From NCBI GenBank assembly GCA_024278075.1, contig JAJRTW010000043.1, positions 1-50,848 on the forward strand: a DNA stretch of 50,848 bases, written 5' to 3'. The notes below the pieces were generated by a model. The model ran no database searches. It had not been told where the DNA came from and worked only from the letters and a program-made list of their open reading frames with translations. Every line of letters starts with the position of its first letter. Positions within the stretch are counted from its first letter, which is position 1. The position numbers and the translations under genes were made by a program. The DNA comes from Bacteroidota bacterium. GTDB taxonomy: Bacteria > Bacteroidota > Ignavibacteria > Kapaibacteriales > UBA2268. Positions 1 through 50,848 of this stretch are shown here, one piece after another.

Positions 1-15
1 GACTTGGCAATGGGT

Positions 16-114
16 ACTAAGCTAATAAAATTGCATCCATAATAGCGCCATTTAGGCCAAAATGAAGCTAATATCAGCGATTCGCACTTTTTGGCTGCTT
101 TTTAACCGGACACT
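16..114 (+). repeat. dispersed repeat C, copy 1
   Basis: About 100 bp that recur in inverted orientation at 25322-25420. Both copies share the blocks attgcatccataat, taggccaaaatg and tttttaaccggacact in the same order with scattered differences between. The copy lies upstream of the outer-membrane protein gene at 174. No reading frame is conserved between the copies, so this is a non-coding dispersed repeat. The left edge is uncertain because the window begins nearby. Confidence 0.75.
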
Positions 115-173
115 ACTGAATTATTGATTAATAAATGTCTTTTTTAATAAGTAATATTATTCAGGAGTAATTT

Positions 174-815
174 ATGAGAAAAGCAATCTTATTTCTCACT
201 ATCTTCTTGGCTTTAAGCAATTTATCCTATTCGCAATTTACTTTTAGTGCCAGCCCGGGATTTGTTTTCAACGGTGCAAATTTTGGATTTGAAATCGGAG
301 ATTTAGTACCATACATCGGGATTCAATATGCCAATCTAAGTTCGACCAGAGAATCAAGTTATCAGACATGGGATTATGAAACAAATACGTTAATTACGGT
401 CAAAAATTCCTACGAAGATGCTCTGGATGTTTTCATGCCTTATGTTGGTGCTAAATATTTTGTGTATAAAAAATCCACATTAAGAGCATATTTCAATGGA
501 GCCTTTTTTCTGCCAATAATATCAGGGACTGATAAAAGGAATACTGAAGATAATGAAGATTTTAAAAGTATGATGGACGAGATGAGTTCCTGGGGCATAG
601 AATTTGGTTTCGGAACAGAATTTTTCTTAGATGAAAACTTCAGTCTTGGAGGCGAGTTTGGTTTGAGACTCGGAAATGTTGGATCCGAATATTCTTATTC
701 AGATATAGTTAGCACTCCGGATGGTACTGTTCCTGGCAAACGTTCTGAAAATGATAGTTATAACCTGACATCGACTTATACCAAAATATATTTGAATTAT
801 TATTTTGGCAAATAG
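174..815 (+). CDS. outer-membrane beta-barrel protein (hypothetical)
   Basis: A 213-residue protein with a clear signal peptide (Met-Arg-Lys, hydrophobic stretch to about residue 19, cleavage near SYS-Q). The mature part alternates aromatic and polar residues, is rich in Gly, Tyr and Phe, and ends in strands closing with YLNYYFGK, a typical last strand with near-terminal aromatics. This pattern fits a small porin-like barrel of the OmpW/OmpX size class inserted in the outer membrane. An AGGAG ribosome site lies about 8 bases before the ATG, and a strong terminator follows, so it is probably a single-gene unit. The ligand or role cannot be read from the sequence. Confidence is high that it is a real gene and moderate for the barrel. 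Confidence 0.8.
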   Translation: MRKAILFLTIFLALSNLSYSQFTFSASPGFVFNGANFGFEIGDLVPYIGIQYANLSSTRESSYQTWDYETNTLITVKNSYEDALDVFMPYVGAKYFVYKKSTLRAYFNGAFFLPIISGTDKRNTEDNEDFKSMMDEMSSWGIEFGFGTEFFLDENFSLGGEFGLRLGNVGSEYSYSDIVSTPDGTVPGKRSENDSYNLTSTYTKIYLNYYFGK

Positions 816-843
816 GAAATAAGAGTAGGTCGAAAATTATTAA

Positions 844-871
844 AAAGCTGCTCAACAGGGCGGCTTTTTTT
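844..871 (+). terminator. rho-independent terminator
   Basis: An 8-bp stem (aaagctgc pairing with gcggcttt, with one G-T pair) encloses an 8-base loop and is followed by a run of seven T. It lies 28 bases past the stop codon of the outer-membrane protein gene at 174-815. Confidence 0.85.
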
Positions 872-1098
872 CTATCTCGGCAATAGTTTGTTAATCCTTT
901 GTTCCCAATGAAATAGCCATTATATTTTGATTCATCCTTCCCGTCATTTTTGTTAATTCCACAAAAAAGCCGTATATTAAAATCCTTTTCATTTATGATA
1001 ATTAATAGAAAGTAATTTTCTTTATTATTTTAGAGTGACGAAAATGTGAAAAGATAAGAAATGGAATATATTTAGTACGAAGCAGAAAGGAGTATCAC

Positions 1099-2484
1099 AT
1101 GACAAGAGACGACCGCAGAAGCGCTCCTAATATATATAAGACCCGCATTTTCCCTAAGTACAAATCTTATACATTAAGAAATTTCAGAAATATATCTCAG
1201 ATTCGGGCTAATTTTTCCGAGGCCGAGCTGTTTGAAATGGAAGTAGTCGGCAATGTGCTGCCGTTCAAGGCAAATAATTACGTTGTTGATGAATTGATTG
1301 ACTGGGACAAGGCCGCAGCCGACCCTATTTTCAGGCTTACATTTCCACAGAAGAACATGCTCCGCCCCGAGCATTATGATATGATGGCATCCACACTGAA
1401 AAGGACAAGTTCCAAAAGTGAGATAGCATCGGTGGCCAATATTATTCGTGAAGAATTAAATCCGAATCCAGCAGGGCAAAAGGACTTTAACGTTCCGGTA
1501 TTTAATGGCAGGCCGCTTTCCGGTGTTCAGCATAAATACAGGCAGACGGTGCTGTTCTTTCCGTCGCAAAGCCAGACTTGCCATGCCTATTGCACGTTCT
1601 GCTTTCGCTGGCCGCAATTTACAGCATCACAGGATTTGAAGTTTGCCAGCAAGGAAATCGATACCGTAATTGAGTATATCAAATCCGACCCGTCCATCAC
1701 CGACCTGTTGATTACAGGCGGCGACCCTATGGTGATGAAACCAAAATTATTTGAGCATTATATAGATGAAATATTAAAAGCCAACCCGCCGAATTTAACA
1801 AATATTCGAATCGGGACTAAATCGCTTGCATATTGGCCCTATAAGTTTACTACCGACGAGGATTCCGGCCTGTTGCTACGCTCGTTCGAGAAGATTATTA
1901 ATTCCGGCAGGCACTTGTCTTTTATGGCTCATTTCAATCATTATGCCGAGCTGTCAACGGATGTTGTCCGGCTGGCTATCAAAAGAATCCAGCAAACCGG
2001 AGCGGAAATCCGCACACAATCGCCGCTATTTAAATTCATAAACGACGACCCGAAAGTATGGAGCCGTATGTGGAACGAGCAGGTACGCCTGGGCTGTATT
2101 CCTTACTATATGTTTATTGCCCGCCATACGGGTGCCCAGCATTACTTCAAGGTCGATTTGGAAAGGGCATGGAATATTTTCCGCAAGGCATATCAGGATT
2201 GCAGCGGATTGGCCAGGACTGTGAGGGGGCCTGTGATGTCATGCAATCCGGGCAAGGTGCAGGTGCTTGGCGTTACGGAAATCAACAACGAGAAAGTATT
2301 TGCATTAAGATTTTTACAGGGACGGAATGAGGACTGGGTGCATAGGCCGTTCTTTGCCGGATATGATGCCGGGGCTGCCTGGATTAATAATCTGAAGCCG
2401 GCTTTTGGCGCAGATAAGTTTTTCTACGAAGATGAACTGAGTGCGATCTATAAAGAAAAAATAGCGGTTTTATCCAATCACTGA
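1099..2484 (+). CDS. KamA-family radical SAM protein (lysine 2,3-aminomutase-like, divergent)
   Basis: 461 residues; an AAAGGAG site sits 7 bases before the ATG. The radical-SAM cluster motif is C161-HAY-C165-TF-C168 and the SAM-binding GGDP is at 207-210, both in the positions expected for the KamA group of PLP-dependent aminomutases. The C-terminal half aligns with lysine 2,3-aminomutase around PYYMF (335-339) and a Pro-Gly-Lys (K386) that could be the PLP lysine. The aspartate that holds the lysine side chain in the clostridial enzyme (Asp in QCD) is Arg342 here. The second aspartate, before the Gly-rich PLP loop, is not found, and the GGGGK loop is reduced to NPGK. So the fold and chemistry are likely kept, but the substrate is probably not lysine. 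It stands alone, with no beta-lysine acetyltransferase or lysine-fermentation genes nearby. Confidence 0.85.
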   Translation: MTRDDRRSAPNIYKTRIFPKYKSYTLRNFRNISQIRANFSEAELFEMEVVGNVLPFKANNYVVDELIDWDKAAADPIFRLTFPQKNMLRPEHYDMMASTLKRTSSKSEIASVANIIREELNPNPAGQKDFNVPVFNGRPLSGVQHKYRQTVLFFPSQSQTCHAYCTFCFRWPQFTASQDLKFASKEIDTVIEYIKSDPSITDLLITGGDPMVMKPKLFEHYIDEILKANPPNLTNIRIGTKSLAYWPYKFTTDEDSGLLLRSFEKIINSGRHLSFMAHFNHYAELSTDVVRLAIKRIQQTGAEIRTQSPLFKFINDDPKVWSRMWNEQVRLGCIPYYMFIARHTGAQHYFKVDLERAWNIFRKAYQDCSGLARTVRGPVMSCNPGKVQVLGVTEINNEKVFALRFLQGRNEDWVHRPFFAGYDAGAAWINNLKPAFGADKFFYEDELSAIYKEKIAVLSNH

Positions 2485-2531
2485 ATTGACTCTTAATCCT
2501 TAATTATTAATGAATTCCAATTTTTCCATAA

Positions 2532-3497
2532 CTAATGGTTTTGGTTCAGCTTTTGCAATTCTTTGAACAAGTTCTTTTCTTTTACGGTTAGCTTTTTGGG
2601 CAGATCAACTTCAATCCTGATAAGCAGATTTCCCCTTTTGGTTTTCGAGCCATAAACCGGCATACCCTGGCCGGATATTTTAAGTAATTTTCCAGGCTGG
2701 GAATAAGGTGGGATGGCAACTTTAATTTTCTTTGAGAATGTTTCCACTGTTTCGGTGCCGCCCAAAACAGCCTTGTAAAGGTCAATTGTCAGATTAATAT
2801 ACAAATCATTATCTTTACGTTCAATGGCGGAGTGGCCCTGAATCAGGACATTAATTATTAAATCGCCTTGCTTACCACCATTTTTTCCGGGAAATCCTTT
2901 GCCTGAAATTTTCATTGACTGCCCGTTGGCAATTCCCGGTTTGAATTTTACTTCTAAGGATTCACGGTTTATTTTCAACAGCCTCGTAGTGCCTTTGTAA
3001 GCCTCTTCTAAAGTTAAAGTCACTTCCGTCTGATAGTCTTTGCCTTTTTTTTTGGATTTAATTGCCGAAGCTGCACTAAATCCTCTGCCGAACCCGCCGG
3101 TTTGGCCGGCATCTTCGCCGAAAATCTTAGTGAAAAAATCGGAAGTTCCACCGCCGGTGCTGAAAAAATCATTAACCGATTGGCGATTGCTCTGCGATGG
3201 CCTTTGCCGTCCGCCCTGATTGAACCAATTAGTCCAATCGAAATCGTTCTCTCTGCCGCCATGAGTCCGGAAATTATTATATGAAGAACCGAGGTTGTTA
3301 TACTTCCTTCTCTTAGCAGTGTCGCTCAAAACCTCGTAAGCCTCGCCGATTTCCTTAAATTTCTGTTCGGCGCTATTATCACCCTGATTGGCGTCGGGAT
3401 GATATTTCCGGGCTAACTTTCTGTATGCCTTCTTGATTTCATCAGTTGTAGCGTTTCTGTCAACACCCAATATCTTATAATAATCTTTGTATTCCAT
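2532..3497 (-). CDS. DnaJ-class co-chaperone without zinc finger (CbpA/DnaJ type II)
   Basis: 321 residues. The J domain spans about residues 4-70 with the HPD motif at 33-35, which stimulates the ATPase of a DnaK partner. A Gly/Phe/Asn/Gln-rich linker (about 75-150) follows, then two beta-rich substrate-binding domains (about 155-315). The four CxxCxGxG zinc repeats of true DnaJ are absent, so this is a type II (CbpA-like) J protein acting in the cytoplasm. The linker contains the FF/GF-type motifs NDFF and DFFTKIFG. Start ATG is preceded by a weak TAAAG. The gene is convergent with the KamA homologue across only 47 bases. No dnaK or grpE is present in this window. Confidence 0.93.
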
Positions 3498-3709
3498 CTT
3501 TACTCTATTGTTTGGCCAATTTATTTCGTTGCAGATTTATTAGACGTTGAATTCGGAATTTAATTTGTGTGATGTTCTTATGGGGCTGCATTTAGCTGAA
3601 TAAAATGAAAATTAGAAATCATCCACCACGAGCTAAAGCAATCTAATGCGAGCACGTGGCAATTAACTTGTGTCCAGCGACTATTGACTTGCAACCAGCG
3701 ACTAACGAC
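3498..3709. other. intergenic spacer with short direct repeat
   Basis: Between the dnaJ-like start and the phosphofructokinase stop. It contains a direct repeat of ccagcgacta-nn-gactt at about 3674-3714 (two copies). No hairpin terminator or gene is visible. Confidence 0.5.
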
Positions 3710-4918
3710 TTACAGATGCCTTCTGATGTGGCCATGCTGTTCGGAGAACATAGGGTGATAGTCAACCGGTTTTCTGCCAAAACAAACTCCGAGGGATTCG
3801 AAAAATTCAATTTTATTCAAATTCACATTTCTCTGCTCGATTGCCTTTGAAGTGGGCATATATTGAATATCATTTTCCTGCACATCCACTACCGTAACGC
3901 CGCAGATACCTTCCAGCATCAAAAGAACCGCCGCGCCGCCCGCCTGCTTGCCAAAGGAAACATCATAGCTGGAGGTTCCGCCAGCCCTGACAAGATGCCC
4001 AAGCGAGACTTCCCTTATTTCGGGATATTCGTATATATCCTTAACGAAGATGCCTTCCTTAGTAAGCACTTGCTGCCAATCCTTATCGTTTTTCATTTGG
4101 CTTTCCAGCTTTTTCCGGATGTACTGTCCAACACCGGAGAGCTTGGCATGGCCAAAAGAATCCGTAGAGGCCGCCTCGTCTGTAAAAAATTGGCCGTCTT
4201 TGTTCCGGACCCCTTCGGCGGCAATAATTATATATGTAGACCCCTTAACATCGCTGGACAATAACCTGCTGATATATGTTTTCTTAAAATGCTGATAAAC
4301 GACCTCGTAATCAACAAATATTTCCGGTATTAAGATGCAATCTGCATCGGCGCCAATTCCACCCCGGAAAGCCGTATGACCGGCATACCGCCCGAATACT
4401 TCAATCACCAGGGCGCGATTATGGGTCAGGCCCGTTGTCCGAAGGTCATCGGCAAATTTGGAAATACGGTTGATAGTGGAATCGCCACCTACGGAATAAG
4501 TCTGTAGGTCGAGGTCCATTGTTTTTGGTACATGAACACAGTCAATTCCTTTTGCCGTAAGGTCTACCACAACAGAGCCGGTATCATCGCCGCCTGCGAT
4601 TATTAATCCGTCAATATTATGCTTTCTCAAACCCGCATTAATAATTTCATATTTGTTCGGGTCTTTAATTTTACTGATTTTAACCCTCGAATGACCGGCC
4701 TCAGAGCCCGCCACACCGGAATGAATCTTGTCGGCACGGGCAAAATCAATAATCGGCGGGTCTAAATCATTTAGGTTATATAATCCGGCATAGCCATTTG
4801 GTATCAGGCAAATTTCTATACCCTTCGTATGAGCCATTCTCGCCGCACCGTTGATAACTGCGTTCAATCCGCCGCAGTCGCCGCCACTTGTAATAATTCC
4901 CAATTTCTTCGGTTTCAT
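3710..4918 (-). CDS. pfkA: 6-phosphofructokinase, probably pyrophosphate-dependent
   Basis: 402 residues from the ATG at 4918, chosen because AAGGA lies about 5 bases upstream; a longer frame to 4969 has a TTG start and no ribosome site. It phosphorylates fructose 6-phosphate in glycolysis, or runs in reverse if PPi-linked. Visible motifs are the N-terminal phosphate loop SGGDCGGLN (11-19), GGDDT (109-113), PKTMDLD (131-137, catalytic Asp135), the GGDS loop and FGRYAG (175-180). In ATP-PFK of E. coli two positions are Gly104 and Gly124; here they are Asp112 and Lys132, the pair characteristic of PPi-PFKs. The usual TIDND reads TMDLD, an Asn-to-Leu change. The length exceeds short ATP-PFKs (about 320). 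Donor assignment is by motif only. Confidence 0.92.
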   Translation of the reverse strand: MKPKKLGIITSGGDCGGLNAVINGAARMAHTKGIEICLIPNGYAGLYNLNDLDPPIIDFARADKIHSGVAGSEAGHSRVKISKIKDPNKYEIINAGLRKHNIDGLIIAGGDDTGSVVVDLTAKGIDCVHVPKTMDLDLQTYSVGGDSTINRISKFADDLRTTGLTHNRALVIEVFGRYAGHTAFRGGIGADADCILIPEIFVDYEVVYQHFKKTYISRLLSSDVKGSTYIIIAAEGVRNKDGQFFTDEAASTDSFGHAKLSGVGQYIRKKLESQMKNDKDWQQVLTKEGIFVKDIYEYPEIREVSLGHLVRAGGTSSYDVSFGKQAGGAAVLLMLEGICGVTVVDVQENDIQYMPTSKAIEQRNVNLNKIEFFESLGVCFGRKPVDYHPMFSEQHGHIRRHL

Positions 4919-5051
4919 TTTTTCCTTATTTATATTTCGTTCTAGTATCAAGCCATCCACAGATTCCATTGCTTCGAACTATACGATTTAGTTTCTGCCC
5001 TTAACAAGGTGGGGAACTAAAGGAGTGGCTCTTCGCACTGTTCAAAATATA

Positions 5052-6605
5052 TCATTCGTTAGCCATTTGGCTCACATGGACGAGCTTAAATTCGACTCGG
5101 CGGTTAATATTTCGATAGTAATCATTCGTATTTCCGATTATCGGATTTTCTTCGCCTTTGCCGCTGTATAGAATCTTCATCTTTGGTATTCCAAGAGAAC
5201 TGATAAATCTAACCGCAGATTTTGCTCTCTTGTTTGACAGTCTCAAGTTGACATCAGCCGGGCCGGTATCGTCTGTAAACCCGGTTATTTGAATGCTGAA
5301 CTCTTTATTCTCTTTCAGGAAACCGGCAACGAGTCGAATCAGCTTTTTCGATTCTTTGGTTAATCCGGAACTGTTCTTTGCAAATATTATGTTCCTCATG
5401 CAAATAAGTGAATCTTCTATAGGAACAAGCTCCACATTATTATGAATGACTTTATATTTATTAATTCTTCTGGCATCAAGTGCCCCAATGTATGTAATAA
5501 ACCCATTGGCAGACACCCTGCATGAATATAATTCACCGGCGGGCATAGTCAGGGTGTACTTCCCGTAAATGGAATCGGAATTTGCTGTTCCTGCCAGTTC
5601 GCCGCCAACCCTGATAGTGCCGTCGGTATGGGTATAGTAGGCTATTGTGGTGATTATCGGCACACGAGTTCTGGCATTCGACACCATACCCTTAGCCAGG
5701 AAAGCAACGTTCGGCCTTACCTTTTCGGGAACCTGAACTTTGAATATGTCACTTTTCCCAAGAGTATTTTGAGTGGATACATAATAAGCGTAATCTCCTG
5801 AAGCCGCAATTTTATAGCCTGCATCCCATTCTGGAGTGTTAATCGATGGCCCGAGATTTTCGGGGACAGACCAGCTTTGCCATGTCTTGTCCAGCCTTCT
5901 TGTCAAATATACATCAGCTTTTCCGAACCCCTTCCGGCCGTTACTGGAGAAATAAAGGCTTGAGCCGTCCGATGCCAAAAAAGGAGAAAGCTCATCGCCC
6001 TTTGTGTTCACCACCGGGCCGAGATTCATCGGTTTCGACCAAGTTAATTTACTCTTCCGGAAACTCACATATATATCCTTTTCGCCATAAGAATCTCCAT
6101 CCTGGATTGTCATCAGCAACGTCAGGCCATCGTTCGAAAGATAAAATCCGGCGTATTCATTATAATTTTGAAAATCCTTTATGACTATTTGCTCCGGTTT
6201 GTTCCATCTGCCATTTGACTTATGAGAAATAAATATGCCACCTGCAATCGTATCGCCATTTCGTACTTCTGTGGCAAGAAGCATGTTATTGCCATCCGGC
6301 GATACCGAGCATGGGAAATTGCTGCCGTATGTATTCAGGGGCATTCCGACGTTCACAGCTTTTGTCCAACTGCCATCGTCTTTTTTGTAGGATACCCATA
6401 TATCATCTTTTCCAAGATTGCCCTCGCAATTGGTTCGGCAAAAGAAAAGCGTATTGCCATCGGCCGAAATAACCGGGCTTAACTCTTCGCAACTGCTGTT
6501 GACTGCATGCCCAAGGTTGATTGTGGCCAAAGAGTCGGTTTGGCTATTGGAGGTTACGATGCTTGATATGAAGATCAAACTTATTAATAATAATTTACTT
6601 TTCAT
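5052..6605 (-). CDS. PD40 beta-propeller/OmpA-domain lipoprotein or periplasmic protein (PorE-like)
   Basis: About 517 residues from ATG 6605; an in-frame TTG at 6617 adds four residues. A signal peptide (KSKLLLISLIF..., to about residue 22) is followed by a six- or seven-bladed PD40/WD40-like propeller (about 30-290) with repeated SPDGxxL/SSDGxxLYFSSN motifs. A beta-sandwich segment resembling a carboxypeptidase-regulatory domain follows (about 300-390), then a C-terminal OmpA-like peptidoglycan-binding domain (about 400-515) with TGFTDDTG, NLRLSNKRA and NRRVEF. This order matches the T9SS component PorE of Bacteroidota except that the N-terminal TPR part is missing. A role anchoring T9SS parts to peptidoglycan is an inference; a generic OmpA envelope protein is the alternative. 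Confidence 0.85.
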   Translation of the reverse strand: MKSKLLLISLIFISSIVTSNSQTDSLATINLGHAVNSSCEELSPVISADGNTLFFCRTNCEGNLGKDDIWVSYKKDDGSWTKAVNVGMPLNTYGSNFPCSVSPDGNNMLLATEVRNGDTIAGGIFISHKSNGRWNKPEQIVIKDFQNYNEYAGFYLSNDGLTLLMTIQDGDSYGEKDIYVSFRKSKLTWSKPMNLGPVVNTKGDELSPFLASDGSSLYFSSNGRKGFGKADVYLTRRLDKTWQSWSVPENLGPSINTPEWDAGYKIAASGDYAYYVSTQNTLGKSDIFKVQVPEKVRPNVAFLAKGMVSNARTRVPIITTIAYYTHTDGTIRVGGELAGTANSDSIYGKYTLTMPAGELYSCRVSANGFITYIGALDARRINKYKVIHNNVELVPIEDSLICMRNIIFAKNSSGLTKESKKLIRLVAGFLKENKEFSIQITGFTDDTGPADVNLRLSNKRAKSAVRFISSLGIPKMKILYSGKGEENPIIGNTNDYYRNINRRVEFKLVHVSQMANE

Positions 6606-6770
6606 GATTTGCTTCAATTCTTTTTGATAAAGAATAATAATGTTGATTGTCTGAATTAGCTATAAATAATTGAAATTTTACAGACAAAAAAACGAAAAAT
6701 CGACTTAATCCTGCATTGTGCGTTGTGTTCATCACAGCTTGCTGCAAGTATCATGTTGAGATTCCTCTAC

Positions 6771-7715
6771 TTACGGCAGAGCAGTTTCTGCAAATGCGAT
6801 ATTCAACATTTTATATAGCAAACGTGCTGCCAATATATCGGGATGGCTTAAATTATTAATCGGCGCCAGCTCTACTATATCAAATCCGACTATGTTTTTG
6901 CCGGCTGTCCTTATTGCCCGAAATATATCAAGCGTTTCGGAATACAGGAAGCCATCCGGCTCGGGGGTGCCGGTTGATGGCATTATTGCAGGATCGAAAT
7001 AATCCAGGTCGAATGTAATGTATACGTCCTTATTTAGGCAGTTGACTATGGCATCAATCCAGTTTGCAGAATCGATTCGATTCGTTGAATCAATGCTATT
7101 CTTAGAATAAATCCCACGCCTAATCTCAGAAGCAAAAAAAGTGTTGATATGCAAGTTATTAATTCTCTCAGCTTCTTCCTTGCATAACGCTCTTATTCCA
7201 ACCTGCGTAACGCTGCCGGCAGGGAAAAATTCAATCACCCTCGACATAAAACAAGCATGTGAAAAAGGCGAGCCGTCATAAGTGTCCCTCAAGTCCGAAT
7301 GAGCATCAAAATGCAGCAAGCTCATGTCGGGATATTTCGAGAAATGAGATTCGATTGGCGCCGTTGAGATAGTATGCTCGCCTCCCAAAGTGGCAACGAA
7401 TTTGCCGCGGTGCAGCAATTCATCCACCTGCTGCTTAATCAAATCCAAAGCGTCTTTGCCATTTCTGCCTTTGAAATCGATTGGCGCAAGAGTAGCAATA
7501 CCCTTGTCGAAACAGAGTTCCGTATCAAATTCATCGTCATAGAACTCCACAAAAGCACTCGCCGCAAGAATCACCTCCGGGCCTTTGGACGTACCCTTGC
7601 CATAGCTGACCGTATGCTCGTATGGGGCTGAAACTATGGCAATGTCAGAATTCTCCAATTGCGAGTATTTCTCTTCGATTGACAAGAAGTTCGCATTGCT
7701 GTCTAATATTTTCAA
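6771..7715 (-). CDS. speB: agmatinase-type ureohydrolase
   Basis: 314 residues, starting at TTG 7715, which has a good AAAGGA site 6 bases upstream. The binuclear manganese ligands of the arginase/agmatinase family are all visible: GGEHT (H114), DAHSD (D137, H139, D141) and DLDYFDP (D236, D238), with the substrate-loop SHACFM (H153) and E252. The SPFSHACFM/GTPEPDG signatures fit the archaeal/thermophile agmatinase branch, which splits agmatine to putrescine and urea, more than arginase or formimidoylglutamase. Residues 207-225 carry a tandem 6-residue insert (IDSTNR, IDSANW, IDAIVN) encoded by an 18-bp repeat. No arginine decarboxylase or spermidine synthase is adjacent, so substrate assignment is by family only. 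Confidence 0.88.
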   Translation of the reverse strand: MKILDSNANFLSIEEKYSQLENSDIAIVSAPYEHTVSYGKGTSKGPEVILAASAFVEFYDDEFDTELCFDKGIATLAPIDFKGRNGKDALDLIKQQVDELLHRGKFVATLGGEHTISTAPIESHFSKYPDMSLLHFDAHSDLRDTYDGSPFSHACFMSRVIEFFPAGSVTQVGIRALCKEEAERINNLHINTFFASEIRRGIYSKNSIDSTNRIDSANWIDAIVNCLNKDVYITFDLDYFDPAIMPSTGTPEPDGFLYSETLDIFRAIRTAGKNIVGFDIVELAPINNLSHPDILAARLLYKMLNIAFAETALP

Positions 7716-7780
7716 ATTGTTCCTTTATCAATACTTCAGATATATTTTATAATGACTTGAAAAATAAAGCACTTACGAAA

Positions 7781-8018
7781 TGTCATTCTGAGCCCTTCGG
7801 CAGTCTATCCTGAGTCCTTCGACTTCGCTCAGGATAAGCTCAGTCGAAGGACTCAGGGTGACTATTTTAGTGTCATAGTGAGCGGAGTCAAACTATAGAC
7901 ACGATCGGCCTGACTCGGGATAAGCTCCGCAAAGAATCTATAACTCTATACATTTTAATTGTTTATAGATTCTTCACTACGCTCCGCCACAAGTGGCTAC
8001 GCTCCATTCAGAATGACA
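7781..8018. repeat. repeat element A1 with terminal inverted repeats
   Basis: A roughly 238-bp element bounded by tgtcattctga and the near-inverse ttcagaatgaca. Inside are nested palindromes (gagtccttcgac ... gtcgaaggactc) and the block gactattttagtgtcatagtgagcggagtc, which recurs almost unchanged in copy A2 at 20933-21113. It contains no open frame, so it is a non-autonomous, MITE-like or REP-like intergenic repeat. Confidence 0.8.
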
Positions 8019-8745
8019 AAAATGTCCGATCTGTTGCCTTTATAAGAAAAATGAAATAACGTCAAACATACATATAAGCGTTGTGGCTATGCAATATTGC
8101 TGTTCGGAGCCGCCCATAAAATCTCCCTGCCAACGAGGAGAATAAAAGAAAAGCGGAAAGCCTTAAATCCGAACAATGACAATTGATGCCCGGCATATCG
8201 CTAAAGACTTCTAAATAATTAACATATTGTCATTTTACTATATTGTAATAAGAAGGACAGTTGCGTCATCCTGCGGTTTTGACTATTATTTATGGCATAG
8301 AATATGTTATAGATATATTTATATCGTATTTAGAATTAGTGAATTGTTCTACGAGAAACCGTGAATGTACTAATTATTAGTAGGGGTGACGAATTAGCCG
8401 ACGGTGATATTAACCTTTTTTGCTGTTGCGAACCGGATAATTTTCCGGATAATTTTAATAGCTAATCTATCGTTAAATTGATTATTAATTTGGCCTATAA
8501 GAACGGCCAATAAGACTATTATTTACTTTTCGTTGAATGCAGAAGGATGAATCCATGCACGAAGCGGGAATTATGAGTTGTTTGGCTGGCAGAAAGCAGT
8601 GCATGAGAAAGCAAGCTGTTGTTCATTGTTTTTAATCGATATTTTTCAGCAGGATTAATTTTGGCATGGACGATATATTTTATGAGTCGGGAGTTATTAA
8701 AACGGGTTACAATCTTATATCGATTTTATGGAATTGGTATACTTA

Positions 8746-8763
8746 AGAGCGATATTTCGCTCT
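8746..8763 (+). other. hairpin, half of a direct repeat
   Basis: agagcga, loop tatt, tcgctct: a perfect 7-bp stem. The block cgatatttcgctctattt is repeated once immediately downstream (8770-8787). It sits 50 bases before a terminator-like hairpin, so it may be part of a small structured transcript. Confidence 0.45.
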
Positions 8764-8811
8764 ATTTAACGATATTTCGCTCTATTTCGAATATTTGTGT
8801 GAAGCGATTTG

Positions 8812-8838
8812 TAAAAAGTAGGATAAGTCGCTTTTTTT
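8812..8838 (+). terminator. rho-independent terminator-like hairpin
   Basis: aagcga pairs with tcgctt across a 10-base loop and is followed by seven T. No protein gene ends just upstream on the plus strand, so it may end a non-coding RNA. Confidence 0.5.
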
Positions 8839-9046
8839 ATATATTAAGTTAAGGCAATAGGATGCAATCATCCCGATTATTTCGGACGTGTTAAGGAACA
8901 ATTCCGTATCTATTTAGGAATATGTAGAGTTAGCCGGACACTGCGGCAATCATATTCAACTCGACGAATGAGAATCCTTAAACAACTGTTATCCATTGCC
9001 TGACTGACTTCTTTAAAAACTAATAAATAATGCAGGTTAAATCCTG

Positions 9047-11641
9047 ATGAGTTTGCGATACAAAATAATTTCGTTCATTATCCTTGCCGCTCTTTGCTTC
9101 TGGGTTATAGATTCTGTTGTGGAATGGCTGCTTTTTTATGATTCATCATTTGATGAGTTGCTGGGCAAGGGCATCCCATATTACAATAAAATCTATAATC
9201 CCATGCACGAAGTATTATTGAGAGGAATAATCCTTGGCAGCTTCATTTTCTTTTATGTCTCCACGGCAACATTACTTATTAAAAGAAAAAGAATTGAAGA
9301 TGAACTGCTGGACAGCAGAGAGAAGTATAAGAAACTCGTTGATAATTCGCTGATAGGCATTGGAATATCTAAAGGCAATAAAGTTGTATTTGCTAATGAC
9401 AAGCTCCTGGAAATTTGGGGATATGATAATTTTGAAGAATTTGCCAGAATTACAATACTTGACCATATCGCCCTGGAAGACCGTGAGAAGATATTGAATA
9501 GAATGAAAAAAAGAGATAATGGCGATAATCTCACTTCCCATCTTGTTCATAAAATTATCCGTAAGGATGGAGCTATCAGGACTCTCGAACTGTCGTCAAC
9601 CCCGATTACAATAGCTAATGTTAAATATATCCAGTCAACTTTCCGGGATATTACCGAACGCAAACTGCATGAAGATGCACTGAAAGAAAGTGAGACGAAA
9701 TATAGCTCTATTGTCAATTCTGCTAACGATGCGATAATTACCGCAGACCACAATAGTAAGATAGTATTTATCAATCCTTCTGCCGAGAAAGTATTTGGCT
9801 ACTCTCATGACGAAGCCCTGGGCTTGCCTTTAACGGACCTGCTACCCGAAAGATATAAGAAAATGCATACGTTTTCATATAGAAAGGCAATTGAAACCGG
9901 AGACCACTATTTAGTTGGCAAAACCATTGAAGCCATTGGGCTGAATAAAGAGGGCAGGGATATCCCGATTGAACTCTCATTTGCCAGCTGGAAAACAACA
10001 AAAGGTACTTTTTATACATGTTTTGTAAAGGATATAACAGACAGGAAGAATGCAGAAGAAATATTATTAGAAAATCAGGAAAAATACTCTGCCGTCCTTC
10101 ATCAAAGTGCAGATAATATCTACCTATTAGACTTCAAGACGAAGAAAATTATCGAAACTAACGATGCCTTGCAGAAGCTTCTGGGCTATACCGCAGAAGA
10201 ACTGGAAGGCCTTAGAGTTTATGATTTTGTGGCTCATGACAAAGATAATATCGACAGGAAAATAGAAAATGTTATTTCAAACAAGAGGTTCAATCTTGGC
10301 GAACGCTACTATAAACGAAAAGATGGCTTGCTGGTGGATGTGGAAGCAAGCGGGAGTTTAATTAATTATCATGGCAAAAAAGCCGTTTGTATTGTTTCGC
10401 GCGATATTACCGAGAGGAAAAAAGCGGAAAGTGAAATCAGGGAAAGAAGCAAGTTCCTCCATTCGATTTTGGAATCGTTAACCAATCCCTTCTATGTAAT
10501 TAATGTAGATGACTTCACAATCGCAGAGGCCAATTCGGCTGCACTGAACGGATTGTCAAAAAAAGGCATGACGTGCCATGAAATGTCGCATCTGAAGCGC
10601 AAACCATGCGATGAGGCTGATCACCTTTGCCCGATTGAAGTGATTAGGAGAACAGGCAAGCCCGCAAGAATGGAACATATACATTATGATTCGAAAGGGA
10701 ACAGACAAAGCGTTGAGGTTAATGCCTACCCGCTGTATGACGACGATGGTGAATTGAAACAGATAATCGAATATACCTTAGATATTACTGAGCGCAAGGC
10801 TGCGGAAGAAGAAATTCAGAAACTTAACGAAGACCTCGAACTAAGAGTTAAAGACAGAACCTTCCAGCTTCAGGATGCTTTGGAGGAAATCAGGTTCGAA
10901 AATGAGGAAAGGAAAAGGGTGGTTCTGGAGCTTGAACAAGTCAATGCTTCGAAAGACAAGCTGTTTTCTATTATTTCTCATGACTTAAGAAGTCCGATTT
11001 CATCATTGATAATGACTACCGAATTGCTGATAAATTATTATGACAGATTTGACAGAAGCAGCTTAGAAGCCAAATTAAAACAAAACCTTACCGCATCGAA
11101 GCAAATATATAATCTTTTTGACAATCTGCTGTCATGGGCTAAATCGCAGTTAGGCAAAATCGAGTTCGAACCGGAAAGGATTGATTTCTTCGATGTACTA
11201 AAGGACGTCTTTCCGTTAATGCAGCTGCAGGCCGAAAATAAAAAAATAGAGATTTTATTTGATAGATACCAACATGCTGAAGTTTATGCTGACAAGGCAA
11301 TGCTTGAAACAATATTGAGAAATTTAATAAGCAATGCAATTAAGTTTACTTCCGGGGATGGTAAGGTAGAGATAAAATGCGAACAAACAAACGGGAGTTT
11401 CGAAATTTCTGTTAATGATACTGGTATTGGAATGAAGCAAGAAGACATCGACAAGCTTTTCAGAATAGATGTACACCATACTTCAGTTGGTACTGACAAA
11501 GAAAAAGGTACCGGCCTCGGTTTGATCCTTAGCAAAGAGTTTGTTGAAAAAAACAATGGCAAAATCTGGGTTGAAAGCCAATTTGGGAAGGGGGCAACTT
11601 TTAAATTTACCCTTCCTTATGTCGAGGAATTGCCAGTATGA
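9047..11641 (+). CDS. membrane PAS-domain sensor histidine kinase
   Basis: 864 residues. Two transmembrane segments (about 5-30 and 60-82) flank a short periplasmic loop. Four PAS domains follow (about 90-205, 213-335, 340-460, 466-590), each ending with an ITERK/ITDRK-type linker, then a coiled coil (about 590-640), a HisKA domain with the phospho-accepting His in ISHDLRSP (about 645), and a HATPase domain with the N box (RNLISNAIKF), G1 (DTGIGM) and G2 (GTGLGL). The kinase autophosphorylates and passes phosphate to a response regulator, but none is nearby, so it is an orphan. The fourth PAS domain carries a cysteine/histidine cluster (about 509-530, CHEMSH...PCDEADHLCP), suggesting a bound metal or haem. 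The signal is unknown. Confidence 0.93.
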   Translation: MSLRYKIISFIILAALCFWVIDSVVEWLLFYDSSFDELLGKGIPYYNKIYNPMHEVLLRGIILGSFIFFYVSTATLLIKRKRIEDELLDSREKYKKLVDNSLIGIGISKGNKVVFANDKLLEIWGYDNFEEFARITILDHIALEDREKILNRMKKRDNGDNLTSHLVHKIIRKDGAIRTLELSSTPITIANVKYIQSTFRDITERKLHEDALKESETKYSSIVNSANDAIITADHNSKIVFINPSAEKVFGYSHDEALGLPLTDLLPERYKKMHTFSYRKAIETGDHYLVGKTIEAIGLNKEGRDIPIELSFASWKTTKGTFYTCFVKDITDRKNAEEILLENQEKYSAVLHQSADNIYLLDFKTKKIIETNDALQKLLGYTAEELEGLRVYDFVAHDKDNIDRKIENVISNKRFNLGERYYKRKDGLLVDVEASGSLINYHGKKAVCIVSRDITERKKAESEIRERSKFLHSILESLTNPFYVINVDDFTIAEANSAALNGLSKKGMTCHEMSHLKRKPCDEADHLCPIEVIRRTGKPARMEHIHYDSKGNRQSVEVNAYPLYDDDGELKQIIEYTLDITERKAAEEEIQKLNEDLELRVKDRTFQLQDALEEIRFENEERKRVVLELEQVNASKDKLFSIISHDLRSPISSLIMTTELLINYYDRFDRSSLEAKLKQNLTASKQIYNLFDNLLSWAKSQLGKIEFEPERIDFFDVLKDVFPLMQLQAENKKIEILFDRYQHAEVYADKAMLETILRNLISNAIKFTSGDGKVEIKCEQTNGSFEISVNDTGIGMKQEDIDKLFRIDVHHTSVGTDKEKGTGLGLILSKEFVEKNNGKIWVESQFGKGATFKFTLPYVEELPV

Positions 11642-12349
11642 TTATTCGGAAGCTCTCCGGATGCTCATTAATATTCCGTTCGGACATGCAACAGCGACCG
11701 GAGTGGCTCCATCAAAACGGGCACTCGGATTAAGATGCTAATGTATTCAAAGCCGTCCGGCATCTATATCGTGGCCGAAAGCAGCTTCGAACGATTGCAA
11801 AAGGTCTCAATATATTCAAAGATACTCAATTCCGCCTCATGCCTGTTCTGGCAGTGTTTCCGTTATACCAGTTCAAGTTTACTTTTGATAAACACCTCAG
11901 CAACAGTGCTTGGTGATTTAATTAGATTATCATAACCCAACTACCTCGGGTATTTTATTCAGCGGTTTTATATATTATTGGGAATATAGGAGTTAGCCCG
12001 ATAGTATGATAAGTATTTTTGGCCCCATAAATGAGCAATCCTGATTACCTGTTGGCTACGGACTGTCAGTGGCTTTGGTAATTACGAATAATGCGTGATA
12101 AATACTAACTGCATATTATTACTGTAAAGCCTTATCCGGATTAAGACAAACTGGCTACTAATATTTTTATTATATTGTAGAAAATATTTTGGAGATACTA
12201 TCGATAGGCAATTGCCCCAGATGGTAGGAAAAGGTTGTTATCTATATTGAACACTTAGAAAACCTTGCCCCGTTAGGCAAGCTCTTTGCAAAATATGGAC
12301 TCCACCCCAATGCAATCAATCAATAACTAATAATAATGAGAGATAAATA
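11642..12349. other. intergenic region, no recognised feature
   Basis: About 700 bases between the histidine kinase stop and the beta-helix protein. Short frames here lack ribosome sites, family motifs and codon bias. A weak hairpin at about 11936-11954 (accc ... cgggt then atttt) could end the kinase transcript. The promoter of the gene at 12350 must lie in the AT-rich last 200 bases. Confidence 0.4.
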
Positions 12350-14209
12350 ATGCTATATAATGATTTAATTCGAAAGCTATCTGTTCATAACGGCCAATGT
12401 GTATCGTGCAATATTATTTGGATTGCTGCCACAATAACGCTTTTTTTTCTTTGCCGTGGGATTTGTGCTTTTAGTGGGCCGTACGGCTACGAAATCATTA
12501 CATTGAAATCAATAAAGCCATCCGAATCAATACCAATAATAGTAAAATACCTGCAGCCCGATAAATCAGTTAATCGTAAGATTTTCAATGCAACAAGATT
12601 GTCGTCAACTGGCGGCAGTTTAACGAAAGAAACAATCAATATTAAAGCCGGGGTGGGAAGTGTTGTGTCGGAAGTGTCTGCAAATGCCGATTTCGAAATT
12701 ATTATAAATGGAGAGAAAACCGGAAAAATTGTAGAGTTAATATCCGATGTCCCGAAAAAATATTATGAAGGGCAGTTGGGGGCGGATGAAGTGTGGACTT
12801 CGGATTTCGAGTATTATATAACGGGTGACTTATACGTAAAAGAGGGATTGGCCCTATTAATTGAAAAGGGTACAAGAATATATATTGACAGCAAAATAAA
12901 CATATTTATTGACGGTGGTACTAACATCAATGGCACCAAGGACGAGCCGGTTGTATTCACATCATTCTTTAATGATAAGCCCTGGGGCGGTATTGTCTTT
13001 GGCCCGAAAAGTTCAATATCAAGATTCACCAATTGCATAATAACAAATGGAGGCGGCAACGACGAATACATAATGGGCCATTCGATGAGCCAGGCGGTTG
13101 TGAATATGTTGGCTGCCGATGTCACTTTCGACGAGTGCTATTTTATAGACAATACAGGAAAAGCATTTGGAGCAACCGATAGCAGAGTGACTATCTCGAA
13201 TTCCTTAATATCAAGGTGTGATACCGGAGGAGAGTTCCATACGAGCTTAGCCAATATTACCAATACCGTTGTGTCCGAGATTCCGGATAATACTGATAAT
13301 TTCATTGATGATGACAATGACGGGTTTTATTTTCTTAACCCGCACTCTTCTTCGGACGAGCCATCAATTGTCGACGGGTGTTATTTTATTAAAGGAAAAG
13401 ATGACGCCATTGACCATAACGGGGCCAAGCTAATAGTTAAAAATACATATATCGATGGTTTTACTCACGAAGGCATTGCAGCGTCTACGGACAACTTTGT
13501 TAAAGTCTTCAATTCATTGATAACAAACTGCAATCAGGGAATCGAGGCCGGCTATGGCGAGCCGGAAGTAATGGTCGACCACTGTCTGATTATCCGGAAC
13601 GATGCGGGAATTCGTTTTGGTGATTCCTATGATATTGCTTGTGAGGGGAATATGGAAATTCGCAATACAATAATTATAAAGAATGGTATTAATATCAATA
13701 ACTTTGTTAATCTGTTAGAAGGGCCATTCCCCGGCGGTATTAATCTTGGCAATACACTTCTGGACAACAGTGATTATAAAGAGGAATGTTTGAACTGTGT
13801 GATTGGCGAGGCGCTGTTTAATGAGAATTATTTATTAGTTGAAGGATCCCCGGGAAAGGCCATGGCTTCGGACGGTTTGGATATTGGGCTTGTCGATACT
13901 TTATTGAACGGCCATTTAGTATATCTTCCGGATGATGGGACAATTCCGAAAACATTTCACTTTAAATCATTTCCGAATCCGTTTTCCATAGCAACGAATT
14001 TATGCTTTGAACTGAATGAATACAGTTTCACGGAAATAGTAATAATTAATTCCTTAGGGCGGCAAATAGAAAAAATTATATTAGGATACGTAGAGCAGGG
14101 GCGGCAATGCGTTCGATGGCAGCCCGTTGGTTTAAGCAAAAGTATCTATCGGGCAATATTAATTACAAATGGCCAGGCCTCCGGAAGTATAAATATTGTT
14201 TATCAATAA
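12350..14209 (+). CDS. secreted right-handed beta-helix protein with T9SS sorting domain
   Basis: 619 residues. A hydrophobic segment at about 22-42 acts as signal peptide or anchor, preceded by an unusually long 20-residue N-terminus. Residues about 50-130 form a beta-rich domain. About 150-520 is a right-handed parallel beta-helix with repeated short strands and N/D turns (for example DECYFIDNTGKAFG, VKNTYIDGFTHEGIAA, VDHCLIIRNDAGIRFG), as in pectate-lyase-like PbH1 repeats; no catalytic set of a known lyase could be picked out. The C-terminal 80 residues begin FPNPFS and contain VIINSLGRQI, a type A T9SS sorting domain, so the protein should be exported across the outer membrane by T9SS and attached or released. 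GAGAG precedes the ATG. Its target is unknown. Confidence 0.82.
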   Translation: MLYNDLIRKLSVHNGQCVSCNIIWIAATITLFFLCRGICAFSGPYGYEIITLKSIKPSESIPIIVKYLQPDKSVNRKIFNATRLSSTGGSLTKETINIKAGVGSVVSEVSANADFEIIINGEKTGKIVELISDVPKKYYEGQLGADEVWTSDFEYYITGDLYVKEGLALLIEKGTRIYIDSKINIFIDGGTNINGTKDEPVVFTSFFNDKPWGGIVFGPKSSISRFTNCIITNGGGNDEYIMGHSMSQAVVNMLAADVTFDECYFIDNTGKAFGATDSRVTISNSLISRCDTGGEFHTSLANITNTVVSEIPDNTDNFIDDDNDGFYFLNPHSSSDEPSIVDGCYFIKGKDDAIDHNGAKLIVKNTYIDGFTHEGIAASTDNFVKVFNSLITNCNQGIEAGYGEPEVMVDHCLIIRNDAGIRFGDSYDIACEGNMEIRNTIIIKNGININNFVNLLEGPFPGGINLGNTLLDNSDYKEECLNCVIGEALFNENYLLVEGSPGKAMASDGLDIGLVDTLLNGHLVYLPDDGTIPKTFHFKSFPNPFSIATNLCFELNEYSFTEIVIINSLGRQIEKIILGYVEQGRQCVRWQPVGLSKSIYRAILITNGQASGSINIVYQ

Positions 14210-14804
14210 CAGGCCTCCGAATAATTCGACTATAATGCCATTGCTATGCAACAGGCCTCCGATTTTCATATAAGCGCTGCTGGATTCCCATTTGAGCTTT
14301 GCTGCTTCGTCTTTTTTGGCCAGGCCATCGTTTTTCGGAGCTTTTAGGTAGTTCAACTTATTTTTTATTCAAGTTCATTGTGTTATCTTTAAGTTTGTCG
14401 TAAATTGACGAAAGTCCATTAATTATGAATTATTTACGGGAATAGAAAATATAGCTTGCTTTCTATTGTTCTATTGCCTATATTGCTTTGGACGTTAGTT
14501 ATCCCTTTGTTATCCCTAAGCTTTTCCTTAGCTTTCCCAATATTAAGAAAAGGGAAGGCAGTTTTCTTCAACGTTAATCCGGAGGCAGCCATGATACGTA
14601 GCCCATAACCATTCCCGCTTTAGCACTCACAAAAAAACCGGTGAGGAAAACCCCACCGGCCGGTAGATATGAACTTCGGCTGAGTCTCGCTAAAGAACTG
14701 CCAAAGTGCCATATCGGTTGTTGTTAATTTACGGATTTTTTCGTAAATGCCGAAAAGTTATTTATTTTTAATTATTTTGTAAATTAATTTATTAGGAGTA
14801 TGTC
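14210..14804. other. intergenic region with short repeats and an orphan minus-strand terminator
   Basis: About 600 bases. caggcctccg occurs three times at 14174, 14210 and 14252, spaced 36 and 42 bases, the first inside the end of the preceding gene. A minus-strand terminator lies at 14631-14659 with no minus-strand gene upstream of it, and an inverted repeat tttacg/cgtaaa is at 14728-14747. The plus-strand promoter of the peptide gene at 14805 must be in the last 100 bases. Confidence 0.45.
14631..14659 (-). terminator. orphan rho-independent terminator on the minus strand
   Basis: Read on the minus strand, ccggtgggg, loop tttt, cctcaccgg, then seven T. The stem is 9 bp with one mismatch. 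Read on the plus strand there is no T run, so direction is clear. It may end a small antisense or divergent RNA that begins upstream of the peptide gene at 14805. Confidence 0.65.
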
Positions 14805-15086
14805 ATGAAGAAGAAATTATTTGCAGCTTTATTTATGGTATTGTTTTTAGTATCTACATCTTTGTTCGCTTTTTTCGATTGGAGCGACACAGGCTGGACG
14901 TCAAGCAACGGGTTGAACTCTGTGGCCGGCCAAGCCTCAAATTTACAACCAATTCCAGGGGGGTGGTCTTTCTATTGTTCAGGAGATGGAATATGTTATC
15001 AAATTATTGGTGGTGGCCTATGGATTTATTCAACAGTACAGTCGCCCGAAGAAGGAGATCCATTTGTTGAAATCACAAAACAATAG
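14805..15086 (+). CDS. small secreted peptide, NVEAL-like
   Basis: 93 residues with an AGGAG site 7 bases before ATG. A Lys-rich start and hydrophobic core (4-22) form a signal peptide ending near LFA-FF. The mature 70 residues are rich in Trp, Gly and Ser and have exactly two cysteines in YCSGDGICY, likely a disulfide. The size, leader, C-terminal Cys pair with Gly between, and the neighbour encoding a beta-propeller lipoprotein resemble NVEAL-type secreted peptides of Bacteroidota, although the NVEAL motif itself is only loosely present (GLNSVAG). The function of that family is unknown. A strong terminator follows, so it can be made in excess over the genes downstream. Confidence 0.72.
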   Translation: MKKKLFAALFMVLFLVSTSLFAFFDWSDTGWTSSNGLNSVAGQASNLQPIPGGWSFYCSGDGICYQIIGGGLWIYSTVQSPEEGDPFVEITKQ

Positions 15087-15101
15087 TTCATCATAGATAC
15101 A

Positions 15102-15132
15102 GAAGGGAACTATTCGTTCCCTTCATTTTTTT
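15102..15132 (+). terminator. rho-independent terminator after the peptide gene
   Basis: A perfect 9-bp stem (gaagggaac with gttcccttc), 5-base loop, then a and seven T. It lies between the peptide gene and the beta-propeller gene 20 bases later, so it probably lets part of the transcripts through or separates the two. Confidence 0.9.
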
Positions 15133-15151
15133 ATTAAAACATTAAAGCAAC

Positions 15152-16456
15152 ATGAAAATAATTATTGTATTACTTTTACTATTATCTACTCACTGCACTT
15201 CGAATAAGGATTTGCTTAGCGATTTCAAACAGCTTAAATTAGCAGTAGATTCTACTTTACACAAGAAATCTCTTGAAGTGGCCGAACTGGTCAACATAGA
15301 AGAGTCTGAATCATTAATTCTAAATGATGTTTATGCTACTGATATTAACTTTGCAACTAATAAAATAATTGTGGCAGACCCTGTTAACAGAAGTGTAAAT
15401 ATATATAACTATAAAACCGGAAGCATTATTAATAGTGTTACATCGGGACTCAATCTTAGTGATTCATTAATATATTCTGGTAGAATCCCGCTTGACCATA
15501 CATTAACCGGAAGGCGTTTTAGATACCTTAAAAATGCAGAATATGAAGAATTTGGATTAACTCAACAAGATATAAATCTTCAAAAGAATAGATATTTTGT
15601 ACCCAAATTTGTTAGTAACGATAAGATAGAGATTTTAGCAACAATCTATGCGCCAGCTATTTCTGAAGATAATTTCACAGTATTGGATAATACTGCGGCA
15701 ATAATTAAATATGATTCAATGCTAAATTTAAAACGTGTAACTGTATTTGAAAATAGTCTGAAGGGATACTCACTTTCTTATGCGTTTCTTATAGATAAAG
15801 AACGCGGCCAATATTTATTAACCAGTTCAACTTATCACAGAACAAATACATATAAATTATTTGATTCGCTCACAGCAATATCTTTATATGATAGAAATGG
15901 TAATTTTATTAAAGTTGCTTCTTACCTCCCTGGTATCTATGAAACTGTAAAAAGCGGATATAAATTGCAATGGATGCCCAAGATAGCTCAAATTAACAGT
16001 AAACCTTTCATTGCATTCCCACTTGATTTAACAATATATGGTATCAATAGTCAAAAACGATTTAACCTTGTTAATCTTCCTTATAGTAATGATCATGGCT
16101 TTGAGTATTTCAAAAAAAATAGACGCGAAATTATGGATCCAAATGTTAGTGTTGATCGATTCAGTGAAATAAGGGATGTGATAAAAAATATATTTCCTAT
16201 TAATATTGTTGGACTCTTTTCAGTAAACAAGAACCTAATTGTTCGTGTACTTGTGTATGACGATACGGTCGAGGGTGGCTATTACTATATTTTACAGGAA
16301 TATAGCCCTTCCGGAGAATTGCTGTCGCAGACAAATATTTATGAAGATTTTAACAATAAGATTCATTATGTAACATTCGATAATGCAAATAACTACCTTG
16401 TCCTGTTCAAGAAGAGCAAGGATGGCTGGACTATGGAAAAGAGGAAATGGCAATGA
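15152..16456 (+). CDS. six-bladed beta-propeller protein, probable lipoprotein
   Basis: 434 residues. The first 15 residues are hydrophobic and end at Cys16 (LLLLSTHC), resembling a lipoprotein signal although His before the Cys is unusual. The rest shows repeated blade-like elements (for example ATDINFATNKIIVADPVNRSVNIYN, with regular beta strands) typical of the TolB/NHL-like 6-bladed propellers found beside NVEAL peptides in Bacteroides. The gene is distinctly AT-rich compared with the metabolic genes around it, which hints at transfer. It overlaps the next gene by 4 bases (ATGA), so the two are translationally coupled. No catalytic motif is visible; a binding or scaffold role at the membrane is an inference. 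Confidence 0.75.
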   Translation: MKIIIVLLLLLSTHCTSNKDLLSDFKQLKLAVDSTLHKKSLEVAELVNIEESESLILNDVYATDINFATNKIIVADPVNRSVNIYNYKTGSIINSVTSGLNLSDSLIYSGRIPLDHTLTGRRFRYLKNAEYEEFGLTQQDINLQKNRYFVPKFVSNDKIEILATIYAPAISEDNFTVLDNTAAIIKYDSMLNLKRVTVFENSLKGYSLSYAFLIDKERGQYLLTSSTYHRTNTYKLFDSLTAISLYDRNGNFIKVASYLPGIYETVKSGYKLQWMPKIAQINSKPFIAFPLDLTIYGINSQKRFNLVNLPYSNDHGFEYFKKNRREIMDPNVSVDRFSEIRDVIKNIFPINIVGLFSVNKNLIVRVLVYDDTVEGGYYYILQEYSPSGELLSQTNIYEDFNNKIHYVTFDNANNYLVLFKKSKDGWTMEKRKWQ

Positions 16457-16908
16457 AAAATCCATATATTATAGTCCCACTATTATTTGTCATTGTAATT
16501 TCAGCTTTGTCACGGAATAGTTTGTTTAATGAGATAGCAAAGCTATCCGGACTGAACGAGAACGAATTTTTACTGGTCGTTTATTTAAATCCGGCTACTT
16601 GTGTGAAATGTTATATTGAGCCATTTGATATAATAAATTATATAGAAAAAAATAAGCGTAAGGCCAAATTCAAGTATCTGGCAATGGTTAAGTGCGATCG
16701 GGAAATAGAGCTTAAAGTATTCAAAAGGGAAACCGGCTGGAAGTATTATTCCTATGTTGATGACGGGACTTCATTGAAGAAATTAGGCGGAGAGGGCAAA
16801 ACAGTAATCTCAATATTAAATCATAACGGTGAGAATCAATTGAATTTGAGAGAGATGCAAGTAATGAAAAACAGAAAATTAGTGAGAGGATTCCTAAAAG
16901 GCCTTTGA
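16453..16908 (+). CDS. membrane-anchored thioredoxin-like CxxC protein
   Basis: 151 residues from ATG 16453, which overlaps the previous stop as ATGA and has GAGGA about 7 bases upstream; an in-frame ATG at 16447 is too close to that site. One N-terminal membrane segment (about 4-20) is followed by a periplasmic domain beginning LLVVYLNPATC-VK-C (C50, C53). The strand-then-CxxC arrangement is that of a thioredoxin fold, but the usual WCGPC is replaced by TCVKC and the cis-Pro is not obvious. It probably handles disulfides in the envelope, and its neighbour peptide has two cysteines. The sequence is otherwise unrecognised. Confidence 0.7.
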   Translation: MKNPYIIVPLLFVIVISALSRNSLFNEIAKLSGLNENEFLLVVYLNPATCVKCYIEPFDIINYIEKNKRKAKFKYLAMVKCDREIELKVFKRETGWKYYSYVDDGTSLKKLGGEGKTVISILNHNGENQLNLREMQVMKNRKLVRGFLKGL

Positions 16909-17096
16909 AAAAACCTCAAGCGAAGCCTAATAGTTTTAGAATGGCCGGATGCAGAATACCCGTATACATTCGCCACGCTTCTCATAGTTTCTACCGGACA
17001 TTACAAAATCTCATCTAAAATTATCCATATAATCACAACAACAAATTTCTTACTCTTAGTTCCGGCAGGATCATAAAGCCTGATTAAAAAAAAATC

Positions 17097-18167
17097 TCAA
17101 GTATATTCTTTAACATTGATTTCGCCTTTCAGAGCGTAGTAAACCCCTTCGGCCAGGGCCTGCATCTCATCTTCGCCGGGATAAATCTTGACAGGTGCGA
17201 TGAATTTAACGCCATTTCTTATCCACTGCACGAGCATGGCGGAATGCGCCAGGCCACCGGTTATTAATATTGCATCTACCTTGCCGTTAACCACAGTGGC
17301 CATAGCCCCGATTTCCTTCTTAATCTGATAGGCCATCGCCCGAAACACCTGCTTGGCTTTCCTATCCTTTCGTTTAATCATTTCTTCAACTTCGGTGGCA
17401 CTGTTCGTCCCGAGGTAGGAGACAATCCCGCCATTCCCCGTAATCATCTTCCTTACCTGATGCAGTTGATATTTACCCGAGTAGCATAGCTTTACAACCT
17501 GGCCGACCGGCAGAGAGCCCGTTCTTTCAGGCGAAAACGGCCCATCGCCGTCCAAGCCGTTGTTCACATCGATTACACGCCCGTGCTTGTGAATTCCCAC
17601 GGTGATGCCGCCGCCAAGGTGGACTACAATTAGATTCAGATGCTCATATTTCGTATTGGTATCGCGGGCATATCTGCGGGCTACCGCCTTCTGGTTCAAA
17701 GCGTGGAAGATGCTCATCCTGGGGAGTTCGGGCCTGCCCGAGAATCGCGCAAGCTCCTCCAATTCATCAACCACCACGGGGTCGACTATATAAGCTTCGG
17801 CCACTTTCCCCGATTCCTTTGCAATTTCTCTGGCGAGAATTCCGCCCAGGTTGGATGCGTGTTCGCCTAACACCCCAACCCGAAGGTCTTCGATCATCGC
17901 ATCGCTTACCTTATACACGCCGCCCGGGATTGGCTTCAATAAACCGCCGCGGCCAACAACCGTATCAAAAGATTCCACGTCAATGCCGGCTTCTTTCAAT
18001 GAGTCTAATATTAATTTCTTCCTGAAATCATATTGGTCGAATGTCATTCTGAAACTGTCGAGGTCGTCGAGGCTGTGCCGGATGGTTTTGGCAAACAATG
18101 GCTTCAGGCCATCGAAGACCGCAATTTTTGTTGAAGTCGAGCCGGGATTTATTGCAAATATTCTCAT
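17097..18167 (-). CDS. buk: butyrate kinase
   Basis: 356 residues, the usual length. It belongs to the ASKHA acetate/butyrate kinase family and makes butyrate (or branched acids) plus ATP from the acyl phosphate. Visible are the phosphate motif NPGSTSTKIAVF (7-18), HLGGGITVGIHKHGRVIDVNNGLDG (about 183-207, the adenosine/acyl site) with GPFSPERTG, and the C-terminal ITGGLAHS. It lies 64 bases downstream of phosphate butyryltransferase on the same strand, the standard pair, and is convergent with the thioredoxin-like gene. Start ATG with a weak ribosome site. The real substrate may include isobutyrate or isovalerate from amino acids. Confidence 0.95.
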   Translation of the reverse strand: MRIFAINPGSTSTKIAVFDGLKPLFAKTIRHSLDDLDSFRMTFDQYDFRKKLILDSLKEAGIDVESFDTVVGRGGLLKPIPGGVYKVSDAMIEDLRVGVLGEHASNLGGILAREIAKESGKVAEAYIVDPVVVDELEELARFSGRPELPRMSIFHALNQKAVARRYARDTNTKYEHLNLIVVHLGGGITVGIHKHGRVIDVNNGLDGDGPFSPERTGSLPVGQVVKLCYSGKYQLHQVRKMITGNGGIVSYLGTNSATEVEEMIKRKDRKAKQVFRAMAYQIKKEIGAMATVVNGKVDAILITGGLAHSAMLVQWIRNGVKFIAPVKIYPGEDEMQALAEGVYYALKGEINVKEYT

Positions 18168-18231
18168 TGTTAATTCTCGTATTTACATATAGATACGAAA
18201 TATTTTCAGCAAAATGCCCTAAATAATCTGT

Positions 18232-19128
18232 CTAATATGATGCGGCAAGGGCAATCGACATTAGCTTGCTTTTGTCCGAATCCGACCGTGATGTAAGCAC
18301 AACCGGAGCGTCGGCACCAAGCGTAATCGACGCCACTATAGCACCGCCGAAATAAGTCAGGCTCTTGTAAAGCACATTGCCAGCCTCGATATTCGGGGCA
18401 ACCAACAGGTCGGCCTCGCCGGATACTTCGCTGCTTATGCCTTTGTGCTTGGCGGCCTGCTGCGACACCGCATTGTCGAAAGCCAAAGGCCCGTCTATCA
18501 GGCATCCTTTAATCTGGCCCCGCCGGTTCATCATGGTTAGCAAAGCAGCATCAACGGTGGCGGGCATCTTCGGATTAACCCCTTCGATGGCTGCCAATAC
18601 TGCAATCTTTGGATTATCTATGCCCAATCTGTGGAACATATCAACGGAATTATTGATAATTGCAATTTTCTCATTCAAATCCGGTGCTATGTTCTGTGCA
18701 GCATCTGTCAGGGCAATGAGTTTGTGATAATATTTAGTTTCAAAGAATCCTATATGGCTCAGCAGGCCGCCGCGATGAAGGCCATTTTCCTTGTCGAGAA
18801 TTGCACGTAGAAAATCTGCGGTTCCGGCCAGTCCCTTCATCAGTATTTGGGCTTTGCCGTCTCTGATTAATTCAACGCAAATACGGGCGCATCGAACGGA
18901 GTTTTCTTCATTTATTATTTCGAAGCTGCTTATATTGAATTGATTATCATTGGCAATCTGTTCAATTTTTCGTCTGTTGCCAACAAGTACCGCATCCGCG
19001 ATACCTTCGCTATGGGCATCGATTACTGCCTTCAACACAGGCAAGTCTCCGGCTGCCACAACCGCTATTTTCTTCTTCGGCTTCCGCTTTGCAATTTCTA
19101 TGAAGGTATTTAATGATTTAAGTTCCAT
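18232..19128 (-). CDS. ptb: phosphate butyryltransferase
   Basis: 298 residues, typical for Ptb (about 300). It converts butyryl-CoA and phosphate to butyryl phosphate, which butyrate kinase uses for ATP. The N-terminal KKKIAVVAAGDLPVL, the core ILMKGLAGTADFLRAIL and GGLLSHIGFF, and the C-terminal NIEAGNVLYKSLTYFGGAIVASI are characteristic of the PTA/PTB family, and the last block is shared with the Pta encoded at 21305. It is followed by buk, and preceded by repeat element B1 and the ammonia-lyase gene, which run in the same direction. Confidence 0.95.
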   Translation of the reverse strand: MELKSLNTFIEIAKRKPKKKIAVVAAGDLPVLKAVIDAHSEGIADAVLVGNRRKIEQIANDNQFNISSFEIINEENSVRCARICVELIRDGKAQILMKGLAGTADFLRAILDKENGLHRGGLLSHIGFFETKYYHKLIALTDAAQNIAPDLNEKIAIINNSVDMFHRLGIDNPKIAVLAAIEGVNPKMPATVDAALLTMMNRRGQIKGCLIDGPLAFDNAVSQQAAKHKGISSEVSGEADLLVAPNIEAGNVLYKSLTYFGGAIVASITLGADAPVVLTSRSDSDKSKLMSIALAASY

Positions 19129-19147
19129 ATCGTCTCTAATATTAGTT

Positions 19148-19312
19148 CGGATTATTCATAAAATATCTAAAATACCTGACGGGCAATGGATAACAGATGA
19201 TTAAGATGACTCAATTATAAGCCATACATGATCGCCGTTGAATCGGCCTAACCCGAATACTTCCAGAGAGATACGAAGCTCTTGAGTAAAAGTCCCGCAA
19301 TATTCGGGTTAT
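19148..19312 (+). repeat. repeat element B1 (165-bp family)
   Basis: First of three co-oriented copies. Shared order of blocks: attattcataaaa, acctgac-gg-caatggataacagat, tcaa-taataagcca, accg-gaatcggcctaac, atacgaagctcttg, cccgcaata--cgggtta. Its right end forms a hairpin (cccgcaatattcggg). It sits between the ptb start and the hutH stop. Confidence 0.85.
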
Positions 19313-19332
19313 AAGAAGTCACTAATGATAAA

Positions 19333-20856
19333 TCAAGATAAACTTCCGATGGCCGCTTCAACTTCCCGAAGAATTTCACATGATTTAACTACTTCCTTCA
19401 TGGCCGTATGATCTGTATACAAAGGCCGGTCGATGTCCAGAAAATCAACATGCCTTCTAACAACGTCTTTGGCCGCCCGCACGCCTTGGCCGAATGTAAA
19501 ATCCCTGAAATCAAGAGCCTGTGCGGCAGCTATAAACTCAATACCGATTATGCCATAAGCATTGTCCAGAATCTGTGCATTCTTGATTGCTGTGTTCATG
19601 CCCATCGATACGAAATCCTCCTGGTCGGCGGCGGCCGGAATCGATTGAACAGATGCCGGTGCGGAAAGAATACGCTGCTCGACTATCAGCGAATCCGCCG
19701 TATATTGGCTTAGCATCAGCCCCGAGAACATGCCTGCACCTTTGGTCAGAAACGCCGGCAATCCCTGGCTCAGGGCGGGATTGAGCAGGCGGTTCAGCCT
19801 TCTCTCGGACAGCACCGAAACCATAGTGACAGTCACCCCGGCCATATCCATTGGCAGAGAGACGGGCGAGCCCTGGAAGTTCGCACCGGATAGCGCTAAA
19901 TTATCCTCCGGCAAAAAAATCGGATTGTCGCCAACGCCATTTAGCTCAATCTCCACCTGGCTTTTAGCATACTCACAGGCATCATGGGCAGCGCCAATCA
20001 CCTGCGGCGTCGACCGCATAGAATACGCATCCTGCACTTTCGTTTTAATTCTTCCGGTCAGCAAATCCCCGCCTTCAAAGCATTTCTTGATTGCTGCCGC
20101 ACATCTCTGCGCCCCAGCAAAACCGCGTATCTTATGAATCCGAATATCGTAAGGCTTCATATTTGCAAGCAGAGCTTCGAGCGACATAGCGGCGGCTATC
20201 TCGGCCTGTTTCAGCAAGCTGTTGAAATCGTAAAGGTGAATCGCACTCATCGCCGTCAGCAGGTTAGAGCCGTTAATCGTTGCCAGCCCGTCGCGCACCT
20301 CAAGGCCCGGGATAGCAATGCCGGCTTTGTCGAGGGCCACTCGCCCGGGGAGCCGCTTGCCATCGTAGAAAGCCTCGCCCTCGCCCATCAGCAGCAGGGC
20401 TATCTGCGACATCGGAGCCAAATCCCCGCAAGCACCAACTGACCCTTTCTGGCACACAACGGGCGTTACGCCTTTGTTGAGCATTTCAACAAGCGTTTGG
20501 GTTATTGCAAGGCGGCAGGCGGAATTGCCGTGGGCATGTACGTTAATCCTTCCGGCCATTGCGCCGCGGACGTATTCGATTGGTGCCGGATCGCCAATGC
20601 CGGCCGAATGATTATATATCAGATACTTCTGGAAATCCTGCAATTTGTCGGCGTCGAGCACCATTTCGGAGAATTCGCCAATGCCCGTATTTACTCCGTA
20701 CATTATCTCTTTGCGGGCTACTTTCTCCTCGAGCATCCTGCGGCAGGATTGTATCCTTGCAATCGCACCGTCGCTTAGCTCAACCTTCGCATTATTCCGT
20801 GCTATATCAACAATTTTTCCTATTGTCAATCCCTCGCCATTCATTACTATTGCCAT
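19333..20856 (-). CDS. hutH: histidine ammonia-lyase (MIO enzyme, Ala-Cys-Gly triad)
   Basis: 507 residues, normal HAL length; AGGA lies 6 bases before ATG. It should deaminate histidine to urocanate and ammonia. Family residues are in place: YGVNTGIG (Tyr53), NHSAGIGDP (His83, the imidazole-binding His of HAL), DAYSMRSTPQ, and QEDFVSM (the Glu of HAL; the following His is Phe here). The cofactor-forming triad, normally Ala-Ser-Gly at 142-144, reads Ala142-Cys143-Gly144, encoded by gct-tgc-ggg. Cys at this site is known from a laboratory HAL mutant to be converted to the same MIO cofactor, so activity is likely. No hutU, hutI or hutG is in the window; it lies upstream of ptb-buk. Histidine is the best guess, another aromatic substrate is possible. 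Confidence 0.92.
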   Translation of the reverse strand: MAIVMNGEGLTIGKIVDIARNNAKVELSDGAIARIQSCRRMLEEKVARKEIMYGVNTGIGEFSEMVLDADKLQDFQKYLIYNHSAGIGDPAPIEYVRGAMAGRINVHAHGNSACRLAITQTLVEMLNKGVTPVVCQKGSVGACGDLAPMSQIALLLMGEGEAFYDGKRLPGRVALDKAGIAIPGLEVRDGLATINGSNLLTAMSAIHLYDFNSLLKQAEIAAAMSLEALLANMKPYDIRIHKIRGFAGAQRCAAAIKKCFEGGDLLTGRIKTKVQDAYSMRSTPQVIGAAHDACEYAKSQVEIELNGVGDNPIFLPEDNLALSGANFQGSPVSLPMDMAGVTVTMVSVLSERRLNRLLNPALSQGLPAFLTKGAGMFSGLMLSQYTADSLIVEQRILSAPASVQSIPAAADQEDFVSMGMNTAIKNAQILDNAYGIIGIEFIAAAQALDFRDFTFGQGVRAAKDVVRRHVDFLDIDRPLYTDHTAMKEVVKSCEILREVEAAIGSLS

Positions 20857-21304
20857 TTCCGTTCCTGATAATTTCGAATTTTTGTTATAAATGTAATTCT
20901 ATTAAAAATAATTCTGAGACTTCTGAATAATAGGCATTCTGAACCCTTCGACTCCGCTCAGGGTGACTATTTTAGTGTCATAGTGAGCGGAGTCGAACTA
21001 TAGACACGATCGGCCCGGCTCAGGATAAACTCCATTAAGAATCCAGTCTTGATGCGGCTTCTGAATTCTTCAGCCACTCCGCCGCGAGTGGCTACGCTCC
21101 AATCTGAATGACAATTTTCACACATTATATTGCGATGCTATGAAAGCAAGAATCGAAATTTTCAGAAGTCTCATTCTATTAATTTCTGATTCTTGTTCCA
21201 TATGCTAAAGCACGTGGCTATTTCTTCTTGATTCGAACTATTCCTTATTCATGTTCCATGAGCTTTAGTTCGCGAATAATTATTTCCATTTTTCCCTTCG
21301 CAAG
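20857..21304. other. intergenic region with repeat element A2
   Basis: 448 bases between the hutH start and the pta stop. Most is repeat A2. The promoter of hutH should lie in the AT-rich 60 bases next to its start. No gene or riboswitch was recognised. Confidence 0.5.
20933..21113. repeat. repeat element A2
   Basis: Near-copy of A1. It begins gcattctgaacc, contains cttcgactccgctcagggtgactattttagtgtcatagtgagcggagtcgaactatagacacgatcggcc almost as in A1 (in blocks), and ends aatctgaatgaca, the inverted partner of the start. There is no coding frame. Confidence 0.8.
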
Positions 21305-22285
21305 TCATGCCATCAAAGTGCAGATAGCTGCCACATTCACCATATCTGCCGACGAGCAGCCGCGCGATAAATCGCAATATGGCTTGTTCAGCCCCTGGAC
21401 TATCGGCCCGATGGCCTCGGCACCGGCCAACCGCTGAGTCAGCTTGTATCCTATGTTGCCGGCATCGAGATCGGGGAAAATAAGCACATTAGCGCTGCCC
21501 GCCACCGGCGATCCCGGGCTTTTCTTTTCACCGATGGATTTGATGATAGCCGCATCAAGCTGGAGCTCGCCGTCGACGGCAAGGCCCGGGGATTTCTCCT
21601 TAATAATATTTGTAGCCGATACTACTTTATCCACATGAGGATGATCGGCACTGCCTTTGGTCGAGAATGACAGCATAGCAATTTTCGGCTGCTCGCCGGT
21701 TACGGCCTGGTAATTCGCGGCCGAACTTATGGCAATATCGGCAAGCTGTTCGGGATTCGGGTCGGGATTGACCGCACAGTCGGCAAAGCAAAACATCTTA
21801 TCCGGCAAAATCATAATAAAATAACTGCTGACAACCGATATGCCCTCAGCCACGCCAACAGTATGGATTGCAGCCCTTAGCACATTACCAGTCGAGGAAA
21901 TATTCCCGCCCACACAGGCATCTATCCTGCCGGTTTCCAGCAATAATCCGCCATAATACAGAGGGTCGGCAACTTTGATTGACGCCTCAATCAAGGTCAT
22001 TCCCTTCGACTTTCGCTTCTCGAAAAGTATATGGGCAAATTCCTGAATATGCTCGGAAACCGATGGATCGTAGATCATTATCCCGTCGATGTTAAGGCCA
22101 TTGTCGGATGATAGATTGTGAATCTTAATCTTATTGCCGATAAGAACAGCCCGGGCAATATTCTCCTTTTGCAGTATTACTGCCGCTTCAATCGACCTTA
22201 TATCCTCGGCATCGGGAAATCCTACGGTTAATTGCTTATTGCTTGCTTTTGCCCGAATTGTTTCAATAAATAAATTAGCTGCCAT
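21305..22285 (-). CDS. pta: phosphate acetyltransferase
   Basis: About 326 residues from ATG 22285; the frame also extends to a TTG at 22312 without a better ribosome site. It interconverts acetyl-CoA and acetyl phosphate. The sequence is a single PTA/PTB domain (short form, lacking the DRTGG and N-terminal domains of the enteric enzyme). Visible are the N-terminal TVGFPDAEDIRSIEA, a central GGLLLETGRIDACVGGN, SVVSSYFIMILPD, and the C-terminal SANVLIFPDLDAGNIGYKLTQRLAGAEAIGPI signature. It follows acetate kinase by a few tens of bases on the same strand, so the two form an operon ackA-pta. The neighbouring Ptb is a paralogue. Confidence 0.95.
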   Translation of the reverse strand: MAANLFIETIRAKASNKQLTVGFPDAEDIRSIEAAVILQKENIARAVLIGNKIKIHNLSSDNGLNIDGIMIYDPSVSEHIQEFAHILFEKRKSKGMTLIEASIKVADPLYYGGLLLETGRIDACVGGNISSTGNVLRAAIHTVGVAEGISVVSSYFIMILPDKMFCFADCAVNPDPNPEQLADIAISSAANYQAVTGEQPKIAMLSFSTKGSADHPHVDKVVSATNIIKEKSPGLAVDGELQLDAAIIKSIGEKKSPGSPVAGSANVLIFPDLDAGNIGYKLTQRLAGAEAIGPIVQGLNKPYCDLSRGCSSADMVNVAAICTLMA

Positions 22286-22324
22286 GATGAAATCCGAATA
22301 ATTATTAAACAATATGTACTCAGG

Positions 22325-23572
22325 TTAATTCCTGCGAGGTGCGTTCAATACCACACGCACGGTGTCCCGTGCCAAAATCAACTCTTCGTTGGTCGGGATT
22401 ACGAATACTTTAACTTTGCTGTTGTGAGTGCTAATCATCATTTCGCTGCCCTGCACCGCGATATTATTTTTTTCTTCGTCGATTTCAATTCCAATGTGGT
22501 CCATGCCTTCGCAAATTTTACTGCGAATTTTTGGTGAATTCTCTCCGATTCCAGCCGAAAAGCAAACGGCATCGGCACCATTAATTGCTGCCATATATGC
22601 CCCAATATATTTTTTCGCCCTGATGCAAAACATGTCTAAGGCAAGCTGGGCTCGCCTGTCGTTGAATTCATCAACTTCGTCAATCAAATCGCGCATATCG
22701 TTAGTCAGGCCTGAAATCCCCAAAACGCCGGAACGTTTGTTTAGCATAGCGAAAATTTCATCGATGGTAGCGCCCTCTTTGTGCGACAGGAATTCAATCA
22801 CCGTAGGGTCGATGTCGCCGCAGCGGGTTCCCATCATCAGCCCTTCCAGCGGTGTGAAGCCCATGGATGTATCGATGGAATCGCCTTGCTTAATCGCACA
22901 GGCCGACGAGCCATTGCCGAGGTGGAGCGTGATAATATTGGTATCCTCACGCGCCTTGCCGGTCAGGTCTCTGTAGCGATAGGAGATATATCGGTGCGAA
23001 GTGCCGTGGAAACCATATTTCCTTATTTTATACCGCCTGTACATTTGGTAAGGAATGCCGTACAGGTACGCTGTCTCTGGCAATGTAGAATGAAAAGCAG
23101 TGTCGAACACGGCCACCTGCGGGGTAGTGCTGCCGAATACTTCGCGAGCAGCATAAATTCCCTTAATATTAGCCGGATTGTGCAGCGGGGCCAATTCGAT
23201 GCAGTCCTCAATTCCACGAATCACTTCATCGTCAACCCGAATCGAACTTTTGAAGCGCTCGCCGCCGTGAACCACCCGGTGGCCTATGGCATGAATATCC
23301 TCCAGGCCTTTAATGCCAGGCACTTCATAATCCGGATTCGTCAGGAGTTTCAGTACATAATTCAGGGCGGCTTTATGGTCTCTTAAAGGAGTTGCTTCCT
23401 TCAATGCGGCTTTGCCCTCCACCTGATAGCTAATCAGTGCCTGGCTGCCGATACGTTCGATTACTCCCATGGCCAATGTCCGGTCGGCGTGTTGTTCAAT
23501 CAGGTCAAGGTCTGTTTCGATTATCCTGAATTTCAATGTGGAACTGCCGCAATTTAATACGAAAATATTCAT
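22325..23572 (-). CDS. ackA: acetate kinase
   Basis: 415 residues with GGTGA before the ATG. It makes ATP and acetate from acetyl phosphate. Motifs are NCGSSTLKF (7-15; the usual NxGSSSLKF with one change), HRVVHGG, FHGTSHRYIS, ITLHLGNGSS, SMGFTPLEGLMMGTRCGDIDP and the C-terminal FSAGIGENSP. The length is at the upper end of the family. First gene of ackA-pta. With ptb-buk nearby the cell holds two parallel substrate-level phosphorylation routes from acyl-CoA. Confidence 0.96.
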   Translation of the reverse strand: MNIFVLNCGSSTLKFRIIETDLDLIEQHADRTLAMGVIERIGSQALISYQVEGKAALKEATPLRDHKAALNYVLKLLTNPDYEVPGIKGLEDIHAIGHRVVHGGERFKSSIRVDDEVIRGIEDCIELAPLHNPANIKGIYAAREVFGSTTPQVAVFDTAFHSTLPETAYLYGIPYQMYRRYKIRKYGFHGTSHRYISYRYRDLTGKAREDTNIITLHLGNGSSACAIKQGDSIDTSMGFTPLEGLMMGTRCGDIDPTVIEFLSHKEGATIDEIFAMLNKRSGVLGISGLTNDMRDLIDEVDEFNDRRAQLALDMFCIRAKKYIGAYMAAINGADAVCFSAGIGENSPKIRSKICEGMDHIGIEIDEEKNNIAVQGSEMMISTHNSKVKVFVIPTNEELILARDTVRVVLNAPRRN

Positions 23573-23932
23573 AATTTCACCGTAAAATTAAAATAACTTT
23601 TATTTATTGTTAGTTCCTTCGGTTGTTCCATCCATCAGAACTAAAGCGAAGTATATTCCCGATACAAATATAACAACTTTTTAAATACTTATTAACCCGC
23701 ATTATTCATAAAACATACAAAACACCTGACATGCAGTGGATAACAGATATTTAAGACAACTCAATAATAAGCCAAATATGATCACCGTGGAATCGGCCTA
23801 ACTCAAATATTTCTTATGAGATACGAAGCTCTTGGTTAAAATCCCGCAATAAGCGGGCTAATCAAAGACATATATAATAATTATTATGTGATTCGGAATG
23901 TTGGCTAAACTCATTTATTCGATACGAACCAA
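23573..23932. other. intergenic region with repeat element B2
   Basis: 360 bases upstream of ackA and downstream of the amidase gene. Half is repeat B2; the ackA promoter is expected at 23580-23690. Nothing else was seen. Confidence 0.5.
23692..23860 (+). repeat. repeat element B2 (165-bp family)
   Basis: The best-preserved ends of the three copies: it starts attaacccgcattattcat and finishes cccgcaataagcgggcta, so taacccgc at the left is inverted as gcgggcta/gcgggtta at the right. The same internal blocks as B1 and B3 occur in the same order and direction. Confidence 0.85.
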
Positions 23933-25159
23933 TCACTTAGCCGCCTCTATCAATCCATCGCAGAGCCAATTGGCCACTGCCTGGCGGTTGCCCGGCTCCA
24001 CAATTCGAACCTGGTCGAGCGGATTTTGGATATTGCCTAATTCAATATAAATACACACTGGCTTGGTCTGTTTCAGCATGAAGAGATCCCTCGGGCTAAT
24101 CGTTCCTTCGTACCCGCGGTTTGGCTGGGCAATTTTATATTTAGTTTCGATGGTTTCAAGAAGAATTCGGGCAGTTCTTTTGCCCTCGTCGCTGGCTTCA
24201 TTGTGATAGAAAAATATGTCAATTCTTTTATTGGTAATCCTGGAATCGACGTGGATGGATATTGCCTTTTGGCTGATGGCAGTTTTTGCATTTTTGAAAA
24301 ACAGATCATTGATAATATCAACCCTTTGCTGCAACCGGGGGCGCTGCCGGTGGGATATGCTGTCGCCGCCGAGATAGAATTCGTGATTGTCATTGCTCAG
24401 GTACCGCACATCCCGAATTCCATCATCGGGGTCGCGAACTATTATATACACAAGGGCGCCATGCTCGATCAGATTCCTGGCCAGCCGAAGCGTAACGTCG
24501 TAGGCATATTCATCTTCGCTGAGTTTATGTCCGGCTTTGCTGCCGATTGCACCCGGATCGGGGCCGCCGTGGCCCGAGACAAGATAAAACACCTCTCCTT
24601 TAAGCAGATGATCCTTCTCTACAACCTCTTTATATTTATCGCCGAATATCGGATATTGCTTCGTAACCAGTTCATCCTGCTTAATGCCCTTGAATTCCAA
24701 GAGCGGCACCCAAAGCTGGCCGGAGATGCGGAAATCTGCCTTTTTTATGCCCCGCCTCCATAATCTCAGGTTGTACAATTCAATGCTCTTGGCATAATCG
24801 TAATCATTATTGCCAATCGAAGAGCGGATATTTTGTCCGTTAAATTTGCGGATAACTATGGGCAGGCGGTAGAGCTTGCTCATCGACAACCCGCCTCGAC
24901 TATTGAATTGACCGGCATTGTTTTTCTTAAACCATTGCAGGCTTTGCGTATTAATTGCAATGCCGTAGCGGCGGAGTATGGAGTAGATACCATCTCCCGG
25001 CTTTGGTTTAATTATTAGATAGTCACCGGCGGGAATGTTATCTACGGGATTATTGCCGGATAGAGTGTCGTTGCCGGCCAATAGGGAAGAGGCGGGCAAA
25101 ATAAACAGGCATGTGAGAAATATGATTATATGTAATTGTTTCTTGGTTTTGGGCTTCAT
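23933..25159 (-). CDS. N-acetylmuramoyl-L-alanine amidase (Amidase_3)
   Basis: 408 residues. Signal peptide (about 8-28, ILPASSLLA). Residues about 45-100 resemble a LysM-like segment (IKPKPGDGIYSILRRYG). The catalytic Amidase_3 domain is at about 190-405 with the zinc ligands in SGHGGPDPGA (His), the Glu of DEYAYD, and SIHVDS (His), and the catalytic Glu in IELGN. It cuts the bond between muramic acid and the peptide stem in the periplasm during cell separation. Compared with AmiC the N-terminal targeting domain is replaced by the LysM-like part. Start ATG with a weak ribosome site. Single gene; convergent elements are repeats only. Confidence 0.93.
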   Translation of the reverse strand: MKPKTKKQLHIIIFLTCLFILPASSLLAGNDTLSGNNPVDNIPAGDYLIIKPKPGDGIYSILRRYGIAINTQSLQWFKKNNAGQFNSRGGLSMSKLYRLPIVIRKFNGQNIRSSIGNNDYDYAKSIELYNLRLWRRGIKKADFRISGQLWVPLLEFKGIKQDELVTKQYPIFGDKYKEVVEKDHLLKGEVFYLVSGHGGPDPGAIGSKAGHKLSEDEYAYDVTLRLARNLIEHGALVYIIVRDPDDGIRDVRYLSNDNHEFYLGGDSISHRQRPRLQQRVDIINDLFFKNAKTAISQKAISIHVDSRITNKRIDIFFYHNEASDEGKRTARILLETIETKYKIAQPNRGYEGTISPRDLFMLKQTKPVCIYIELGNIQNPLDQVRIVEPGNRQAVANWLCDGLIEAAK

Positions 25160-25321
25160 GCTGCGTTACTGGCCGGGAAGTTAAAATTCTATTCCCCCTA
25201 AATTAATGAAATAAGCGGGAAATATTAACAAGAAATATCATGCGATTGACATTTATTAGCTATTTCATGCAAATATTTGATTATTCTGCTTTTCGATCGG
25301 TTTAATATCTCTTAACACACA

Positions 25322-25420
25322 AGTGTCCGGTTAAAAATCAGTCAATTTGTGATATTCGCAGCATTAAGCTCCATTTTGGCCTATATTGTGCCATTATGGA
25401 TGCAATTTTTGGATTAGTGA
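25322..25420 (-). repeat. dispersed repeat C, copy 2 (inverted)
   Basis: The reverse complement matches 16-114 over its whole length with scattered changes, sharing attgcatccataat, taggccaaaatg and tttttaaccggacact. Confidence 0.75.
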
Positions 25421-25438
25421 AATATATTATTAAATCAT

Positions 25439-25620
25439 GTCATACCGGACTTGTTGAGCTTGCGTAATCCCGCTATCGGGAACCCGGTATCCATCTTAAA
25501 TATAGCAAATAGCCTAAGAATACTGGATTCCCGCTGGAGTTTATCCTGAGTCCTTCGGCATGGTTTATCCTGAGCGAAGCCGAAGGGCTCAGGATAAACT
25601 GCCGAAGGGCGGGAATGACA
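25439..25620. repeat. repeat element A3
   Basis: Bounded by tgtcataccgg and gggaatgaca. It holds a long nested palindrome (agtttatcctgag ... ctcaggataaact), as well as gtccttcggca/tgccgaagg. Same bounding type as A1, A2 and A5, but the interior differs. Confidence 0.7.
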
Positions 25621-25704
25621 CGTGACAGTTTTTAAGGGTATATTCTGCAAGGCTCTCATTTTTTACCGGACAATACTAATTGCACTATTGAAATATTACT
25701 CATA

Positions 25705-28173
25705 TCAGAAGTTAGCTTTTATTCCGATATTCACTGCTCTTGGCATTCCGGGCCTTAACCCGGCTGGCCTTCTGGCAACAATATATATTCGGTCTGTTAA
25801 ATTAGTCGCATTGGCGAATAAAGTAATATTCATAGTCAAATTATATCCGGCACTGGCGTCAATAACAAAATAAGAATCGGTAGCTTCATTCGGAATTATC
25901 TTTCCTTGCCCGGGAACGGTCCGCATTGCATCGATATATCTCCCACTTAAATTTATATTGAACTTATGGTGTTCCAAACCAAGCATTATAGTAAATTGAT
26001 TATTGGCTAAATATGGAAATTTATCGCCAGCTGATACTTTTCCCCAGCCACTAAAGTCACTGTCAAAGTCATTTTGGAATTCTGCATCGGTATAAGTATA
26101 AATTAATGACAGAGGAAGCCTGTAATTACTTTCATAATTTGATATTAATAAGTCATATGTTAAGTTAAACTCCAATCCTTTGGTTTTTACTGCCCCGCCA
26201 TTGAATTGTTCGTTAGTTCCCCCGCCTCCGGCGGCCTCAAGGTCAGTTCCGAGCAAGTTAGTATAATCATTAAGGAAGACTGTAGCCTGTCCGGAAAGAC
26301 CGGCAGCTTCAGTTCTTAAGCCTAATTCATAATTAATGCTTATCTCCGGCTGAAGGTCGGCTTTGGAGCCGGGCGGAGCAAACCCTTTGTGAAGTCCGGC
26401 AAATGCACTTATGTGATTATTGAATTTATAATCAAATCCAATACCGGGAATAAATACATTAACTGTGTTACTTCTTTCCGTTATGTCATTAGCTGTTCTA
26501 TCGGGGTCATTTTTGCCATAGTCAATTCTTTTTTGAGTAATGTTCTCGTAGCGGGCGCCGGGAGTAATGGTCAGATCGCCAATTATTAATTTATATTGAA
26601 TATATGCAGCGAAGGCATCGGCAGTCTCAATCCGGTTACTTTCAGTACCGTGAATGCCGGAATTAATTAATTCCATCACAGCATTATCCATTGCATACTT
26701 ATCGAACCATTGAAAGCGGTCTATCTGGTCTTGATGGAGCCTTAAACCAAGATCGACAGCATGAGTTGCATAATTAGTATTCAAATTAAATCTTAGAACG
26801 GTTTGAGCACCTTGCGAATAGTAGCTACGATTATTTGCTTTCACTAACAGAGCATCTTCCGGGCCGCTATTTGTACCTGAAATTATGTCATAAGCATATT
26901 TATTTCCTTCGGGGTCATCTAATATACCTGCAATCTTAGTTATTTTGCCCATATTATTCACCACTCTGTCCAATTTATACCAATTTCGTTTAAAATCCGT
27001 TCGATAAGCGGTGGTAGTAATGCTGAACAGGGCGGGAAAAACAGCTTTATGGGTTAATGAATACTGTGTGTGATCGGTAGTAATCCGGTCAACTTGCGAT
27101 CCGGCATATCTTTGGACGGGATTTGCATCGAAATCATTTTGAGTAAGTCCGAGATAGGTCTCATTAATATCCCCTGTGGACTGGCCGAATTTAAGTGTAA
27201 CGGCTTGATACACTTTTGCATCGTCATCGGTATTTACTCTGATCTTAGCAAGATAATCTTGCTTGCCAAATCCGGAATTTCTATCCAATCCTCTATTGCC
27301 GGGGCCGTCCAATTGCTTAAAACCGTTGGAACCATACTGAAATGTCTCCACTAAATATGAAAAGTTTTTGTGGGAATTGCCAACAAATGCGTGAAGGTTT
27401 CTTCCTCCGAAGCTTCCGCCAAGCAAACTTATTTTACCTGAGAAATTATTTGGAATTTGAGTAGAGATTAAATTGATAGCACCGCCTGTTGTGTAGGGCC
27501 CGTATCTAATTTGGCTGCTGCCTTTTAGAATTTCGACGCCCTGCATTCGGCCTATGGTGGGAAAATAGTAGGCAGCCGGAGCAGCATAAGGAGCCGGTGC
27601 TATCAATACGCCATCTTCCATCACAGTAATCTTAGTATTTCGCTCAACCCCTGTGCCTCTGAGCCCAATACTTGGGAAAAGTCCGAAACCATCTTCTTCC
27701 TGAATATTAATTCCCGGCACTGCCCTCAAAGTTCGGTTAATATCGGTATAACTATACTTTTCGAGCTCCTTTGGCGATATATAAAATGCCGAACCGGATA
27801 TTTTTTTTACGCCGATGATTCCACCTGTTACGGTTACCTCAGACAGGGCGTAAATAGTTTCCGTCATAATAAAGTCATGCTTGGCCACCATGTCCTTGCC
27901 AACGCATATTTCCTTTTTTTGTGTTAGATAGCCGATGGCAGAAACCACTATGGTGTAATCTCCGGGAGGCAAGTTCTTAATAGTATAGTTGCCATTGCTG
28001 TTAGTAGTTGAATTGAAATTGGTTTTGGATAAATAAACCGACACACCCGGCAGGGCGGTGGTGCTGTCGATTAGTTTGATGTTCCCCTCGATTGCTGCAC
28101 CTTTGGCATAAGCCCCAACTGAGCCGGCAGTAAAGCTTAGAATATAGATAGTAAACAGAATTAAGTGTTTCAC
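25705..28173 (-). CDS. TonB-dependent receptor, FecA-like
   Basis: 822 residues, starting at GTG 28173 with AAAGGGA about 8 bases upstream. Signal peptide (to about 22), an N-terminal carboxypeptidase-regulatory-like beta-sandwich (about 25-110, SKTNFNSTTNSNGNYTI), plug domain (about 125-235, with ISPKELEKYSYTDINRTLRAVPG, GLRGTG and MEDGVLIAPAPY) and a 22-strand barrel ending in ...NIGIKANF. The plug phrases, in particular DGVxIAPAPY and RYGPYTTGGAINL, are those of the FecA group for ferric dicitrate and related siderophores. No ECF sigma/anti-sigma pair or ABC transporter is adjacent, so the substrate is unproven. It is divergent from the methionine gene at 28480. Confidence 0.93.
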   Translation of the reverse strand: MKHLILFTIYILSFTAGSVGAYAKGAAIEGNIKLIDSTTALPGVSVYLSKTNFNSTTNSNGNYTIKNLPPGDYTIVVSAIGYLTQKKEICVGKDMVAKHDFIMTETIYALSEVTVTGGIIGVKKISGSAFYISPKELEKYSYTDINRTLRAVPGINIQEEDGFGLFPSIGLRGTGVERNTKITVMEDGVLIAPAPYAAPAAYYFPTIGRMQGVEILKGSSQIRYGPYTTGGAINLISTQIPNNFSGKISLLGGSFGGRNLHAFVGNSHKNFSYLVETFQYGSNGFKQLDGPGNRGLDRNSGFGKQDYLAKIRVNTDDDAKVYQAVTLKFGQSTGDINETYLGLTQNDFDANPVQRYAGSQVDRITTDHTQYSLTHKAVFPALFSITTTAYRTDFKRNWYKLDRVVNNMGKITKIAGILDDPEGNKYAYDIISGTNSGPEDALLVKANNRSYYSQGAQTVLRFNLNTNYATHAVDLGLRLHQDQIDRFQWFDKYAMDNAVMELINSGIHGTESNRIETADAFAAYIQYKLIIGDLTITPGARYENITQKRIDYGKNDPDRTANDITERSNTVNVFIPGIGFDYKFNNHISAFAGLHKGFAPPGSKADLQPEISINYELGLRTEAAGLSGQATVFLNDYTNLLGTDLEAAGGGGTNEQFNGGAVKTKGLEFNLTYDLLISNYESNYRLPLSLIYTYTDAEFQNDFDSDFSGWGKVSAGDKFPYLANNQFTIMLGLEHHKFNINLSGRYIDAMRTVPGQGKIIPNEATDSYFVIDASAGYNLTMNITLFANATNLTDRIYIVARRPAGLRPGMPRAVNIGIKANF

Positions 28174-28479
28174 GATATGTCCCTTTTGGATTTGATTGAT
28201 TATTATTTATTGTTCCGATTGTGTTTTATTTCGATAATATTTAATTAAGATTCGATATTAATATATTTTATTAATCAGGCATTCCTAATAGCTTTATTAG
28301 CCATGCCTAATTATATCTAACACAAAACTAATCAATCAAAATCCATTGACAAAGCCTAATGGTGCTCTGTAATCGATGTGTGGTTATATATTCATAGGCA
28401 GAGCATTATCAAATATGTTATTGGAAATATCGTTTCCTTTATGTTAATCTATTATCCACAAATCCCTGCATAAACAGTA
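28174..28479. other. divergent promoter region between the TonB receptor and the methyltransferase fusion
   Basis: 306 AT-rich bases carrying both promoters. No B12- or SAM-riboswitch consensus was recognised. Nothing else seen. Confidence 0.4.
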
Positions 28480-30330
28480 ATGGCGATCAAAGAAAAATTC
28501 TTAGACAGACTTGGCAAAGGAGCGGTGCTTTTCGACGGCGGCATCGGAACCGAACTATACAAAAAAGGCGTGTTCATCAACAATTGCTTCGAGGAGATGA
28601 ACCTATCCAACCCGGCTTTGATTAAGCAAGTGCATGAAGAATACAGAAAAGCCGGCTCCGAAGTAATTGAAACCAACACATTCGGCGCCAACCGCTTCAA
28701 ATTAAAGCCCTTCCAATTGGCCGGCAAGCTCTACGAGATCAATTTTGAAGGTGCGAAACTTGCCCGGCAGGTGGCAGGCGATGGTATATATGTTGCCGGA
28801 GCCGTTGGCCCCTTAGGCGTGCAGATAGAGCCGCTTGGCCCTGTGTCACGCAACGAGGCAAGGAAGTATTTTAGCGAGCAAATCAGGCCACTTGTCGATG
28901 GCGGCGTTGACCTGATACTGCTCGAGACATTTATCTATCCCGATGAATTATTGCAGGCCGTGAAAGCCGTCCGCGAGGTATGCAGTCTGCCCGTTATTGC
29001 GCAGATGACGATTGACGAAGACGGCTCCTCGCTCACCGGAGCCGAGCCTGAGGTTATGATTAAGGAACTGGAGGAATTCGGCGCCGATGTGATTGGTGCG
29101 AACTGCACGGTTGGCCCGCAGGTGATGCTGCGTTGGCTCGAAAATGTGAGGCAATATACCGATATGCCAATCTCGGTTATGCCGAATGCCGGCAAGCCAA
29201 AAAATATTGACGGGCGGAATATCTACCTTACTTCGCCCGAATATCTCGGCGAATATGCCAAGCATTATATTCAGGCCGGAGCCAATATAATCGGCGGATG
29301 CTGCGGCACCGGCCCTGAGCATATTTCTAAAATGAGGAATATGTTAAATGCAATTAAGCCCGAAGTGAGACGGAGCAGAATTCAAATAGTAAAGGAAAAA
29401 CTGCCGGAAGATGTGGAGGTTATCCCGCGGGCAAAGAAATCGAGATTGGCCCGCAGGCTGGCCGACGGACATTTTGCGAAATTCGTCGAGATATTGGCTC
29501 CCCGCGGAGTGTCGGCCGAAAAGGAACTGGAAAAGGCACGCGAAATGAATTACTGCGGGATTGACGTGATTAATATTCCGGACGGCCCGCGGGCAAGTGC
29601 CAGGATGTCGGCTATCTCGCTGGCGGTTCTTATGCAGCGGGAGATTGGCATTGAGACTGTGCTGCATTATGTATGCCGCGACCGGAACGTAATCGGGATG
29701 CAGTCGGACCTGCTGGGGGCCTATGCCCTGGGATTGAAGAATATCCTTGCCATTACGGGCGACCCGCCCAAGCTGGGCAATTATCCCGACGCTACCGCCG
29801 TGTTTGATGTGGATGCAATCGGCCTGGTCAATGTGCTCGACAGGCTGAACCACGGCAGGGACATAGCTGGCAATCCCATTGGCAATCCGACGGGATTCTA
29901 TGTTGGGGTGGGTGTGAACCCTGGTGCTATTAATTTGGAACACGAGCTTAGCCGGCTGGACTGGAAGGTGGAGGCCGGCGCCGAATATATTATCACTCAG
30001 CCGGTATTCGATCTGGAAGTATTCGAAAGGTTTATCGAAAAGATTCAGCATATTAAAATACCGATCATCGCAGGGCTTTGGCCGCTTACTTCAATCAGGA
30101 ATGCGGAATTTATGAATAATGAGATACCGGGCATCGACGTACCAGATAACATATTGCAACGTATGCGAAAGCATTCCGGTTCGAAGGAAGACAGCATGAA
30201 AGAAGGGATACTGATTGCCAAAGAGACGCTCGAAAGCATGTTGGGACATATCCAAGGCATTCAGATTTCCGCTCCGTTCGGGCGTGTGCAAAGCGTAATA
30301 GATGTGCTCGATGGATTCACATTCGTTTAG
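28480..30330 (+). CDS. bifunctional homocysteine S-methyltransferase / methylene-THF reductase
   Basis: 616 residues. Residues about 5-290 are a homocysteine S-methyltransferase barrel with the zinc ligands Cys209 (GANC) and Cys274-Cys275 in GGCCGTG. Residues about 320-612 are a methylenetetrahydrofolate reductase (MetF-like, FAD) domain with VEILAPRGVSAEKEL, LAITGDPP and the TQPVFD motif. The same fusion is known as YitJ in Bacillus. It lacks the cobalamin modules of MetH, so either it passes the methyl group from another donor or it feeds MetH with methyl-THF. Full-length metH lies 7.6 kb downstream, and the cell may carry both routes. No ribosome site is obvious at the ATG, and it is a single gene. 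Confidence 0.93.
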   Translation: MAIKEKFLDRLGKGAVLFDGGIGTELYKKGVFINNCFEEMNLSNPALIKQVHEEYRKAGSEVIETNTFGANRFKLKPFQLAGKLYEINFEGAKLARQVAGDGIYVAGAVGPLGVQIEPLGPVSRNEARKYFSEQIRPLVDGGVDLILLETFIYPDELLQAVKAVREVCSLPVIAQMTIDEDGSSLTGAEPEVMIKELEEFGADVIGANCTVGPQVMLRWLENVRQYTDMPISVMPNAGKPKNIDGRNIYLTSPEYLGEYAKHYIQAGANIIGGCCGTGPEHISKMRNMLNAIKPEVRRSRIQIVKEKLPEDVEVIPRAKKSRLARRLADGHFAKFVEILAPRGVSAEKELEKAREMNYCGIDVINIPDGPRASARMSAISLAVLMQREIGIETVLHYVCRDRNVIGMQSDLLGAYALGLKNILAITGDPPKLGNYPDATAVFDVDAIGLVNVLDRLNHGRDIAGNPIGNPTGFYVGVGVNPGAINLEHELSRLDWKVEAGAEYIITQPVFDLEVFERFIEKIQHIKIPIIAGLWPLTSIRNAEFMNNEIPGIDVPDNILQRMRKHSGSKEDSMKEGILIAKETLESMLGHIQGIQISAPFGRVQSVIDVLDGFTFV

Positions 30331-30370
30331 AGTGTAGATTCGGAGAATCCGGTATAAATATAGTAATCAG

Positions 30371-30490
30371 TCAGAGTGACAATTTGCGTGTCATGGTGAA
30401 AATACGTGTCATGGTGAGCGGAGTCGAACCATAGACACATTCTACACTCTTCGACTCCGCTCGTGGTGACAAGCACTCCGCTCGTGGCGG
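30371..30490. repeat. repeat element A4 (partial, rearranged)
   Basis: gtgtcatggtgagcggagtcgaaccatagacac shares the core block of A1/A2, and cttcgactccgctcgtggtgaca pairs with it as an inverted repeat. tgtcatggtga is present twice in tandem. Confidence 0.65.
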
Positions 30491-30581
30491 TTCGTTTCGA
30501 AAAAATCTCCCAAAGAGATACAAGGGTTGAAAGAAAACAAGCCAGAACTTTTCGTGTAAATTTCCAAATGTGGAAAAGTTG

Positions 30582-30615
30582 TTTGTGAAATATTCACCGA
30601 TATTTAGTAATTTTG
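30582..30615 (+). promoter_or_regulatory. candidate Bacteroidota-type promoter
   Basis: TTTG at 30582-30585 and TAATTTTG at 30608-30615 match the -33/-7 consensus TTTG and TAnnTTTG, with 22 bases between, slightly longer than usual. It lies 60 bases before the 27-codon frame at 30676. Confidence 0.45.
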
Positions 30616-30675
30616 CTAAATTTATTTATTGAAATAATATAAATATCAAAGTACTACGAATATCGAATCAATCAG

Positions 30676-30759
30676 ATGAAAAAAGACTCAACCTTAGAAA
30701 TAAAAAGAGAAGTAAAAAGAGATATAAAAAAAATTGCCGGACATTTTATTTTTATTTAA
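30676..30759 (+). CDS. possible 27-residue peptide
   Basis: ATG to TAA encodes 27 residues, MKKDSTLEIKREVKRDIK followed by a short hydrophobic end IAGHFIFI. The first part is highly basic and helical, the end hydrophobic. The stop codon directly abuts a rho-independent terminator (30759-30784) and a promoter-like pair of boxes lies 60 bases upstream, so the unit is compact. There is no clear Shine-Dalgarno site, which is common in this lineage. It could be a small membrane-active peptide, a leader, or a chance frame in a non-coding RNA; sequence alone cannot decide. Confidence 0.35.
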   Translation: MKKDSTLEIKREVKRDIKKIAGHFIFI

Positions 30760-30784
30760 TCCCGATTTATTCGGGATTTTTTTT
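30759..30784 (+). terminator. rho-independent terminator
   Basis: atcccga, loop tttat, tcgggat, then eight T. A perfect 7-bp stem, directly after the stop of the 27-codon frame. Confidence 0.85.
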
Positions 30785-30874
30785 GGCTGAAACTCAATTA
30801 TCAGGATGTGTGAATTTTTCTATGACATTCCGGAGTGGTACAGTATCTCATAATAAGTTAATCTTTAACGTTCC

Positions 30875-30893
30875 GTCAGTTGTTACAACTGAC
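30875..30893. repeat. palindrome D1 (gtcagttgt-t-acaactgac)
   Basis: Perfect 9-bp arms around one base. Related palindromes are D2 (30916-30934) and D3 (45026-45044); D1 and D3 also share the flank gttcc before the left arm. Confidence 0.75.
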
Positions 30894-30915
30894 GAATGAC
30901 GACATTTTCTACGAT

Positions 30916-30934
30916 GCCAGTTGTAACAACTGGC
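30916..30934. repeat. palindrome D2 (gccagttgt-a-acaactggc)
   Basis: Perfect 9-bp arms around one base, 22 bases after D1. A paired operator or a hairpin repeat are both possible. Confidence 0.75.
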
Positions 30935-31045
30935 AGAACAAAAGCGTAACAAAGTTGTGGATTAGTTACAAGGTTTAACATTGCATTTATTTACGAGATG
31001 TTGTACTAATGATGTTTCAAACTTACTTTGACGGTTCATTTAGGC

Positions 31046-31161
31046 TGTCATTCCTGTCCTTCGGCTTCGCTCAGGATAAATTCCAGCGGGAATCCATGTA
31101 TGATGGTGCTAAATAGTGCATGAAACAGGCTAATGGATTCTGAAACAAGTTCAGAATGACA
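31046..31161. repeat. repeat element A5
   Basis: Bounded by tgtcattcctg and ttcagaatgaca, with ccttcggcttcgctcaggataaattcc inside, as in A1 and A3. It lies 110 bases upstream of carA. Confidence 0.7.
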
Positions 31162-31272
31162 AGCCCTGATCCTTTGCAACCGGTCTTATTAGCAGAAACG
31201 ATAATTCATGCACAAGTAATTATTAAGGTTGACATAACTCTAATCAAAATAAATAATATTCAGGATAAATAA

Positions 31273-32376
31273 ATGATTAATAAATCCCTTATAATGTTAG
31301 AGAACGGATACTATGAATTTGGCAGGGCATTTTCGGGCCGCGGAACTGTTTTCGGCGAGTTCGTATTCAATACTTCTATGTCGGGGTATGAAGAAATCAT
31401 AACCGACCCTTCGTACAAAGGCCAGGTAGTAGTGTTCACCTATCCGCTGATCGGCAACTACGGCATCACGCTGCGGGACGGGCAATCCCCGAATATAAAT
31501 GCCGAGGCAATCGTAGTAAGGGAATACTCGAATATCAGCAGTAACTTCAGGTCGCAGTCAAGTTTGGCGGATTACCTTGCCGGCAGTAATGTAATTGGCA
31601 TTCAGGGAATCGACACCAGGGAATTGACTAAGCAAATCAGGGCAGCCGGCGCAATGAAAGGCGGTATATCAACCGTGAATCTTGACCCGGAATCATTCAT
31701 CGGCCAGATTAAACAGTCGGAATCAATCAGCGATACCAATCAATACGAGCAGGTAATCAATGACAAAGTGGTTGCTTTCGATGGCAATCCGAATAGCGAT
31801 AAGAATATAGTTGCTATGGATTTCGGAATTAAAAGCAATATAATTGAAATGCTCAGGCAGAGATTCGGGAAAGTATACTTAGTTCCGTTCGATAATAACT
31901 TCGATGAGAATATTCGGAAGCTACAGTTTGATGGCTTATTTTTATCCAACGGCCCGGGAGATCCGCGTGTGGTCAAGAACACGGAGAAGTACATACTCGA
32001 TTTGCCGAAGAACAATAAAGCTGTAATCGGCATTTGCTTTGGGCACCAGCTGATTGGCAAATCCTATGGGCTGGAGATTGTGAAGCTGCCTTTCGGCCAT
32101 CACGGCGGCAACCATCCGGCGAAAGACATGGATTCCGGCAAGATATACATTACGGCTCAAAACCATAACTACGCAGTTGCAAAGGACAGCGTGGACAGCA
32201 GCAGCGACTGGGATATGAGCTGGCTGAATTTATATGATAATACAGTCGAGGGCATAAGGCACAGGCACCTGCCGGTGCAGTCCGTGCAGTTCCATCCCGA
32301 GGCCTCGCCCGGGCCGAATGAAGCCAATGAGAAAATATTTAACGAATTTTATAATACAGTAGCAAATATAGGATAA
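31273..32376 (+). CDS. carA: carbamoyl-phosphate synthase small (glutaminase) subunit
   Basis: 367 residues; AGGA precedes the ATG. It hydrolyses glutamine and passes ammonia to CarB for pyrimidine and arginine synthesis. The N-terminal domain has FGEFVFNTSMSGYEEIITDPSY and the C-terminal class I glutaminase has nucleophile Cys255 in GICFGHQ (Phe replaces the usual Leu), and His341 and Glu343 in QFHPEASPGP. All needed residues are present and the length is normal (about 370-380). carB starts 9 bases after the stop, so the two are one operon. Confidence 0.97.
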   Translation: MINKSLIMLENGYYEFGRAFSGRGTVFGEFVFNTSMSGYEEIITDPSYKGQVVVFTYPLIGNYGITLRDGQSPNINAEAIVVREYSNISSNFRSQSSLADYLAGSNVIGIQGIDTRELTKQIRAAGAMKGGISTVNLDPESFIGQIKQSESISDTNQYEQVINDKVVAFDGNPNSDKNIVAMDFGIKSNIIEMLRQRFGKVYLVPFDNNFDENIRKLQFDGLFLSNGPGDPRVVKNTEKYILDLPKNNKAVIGICFGHQLIGKSYGLEIVKLPFGHHGGNHPAKDMDSGKIYITAQNHNYAVAKDSVDSSSDWDMSWLNLYDNTVEGIRHRHLPVQSVQFHPEASPGPNEANEKIFNEFYNTVANIG

Positions 32377-32385
32377 TAGTATAAT

Positions 32386-35300
32386 ATGCCGCTTAGAAAA
32401 GACATAAACAGAATATTAGTGATAGGGTCGGGGCCGATAATCATAGGCCAGGCCGGCGAATTCGATTACTCCGGCAGCCAGGCCGTTAAATCCTTGAAAG
32501 CCCTGGGCTACTACGTGGTGGTTATCAACAGCAACCCAGCTACGGTTATGACCGACCCGGAGCTTTCCAACAAAGTGTATATAGAACCCATCACACCGCA
32601 GATAATCGAGCAGATAATCGTGCGGAATAAAATCGAAGCCATACTCCCGACCGTCGGCGGGCAGACTGCGCTGAATGTTACATTGGAATTAATTGACCTC
32701 GGAATCATTGAGAAATACAATATCGAATTGCTGGGCGTGAGCGGAGATGCTATAAATATAGCCGAAAGCAGAGAATTATTCAAAGCGGCAATGGATGAAA
32801 TCGGGCTGGATTCTCCTTTTGGCATGATCGTAAAAACCTTTGAAGATGCGATGGCAGTAACCAAAAAGATAGATTATCCCCTGATTATCAGGCCTTCGTT
32901 CACTCTTGGCGGCACCGGCGGCGGGGTTGCCGAAAACCGCACAGAATACGAGGAAATCGTTAAGCGGGGCTTGAGCCTGTCGCCCATCAGCGAGTTATTG
33001 GTCGAGGAATACCTGCTTGGCTGGAAGGAATTTGAATTCGAGGTGATGCGCGATTTGAACGACAACGTTGTGATAGTTGCGTCGGTGGAGAACTTCGACC
33101 CGATGGGCGTTCACACCGGCGACAGCATAACAGTTGCCCCGGCCCAGACTCTGACCGATAAGGAATACCAACGATTGCGTGATTACTCCATTGCAGTTAT
33201 CCGCAAAGTGGGGGTTGCAACGGGCGGTTCCAATATCCAGTTTGCAGTGAATCCGAAGAACGGTGATATTCGAATAATCGAAATGAACCCGAGGGTGTCG
33301 CGGAGTTCTGCTTTGGTGTCGAAGGCAACGGGATTTCCAATCGCGAAGATTGCCGCCCAGCTTGCCGTGGGCCTCACTCTCGATGAAATAAGAAATGAAA
33401 TAACCGAATCCACACCGGCTTCATTCGAACCGGCTTTAGATTACATCGTTGTAAAGATACCGCGCTGGGATTTCGAGAAATTCAAGGTCTCATCGAAGCT
33501 GACAACTCAGATGAAATCCGTGGGCGAGGTGATGAGTATCGGCTCGAATTTTCGCGAAGCATTGCAAAAGGCCTACCGCTCACTTGAAATTGGAGTCGAC
33601 GGGCTGGAGTTTTCGGGGCTGGAAAAAGCGTCCGAAGAAAAATTGGCCGACAAGTTGGCCTATGCCACTCCCATGAGGCCGTTCTATGTAAAGGAGGCAT
33701 TCCGGCGCGGCTGGACGCTGGAACAGATATTCGATAAGTCCAAAATCGATCCCTGGTTTTTGGACAATATCCGGCAGATAGTTACGCACGAAGACGAACT
33801 CAGAAATTTGACAATAGAAACAATTGACAGCTATACATTGAAGCATGCGAAATTATCCGGCTTTTCCGATGAACAGTTAGCATCGCTGATAGGGGCGGAC
33901 GGGCCATCGGTTAGATTGAAACGCAAGGAATTTGGAGTGCTGCCAACATATAAAAAAGTTGACACCTGCGCCGCCGAATTCGATGCTCAAACACCTTATT
34001 ATTATTCGACATATTTAAAAGTAAACGAGAGCAAGCCGTCCGGTGGGAAGAAGATAATTGTGCTGGGCGGCGGCCCGTTCAGGATAGGCCAGGGGATAGA
34101 GTTTGATTACTGTGCCTCGCAGGCTTCGCTTATGCTTAAGGAAATCGGCGTCGAGACGATAATGATTAATTGCAATCCCGAAACTGTGAGCACCGACTAC
34201 GACACTTCAGATAAATTATATTTCGAGCCGGTCTATTTCGAAGATGTAATGAATATTATCGAACTCGAAAAGCCCGACGGAATACTGCTTCAGCTTGGCG
34301 GGCAGACTCCGCTGAAATTGTCAAAAAGGCTGAACGATGAAGGAATAAATATTCTCGGCACATCGCAAGAGAATATGGACAGGGCGGAGGATAGGGGAAG
34401 GTTTATCGAAATGCTCGAAAAGCTGAAAATTAAATATCCTCCCGGCGACATGGCTTTCAAAGAAGAGGAGGCTATTAAAATTGCCAATAAGATCACATAT
34501 CCGGTTATCGTACGCCCCAGCTATGTGCTTGGCGGACGCGGCATGGCGATAGTATACAATGAAACAGACCTGAAACAATTTATAGCGGAGGCCGCGAAGG
34601 TCAATAAGAACCATCCGGTGCTAATCGATAAATTCTTAGAGAATGCCTTCGAGGTCGACGTGGATGCTATTTCCGATGGCAAAGATGCAATCATTGCGGG
34701 AATCATGCAGCATATCGAAGAGGCCGGCGTGCATTCGGGCGATAGCTCGTGCGTGCTGCCCACCTATCGCGTAGAGCCGCATATCGTTGATAAAATCAGG
34801 GAATATACTTATAAATTAATCGACGAATTGAATATCATTGGGTTTATTAACATTCAATTCGGAGTCAAGGGCAACGATGTTTATGTTATCGAGGTCAATC
34901 CGCTAGCCTCGCGAACTGTTCCTTATGTATCGAAATCTGTGGGTATAGCATTGACCAAAGTTGCCGTAAAGCTGATGCTCGGCGAAAAGATAGCCGATCT
35001 CGACATTCCCGATCTTGGCTGGATTAGCCATTATGCCGTAAAGGCGCCTGTGTTTTCATTCAGCAAATTCCCCGGGGTCGATACGGTATTGGGGCCGGAA
35101 ATGAGAAGCACCGGCGAAGTGCTGGGCTTAAGCGAATTCTTCGGCGAGGCCTATGTTAAATCCCAAATTGCCGCCGGCAACAACCTTCCGGTGGAGGGGA
35201 ACGTCTTCATAAGCGTTAATGATTACGATAAAAAGGAAGTTATTCCGATTGCAAAAAGGCTGAGCAGCCTGGGCTATAAGATTTATGCTACGCTCGGAAC

Positions 35301-35592
35301 CTATAGCTCGCTTCATGTGGCGGGAGTGAAGGTCAACCTGATTCACAAAATTGGCGACGGCCACCCTAACGTTATCGAGAAAATTCGCGGTGGCGATATT
35401 CACATCATCATCAACACCCCCCTTGGGCGAAAGGCCTATCAGGACGACCTGCTCATTCGCGAAGCCGCACTCGAGAAGAAGATACTCTGCATAACCACTC
35501 TGCCAGCGGCCAAAGCCGCCGCCGATGGTATGGAATGGCTGCAAAAGCACCAGATAACTATTTTCAGGCCAATTAAAAACCGGAAATGGTAG
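32386..35592 (+). CDS. carB: carbamoyl-phosphate synthase large subunit
   Basis: 1068 residues, full length. Two homologous ATP-grasp halves (about 1-400 and 550-930) each begin with a [24 protein letters not shown] signature and contain [12 protein letters not shown] or [12 protein letters not shown] loops. The oligomerisation domain lies between and an MGS-like allosteric domain is at about 930-1068. It makes carbamoyl phosphate from bicarbonate, ammonia and two ATP. It is encoded 9 bases after carA, with no strong ribosome site, so expression likely depends on coupling. No aspartate carbamoyltransferase or arginine gene is adjacent. Confidence 0.98.
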
Positions 35593-35621
35593 TTTTTAAT
35601 TAATAATTAACAATTAAGAAT

Positions 35622-35639
35622 TCTCCCTTTGAAGGGAGA
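35622..35639. terminator. hairpin between convergent carB and LRR gene
   Basis: tctccctt-tg-aagggaga, a perfect 8-bp stem with a very short loop, 30 bases after carB. No clear T run follows, so it may be a terminator in part or an RNA-stabilising 3' hairpin. Confidence 0.45.
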
Positions 35640-35682
35640 TTAAGGGGAATGATTGACAATTACGAATCGAAAATTGTTTCCC

Positions 35683-37566
35683 CTACCTCACCAATATCAT
35701 AGTCCCGCTCTCAATCCGCTCACCTGTTTGAATAGTGTAATAATACATTCCGGGCGGGAGGTTTTCCGCATCGAAAACAGCACGGTTGATGCCGGCAAAA
35801 CGGAATTCATCTACTGGCGAGGCAACTTCAGTTCCAATGGAATTATATATATTTATCCGAACAAAAGCTGGTTCTGTAAGGTTGTACTCAATCGTTGCGG
35901 ATTCGGAAAATGGGTTGGGGAAGGAGTTAATATTAGAAACGGGTTTTTCATGTTCAACACCGCTAATAATTACTTCAACCGTGTCGGAATAAAGGGTCAG
36001 TTCGGTTAATATTCCATTATTGACCAGGCAATTGTATCTGCCGTTTTCGCCGGCTACTATTGTGAGGCCCGTTGCGTCCGGAATATCAACTCCGTTTCTT
36101 TGCCATTGGAACGTGTTTGCCGGTTCATCGGCAATAACTGTTAAATTATAAAGATAGCCATCTTCTTTTATCGCAATAGGCAATATCGTATCCTGTGGTG
36201 CATAAGTAAAATCAAAAAAAGTGTGATTTAGCCATAAATGTATAAAAGTTAATTTATTCGACGAAACAATCAATTTCGTTTGACGGCCAAGATTACTTAA
36301 TGCCTGTAATTCAGTCAAACGGTTATTCGATAAATCTAGTTCTGCAAACAATATATTTGTAAAGTTAGGTACTTTGCCATCCAATTGGTTGTAGGATAAA
36401 TTAATACGAGCCCTCATATTAAATATAAAATCCGGTATATCTCCTGACAAAAGATTGTGGGATAAGTCAATCACCAAGGTCCCCGGCAAATTGAATATAG
36501 GAATTCCGGTGAATTGATTATTGTTCAATCTTATTTCAATGATTTTCGGCATTTCAAAAGCCGGGATTTGTCCGGTCAGATTATTATGTGTTATTGTAAG
36601 AATTTTGAGGCTTGACATATCGAAATTAGGGATATTACCTTCGAGATTATTATAAGAAAAATCTATTTCTTCAATTTTAGGAAGGCCTAAATTCGGTATT
36701 GACCCGCTTAGCTCATTGTTCTGAAAATTTAGTTTTGTCAGATTTGGCAGATCAAGTTGTGGTATTTCGCCTGATATATTATTAACGGATAAATCAAGCT
36801 CTGTCAGGCTATCTAATTTGAAATTTGGGATGCCGCCTGTTAACTTATTATTCATTAAATACACAACCTTAAGTTTTGGGTAGTTATAATCGGGGATGTT
36901 CCCTGTCAATTCATTATTCGACATATCTAAAATTTCAAGATTGGGCAAGTCAAGAGCAGGAATATCACCAGTCAGTTTATTTCCCTGAATATATAATTCT
37001 ACTAATTGTGGCGATCTGATTTCCGGGATATTCCCCGTCAGCAAATTGGAACTTAGGTTCAGCGAAGTTAATTTGGGGGCAATTATATTCTCCGGGACAG
37101 TATCAAATAAATTTTTTGACAGGTTGAGAACTTCCAGTTCGGAAAGTGTTAATTCCGGGAACGGGCCTGAAAATTTGTTATCGGATAAATCAAGATGCTT
37201 CAATTTTGGGAACTCAATCTTATCAATGATGGAATCTAATCCATTACTACCGAGATTTAATTGAACCAAATCGGGAAGATTGAGCTTTATCAATTCTCCT
37301 CTTAAATAGTTCCAATTCAATATAATTGATGTTACAACCAAAATGGAATCTTCGTTTTCAATAACGTATTCCGTATTAATGCCATACCATTGACTAATAA
37401 GCGAGTCAGATAGCCAACCGGCTTGGTTGCGCCAATTCGGGCCATCAAACGCATAATAAAACTTAATCAGTTCCAAAGAATCAGATTCGCGAGTGTAAGT
37501 TTCCGACAAGCATGTGGCATGAGAAGAGATGATAAGGATAATCAATATGAGTATTTTGTAAATCAT
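35683..37566 (-). CDS. secreted leucine-rich-repeat protein with T9SS sorting domain
   Basis: 627 residues; GGAGG lies 4 bases before the ATG. Signal peptide (to about 20), an LRR cap (about 30-80, FYYAFDGPNWRNQAGW), then about fifteen leucine-rich repeats of 20-24 residues with the plant-like LTGxIPxxxLPxL pattern (about 85-435). An Ig-like domain (about 455-540, with NTFQWQRNGVDIPDATG) follows, and a C-terminal sorting domain starting FPNPFSESATIEYNL (about 550-627) with NIYNSIGTEV. It is therefore exported through T9SS to the surface. LRR proteins of this kind bind other proteins or glycans; the partner is unknown. It is convergent with carB and divergent from metH. Confidence 0.9.
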   Translation of the reverse strand: MIYKILILIILIISSHATCLSETYTRESDSLELIKFYYAFDGPNWRNQAGWLSDSLISQWYGINTEYVIENEDSILVVTSIILNWNYLRGELIKLNLPDLVQLNLGSNGLDSIIDKIEFPKLKHLDLSDNKFSGPFPELTLSELEVLNLSKNLFDTVPENIIAPKLTSLNLSSNLLTGNIPEIRSPQLVELYIQGNKLTGDIPALDLPNLEILDMSNNELTGNIPDYNYPKLKVVYLMNNKLTGGIPNFKLDSLTELDLSVNNISGEIPQLDLPNLTKLNFQNNELSGSIPNLGLPKIEEIDFSYNNLEGNIPNFDMSSLKILTITHNNLTGQIPAFEMPKIIEIRLNNNQFTGIPIFNLPGTLVIDLSHNLLSGDIPDFIFNMRARINLSYNQLDGKVPNFTNILFAELDLSNNRLTELQALSNLGRQTKLIVSSNKLTFIHLWLNHTFFDFTYAPQDTILPIAIKEDGYLYNLTVIADEPANTFQWQRNGVDIPDATGLTIVAGENGRYNCLVNNGILTELTLYSDTVEVIISGVEHEKPVSNINSFPNPFSESATIEYNLTEPAFVRINIYNSIGTEVASPVDEFRFAGINRAVFDAENLPPGMYYYTIQTGERIESGTMILVR

Positions 37567-37918
37567 GTGGCCTCCGTGGATTAATTATTAGAATAAACCA
37601 ATATTTGTGCCAAATGTTACATTACAATACCAATTACCTCGAATATAGTATCAACACTACAATCGTGATATGAGGAAAAATATTTCTTCAAAATCAATAC
37701 AAAGCTAATTGTAAGGAATAGTCCACACAATATACAAATAGTGTTGAAATCATTGCACAGAGTGAAGCCAATAGCCTTTAATTAAATGATATAGGTGATA
37801 GCGCAGCGGTGACCCCAATTCGTACTGTTCAAATGAACCTTAACCTTTACCCAATAAAATACTTTCCTGAAAAATACTTCTCTATTTCTTTTATCCATAC
37901 ACTTATTCCAATGCTTTT
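37567..37918. other. divergent promoter region between the LRR gene and metH
   Basis: 352 AT-rich bases. I looked for a cobalamin or SAM riboswitch because metH is downstream and found no recognisable core. Nothing else seen. Confidence 0.45.
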
Positions 37919-40900
37919 ATGAATCCTGAAAAGAACATATATAAGCAATTAACAGCGCTGCTGCGGGAGCGTATTCTTGTGCTTGACGGCGCAATGGGTT
38001 CGCTTATTCAGAAGTACAATCTGGAGGAAGAGGATTTCAGAGGTAATAGGTTTGCCGGCCATCACAAACCCGTTAAAGGCAACAACGACCTGCTGAGCCT
38101 GACCCAACCGAAGATAATTAAAGATATTCACCGGCTCTACCTCGAGGCCGGCGCCGATATAATCGAAACCAATACTTTTAATGCCAGTGCAATTTCGCTG
38201 GCCGATTACGATATGCAAAGCCTCGCTTATGAGATTAACTTCGAATCTGCCAAATTGGCCAAGCAGGCAGTTAAGGAATTTAATAAAAGCAACCCGGCAA
38301 AGCCAAGATTTGTGGCCGGTGCGGCCGGGCCTACGAACCAAACCACTTCCATGTCGCCCGATGTGAGCGATCCGGGATACCGCCGGGTGGCATTTGATGA
38401 TATGGCCAGGGCTTACTCCGAACAATTCAAAGGCCTGTTGGACGGTGGGGCGGATATTATTCTTATCGAGACGATTTTCGACACGCTGAATGCTAAGGCT
38501 GCAATATTTGCCGCATCGGAAATTCTGAAGGGAGATTATAGCAATATCCCCGTAATGCTGTCGGGTACTATCATTGACCAAAGCGGCAGAACGCTTGCGG
38601 GGCAGACAGTCGAGGCTTTTCTGACCTCGATCGAGCACGCACCGAATCTGATTAGCATCGGCCTGAACTGTTCGCTCGGCTCCCGGCAGATGAGGCCGTA
38701 TATAGATGAATTGAGCCGTATCTCCCCGTGCTTCACCAGCCTTTATCCCAACGCAGGGCTGCCAAACGAATTCGGCGGCTATGACGAAAGCCCGGAGTTT
38801 ATGGCCGAAGTAGCCGAATCCTATATTAATGACGGATTTGTGAATATAATTGGCGGGTGCTGCGGTACCACGCCGGAGCATATCGAAGCACTTGTGCGGG
38901 CGGTGGTGAATCTAAAGCCGAGGGCTATTCCTAAGATCGAGTCTTGCCTTAAGCTAAGCGGACTGGAGCAATTGCTCGTGCATCCCGAATCGAACTTCAT
39001 TAATATTGGCGAACGTACAAATATTGCGGGTTCGGCAAAATTCCGAAGGCTGATAACCGAAGAGAAATACGAAGAGGCGCTCGCAGTTGCCCGGCAGCAG
39101 ATTGAAAATGGCGCTCAGATAATTGATATTAATGTAGATGAGGCAATGATAGATTCCCCGGCGCTAATGACAAGATTCCTTAATCTAATAGCTTCCGAGC
39201 CGGATATTGCCAAAGTGCCGATTATGATAGATTCGTCCGATTGGAATGTGCTCGAGGCCGGATTGAAATGCCTGCAAGGCAAGGGGATAGTGAATTCGCT
39301 GTCCCTGAAAGAGGGTGAAGGGGATTTTATTAATAAAGCCCGAAAGGTGAAGCATTACGGTGCGGCTCTGATTGTTATGGCGTTCGATGAAGCCGGCCAG
39401 GCAACTTCGGCCGAAAGAAAGAATTCAATTTGCGCCAGAGCGTATAAAATATTGACTGAAGAGGTTGGCTTTGCGGCGAAAGACATTATTTTCGACCCGA
39501 ATATACTAACGGTAGCTACCGGTATGGAAGAACATAATAATTATGCCGTTGATTTCATCGAATCCGTAAAGTGGATCAAGGCAAATCTTCCCGGGGCATG
39601 TGTCAGCGGCGGTGTGAGCAATGTATCATTTTCGTTCAGGGGCAATAATCAGGTTCGCCAGGCCATGCACTCCGCTTTTCTGTATCATGCCATACGTGCC
39701 GGTATGGACATGGGAATCGTCAATGCCGGACAGCTTGAAATATATGAGGAGATACCCGATGATTTATTAAATAAAGTCGAGGACGTGCTTCTCAACCGCA
39801 GAGATGACGCTACCGACCGGCTTATTTTATTCGCCCAAACATTAGCGGACAAAGACATAGCAGAAGCAGCCAAACAAGCATGGAGAGAGCTTCCGGTGGA
39901 GAAGCGGCTTGAGTACTCTCTTATAAAGGGGATTACAGAGTATATCGACGAAGACACCGAAGAAGCCAGGCTTAATTCAAAATCTCCGATTGATGTGATA
40001 GAGGGGCCGCTGATGAACGGGATGAACCGTGTAGGAGAGTTGTTCGGCTCGGGCAAGATGTTTTTGCCGCAAGTTATCAAAACCGCCCGCGTAATGAAAA
40101 AAGCTGTGGCTCATCTCACTCCGTATATCGAGAAGCAGTTGAAATCAAAGGGGAGAAGTTCGGCAGGGAAGATATTGCTGGCTACCGTCAAGGGCGATGT
40201 TCACGATATTGGGAAAAATATAGTCGGAGTTGTTTTGGGCTGTAATAATTACGAAATTATCGACCTTGGAGTGATGGTTCCGGCCGATAAAATAATTGCA
40301 GAGGCAATCCGGCACAATGTTGACATGATTGGCCTTAGCGGCCTTATAACGCCTTCGTTGAACGAAATGGTGCATACGGCCAAAGAGCTTAAGAGAAATG
40401 AAATAAAACTGCCACTGATGATTGGCGGCGCTACCACATCAAGGGTGCATACGGCTGTGAAGATTGCCCCGGAACTAAATCAGCCGGTGGTGCATGTGCT
40501 TGATGCAAGCCTTAGCGTTGCCGTTGCGGGCAAGTTAAAAGACCAGGATTATTTAACGAAAATTCGGAATGATTACGGCCAAATAAGGGAGAATCACAAC
40601 AGGAAGCAATCAGCCAATAACTTGGTTTCAATTGAAGAAGCCAGATTAAATAAGCTGCCGGCCGATTGGGCCAAAGAGAATATTGCAGTCCCAAACATAC
40701 AGGGCATACATTATTTCCTCGATTTTCATCTTGGTAAACTTAGGAAATATATCGACTGGACTCAGTTCTTCCTTGCCTGGGATATAAAGGGCAAATACCC
40801 CAACATTCTCAATCATCCCGAAAAGGGTGTCGAGGCCAAAAGTTTACTGGCCGATGCTAATGAATTGATCGATGAAATTATTGCAGATGGATTATTGACT

Positions 40901-41596
40901 GCAAATGGAGTGGTTGGGATATTCCCGGCGAATTCATCGGGGGATGATATTTTGGTTTATGATAACGGCAGCAGAGACAATATTGCTGCTGTATTCCCAA
41001 CATTGCGGCAGCAGCGGAAAAAGACGAATCTGCCCAATCTGGCGTTGGCCGATTATATTGCACCGGTGCAGAGCGGGAGGGAGGATTATATCGGAGCTTT
41101 TGCGGTTACCGCCGGCTTAGGGTCGGAGGCAGCGGCGCAGAAATATAAGGATGACAACGACGACTTCAGGGCAATCCTGCTTAAAATAATTGCCGACCGT
41201 TTTGCAGAGGCTTTCGCAGAATATTTGCATGAATTAGTCCGCCGTGAGTTATGGGGCTATCTGCCGGATGAGGATTTGGATATGGTCGATTTGCTATCGG
41301 TGAAATACTCCGGCATCCGCCCCGCACCGGGTTATCCGTCACTCCCCGGCCATTCCGAAAAAGAGACTATATTTGAATTAATCGACCCGGCGGGGGAGAC
41401 TCGAATAAGCCTTACCGAATCCTATATGATGAACCCTGCAGCTTCAGTCTGCGGCCTGTATTTTGCTCACCCCGAATCGCGATATTTCCCCGTAGGCCCG
41501 ATTAATAAGGATCAATTAGAGGATTATGCCCGAAGGAAGGGGATAGATACTGGAGCGGCCGAAGAACTGCTATCATCGATTCTTGCCTATAAATAA
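37919..41596 (+). CDS. metH: cobalamin-dependent methionine synthase
   Basis: 1225 residues, the full four-module enzyme, which transfers a methyl group from methyl-THF to homocysteine through cobalamin. Homocysteine module at about 10-325 with zinc Cys in GGCCGTT (311-317) and an upstream Cys in GLNCSLG; pterin module about 355-620 ([27 protein letters not shown]); cobalamin cap and Rossmann module about 640-895 with D760-V-H762-D-I-G765, His762 being the lower cobalt ligand; activation (SAM) domain about 910-1225 with RPAPGYPS near 1135. All modules are intact. No ribosome site is obvious. A stable bidirectional hairpin follows. Confidence 0.97.
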
Positions 41597-41669
41597 CATC
41601 CAGCATGAGTTAATAATCAGGCATGTGGGGGTCCAGATGAAATAGTCAGTTTGGTTTGGCAGTAAAATA

Positions 41670-41695
41670 TGGGGCAAACCTCTGTTCGCCCCATT
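41670..41695. terminator. hairpin between convergent metH and tlpA, probable bidirectional terminator
   Basis: atggggc-a-aac, loop ctct, gtt-c-gccccat: ten pairs with one mismatch and a 4-base loop. It stands between the stops of metH (plus) and tlpA (minus). T runs on either side are weak. Confidence 0.6.
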
Positions 41696-41755
41696 CATAA
41701 AATCATTTGTTATTGATTACTAAGCCGCCCTCAGCTGAAAGATATAACCCTCAGC

Positions 41756-42358
41756 TTACATAGCCCTTTTGACAGCTTTCATAAAAGCCTTATAGGTCGA
41801 GAAGCCAATGATTTTCTCAGCAATTTTCTTATCCTTCCCGATAATATAAGTAGTGGGAACAGAAGGAATGCCGCCGTAAGAATCAGTCAATGCCTTTAAT
41901 TCTTTATTGGCAGGATACTTCCCAGTTAAATTTATATAATTAATACCTTTTTTATCGACAAACCCGCTTACCTGTTTAATTGCGGCGGCGTCGTTGCTGC
42001 TGCGCTCCATCGCTATGCCGATTACAACAAAATCCTTATTGCCCAATTCCTTATTTATTTTAATAATATCGGGGATTTCCCTGCGGCACGGCGGACACCA
42101 AGTACCCCAGAAATTCAGGAATACAACTTTGCCTTTGGTATATTCATTGAATGATACTTTTTTCCCGTTCTGTATCCAATAAAAATTAGTAGCATACCCC
42201 TTTTTACCTTTTTCGGTTTTGCTAATTTTATAGACATCTACCTTAGAGGATGATTTGTGCGGTGCGGCAGAAATCGATTCCGAATTCTGATTGAAAAACA
42301 CCATCCCGACTACTATCAATCCAAGTACAATCCAAAGTAAATTCAATCTCTTTTTCAA
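41756..42358 (-). CDS. TlpA/ResA-type thiol-disulfide oxidoreductase
   Basis: 200 residues, TTG start with GGAG upstream. One N-terminal membrane anchor (about 5-22) places the domain in the periplasm. The thioredoxin fold has WCPPC (Trp87, Cys88, Cys91) in FWGTWCPPCRREIP, a cis-Pro region in GGIPSVPTTYII and a final beta strand/helix. In cytochrome c maturation such proteins (CcmG, ResA) reduce apocytochrome haem-binding cysteines before ligation. Its place directly after ccmF on the same strand supports that role. A general ResA/TlpA role is the alternative. It is the only candidate for CcmG here. Confidence 0.9.
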   Translation of the reverse strand: MKKRLNLLWIVLGLIVVGMVFFNQNSESISAAPHKSSSKVDVYKISKTEKGKKGYATNFYWIQNGKKVSFNEYTKGKVVFLNFWGTWCPPCRREIPDIIKINKELGNKDFVVIGIAMERSSNDAAAIKQVSGFVDKKGINYINLTGKYPANKELKALTDSYGGIPSVPTTYIIGKDKKIAEKIIGFSTYKAFMKAVKRAM

Positions 42359-42501
42359 AATTTAGTCTCCACTAAAATTATTATACAATACTAATTAGAT
42401 AATATGACGCAGCCTGCTAAATATTATTTGATCAAGCTGGGTTGGAAGCCGGCTTAAGTGTTATGATTCAATGCAGTTAATAATATTGCTAACGGGCAAT
42501 A

Positions 42502-44940
42502 TTAGGCTCTGTCCTCTTCGTTTTGGCCATCGCCGGCTTTGGCATCACCGCTATTTTCTCCCGTGCCGCTGCCATCGGTTGCTCTATCCGGTGATGCTTG
42601 TGCTGCGGTATCGGAGATTATTTGTTGCGAAGTATCATTTCCTTTCTTCTTCTTCTTCTTCTTCTTCTGTCCGCCCGGGGTGTATTTCCCCATGGCAATA
42701 AAGAAACCGGCAAAAAGAATAATAGTGCCTATCCATACAAGATTAATATATGGTTCGATTATTACTCTAAAAGTGAAAACAGTGACAGGTTCAGGCTCGG
42801 GCTGGCCCTTTTCCCTGAAATAAAACACGGCCTGGGATTGAGCCATGTTCTCTTTGTTGGGAATGAACTCCTTGAATCCAATCTCGATAACTGTATTCAG
42901 ATATGTGTACCATTCGGGATGGTTGCAGCCGGATAGCATATCCAGGCTAATGTAAAGAGTGTCAACGAATGATTCTCCTTCATGCGGCTCGAACCTGATA
43001 ATGCACCCCATGCGGATATGGTTTGGCTCGCCTTCCGGGGAAGTGGAATGTGCCATATCGAATCCAAGCATTGCCATATTCACCGAATAGTTCAATGGAA
43101 TTCTGTGTTTATGGCCTTTGCTGAGTACAATGCTCATTGCATTTGAAGTGGAGCGAACATCCTTCGGCTCAACATATATGTCTTTTGTAAGAAAGCGGCT
43201 GATTCCCGGCTGCATGTACGGAACCTCACGTTTGTTGAAGTCACTCCAATATGCTACCGGCTTAACAATATTCTTTTCGCCATCCTTCTCAATCATTAGT
43301 GTCAATTGATACTTTTCGCGATCGGTCAGTTCCTTCTCTATTCTTTCTTTTTTAAGGAAGAAGAAAGTGTAGCCAAAGGCCTCGGTTTGCTCTCCTTCTT
43401 TCAATGTTAGCTGTGTAGATTCGGAAAAGGCCCCGCTGCCTAAAGCACCGAGCAGCAATAACGCCAGCCCGACATGCGACAGGTAAGCTCCGGTCTTCGC
43501 AAAATTCTTTGCGAAATGTTTAATAATTAGCTGAGTGTTGATAATCATCGAAAGCCAAGCGGTGAAAATAAGCAAAAGGAATAAAAAATTACCGACTCCC
43601 ATTATTACCGATACAGCTGTTAATGCAATAGAAATGAGAATTGCCGGAAGTGATTTTACAAGTACTGTCTTGATGTCTGATGATTTCCAACGGAAAAATA
43701 ATGACAGGGCATTAACAAATAGCAAAACTATCCAGATAGGAAGATTCCACTGGTCGTAAAGTGATGTATCGATAGCGGCTTTCGGCTGCCCGAACCAGGG
43801 GCCGAGAATAGGCCAGCTTGTGCCAATGATAATTATTAAGCCGGACAGCAATATGCCAATAGTTCCAAACGAAAGAGCAAATTCCTTGGAAGTGAAGCTG
43901 AAGTTCATTTTGGGATTGGGTATTTCTTTCAGCCGGAATAATAGTGCAAATAATCCGAGCAGTAAAAATGCTACTATGAACAGCAGCAGGATTAAGTAAA
44001 CCGTCATTCCCGGATCGGCAAACGTATGCACCGATGAGCCTGCCAGAATTCCGCTTCTTGTTAGAAAAGTGGCATAGAGAACAAGTACGAATGATATCAC
44101 CGCAAGCGAAAAGTTGGTTTTAATCAAGCCGCCGTTCTTCCTATAAACGAACATCGTATGCACCAGTGCCACAGCTACAATCCAGGGCAAAAGCGACGAG
44201 TTCTCCACGGGGTCCCATCCCCAAAAGCCGCCCCATCCAAGGGTTTCATAAGCCCAAAAACCACCTATCATAATCCCCAGGCCAAGCGTTGCCGTAGCAA
44301 ACAATGTCCAGGGTATTGCTATATCTATCCACTGCCTGTAATCCCTTTTGAACAATCCGGCCAGCCCGAAAACAAACGGCACCGACATTGCGGCATAGCC
44401 AAGAAACAGAATAGGCGGATGGATGGCCATCCAATAGTTCTGAAGGATTGGGTTCAATCCATGGCCGTTCTTCGGAGTGAACCCGACTTCTACGCCTTCA
44501 TAGGATTCCCACAGGAAGTGGAAGGGATTTTTGAATATCATTAATAATAATATAAAGACCAATATTAACGAATAAAAACCCATTACATAGGATTCGTATC
44601 CGAATTTCCTGGCATAGGGCATAAGGAAATAACCAATAACGGCTACGAATATGGCCCAAAGCAAAAATGAGCCGTGCTGCCCTGCCCAAAATGTTGAAAT
44701 CAGCAGCGACAATGGCAGCTCATTGGAGGAATAGTCATATACATAAGTATATTGGTAGTCATGCGAAAGGATTATCGACAATAGGAACAAGGACATCAGA
44801 ATCAGGCCTAAGGTTACACCATTGTATAAATAGCTGCCTGCTTTATTAAGCTTTTCATTCTTATTGGCGGAAATAAGATAAACTACTGTTGACCCCACAG
44901 ACAGGGCCAAAGTTATATAAACGAGAAATTGTCCAATCAT
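42502..44940 (-). CDS. ccmF: haem lyase CcmF
   Basis: 812 residues. The polytopic haem-handling protein of cytochrome c maturation system I ligates haem, delivered by CcmE, to apocytochrome CxxCH sites. It has about 14 membrane segments, a periplasmic WWD-type haem domain GGFWGWDPVENSSLLPW (237-253) and conserved His-containing segments such as IHPPILFLGY (from 173). The C-terminus has an extra periplasmic or cytoplasmic tail after about residue 750: a run of eight Lys followed by an acidic, Gly/Ser/Asp-rich stretch. It lies downstream of ccmE and upstream of tlpA on the same strand. The family usually has about 650 residues, so this one is longer. Confidence 0.94.
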   Translation of the reverse strand: MIGQFLVYITLALSVGSTVVYLISANKNEKLNKAGSYLYNGVTLGLILMSLFLLSIILSHDYQYTYVYDYSSNELPLSLLISTFWAGQHGSFLLWAIFVAVIGYFLMPYARKFGYESYVMGFYSLILVFILLLMIFKNPFHFLWESYEGVEVGFTPKNGHGLNPILQNYWMAIHPPILFLGYAAMSVPFVFGLAGLFKRDYRQWIDIAIPWTLFATATLGLGIMIGGFWAYETLGWGGFWGWDPVENSSLLPWIVAVALVHTMFVYRKNGGLIKTNFSLAVISFVLVLYATFLTRSGILAGSSVHTFADPGMTVYLILLLFIVAFLLLGLFALLFRLKEIPNPKMNFSFTSKEFALSFGTIGILLSGLIIIIGTSWPILGPWFGQPKAAIDTSLYDQWNLPIWIVLLFVNALSLFFRWKSSDIKTVLVKSLPAILISIALTAVSVIMGVGNFLFLLLIFTAWLSMIINTQLIIKHFAKNFAKTGAYLSHVGLALLLLGALGSGAFSESTQLTLKEGEQTEAFGYTFFFLKKERIEKELTDREKYQLTLMIEKDGEKNIVKPVAYWSDFNKREVPYMQPGISRFLTKDIYVEPKDVRSTSNAMSIVLSKGHKHRIPLNYSVNMAMLGFDMAHSTSPEGEPNHIRMGCIIRFEPHEGESFVDTLYISLDMLSGCNHPEWYTYLNTVIEIGFKEFIPNKENMAQSQAVFYFREKGQPEPEPVTVFTFRVIIEPYINLVWIGTIILFAGFFIAMGKYTPGGQKKKKKKKKGNDTSQQIISDTAAQASPDRATDGSGTGENSGDAKAGDGQNEEDRA
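42647..42670. repeat. trinucleotide microsatellite (TTC/GAA) in ccmF
   Basis: About eight tandem ttc (gaa on the gene strand), read as aag/aaa-type lysine codons in the ccmF tail. Length changes in multiples of three keep the frame. Confidence 0.8.
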
Positions 44941-45025
44941 AATCTAATTTGTTAATATCAGTTTATAAATAATTAATTATATTCGAAATCACTCAAGGCA
45001 TACGATGACAGTCCTTTGTTGTTCC

Positions 45026-45044
45026 GTCAGTTGTTACAACTGGC
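45026..45044. repeat. palindrome D3 (gtcagttgt-t-acaactggc)
   Basis: Near-perfect 9-bp arms (one G-T pair), preceded by gttcc as in D1, in the ccmE-ccmF gap. Confidence 0.7.
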
Positions 45045-45130
45045 GAATTGCCACAGTTCCCGGAGGTTATATGCAACGCCTGAGTTGAAGTGGAAATCAC
45101 CTGTTTGTCTGTTGCTGCCTGCTTACTTAT

Positions 45131-45517
45131 TTATGAAGATTTAAGTTCTTCGCCATCGCCTTCGTATTTCGATGGGCATTTCGTCAGAATTTCGGAAGCC
45201 CTGAACACATCGCCGTTGAACTTCCCCTTGATGACAAGCTCGGGAGCTATATCGAAATTATTCGGCTTTCCTCCGTCGAAAATAATTTTTGTCACATTGC
45301 TTTCTTCATCTTCCATATAGAAAATGAATTGATTATTTTCTACATCATAGTCATAATCATGCTCTTTCACCCACGAGCCAATTACCTGGACTGTCTTGCC
45401 GGTTTCACGTGCTTCAAGAAAATCTGTGTATTCGATCTTGCTGCTATCAAATGAATATATAGCCAGAATCAAAAACAAGACTCCGATTATCGAACCAACA
45501 ATATATCTTGGTTTCAT
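45131..45517 (-). CDS. ccmE: haem chaperone CcmE, cysteine variant
   Basis: 128 residues from ATG 45517, which has GGAGG 5 bases upstream; the longer TTG-started frame lacks that spacing. One membrane anchor (about 5-21) precedes a six-strand OB-fold (about 35-115) in the periplasm. At the end of the domain, where classical CcmE has the haem-binding HxxxY, this protein has C114-P-S-K-Y118 in EILTKCPSKY. Cys-for-His CcmE proteins occur in the variant system I* of Desulfovibrio and archaea and bind haem through the Cys. Placed between ccmD and ccmF, its job is to carry haem from CcmC to CcmF. Confidence 0.92.
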   Translation of the reverse strand: MKPRYIVGSIIGVLFLILAIYSFDSSKIEYTDFLEARETGKTVQVIGSWVKEHDYDYDVENNQFIFYMEDEESNVTKIIFDGGKPNNFDIAPELVIKGKFNGDVFRASEILTKCPSKYEGDGEELKSS

Positions 45518-45615
45518 TGCATCCTCCAATCTATTCGTTAGTATTATATCAATTTAAAGTATATCAATTAAGTTTAGTATGCAAAAATAGCGGAATATTC
45601 AAAATCAGGCAACCA

Positions 45616-45768
45616 CTATTCGTCCGAATCTGATTTAAGAGTAATCCTCTTCTCCAGTTTTGTTATCTTATTGTCCAGCACGAAAAGGAATCCGGCTATG
45701 CCAATCCATATAATCAAAACAATAAAGAGAACAATGTAGTTAGAATTATCCGAAAAGAACTGTTCCAT
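45616..45768 (-). CDS. ccmD: CcmD-like small membrane protein
   Basis: A 50-residue frame from ATG 45768 to the stop at 45616. It has one membrane helix (IVLFIVLIIWIGIAGFLFVL, about 12-31) followed by a charged coiled stretch (DNKITKLEKR) and a short acidic tail. This plan, and its position between ccmC and ccmE, are those of CcmD, which in E. coli helps release haem-loaded CcmE from CcmC. Conservation is low in the family, so the identity rests mainly on the context and topology. The ribosome site is weak. Confidence 0.8.
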   Translation of the reverse strand: MEQFFSDNSNYIVLFIVLIIWIGIAGFLFVLDNKITKLEKRITLKSDSDE

Positions 45769-45890
45769 TTCCGTATTCAAGATTAATTAATAAAAAAATT
45801 AGTAATAAAATAGTTGTTTCTATTAACCCGCATTATAGCAGCAATTTCGCACAGTCTTTCTGCACTCTTCAGATACTGATTTATCCCGTA

Positions 45891-46050
45891 TTATTCAAAA
45901 AATATCCAAAACACCTGACAGGCAATGGCTAACAGATATTTATGATAACTCAATAATAAGCCAAATATTTTCACCGTGCTACCGGACTAACTCGAATAAT
46001 TCCGAAGAAATACGAAGCTCTTGAGTAAAAGTCCCGCAATAAGCGGGTTA
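45891..46050 (+). repeat. repeat element B3 (165-bp family)
   Basis: Third co-oriented copy: cccgtattattcaaaa at left, the internal blocks acacctgacaggcaatgg, acagatatttatgataactcaataataagccaa and atacgaagctcttgagtaaaagtcccgcaataagcgggtta at right. Its last three bases (tta) are the stop codon of ccmC on the other strand. A half copy of the left end (attaacccgcattat) is at about 45823. Confidence 0.85.
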
Positions 46051-47127
46051 TACTGACAGCCTTCGGCTTGCGGCAGAGTATTTAGTTTTGATATTATCAT
46101 ATCTGATTGCCAGGCTCATCATCCAGAAATAAATAATGATAAAACCGGCAAGTGCCAGCCCAAAGGCATAAAGCAGGCTGGAATCCAGCATCCCGGGCTG
46201 ATTGCTAACCACCGGCCCGGCTGTGTCCTCGCCCTTTGCACCCGGGTGCAGCCCGGAGAACATTCTCGGCAATATGAAAACAAAAAACGGCACTGTCAAA
46301 AAGGCTATTATCGAATAAACCGAACTCAGCCGCGCTTTCAAATCCTCGCGGTCAAGAGCCGAACGCAAGGCAAAGTAGGCCGCATAAATCAGCATAAGCA
46401 CAAGGATTGATGTTTGCCGCGGGTCCCAATTCCAGAAGCTGCCCCAATTAAATTTTGCCCAAATCATGCCGGTAACTGTTGCAAGTATGGTAAATACGAA
46501 TCCCAATGCCGCCGAACTTGAGGCGTAGAGGTCGTACTTCAGGTCGCGCCTCCGCAGGTACAATATAGAGTAAATCATCGACACCATATAGGCTACCACA
46601 GATACCCAGGCCATGGGGACATGAAATACCATAATCCTTATTTTATCCTGCAACGCCGGCAAATACGGGTATGTCATCAGCGGGGCAATTGATTTAGTAT
46701 GATTGTATATGAAGCGGTTGCTATCTTTGTCGTAATTCAGGTTGGCAACAATCATCTTATCGGTAGTGAATTCATCGGGCAAATCTTTCTGATTAATTAT
46801 TATTATTTGCGGTACTGCATTGCCGCTTGAGCCTGCCTCCGGGTTACGGGTGGATAATACCCAATAATTACCTGCGCTGTTAAATTCGGGCGAACCGTCG
46901 AGTACATTGAACTTCACATCGATAGTATAGCCATCGGTGATGTTGTTCATGATTTTTAATTGCGAAAAACTGCCGGCGGTTGGTGTCAGGAATACAAGAA
47001 CAGATGCAATTGCTACGAATAATATTGCCACCCAGCGCCATATTATCGGGCGCGGCTTTGTGAAATGGGGAATGAATCCGAAGAGAACCCCTATTATTAC
47101 GGCCGAAAACATTACTATGAATTTCAT
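46048..47127 (-). CDS. ccmC: CcmC-type haem exporter with enlarged periplasmic loop
   Basis: 359 residues, about 110 more than typical CcmC. The extra part is an added N-terminal helix (3-21) and a soluble insert of about residues 52-158 between the first core helix (about 30-50) and the second, which starts KIRIMVFHVPMAWVS. The CcmC core is clear: His169 in FHVPMAW, WWD-type WNWDPRQTS (231-239) in the second periplasmic loop, and His294 in SGLHPGAKG, the second axial haem ligand. CcmC binds haem and loads it onto CcmE. The insert contains LPDEF...VANLNYD...F..NHTKS, similar to the last strands of the CcmE OB-fold. The stop codon falls in repeat B3. Start ATG with a weak GAAG. Confidence 0.88.
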   Translation of the reverse strand: MKFIVMFSAVIIGVLFGFIPHFTKPRPIIWRWVAILFVAIASVLVFLTPTAGSFSQLKIMNNITDGYTIDVKFNVLDGSPEFNSAGNYWVLSTRNPEAGSSGNAVPQIIIINQKDLPDEFTTDKMIVANLNYDKDSNRFIYNHTKSIAPLMTYPYLPALQDKIRIMVFHVPMAWVSVVAYMVSMIYSILYLRRRDLKYDLYASSSAALGFVFTILATVTGMIWAKFNWGSFWNWDPRQTSILVLMLIYAAYFALRSALDREDLKARLSSVYSIIAFLTVPFFVFILPRMFSGLHPGAKGEDTAGPVVSNQPGMLDSSLLYAFGLALAGFIIIYFWMMSLAIRYDNIKTKYSAASRRLSV

Positions 47128-47487
47128 TTATACTTCAATTTATCGATAAACTATGATTATAATTTATATATGAAGTTTAAAATAGATAAATATTTTTTGG
47201 AAATATAATGAAATCAGATAATATATTGATATGAATGAAATTGTGTAATTATCGGTGTGTTTTCGGATTTACGTCCTGCAGGTTTTTATTATTATACGAT
47301 TCAATTAGGCAGGGAAATTAAAACAAACAAAATAACTGTTTCCAGATAGTTCATCAAAAAAAAATCCTGTATGGTGGTTTGCTCCGGGCAGTTTTATGAA
47401 TTATATAATAAACCGACATCAGGACGGGAAGTCCTGACGCCACGAAAAGAATTCATCGGAAGCGTGTATGGGAAGCAATAATTATTC
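47128..47487. other. intergenic region with one hairpin
   Basis: 360 AT-rich bases upstream of ccmC and downstream of the anti-sigma gene. It contains the hairpin tcaggac-gggaa-gtcctga at 47419-47437, with no T run. The ccmC promoter is expected at 47130-47250. Nothing else was seen. Confidence 0.5.
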
Positions 47488-47928
47488 TTACTGGAGCAGT
47501 TTGATTAATTTCAATACGTTCTGCGGCCTGGATTTTGAGGACGGAGAGTATTTAATATCGTCCATAACAAGTTTCATCAGGTGGATGCCCAGCCCGCCTT
47601 TTCTGAATTCCTTTAAATATTTCTTCATATTGGGCGAGTTCACATCCAATGGGTTGAAAGGCTCGCCATCATCAAGAATTTTTACAACGAACCGACGCCC
47701 GGATGTTTCAACTTCAACACAGAATTGCTTACTTTTGTCGAGATGATAGGCGTGCTGGATTAAATTGGTGCACGCCTCGTCGACGGCAAGAGCTATTTGG
47801 TTGGCTTCATCTGCGCCGAAACCAAATAATTCTGCTTTCGTCGAAACGAATTTCCGAACCTTTCTCAATTCGGAATATTTGCCGGGAGCGCAAATAAGAT
47901 TACTGTATGTGTCGTTTCTACTATACAT
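47488..47928 (-). CDS. anti-sigma factor / serine-protein kinase (RsbW-like)
   Basis: 146 residues from ATG 47928, which follows the STAS stop by one base (tag-a-atg). Another in-frame ATG at 47937 sits two bases from AAGGG and could also be used; longer frames overlap the STAS gene heavily. It is a GHKL ATPase with the N box VDEACTNLIQHAY, the DDG box (ILDDGEPF) and GGLGIHLMK (G2). Such proteins bind sigma factors, or other targets, and phosphorylate the STAS antagonist. It pairs with the gene just upstream and with the phosphatase beyond. Confidence 0.9.
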   Translation of the reverse strand: MYSRNDTYSNLICAPGKYSELRKVRKFVSTKAELFGFGADEANQIALAVDEACTNLIQHAYHLDKSKQFCVEVETSGRRFVVKILDDGEPFNPLDVNSPNMKKYLKEFRKGGLGIHLMKLVMDDIKYSPSSKSRPQNVLKLIKLLQ

Positions 47929-47929
47929 T

Positions 47930-48307
47930 CTATACATCGCCCTTAATGTCGCCATTTGCAAATTTTTGTAAAGCACTTTCATCCTCTTTATCAATATCAA
48001 AAAGCATGGGAAAACCAAGCAGGTCGAACACCGAAAAGACTTTGGGGTTCATTTCGGTCAATTTAATATCGCCGCCGGATTTCCTTAAATCTTCTATAAA
48101 AGCCATGAAAACCCCCAACCCGGCACTGCTTATATAATCCAGGTTGCGGAAATTCACTAAAATCATTTTCCTGCCATCTTTAATCAGTTTGTCAATTGAA
48201 GATTCTAGTTCAGGCGCAGTCAATGCATCTAAGTATCCATGGAGGTGCAGGCAATCGACTTCTCCGTTGGTTCGGTGCATTATCGAGAATTTGTTTTTTT
48301 CTGTCAT
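47930..48307 (-). CDS. STAS-domain anti-sigma factor antagonist (RsbV-like)
   Basis: 125 residues; GAAGGGATT-ATG gives a strong start. A single STAS domain with the phospho-acceptor serine in YISSAGLGVFMA (about 58-69). The unphosphorylated form binds the RsbW-like kinase and frees its target. Next to the kinase gene and the PP2C phosphatase gene it completes a partner switch. No sigma-factor gene is in the window, so the regulated target is unknown. Confidence 0.93.
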   Translation of the reverse strand: MTEKNKFSIMHRTNGEVDCLHLHGYLDALTAPELESSIDKLIKDGRKMILVNFRNLDYISSAGLGVFMAFIEDLRKSGGDIKLTEMNPKVFSVFDLLGFPMLFDIDKEDESALQKFANGDIKGDV

Positions 48308-48417
48308 AATCCCTTCTCTCAGGTTTAATATATAAATAACCGGAATTTGAACTACAAAAGTATGTATGTTTTATTTTATATTAAATAAAAATTATTCTAA
48401 GAACCGTTCCATAGTTC

Positions 48418-50526
48418 TTAGTTACCGTTAAAAACGATTGAAAAAACTGTCATATCGTCGTGCTGAATGCCATTAACCGAATGTCCGGCAAGGGCATTCC
48501 GAATGTCTATGTCAATTTCCTTAGCATCTCGCGGATTGGCCATGGCGGCAATTCTTTTAAGTGGCTCGAGGCCAAACTCGGAGTTGTCTGCTCCAAGCAA
48601 TTCATTCACACCATCGGTGAATAGCAGGCAAACGTCATTTCGGCTCAATGTTAACTCAATCTCTTCAAGCACCGGATCGAAAATATCCGGGCCAACCAGT
48701 CCAATACCCAGGCCCTTTGGCGTCATTAGATTGACAATGGATTCGGCCTTGATAACCAAAGGCGTATGGCCGGCGCGTGCAAACCTTAACATCCCGCTAT
48801 TATTAACTATCTCAACAGCGCTAACGGTTACGAACATTTGCTTTTCCATGGATCGGATCAATGTCTCGTTCATACGCATCAGCAGGTCTGCCGGGCCGCT
48901 TGCTATTTTAGAGTGCGCCAGCAGCACGCCCTTTACGTGGGCCATAAAAAATGCTGCGTTCATCCCCTTGCCCGATACATCACCGATAACTACGCAGGGA
49001 TTGCCATTCGACAGATTCACCACGTCATAGAAATCACCGCCGACCACATCGGCCGGCAACGAGAATGCAGATATAGAATAGTTCTGAATTTCCTGCAATT
49101 CCGATGGCAGTAATTTTTGCTGCATCTCTTTGGCTATTTGCAGTTCGCGGCGGTAATGTTCATTTTCTATTGCTTCTTTCAGCAGCCTGGAGTTGTCTAT
49201 TGCGATAGAGACGTTCTCTGAAAATGCTGTCATTACGTTGATTGCATCCGGCTCGAACCCAAATTCATCATGCTTGCAGACGATTAGTGACCCTATTCTC
49301 TCTTTGCCGGTAATGATTGGAGTAATTATCATTGACGAGGCAAAAGGTAATAATTTCTTGAGGAAATGAAATTCCTCGCTCTCCGGAATAGAGCTTATAT
49401 AATAAGGCCTGTCGAAGGCTGTGAATTTATCCTTTAATGCAAATTGTTGATGAACCTCGACGATTCTCTGCGGATTAAAATTAGTTGCTGACATGATCCT
49501 TATCCTGCCGCTGTCGTATATCTCTGTCCAGGCAGCTTCGGCGGAGGTTGAATTCATTGCCAACTTGGTAACAATCTCTATTAGGTCTTCGAACTCAACA
49601 TTTCTTGCAACTATATTATTAAGATAAGACAAGGAACTGATTCCCTGGCTGTGCCTTTCGACAATATCGGAAGTGGGAAGGGCCGCAACAGCCGACAGGA
49701 AAATTCTGGCTAATAATGCAATTAAATAGACATAGCTCATGGCAACTATCGGCACAAGGCCGGAAAGATAGTGGAGAAAGGATTTGTAGAAATCCGAATT
49801 ATCATCAAAGGCGTAAAACAGGATTATAAATGACAATATTATTTGAAGTGTGGACTGAAGAATCAGCTTTCCCTTTTCATTGCCGGGCAGTAATGCTATC
49901 CATGTGTTTTTCCTGGCCGTTGTCATTGTGACAGCAAGGAGTATAACAAAAATTATTGCCCCTACCACTCCTGCTATATCCTGATTAATTGATGTCCAGT
50001 AGATATCGACAAGCACGAAATAAATCAATGAAAAAGATAATATTTTGATGTTGCGTTTAGTTTTTTTATGCCTTCGTATCATCAGCCATTTATGTAGAAA
50101 TTTGTAAACAAACAGGCTTGTAAACAGCCCGAAAGCATCGAACAGTTCGATATAGAGAAGTGAAAAAATATTGCCCGGACGGCTGTTTTGGCTTGTTATA
50201 TCGGGCAGAAAGAAAATTGAAATAATAAATGCTGTCGTAAGAATAATTATCCATCTTAGGTCTTTAAAAAAATTAACTGTCAGATTATCCATTTTCCCGA
50301 TGGATTCCTTGTTAGACCTATAGAAATAGATGATCACAGGAAAGACAATAGCAAAAGCGGCCAATACATTCCATATTGCGATAACTGGATTATCAAGGAG
50401 ATTGAACGTAAAAAATACGATATTCCCCAATATCCTGACTATCAGGACAGCAGCAGCCAATGCAAGCAATAAGAAGTTATTCGCCTGGTTTATGATATAT
50501 GGCTTATTTCTTTTTAAGTTCTTCAT
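48418..50526 (-). CDS. membrane PP2C-type phosphatase (SpoIIE/RsbU) with GAF domain
   Basis: 702 residues. About eight membrane segments (20-290) are followed by a GAF domain (about 300-455, with AVEFEDLIEIVTKLAM-like linker and IAIDNSRLLKEA end helix), a short coiled coil (EHYRRELQIAKEMQQKLLP) and a PP2C/SpoIIE domain (about 475-702) with metal-binding DVVGGDFYD, IGDVSGKGM and FTDGVNE. It dephosphorylates the STAS protein encoded next, in response to a signal read by the membrane part or the GAF domain. It is the first gene of the three-gene set on the minus strand. Confidence 0.93.
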   Translation of the reverse strand: MKNLKRNKPYIINQANNFLLLALAAAVLIVRILGNIVFFTFNLLDNPVIAIWNVLAAFAIVFPVIIYFYRSNKESIGKMDNLTVNFFKDLRWIIILTTAFIISIFFLPDITSQNSRPGNIFSLLYIELFDAFGLFTSLFVYKFLHKWLMIRRHKKTKRNIKILSFSLIYFVLVDIYWTSINQDIAGVVGAIIFVILLAVTMTTARKNTWIALLPGNEKGKLILQSTLQIILSFIILFYAFDDNSDFYKSFLHYLSGLVPIVAMSYVYLIALLARIFLSAVAALPTSDIVERHSQGISSLSYLNNIVARNVEFEDLIEIVTKLAMNSTSAEAAWTEIYDSGRIRIMSATNFNPQRIVEVHQQFALKDKFTAFDRPYYISSIPESEEFHFLKKLLPFASSMIITPIITGKERIGSLIVCKHDEFGFEPDAINVMTAFSENVSIAIDNSRLLKEAIENEHYRRELQIAKEMQQKLLPSELQEIQNYSISAFSLPADVVGGDFYDVVNLSNGNPCVVIGDVSGKGMNAAFFMAHVKGVLLAHSKIASGPADLLMRMNETLIRSMEKQMFVTVSAVEIVNNSGMLRFARAGHTPLVIKAESIVNLMTPKGLGIGLVGPDIFDPVLEEIELTLSRNDVCLLFTDGVNELLGADNSEFGLEPLKRIAAMANPRDAKEIDIDIRNALAGHSVNGIQHDDMTVFSIVFNGN

Positions 50527-50848
50527 TTTTCTTATTATACGATTAAGAAACTCAAAGGTTGCTTAAGATAGCATTAATTTAAGATAGCACCTAAATTCCC
50601 AAAGTAAGTTAATTCCCAACTAAATATAACGATTACTTCACCAAAATCCACACCTTGCGTATTATTTGACTAATTCTTTTGCAGTTTCCACTCTTGCTAC
50701 AGCGATCAACCCAGCATTATAAGCTGGTTAATACTTTTTGAGCGCAAGTCTCCACTGCATCATGATTTGTTTTCTCTTTATAATTTGTTAGTTACGCAAA
50801 AGATAAATTATCGACTGCTTCATCAATTTTTCGCCACCTGACCTTGTA
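50527..50848. other. intergenic end of the window
   Basis: 322 bases upstream of the PP2C gene. Short direct repeats (aagatagca twice, aattccca twice at 50562-50626). No gene or terminator seen; the edge may cut off a further gene. Confidence 0.4.

Follow-up and report, generated by a model that had tools for sequence, protein, structure and literature searches.

A predicted OB domain related to CcmE, without the haem-binding tail, lies within the CcmC of a Kapaibacteriales bacterium

The ccm locus and its surroundings

The window, that is, the whole stretch of DNA analysed here, is contig JAJRTW010000043.1 (50,848 nucleotides) of a Bacteroidota bacterium (Kapaibacteriales; UBA2268; assembly GCA_024278075.1). 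It carries a ccmC gene whose product contains an additional domain, followed downstream on the same strand by genes for CcmD_alt, CcmE, CcmF and a CcmG/ResA-like protein (Table 1). The ccmB gene of this genome lies on a different contig from ccmC, so co-expression of the two genes in one operon is not given. CcmH (PF03918) was found in none of 20 genomes (that of the window and 19 relatives), with a model that was positive in four controls. The CPSKY motif of CcmE, the gene neighbours and the 0/20 result for PF03918 are the grounds on which the ccm surroundings are classed, by sequence, as a variant System I with a CXXXY-type CcmE and without CcmH. PMC9084895 treats this variant with regard to archaea and certain bacteria, and the CPSKY CcmE and the lack of detectable CcmH in the 20 genomes are features shared with the window. 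An insert in CcmC, in contrast, is not mentioned in the literature consulted on that system.

Upstream of ccmC, on the same strand (47488-50526), the window encodes a HATPase_c_2 protein and a STAS protein (both by Pfam) and a 702-residue protein which, by eye only, has the look of a PP2C-type phosphatase; these genes possibly form a partner-switching module. Two further Cytochrom_C_asm proteins are encoded in the window's genome, at G000:C27:7489-8115 (763-residue frame) and G000:C124:15392-15976 (282-residue frame), and may represent another CcmF and a protein resembling CcsA, respectively.

Table 1. Features of the ccm locus in the window, with their coordinates, strand and the basis of each assignment
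Feature	Coordinates	Strand	Basis
CcmC with insert, 359 aa	46048..47127	-	PF01578 1.6e-30; TIGR01191 3.2e-30; E. coli CcmC 8e-15
Extra N-terminal TM helix, residues 2-18	47074..47124	-	DSSP on predicted model; alignments
Inserted CcmE-like OB domain (predicted), residues 52-147	46687..46974	-	AlphaFold2; Foldseek; hhalign; genome profiles; empty site
His169, first haem ligand (= E. coli His60)	46621..46623	-	Invariant, n=45; E. coli CcmC alignment
WNWD haem-handling motif, residues 232-235	46423..46434	-	W232, D235 invariant; N233, W234 nearly
His294, second haem ligand (= E. coli His184)	46246..46248	-	Invariant, n=45
CcmD-like single-TM protein, 50 aa	45616..45768	-	PF20077 CcmD_alt, at cut-off, 23.5 bits
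CcmE, Cys-type haem chaperone; likely ATG at 45517	45131..45529	-	PF03100 9.8e-13
CPSKY motif of CcmE	45164-45178	-	Sequence
CcmF/NrfE-type haem lyase, 812 aa	42502..44940	-	PF01578 8e-28; PF16327 8e-25; TIGR03145 1.9e-78
CcmG/ResA-like thioredoxin (WCPPC)	41756..42358	-	PF08534 1.1e-17; ResA-type model 8.7e-19

The CcmC core and the position of the insert

An earlier note on this DNA had described the CcmC core as normal on account of His169, WNWD and His294, and the comparison with homologues agrees with that description. The PF01578 (Cytochrom_C_asm) match covers residues 157-294 (E=1.6e-30), and His169, W232, D235 and His294 are invariant across 45 homologues. The closest PDB relative is E. 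coli CcmC, both by sequence (8e-15) and by structure (7f02_C; VIA-align Z 20.3, predicted model). The best NCBIfam match is the ccmC model TIGR01191 (3.2e-30), whose score of 105.4 bits stays below the model cut-off of 186; because the residues that characterise CcmC are all in place, this low score is read here as divergence. The transmembrane core fold, both ligand histidines, the WxWD motif and the equivalent of Arg55 (Arg164, just after the insert) are shared with E. coli CcmC (PDB 7f02/8ce1). Judged from these features, the window protein is a CcmC with an intact core. It differs from the E. coli protein, in which the TM1-TM2 loop is short, by about 96 extra residues forming the predicted OB domain and by an extra N-terminal TM helix.

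The insert comprises about 96 residues (52-147) in the first periplasmic loop (TM1-TM2), between TM1 and His169. Alignments with insertless CcmC proteins of the class leave a clean empty site, and the presence of an insertion between the first core helix and His169, as proposed in the earlier note, thus stands. Its length, put there at about 105 residues, had to be reduced, since residues 148-168 belong to a conserved pre-His segment that is also found in the insertless relatives. In the predicted model TM1 corresponds to residues 28-47 and is preceded by a further TM helix (2-18), which had been overlooked. According to the alignments, this helix is missing from one-TM insert-bearing as well as insertless CcmC proteins of the class; CcmC of the window's order has it, as does that of family f13.

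Identity of the insert

AlphaFold2 predicts an OB-fold for the insert with high confidence, both when it is modelled alone (residues 52-157 = 46657-46974; pLDDT 93.0) and within the whole protein (pLDDT 91.6). In a Foldseek comparison of the insert model with 350,542 PDB chains, the nearest solved structures were CcmE chains, at rank 1 (8ce8_E) and rank 2 (1sr3), and CcmE returned at rank 5 (1lm0) and rank 30; the probability of the matches at ranks 1, 2 and 5 was 1.00 and the best E-value 6e-3, all E-values being >0.001. Both outcomes are in line with the fold and kinship suggested in the earlier note. Structure alone makes the weaker case for CcmE, because VIA-align places CcmE (Z 7.5) level with many unrelated OB folds.

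The relationship is also seen in sequence profiles. An hhalign comparison of 45 inserts with 31 CcmE sequences of the class gave a probability of 91.5 and a score of 38.0 over 86 collinear columns, while the best of 400 column shuffles reached 18.2 and the reversed alignment 15.9. Within this match the end of the insert (LPDEF...), in which a resemblance to CcmE had been pointed out before, pairs with the CcmE loop KPNNFDIAPE. A profile built from the insert only recovered, in 99 genomes of the class, 36 CcmC inserts and 10 other matches, all of them CcmE genes as located independently by PF03100. In 296 genomes of the phylum, a set overlapping with the former, it recovered 24 CcmC and 8 CcmE, four of the latter confirmed by direct reading, and no other match. 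The description of the insert as a CcmE-like domain is borne out by these profile matches, which reach only CcmC and CcmE, and by the failure of the other OB families tested. The expected match to the Pfam model of CcmE (PF03100), on the other hand, was not obtained: the window insert is unmatched, and over the 45 inserts there was a single match, with E=0.013. Routine domain annotation would therefore overlook the insert. A PDB-wide profile search with the insert brought up one related chain only, the Desulfovibrio CcmE 2kct, which came third, below two Wss1p chains, with an E-value of 1.4 that is not significant alone.

An OB domain of other origin, from ComEC/DUF4131 or from a generic OB family, could resemble CcmE by fold only. 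DUF4131 is the N-terminus of ComEC and consists of two TM helices followed by an OB fold. Besides the many OB folds that equal CcmE by VIA-align Z, a sub-cut-off Pfam match of DUF4131 to residues 4-119 (E 1.6e-4) speaks for such an origin. It is nevertheless very unlikely, since hhalign probabilities against the ComEC OB and SSB sequences of the class do not exceed 1.1 (0.3-1.1 for the ComEC OB), compared with 55-92 for CcmE, and since neither in the 99 nor in the 296 genomes does the insert profile match a ComEC or SSB gene, two families that are common in this class. ComEC/DUF4131 was rejected as the source of the insert, because the match rests on the N-terminal TM and TM1 helices, the OB part giving the low probabilities stated above.

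Compared with CcmE (PF03100; 1sr3, 1lm0, 2kct, 8ce8_E), the insert shares the OB fold and the 86-column match, and both have a helix ahead of the first strand and a TM helix before the domain. Unlike CcmE, it lacks the His/Cys...Tyr tail, is part of CcmC instead of a separate protein, evolves much faster and escapes PF03100. Descent of the insert from the lineage's own CcmE is something that we infer only, since a tree of inserts and CcmE (~75 columns, low identity) is unlikely to resolve it.

The missing haem-binding tail and the separate CcmE

CcmE binds haem via His or Cys plus Tyr, in a tail that follows the barrel. This haem-attachment tail (HxxxY/CxxxY) was searched for in the insert alignment and is absent, the insert stopping at the point at which the tail of CcmE starts; in the window, IAP stands opposite the KCPSKY of CcmE, and a Cys within the last 34 residues before HVP occurs in 3 of 64 inserts. 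The separate CcmE was located at 110 loci with a motif that requires P-[SA]-[KR]-Y and allows His as well as Cys, and the adjacent CcmE carries CPSKY at all of them (85/85 insert-bearing and 25/25 insertless loci with CcmE found). The co-occurrence of the insert with a Cys-type CcmE, which the earlier note had raised, is therefore general at these loci. Since the haem tail is missing and a CPSKY CcmE adjoins, the insert does not replace CcmE; replacement was rejected also in view of the presence of CcmE (PF03100) in 98/99 genomes of the class. That the insert is a haem chaperone taking over from CcmE, as its homology to CcmE might suggest, is hardly conceivable given the loss of the attachment Cys/His and Tyr, the complete CcmE beside every one of these 85 inserts and the tethering of the insert to CcmC, which leaves it unable to shuttle to CcmF. 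Second, weaker PF03100 matches (E ~3e-5) in frames of ~116-120 residues were observed beside a normal CcmE at G049:C97, G065:C19 and G095:C110.

Distribution, history and evolutionary rate of the insert

Three states of CcmC occur within one class: insertless, insert with one TM helix, and insert with the extra N-terminal TM helix. Most families of the class have an insertless CcmC of 218-260 aa, in which hardly any residues separate TM1 from the segment FP-IPGLEE-ARIIFFHVP. The CcmC proteins of families f11 and f26 are mostly ~317-331 residues long and have the same TM1 and pre-His segment with ~96 residues between them, and those of the window's order have the insert plus the further N-terminal TM helix. 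The insert was found in 29/29 aligned homologues of the same order, so that the recurrence on which the earlier reading depended is seen throughout this set. As far as the collected homologues indicate, insert-bearing CcmC occurs in Kapabacteria together with a small number of sister families. At two same-order loci (L100 and L105) an insert of the usual length scores near zero with the insert profile and is probably the same domain, strongly diverged. The arrangement is no assembly artefact, because one insert-bearing locus (L102) belongs to a chromosome whose record (CP058732) lists it as complete and because dozens of genomes show the insert independently of one another. Insert-bearing CcmC proteins near the class were also met in MAGs titled Chloroherpeton thalassium and Ectothiorhodospiraceae (L132, L133), titles that are possibly wrong. 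In one genome of the same order (G028, 99% complete), CcmB and one 788-residue Cytochrom_C_asm frame were found, and no separate CcmC was matched.

In a tree built from the core only, the insert state changes 3 times, compared with a mean of 26.6 for shuffled labels. The insert may have been gained a single time and then lost in some lineages, since the starred branches of this tree force just 1 change.

The insert diverges faster than its surroundings: averaged over pairs from 64 genomes that have both ccmC and ccmE, identity is 19% between inserts, compared with 49% between CcmE proteins and 61% between CcmC cores. Between the closest pairs (dS <1), dN/dS is mostly 0.05-0.22 for the insert and 0.01-0.05 for the core, and in more distant pairs the value for the insert rises up to ~0.6. 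The insert thus appears to be selected to remain a folded domain. Its only invariant residue is the flanking Pro, its loops are highly variable, and no conserved surface patch was seen on it. This fast divergence without a conserved patch makes a specific docking face for the conserved CcmE less likely.

Discussion

CcmC hands haem to the carrier protein CcmE. Both proteins and the handover between them are known; what is new here is a haem-less CcmE barrel covalently merged into the donor CcmC, an arrangement of which no description was found in the open-access literature. The data support the view that the insert adopts an OB-fold and is a homologue of CcmE, located directly before the first haem-ligand His and without the haem-binding tail. 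It is probably a CcmE-derived domain, devoid of the haem ligand, that is accessory to the separate CcmE.

The site of the insertion is suggestive of a function. In E. coli CcmC, Asp47, Gln50 and Arg55, which lie in the same loop, are needed for the association of CcmC with CcmE, and Gln49 is needed for release (PMC6204919). A role of the insert in docking or haem positioning would fit this location of the CcmE-binding residues. According to the proposed scenario, the OB domain of CcmE would have been copied into ccmC and would now be a non-catalytic 'pseudo-chaperone' permanently held above the haem site of CcmC. In this position it could steer the true Cys-type CcmE, in a productive orientation, towards the haem bound at WxWD, or serve as a lid over this haem. 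In doing so, it would replace some of the contact that CcmC and CcmE form transiently at this loop in E. coli, while haem attachment and carriage would stay with the separate CcmE. Such a guide or lid role is tentatively favoured; we infer it from a predicted fold and from a site assigned by analogy with E. coli.

The main competing explanation is a purely structural role, given the unconserved surface of the insert. The insert would then be a passive element that keeps its fold, takes up space or makes the periplasmic face more rigid, and has no part in the haem handover. The fast divergence, the variable loops and the flanking Pro as the only invariant residue agree with this reading. The insert is, however, kept in all same-order CcmC proteins examined and is under purifying selection in close pairs, and a CcmE-derived domain placed by chance within the CcmE-docking loop would be an odd coincidence. 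A passive role is therefore regarded as somewhat unlikely.

The insert may instead contact CcmB or a second CcmCD unit, replacing the CcmE-CcmB contact and stabilising a Ccm(ABCD)2 assembly. In the cryo-EM structure from E. coli, CcmE contacts CcmB and not CcmC: its TM helix has CcmB as sole partner, and its barrel sits above the interface of CcmB and CcmC, the haem residues being over CcmB (PMC10457321). An AlphaFold2 model rotates the barrel by 90 degrees, over WxWD (PMC10457321). The experimental geometry speaks for a contact of the insert with CcmB, and the location of ccmB on another contig, with co-expression in one operon not given, is also counted in its favour. Nothing observed, however, points to CcmB in preference to other partners, and this analogy-based explanation is quite unlikely. 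The insert could also be an intermediate acceptor, holding the WxWD haem non-covalently and passing it to a CcmE docked as an OB-OB pair. This is improbable; if true, haem export would proceed via two CcmE-like domains acting as a built-in relay.

Summarizing, a carrier domain has apparently been recruited into its own donor after the loss of its cargo-binding residue. As to the handover of haem from CcmC to CcmE, the E. coli cryo-EM structure puts CcmE on CcmB, its haem residues being away from CcmC (PMC10457321), while mutagenesis indicates contacts with this CcmC loop (PMC6204919). A lineage in which a CcmE-type domain is covalently fixed there amounts to a natural experiment concerning the handover geometry, and insert-bearing CcmC may serve as a natural construct with which to trap the CcmC-CcmE complex.
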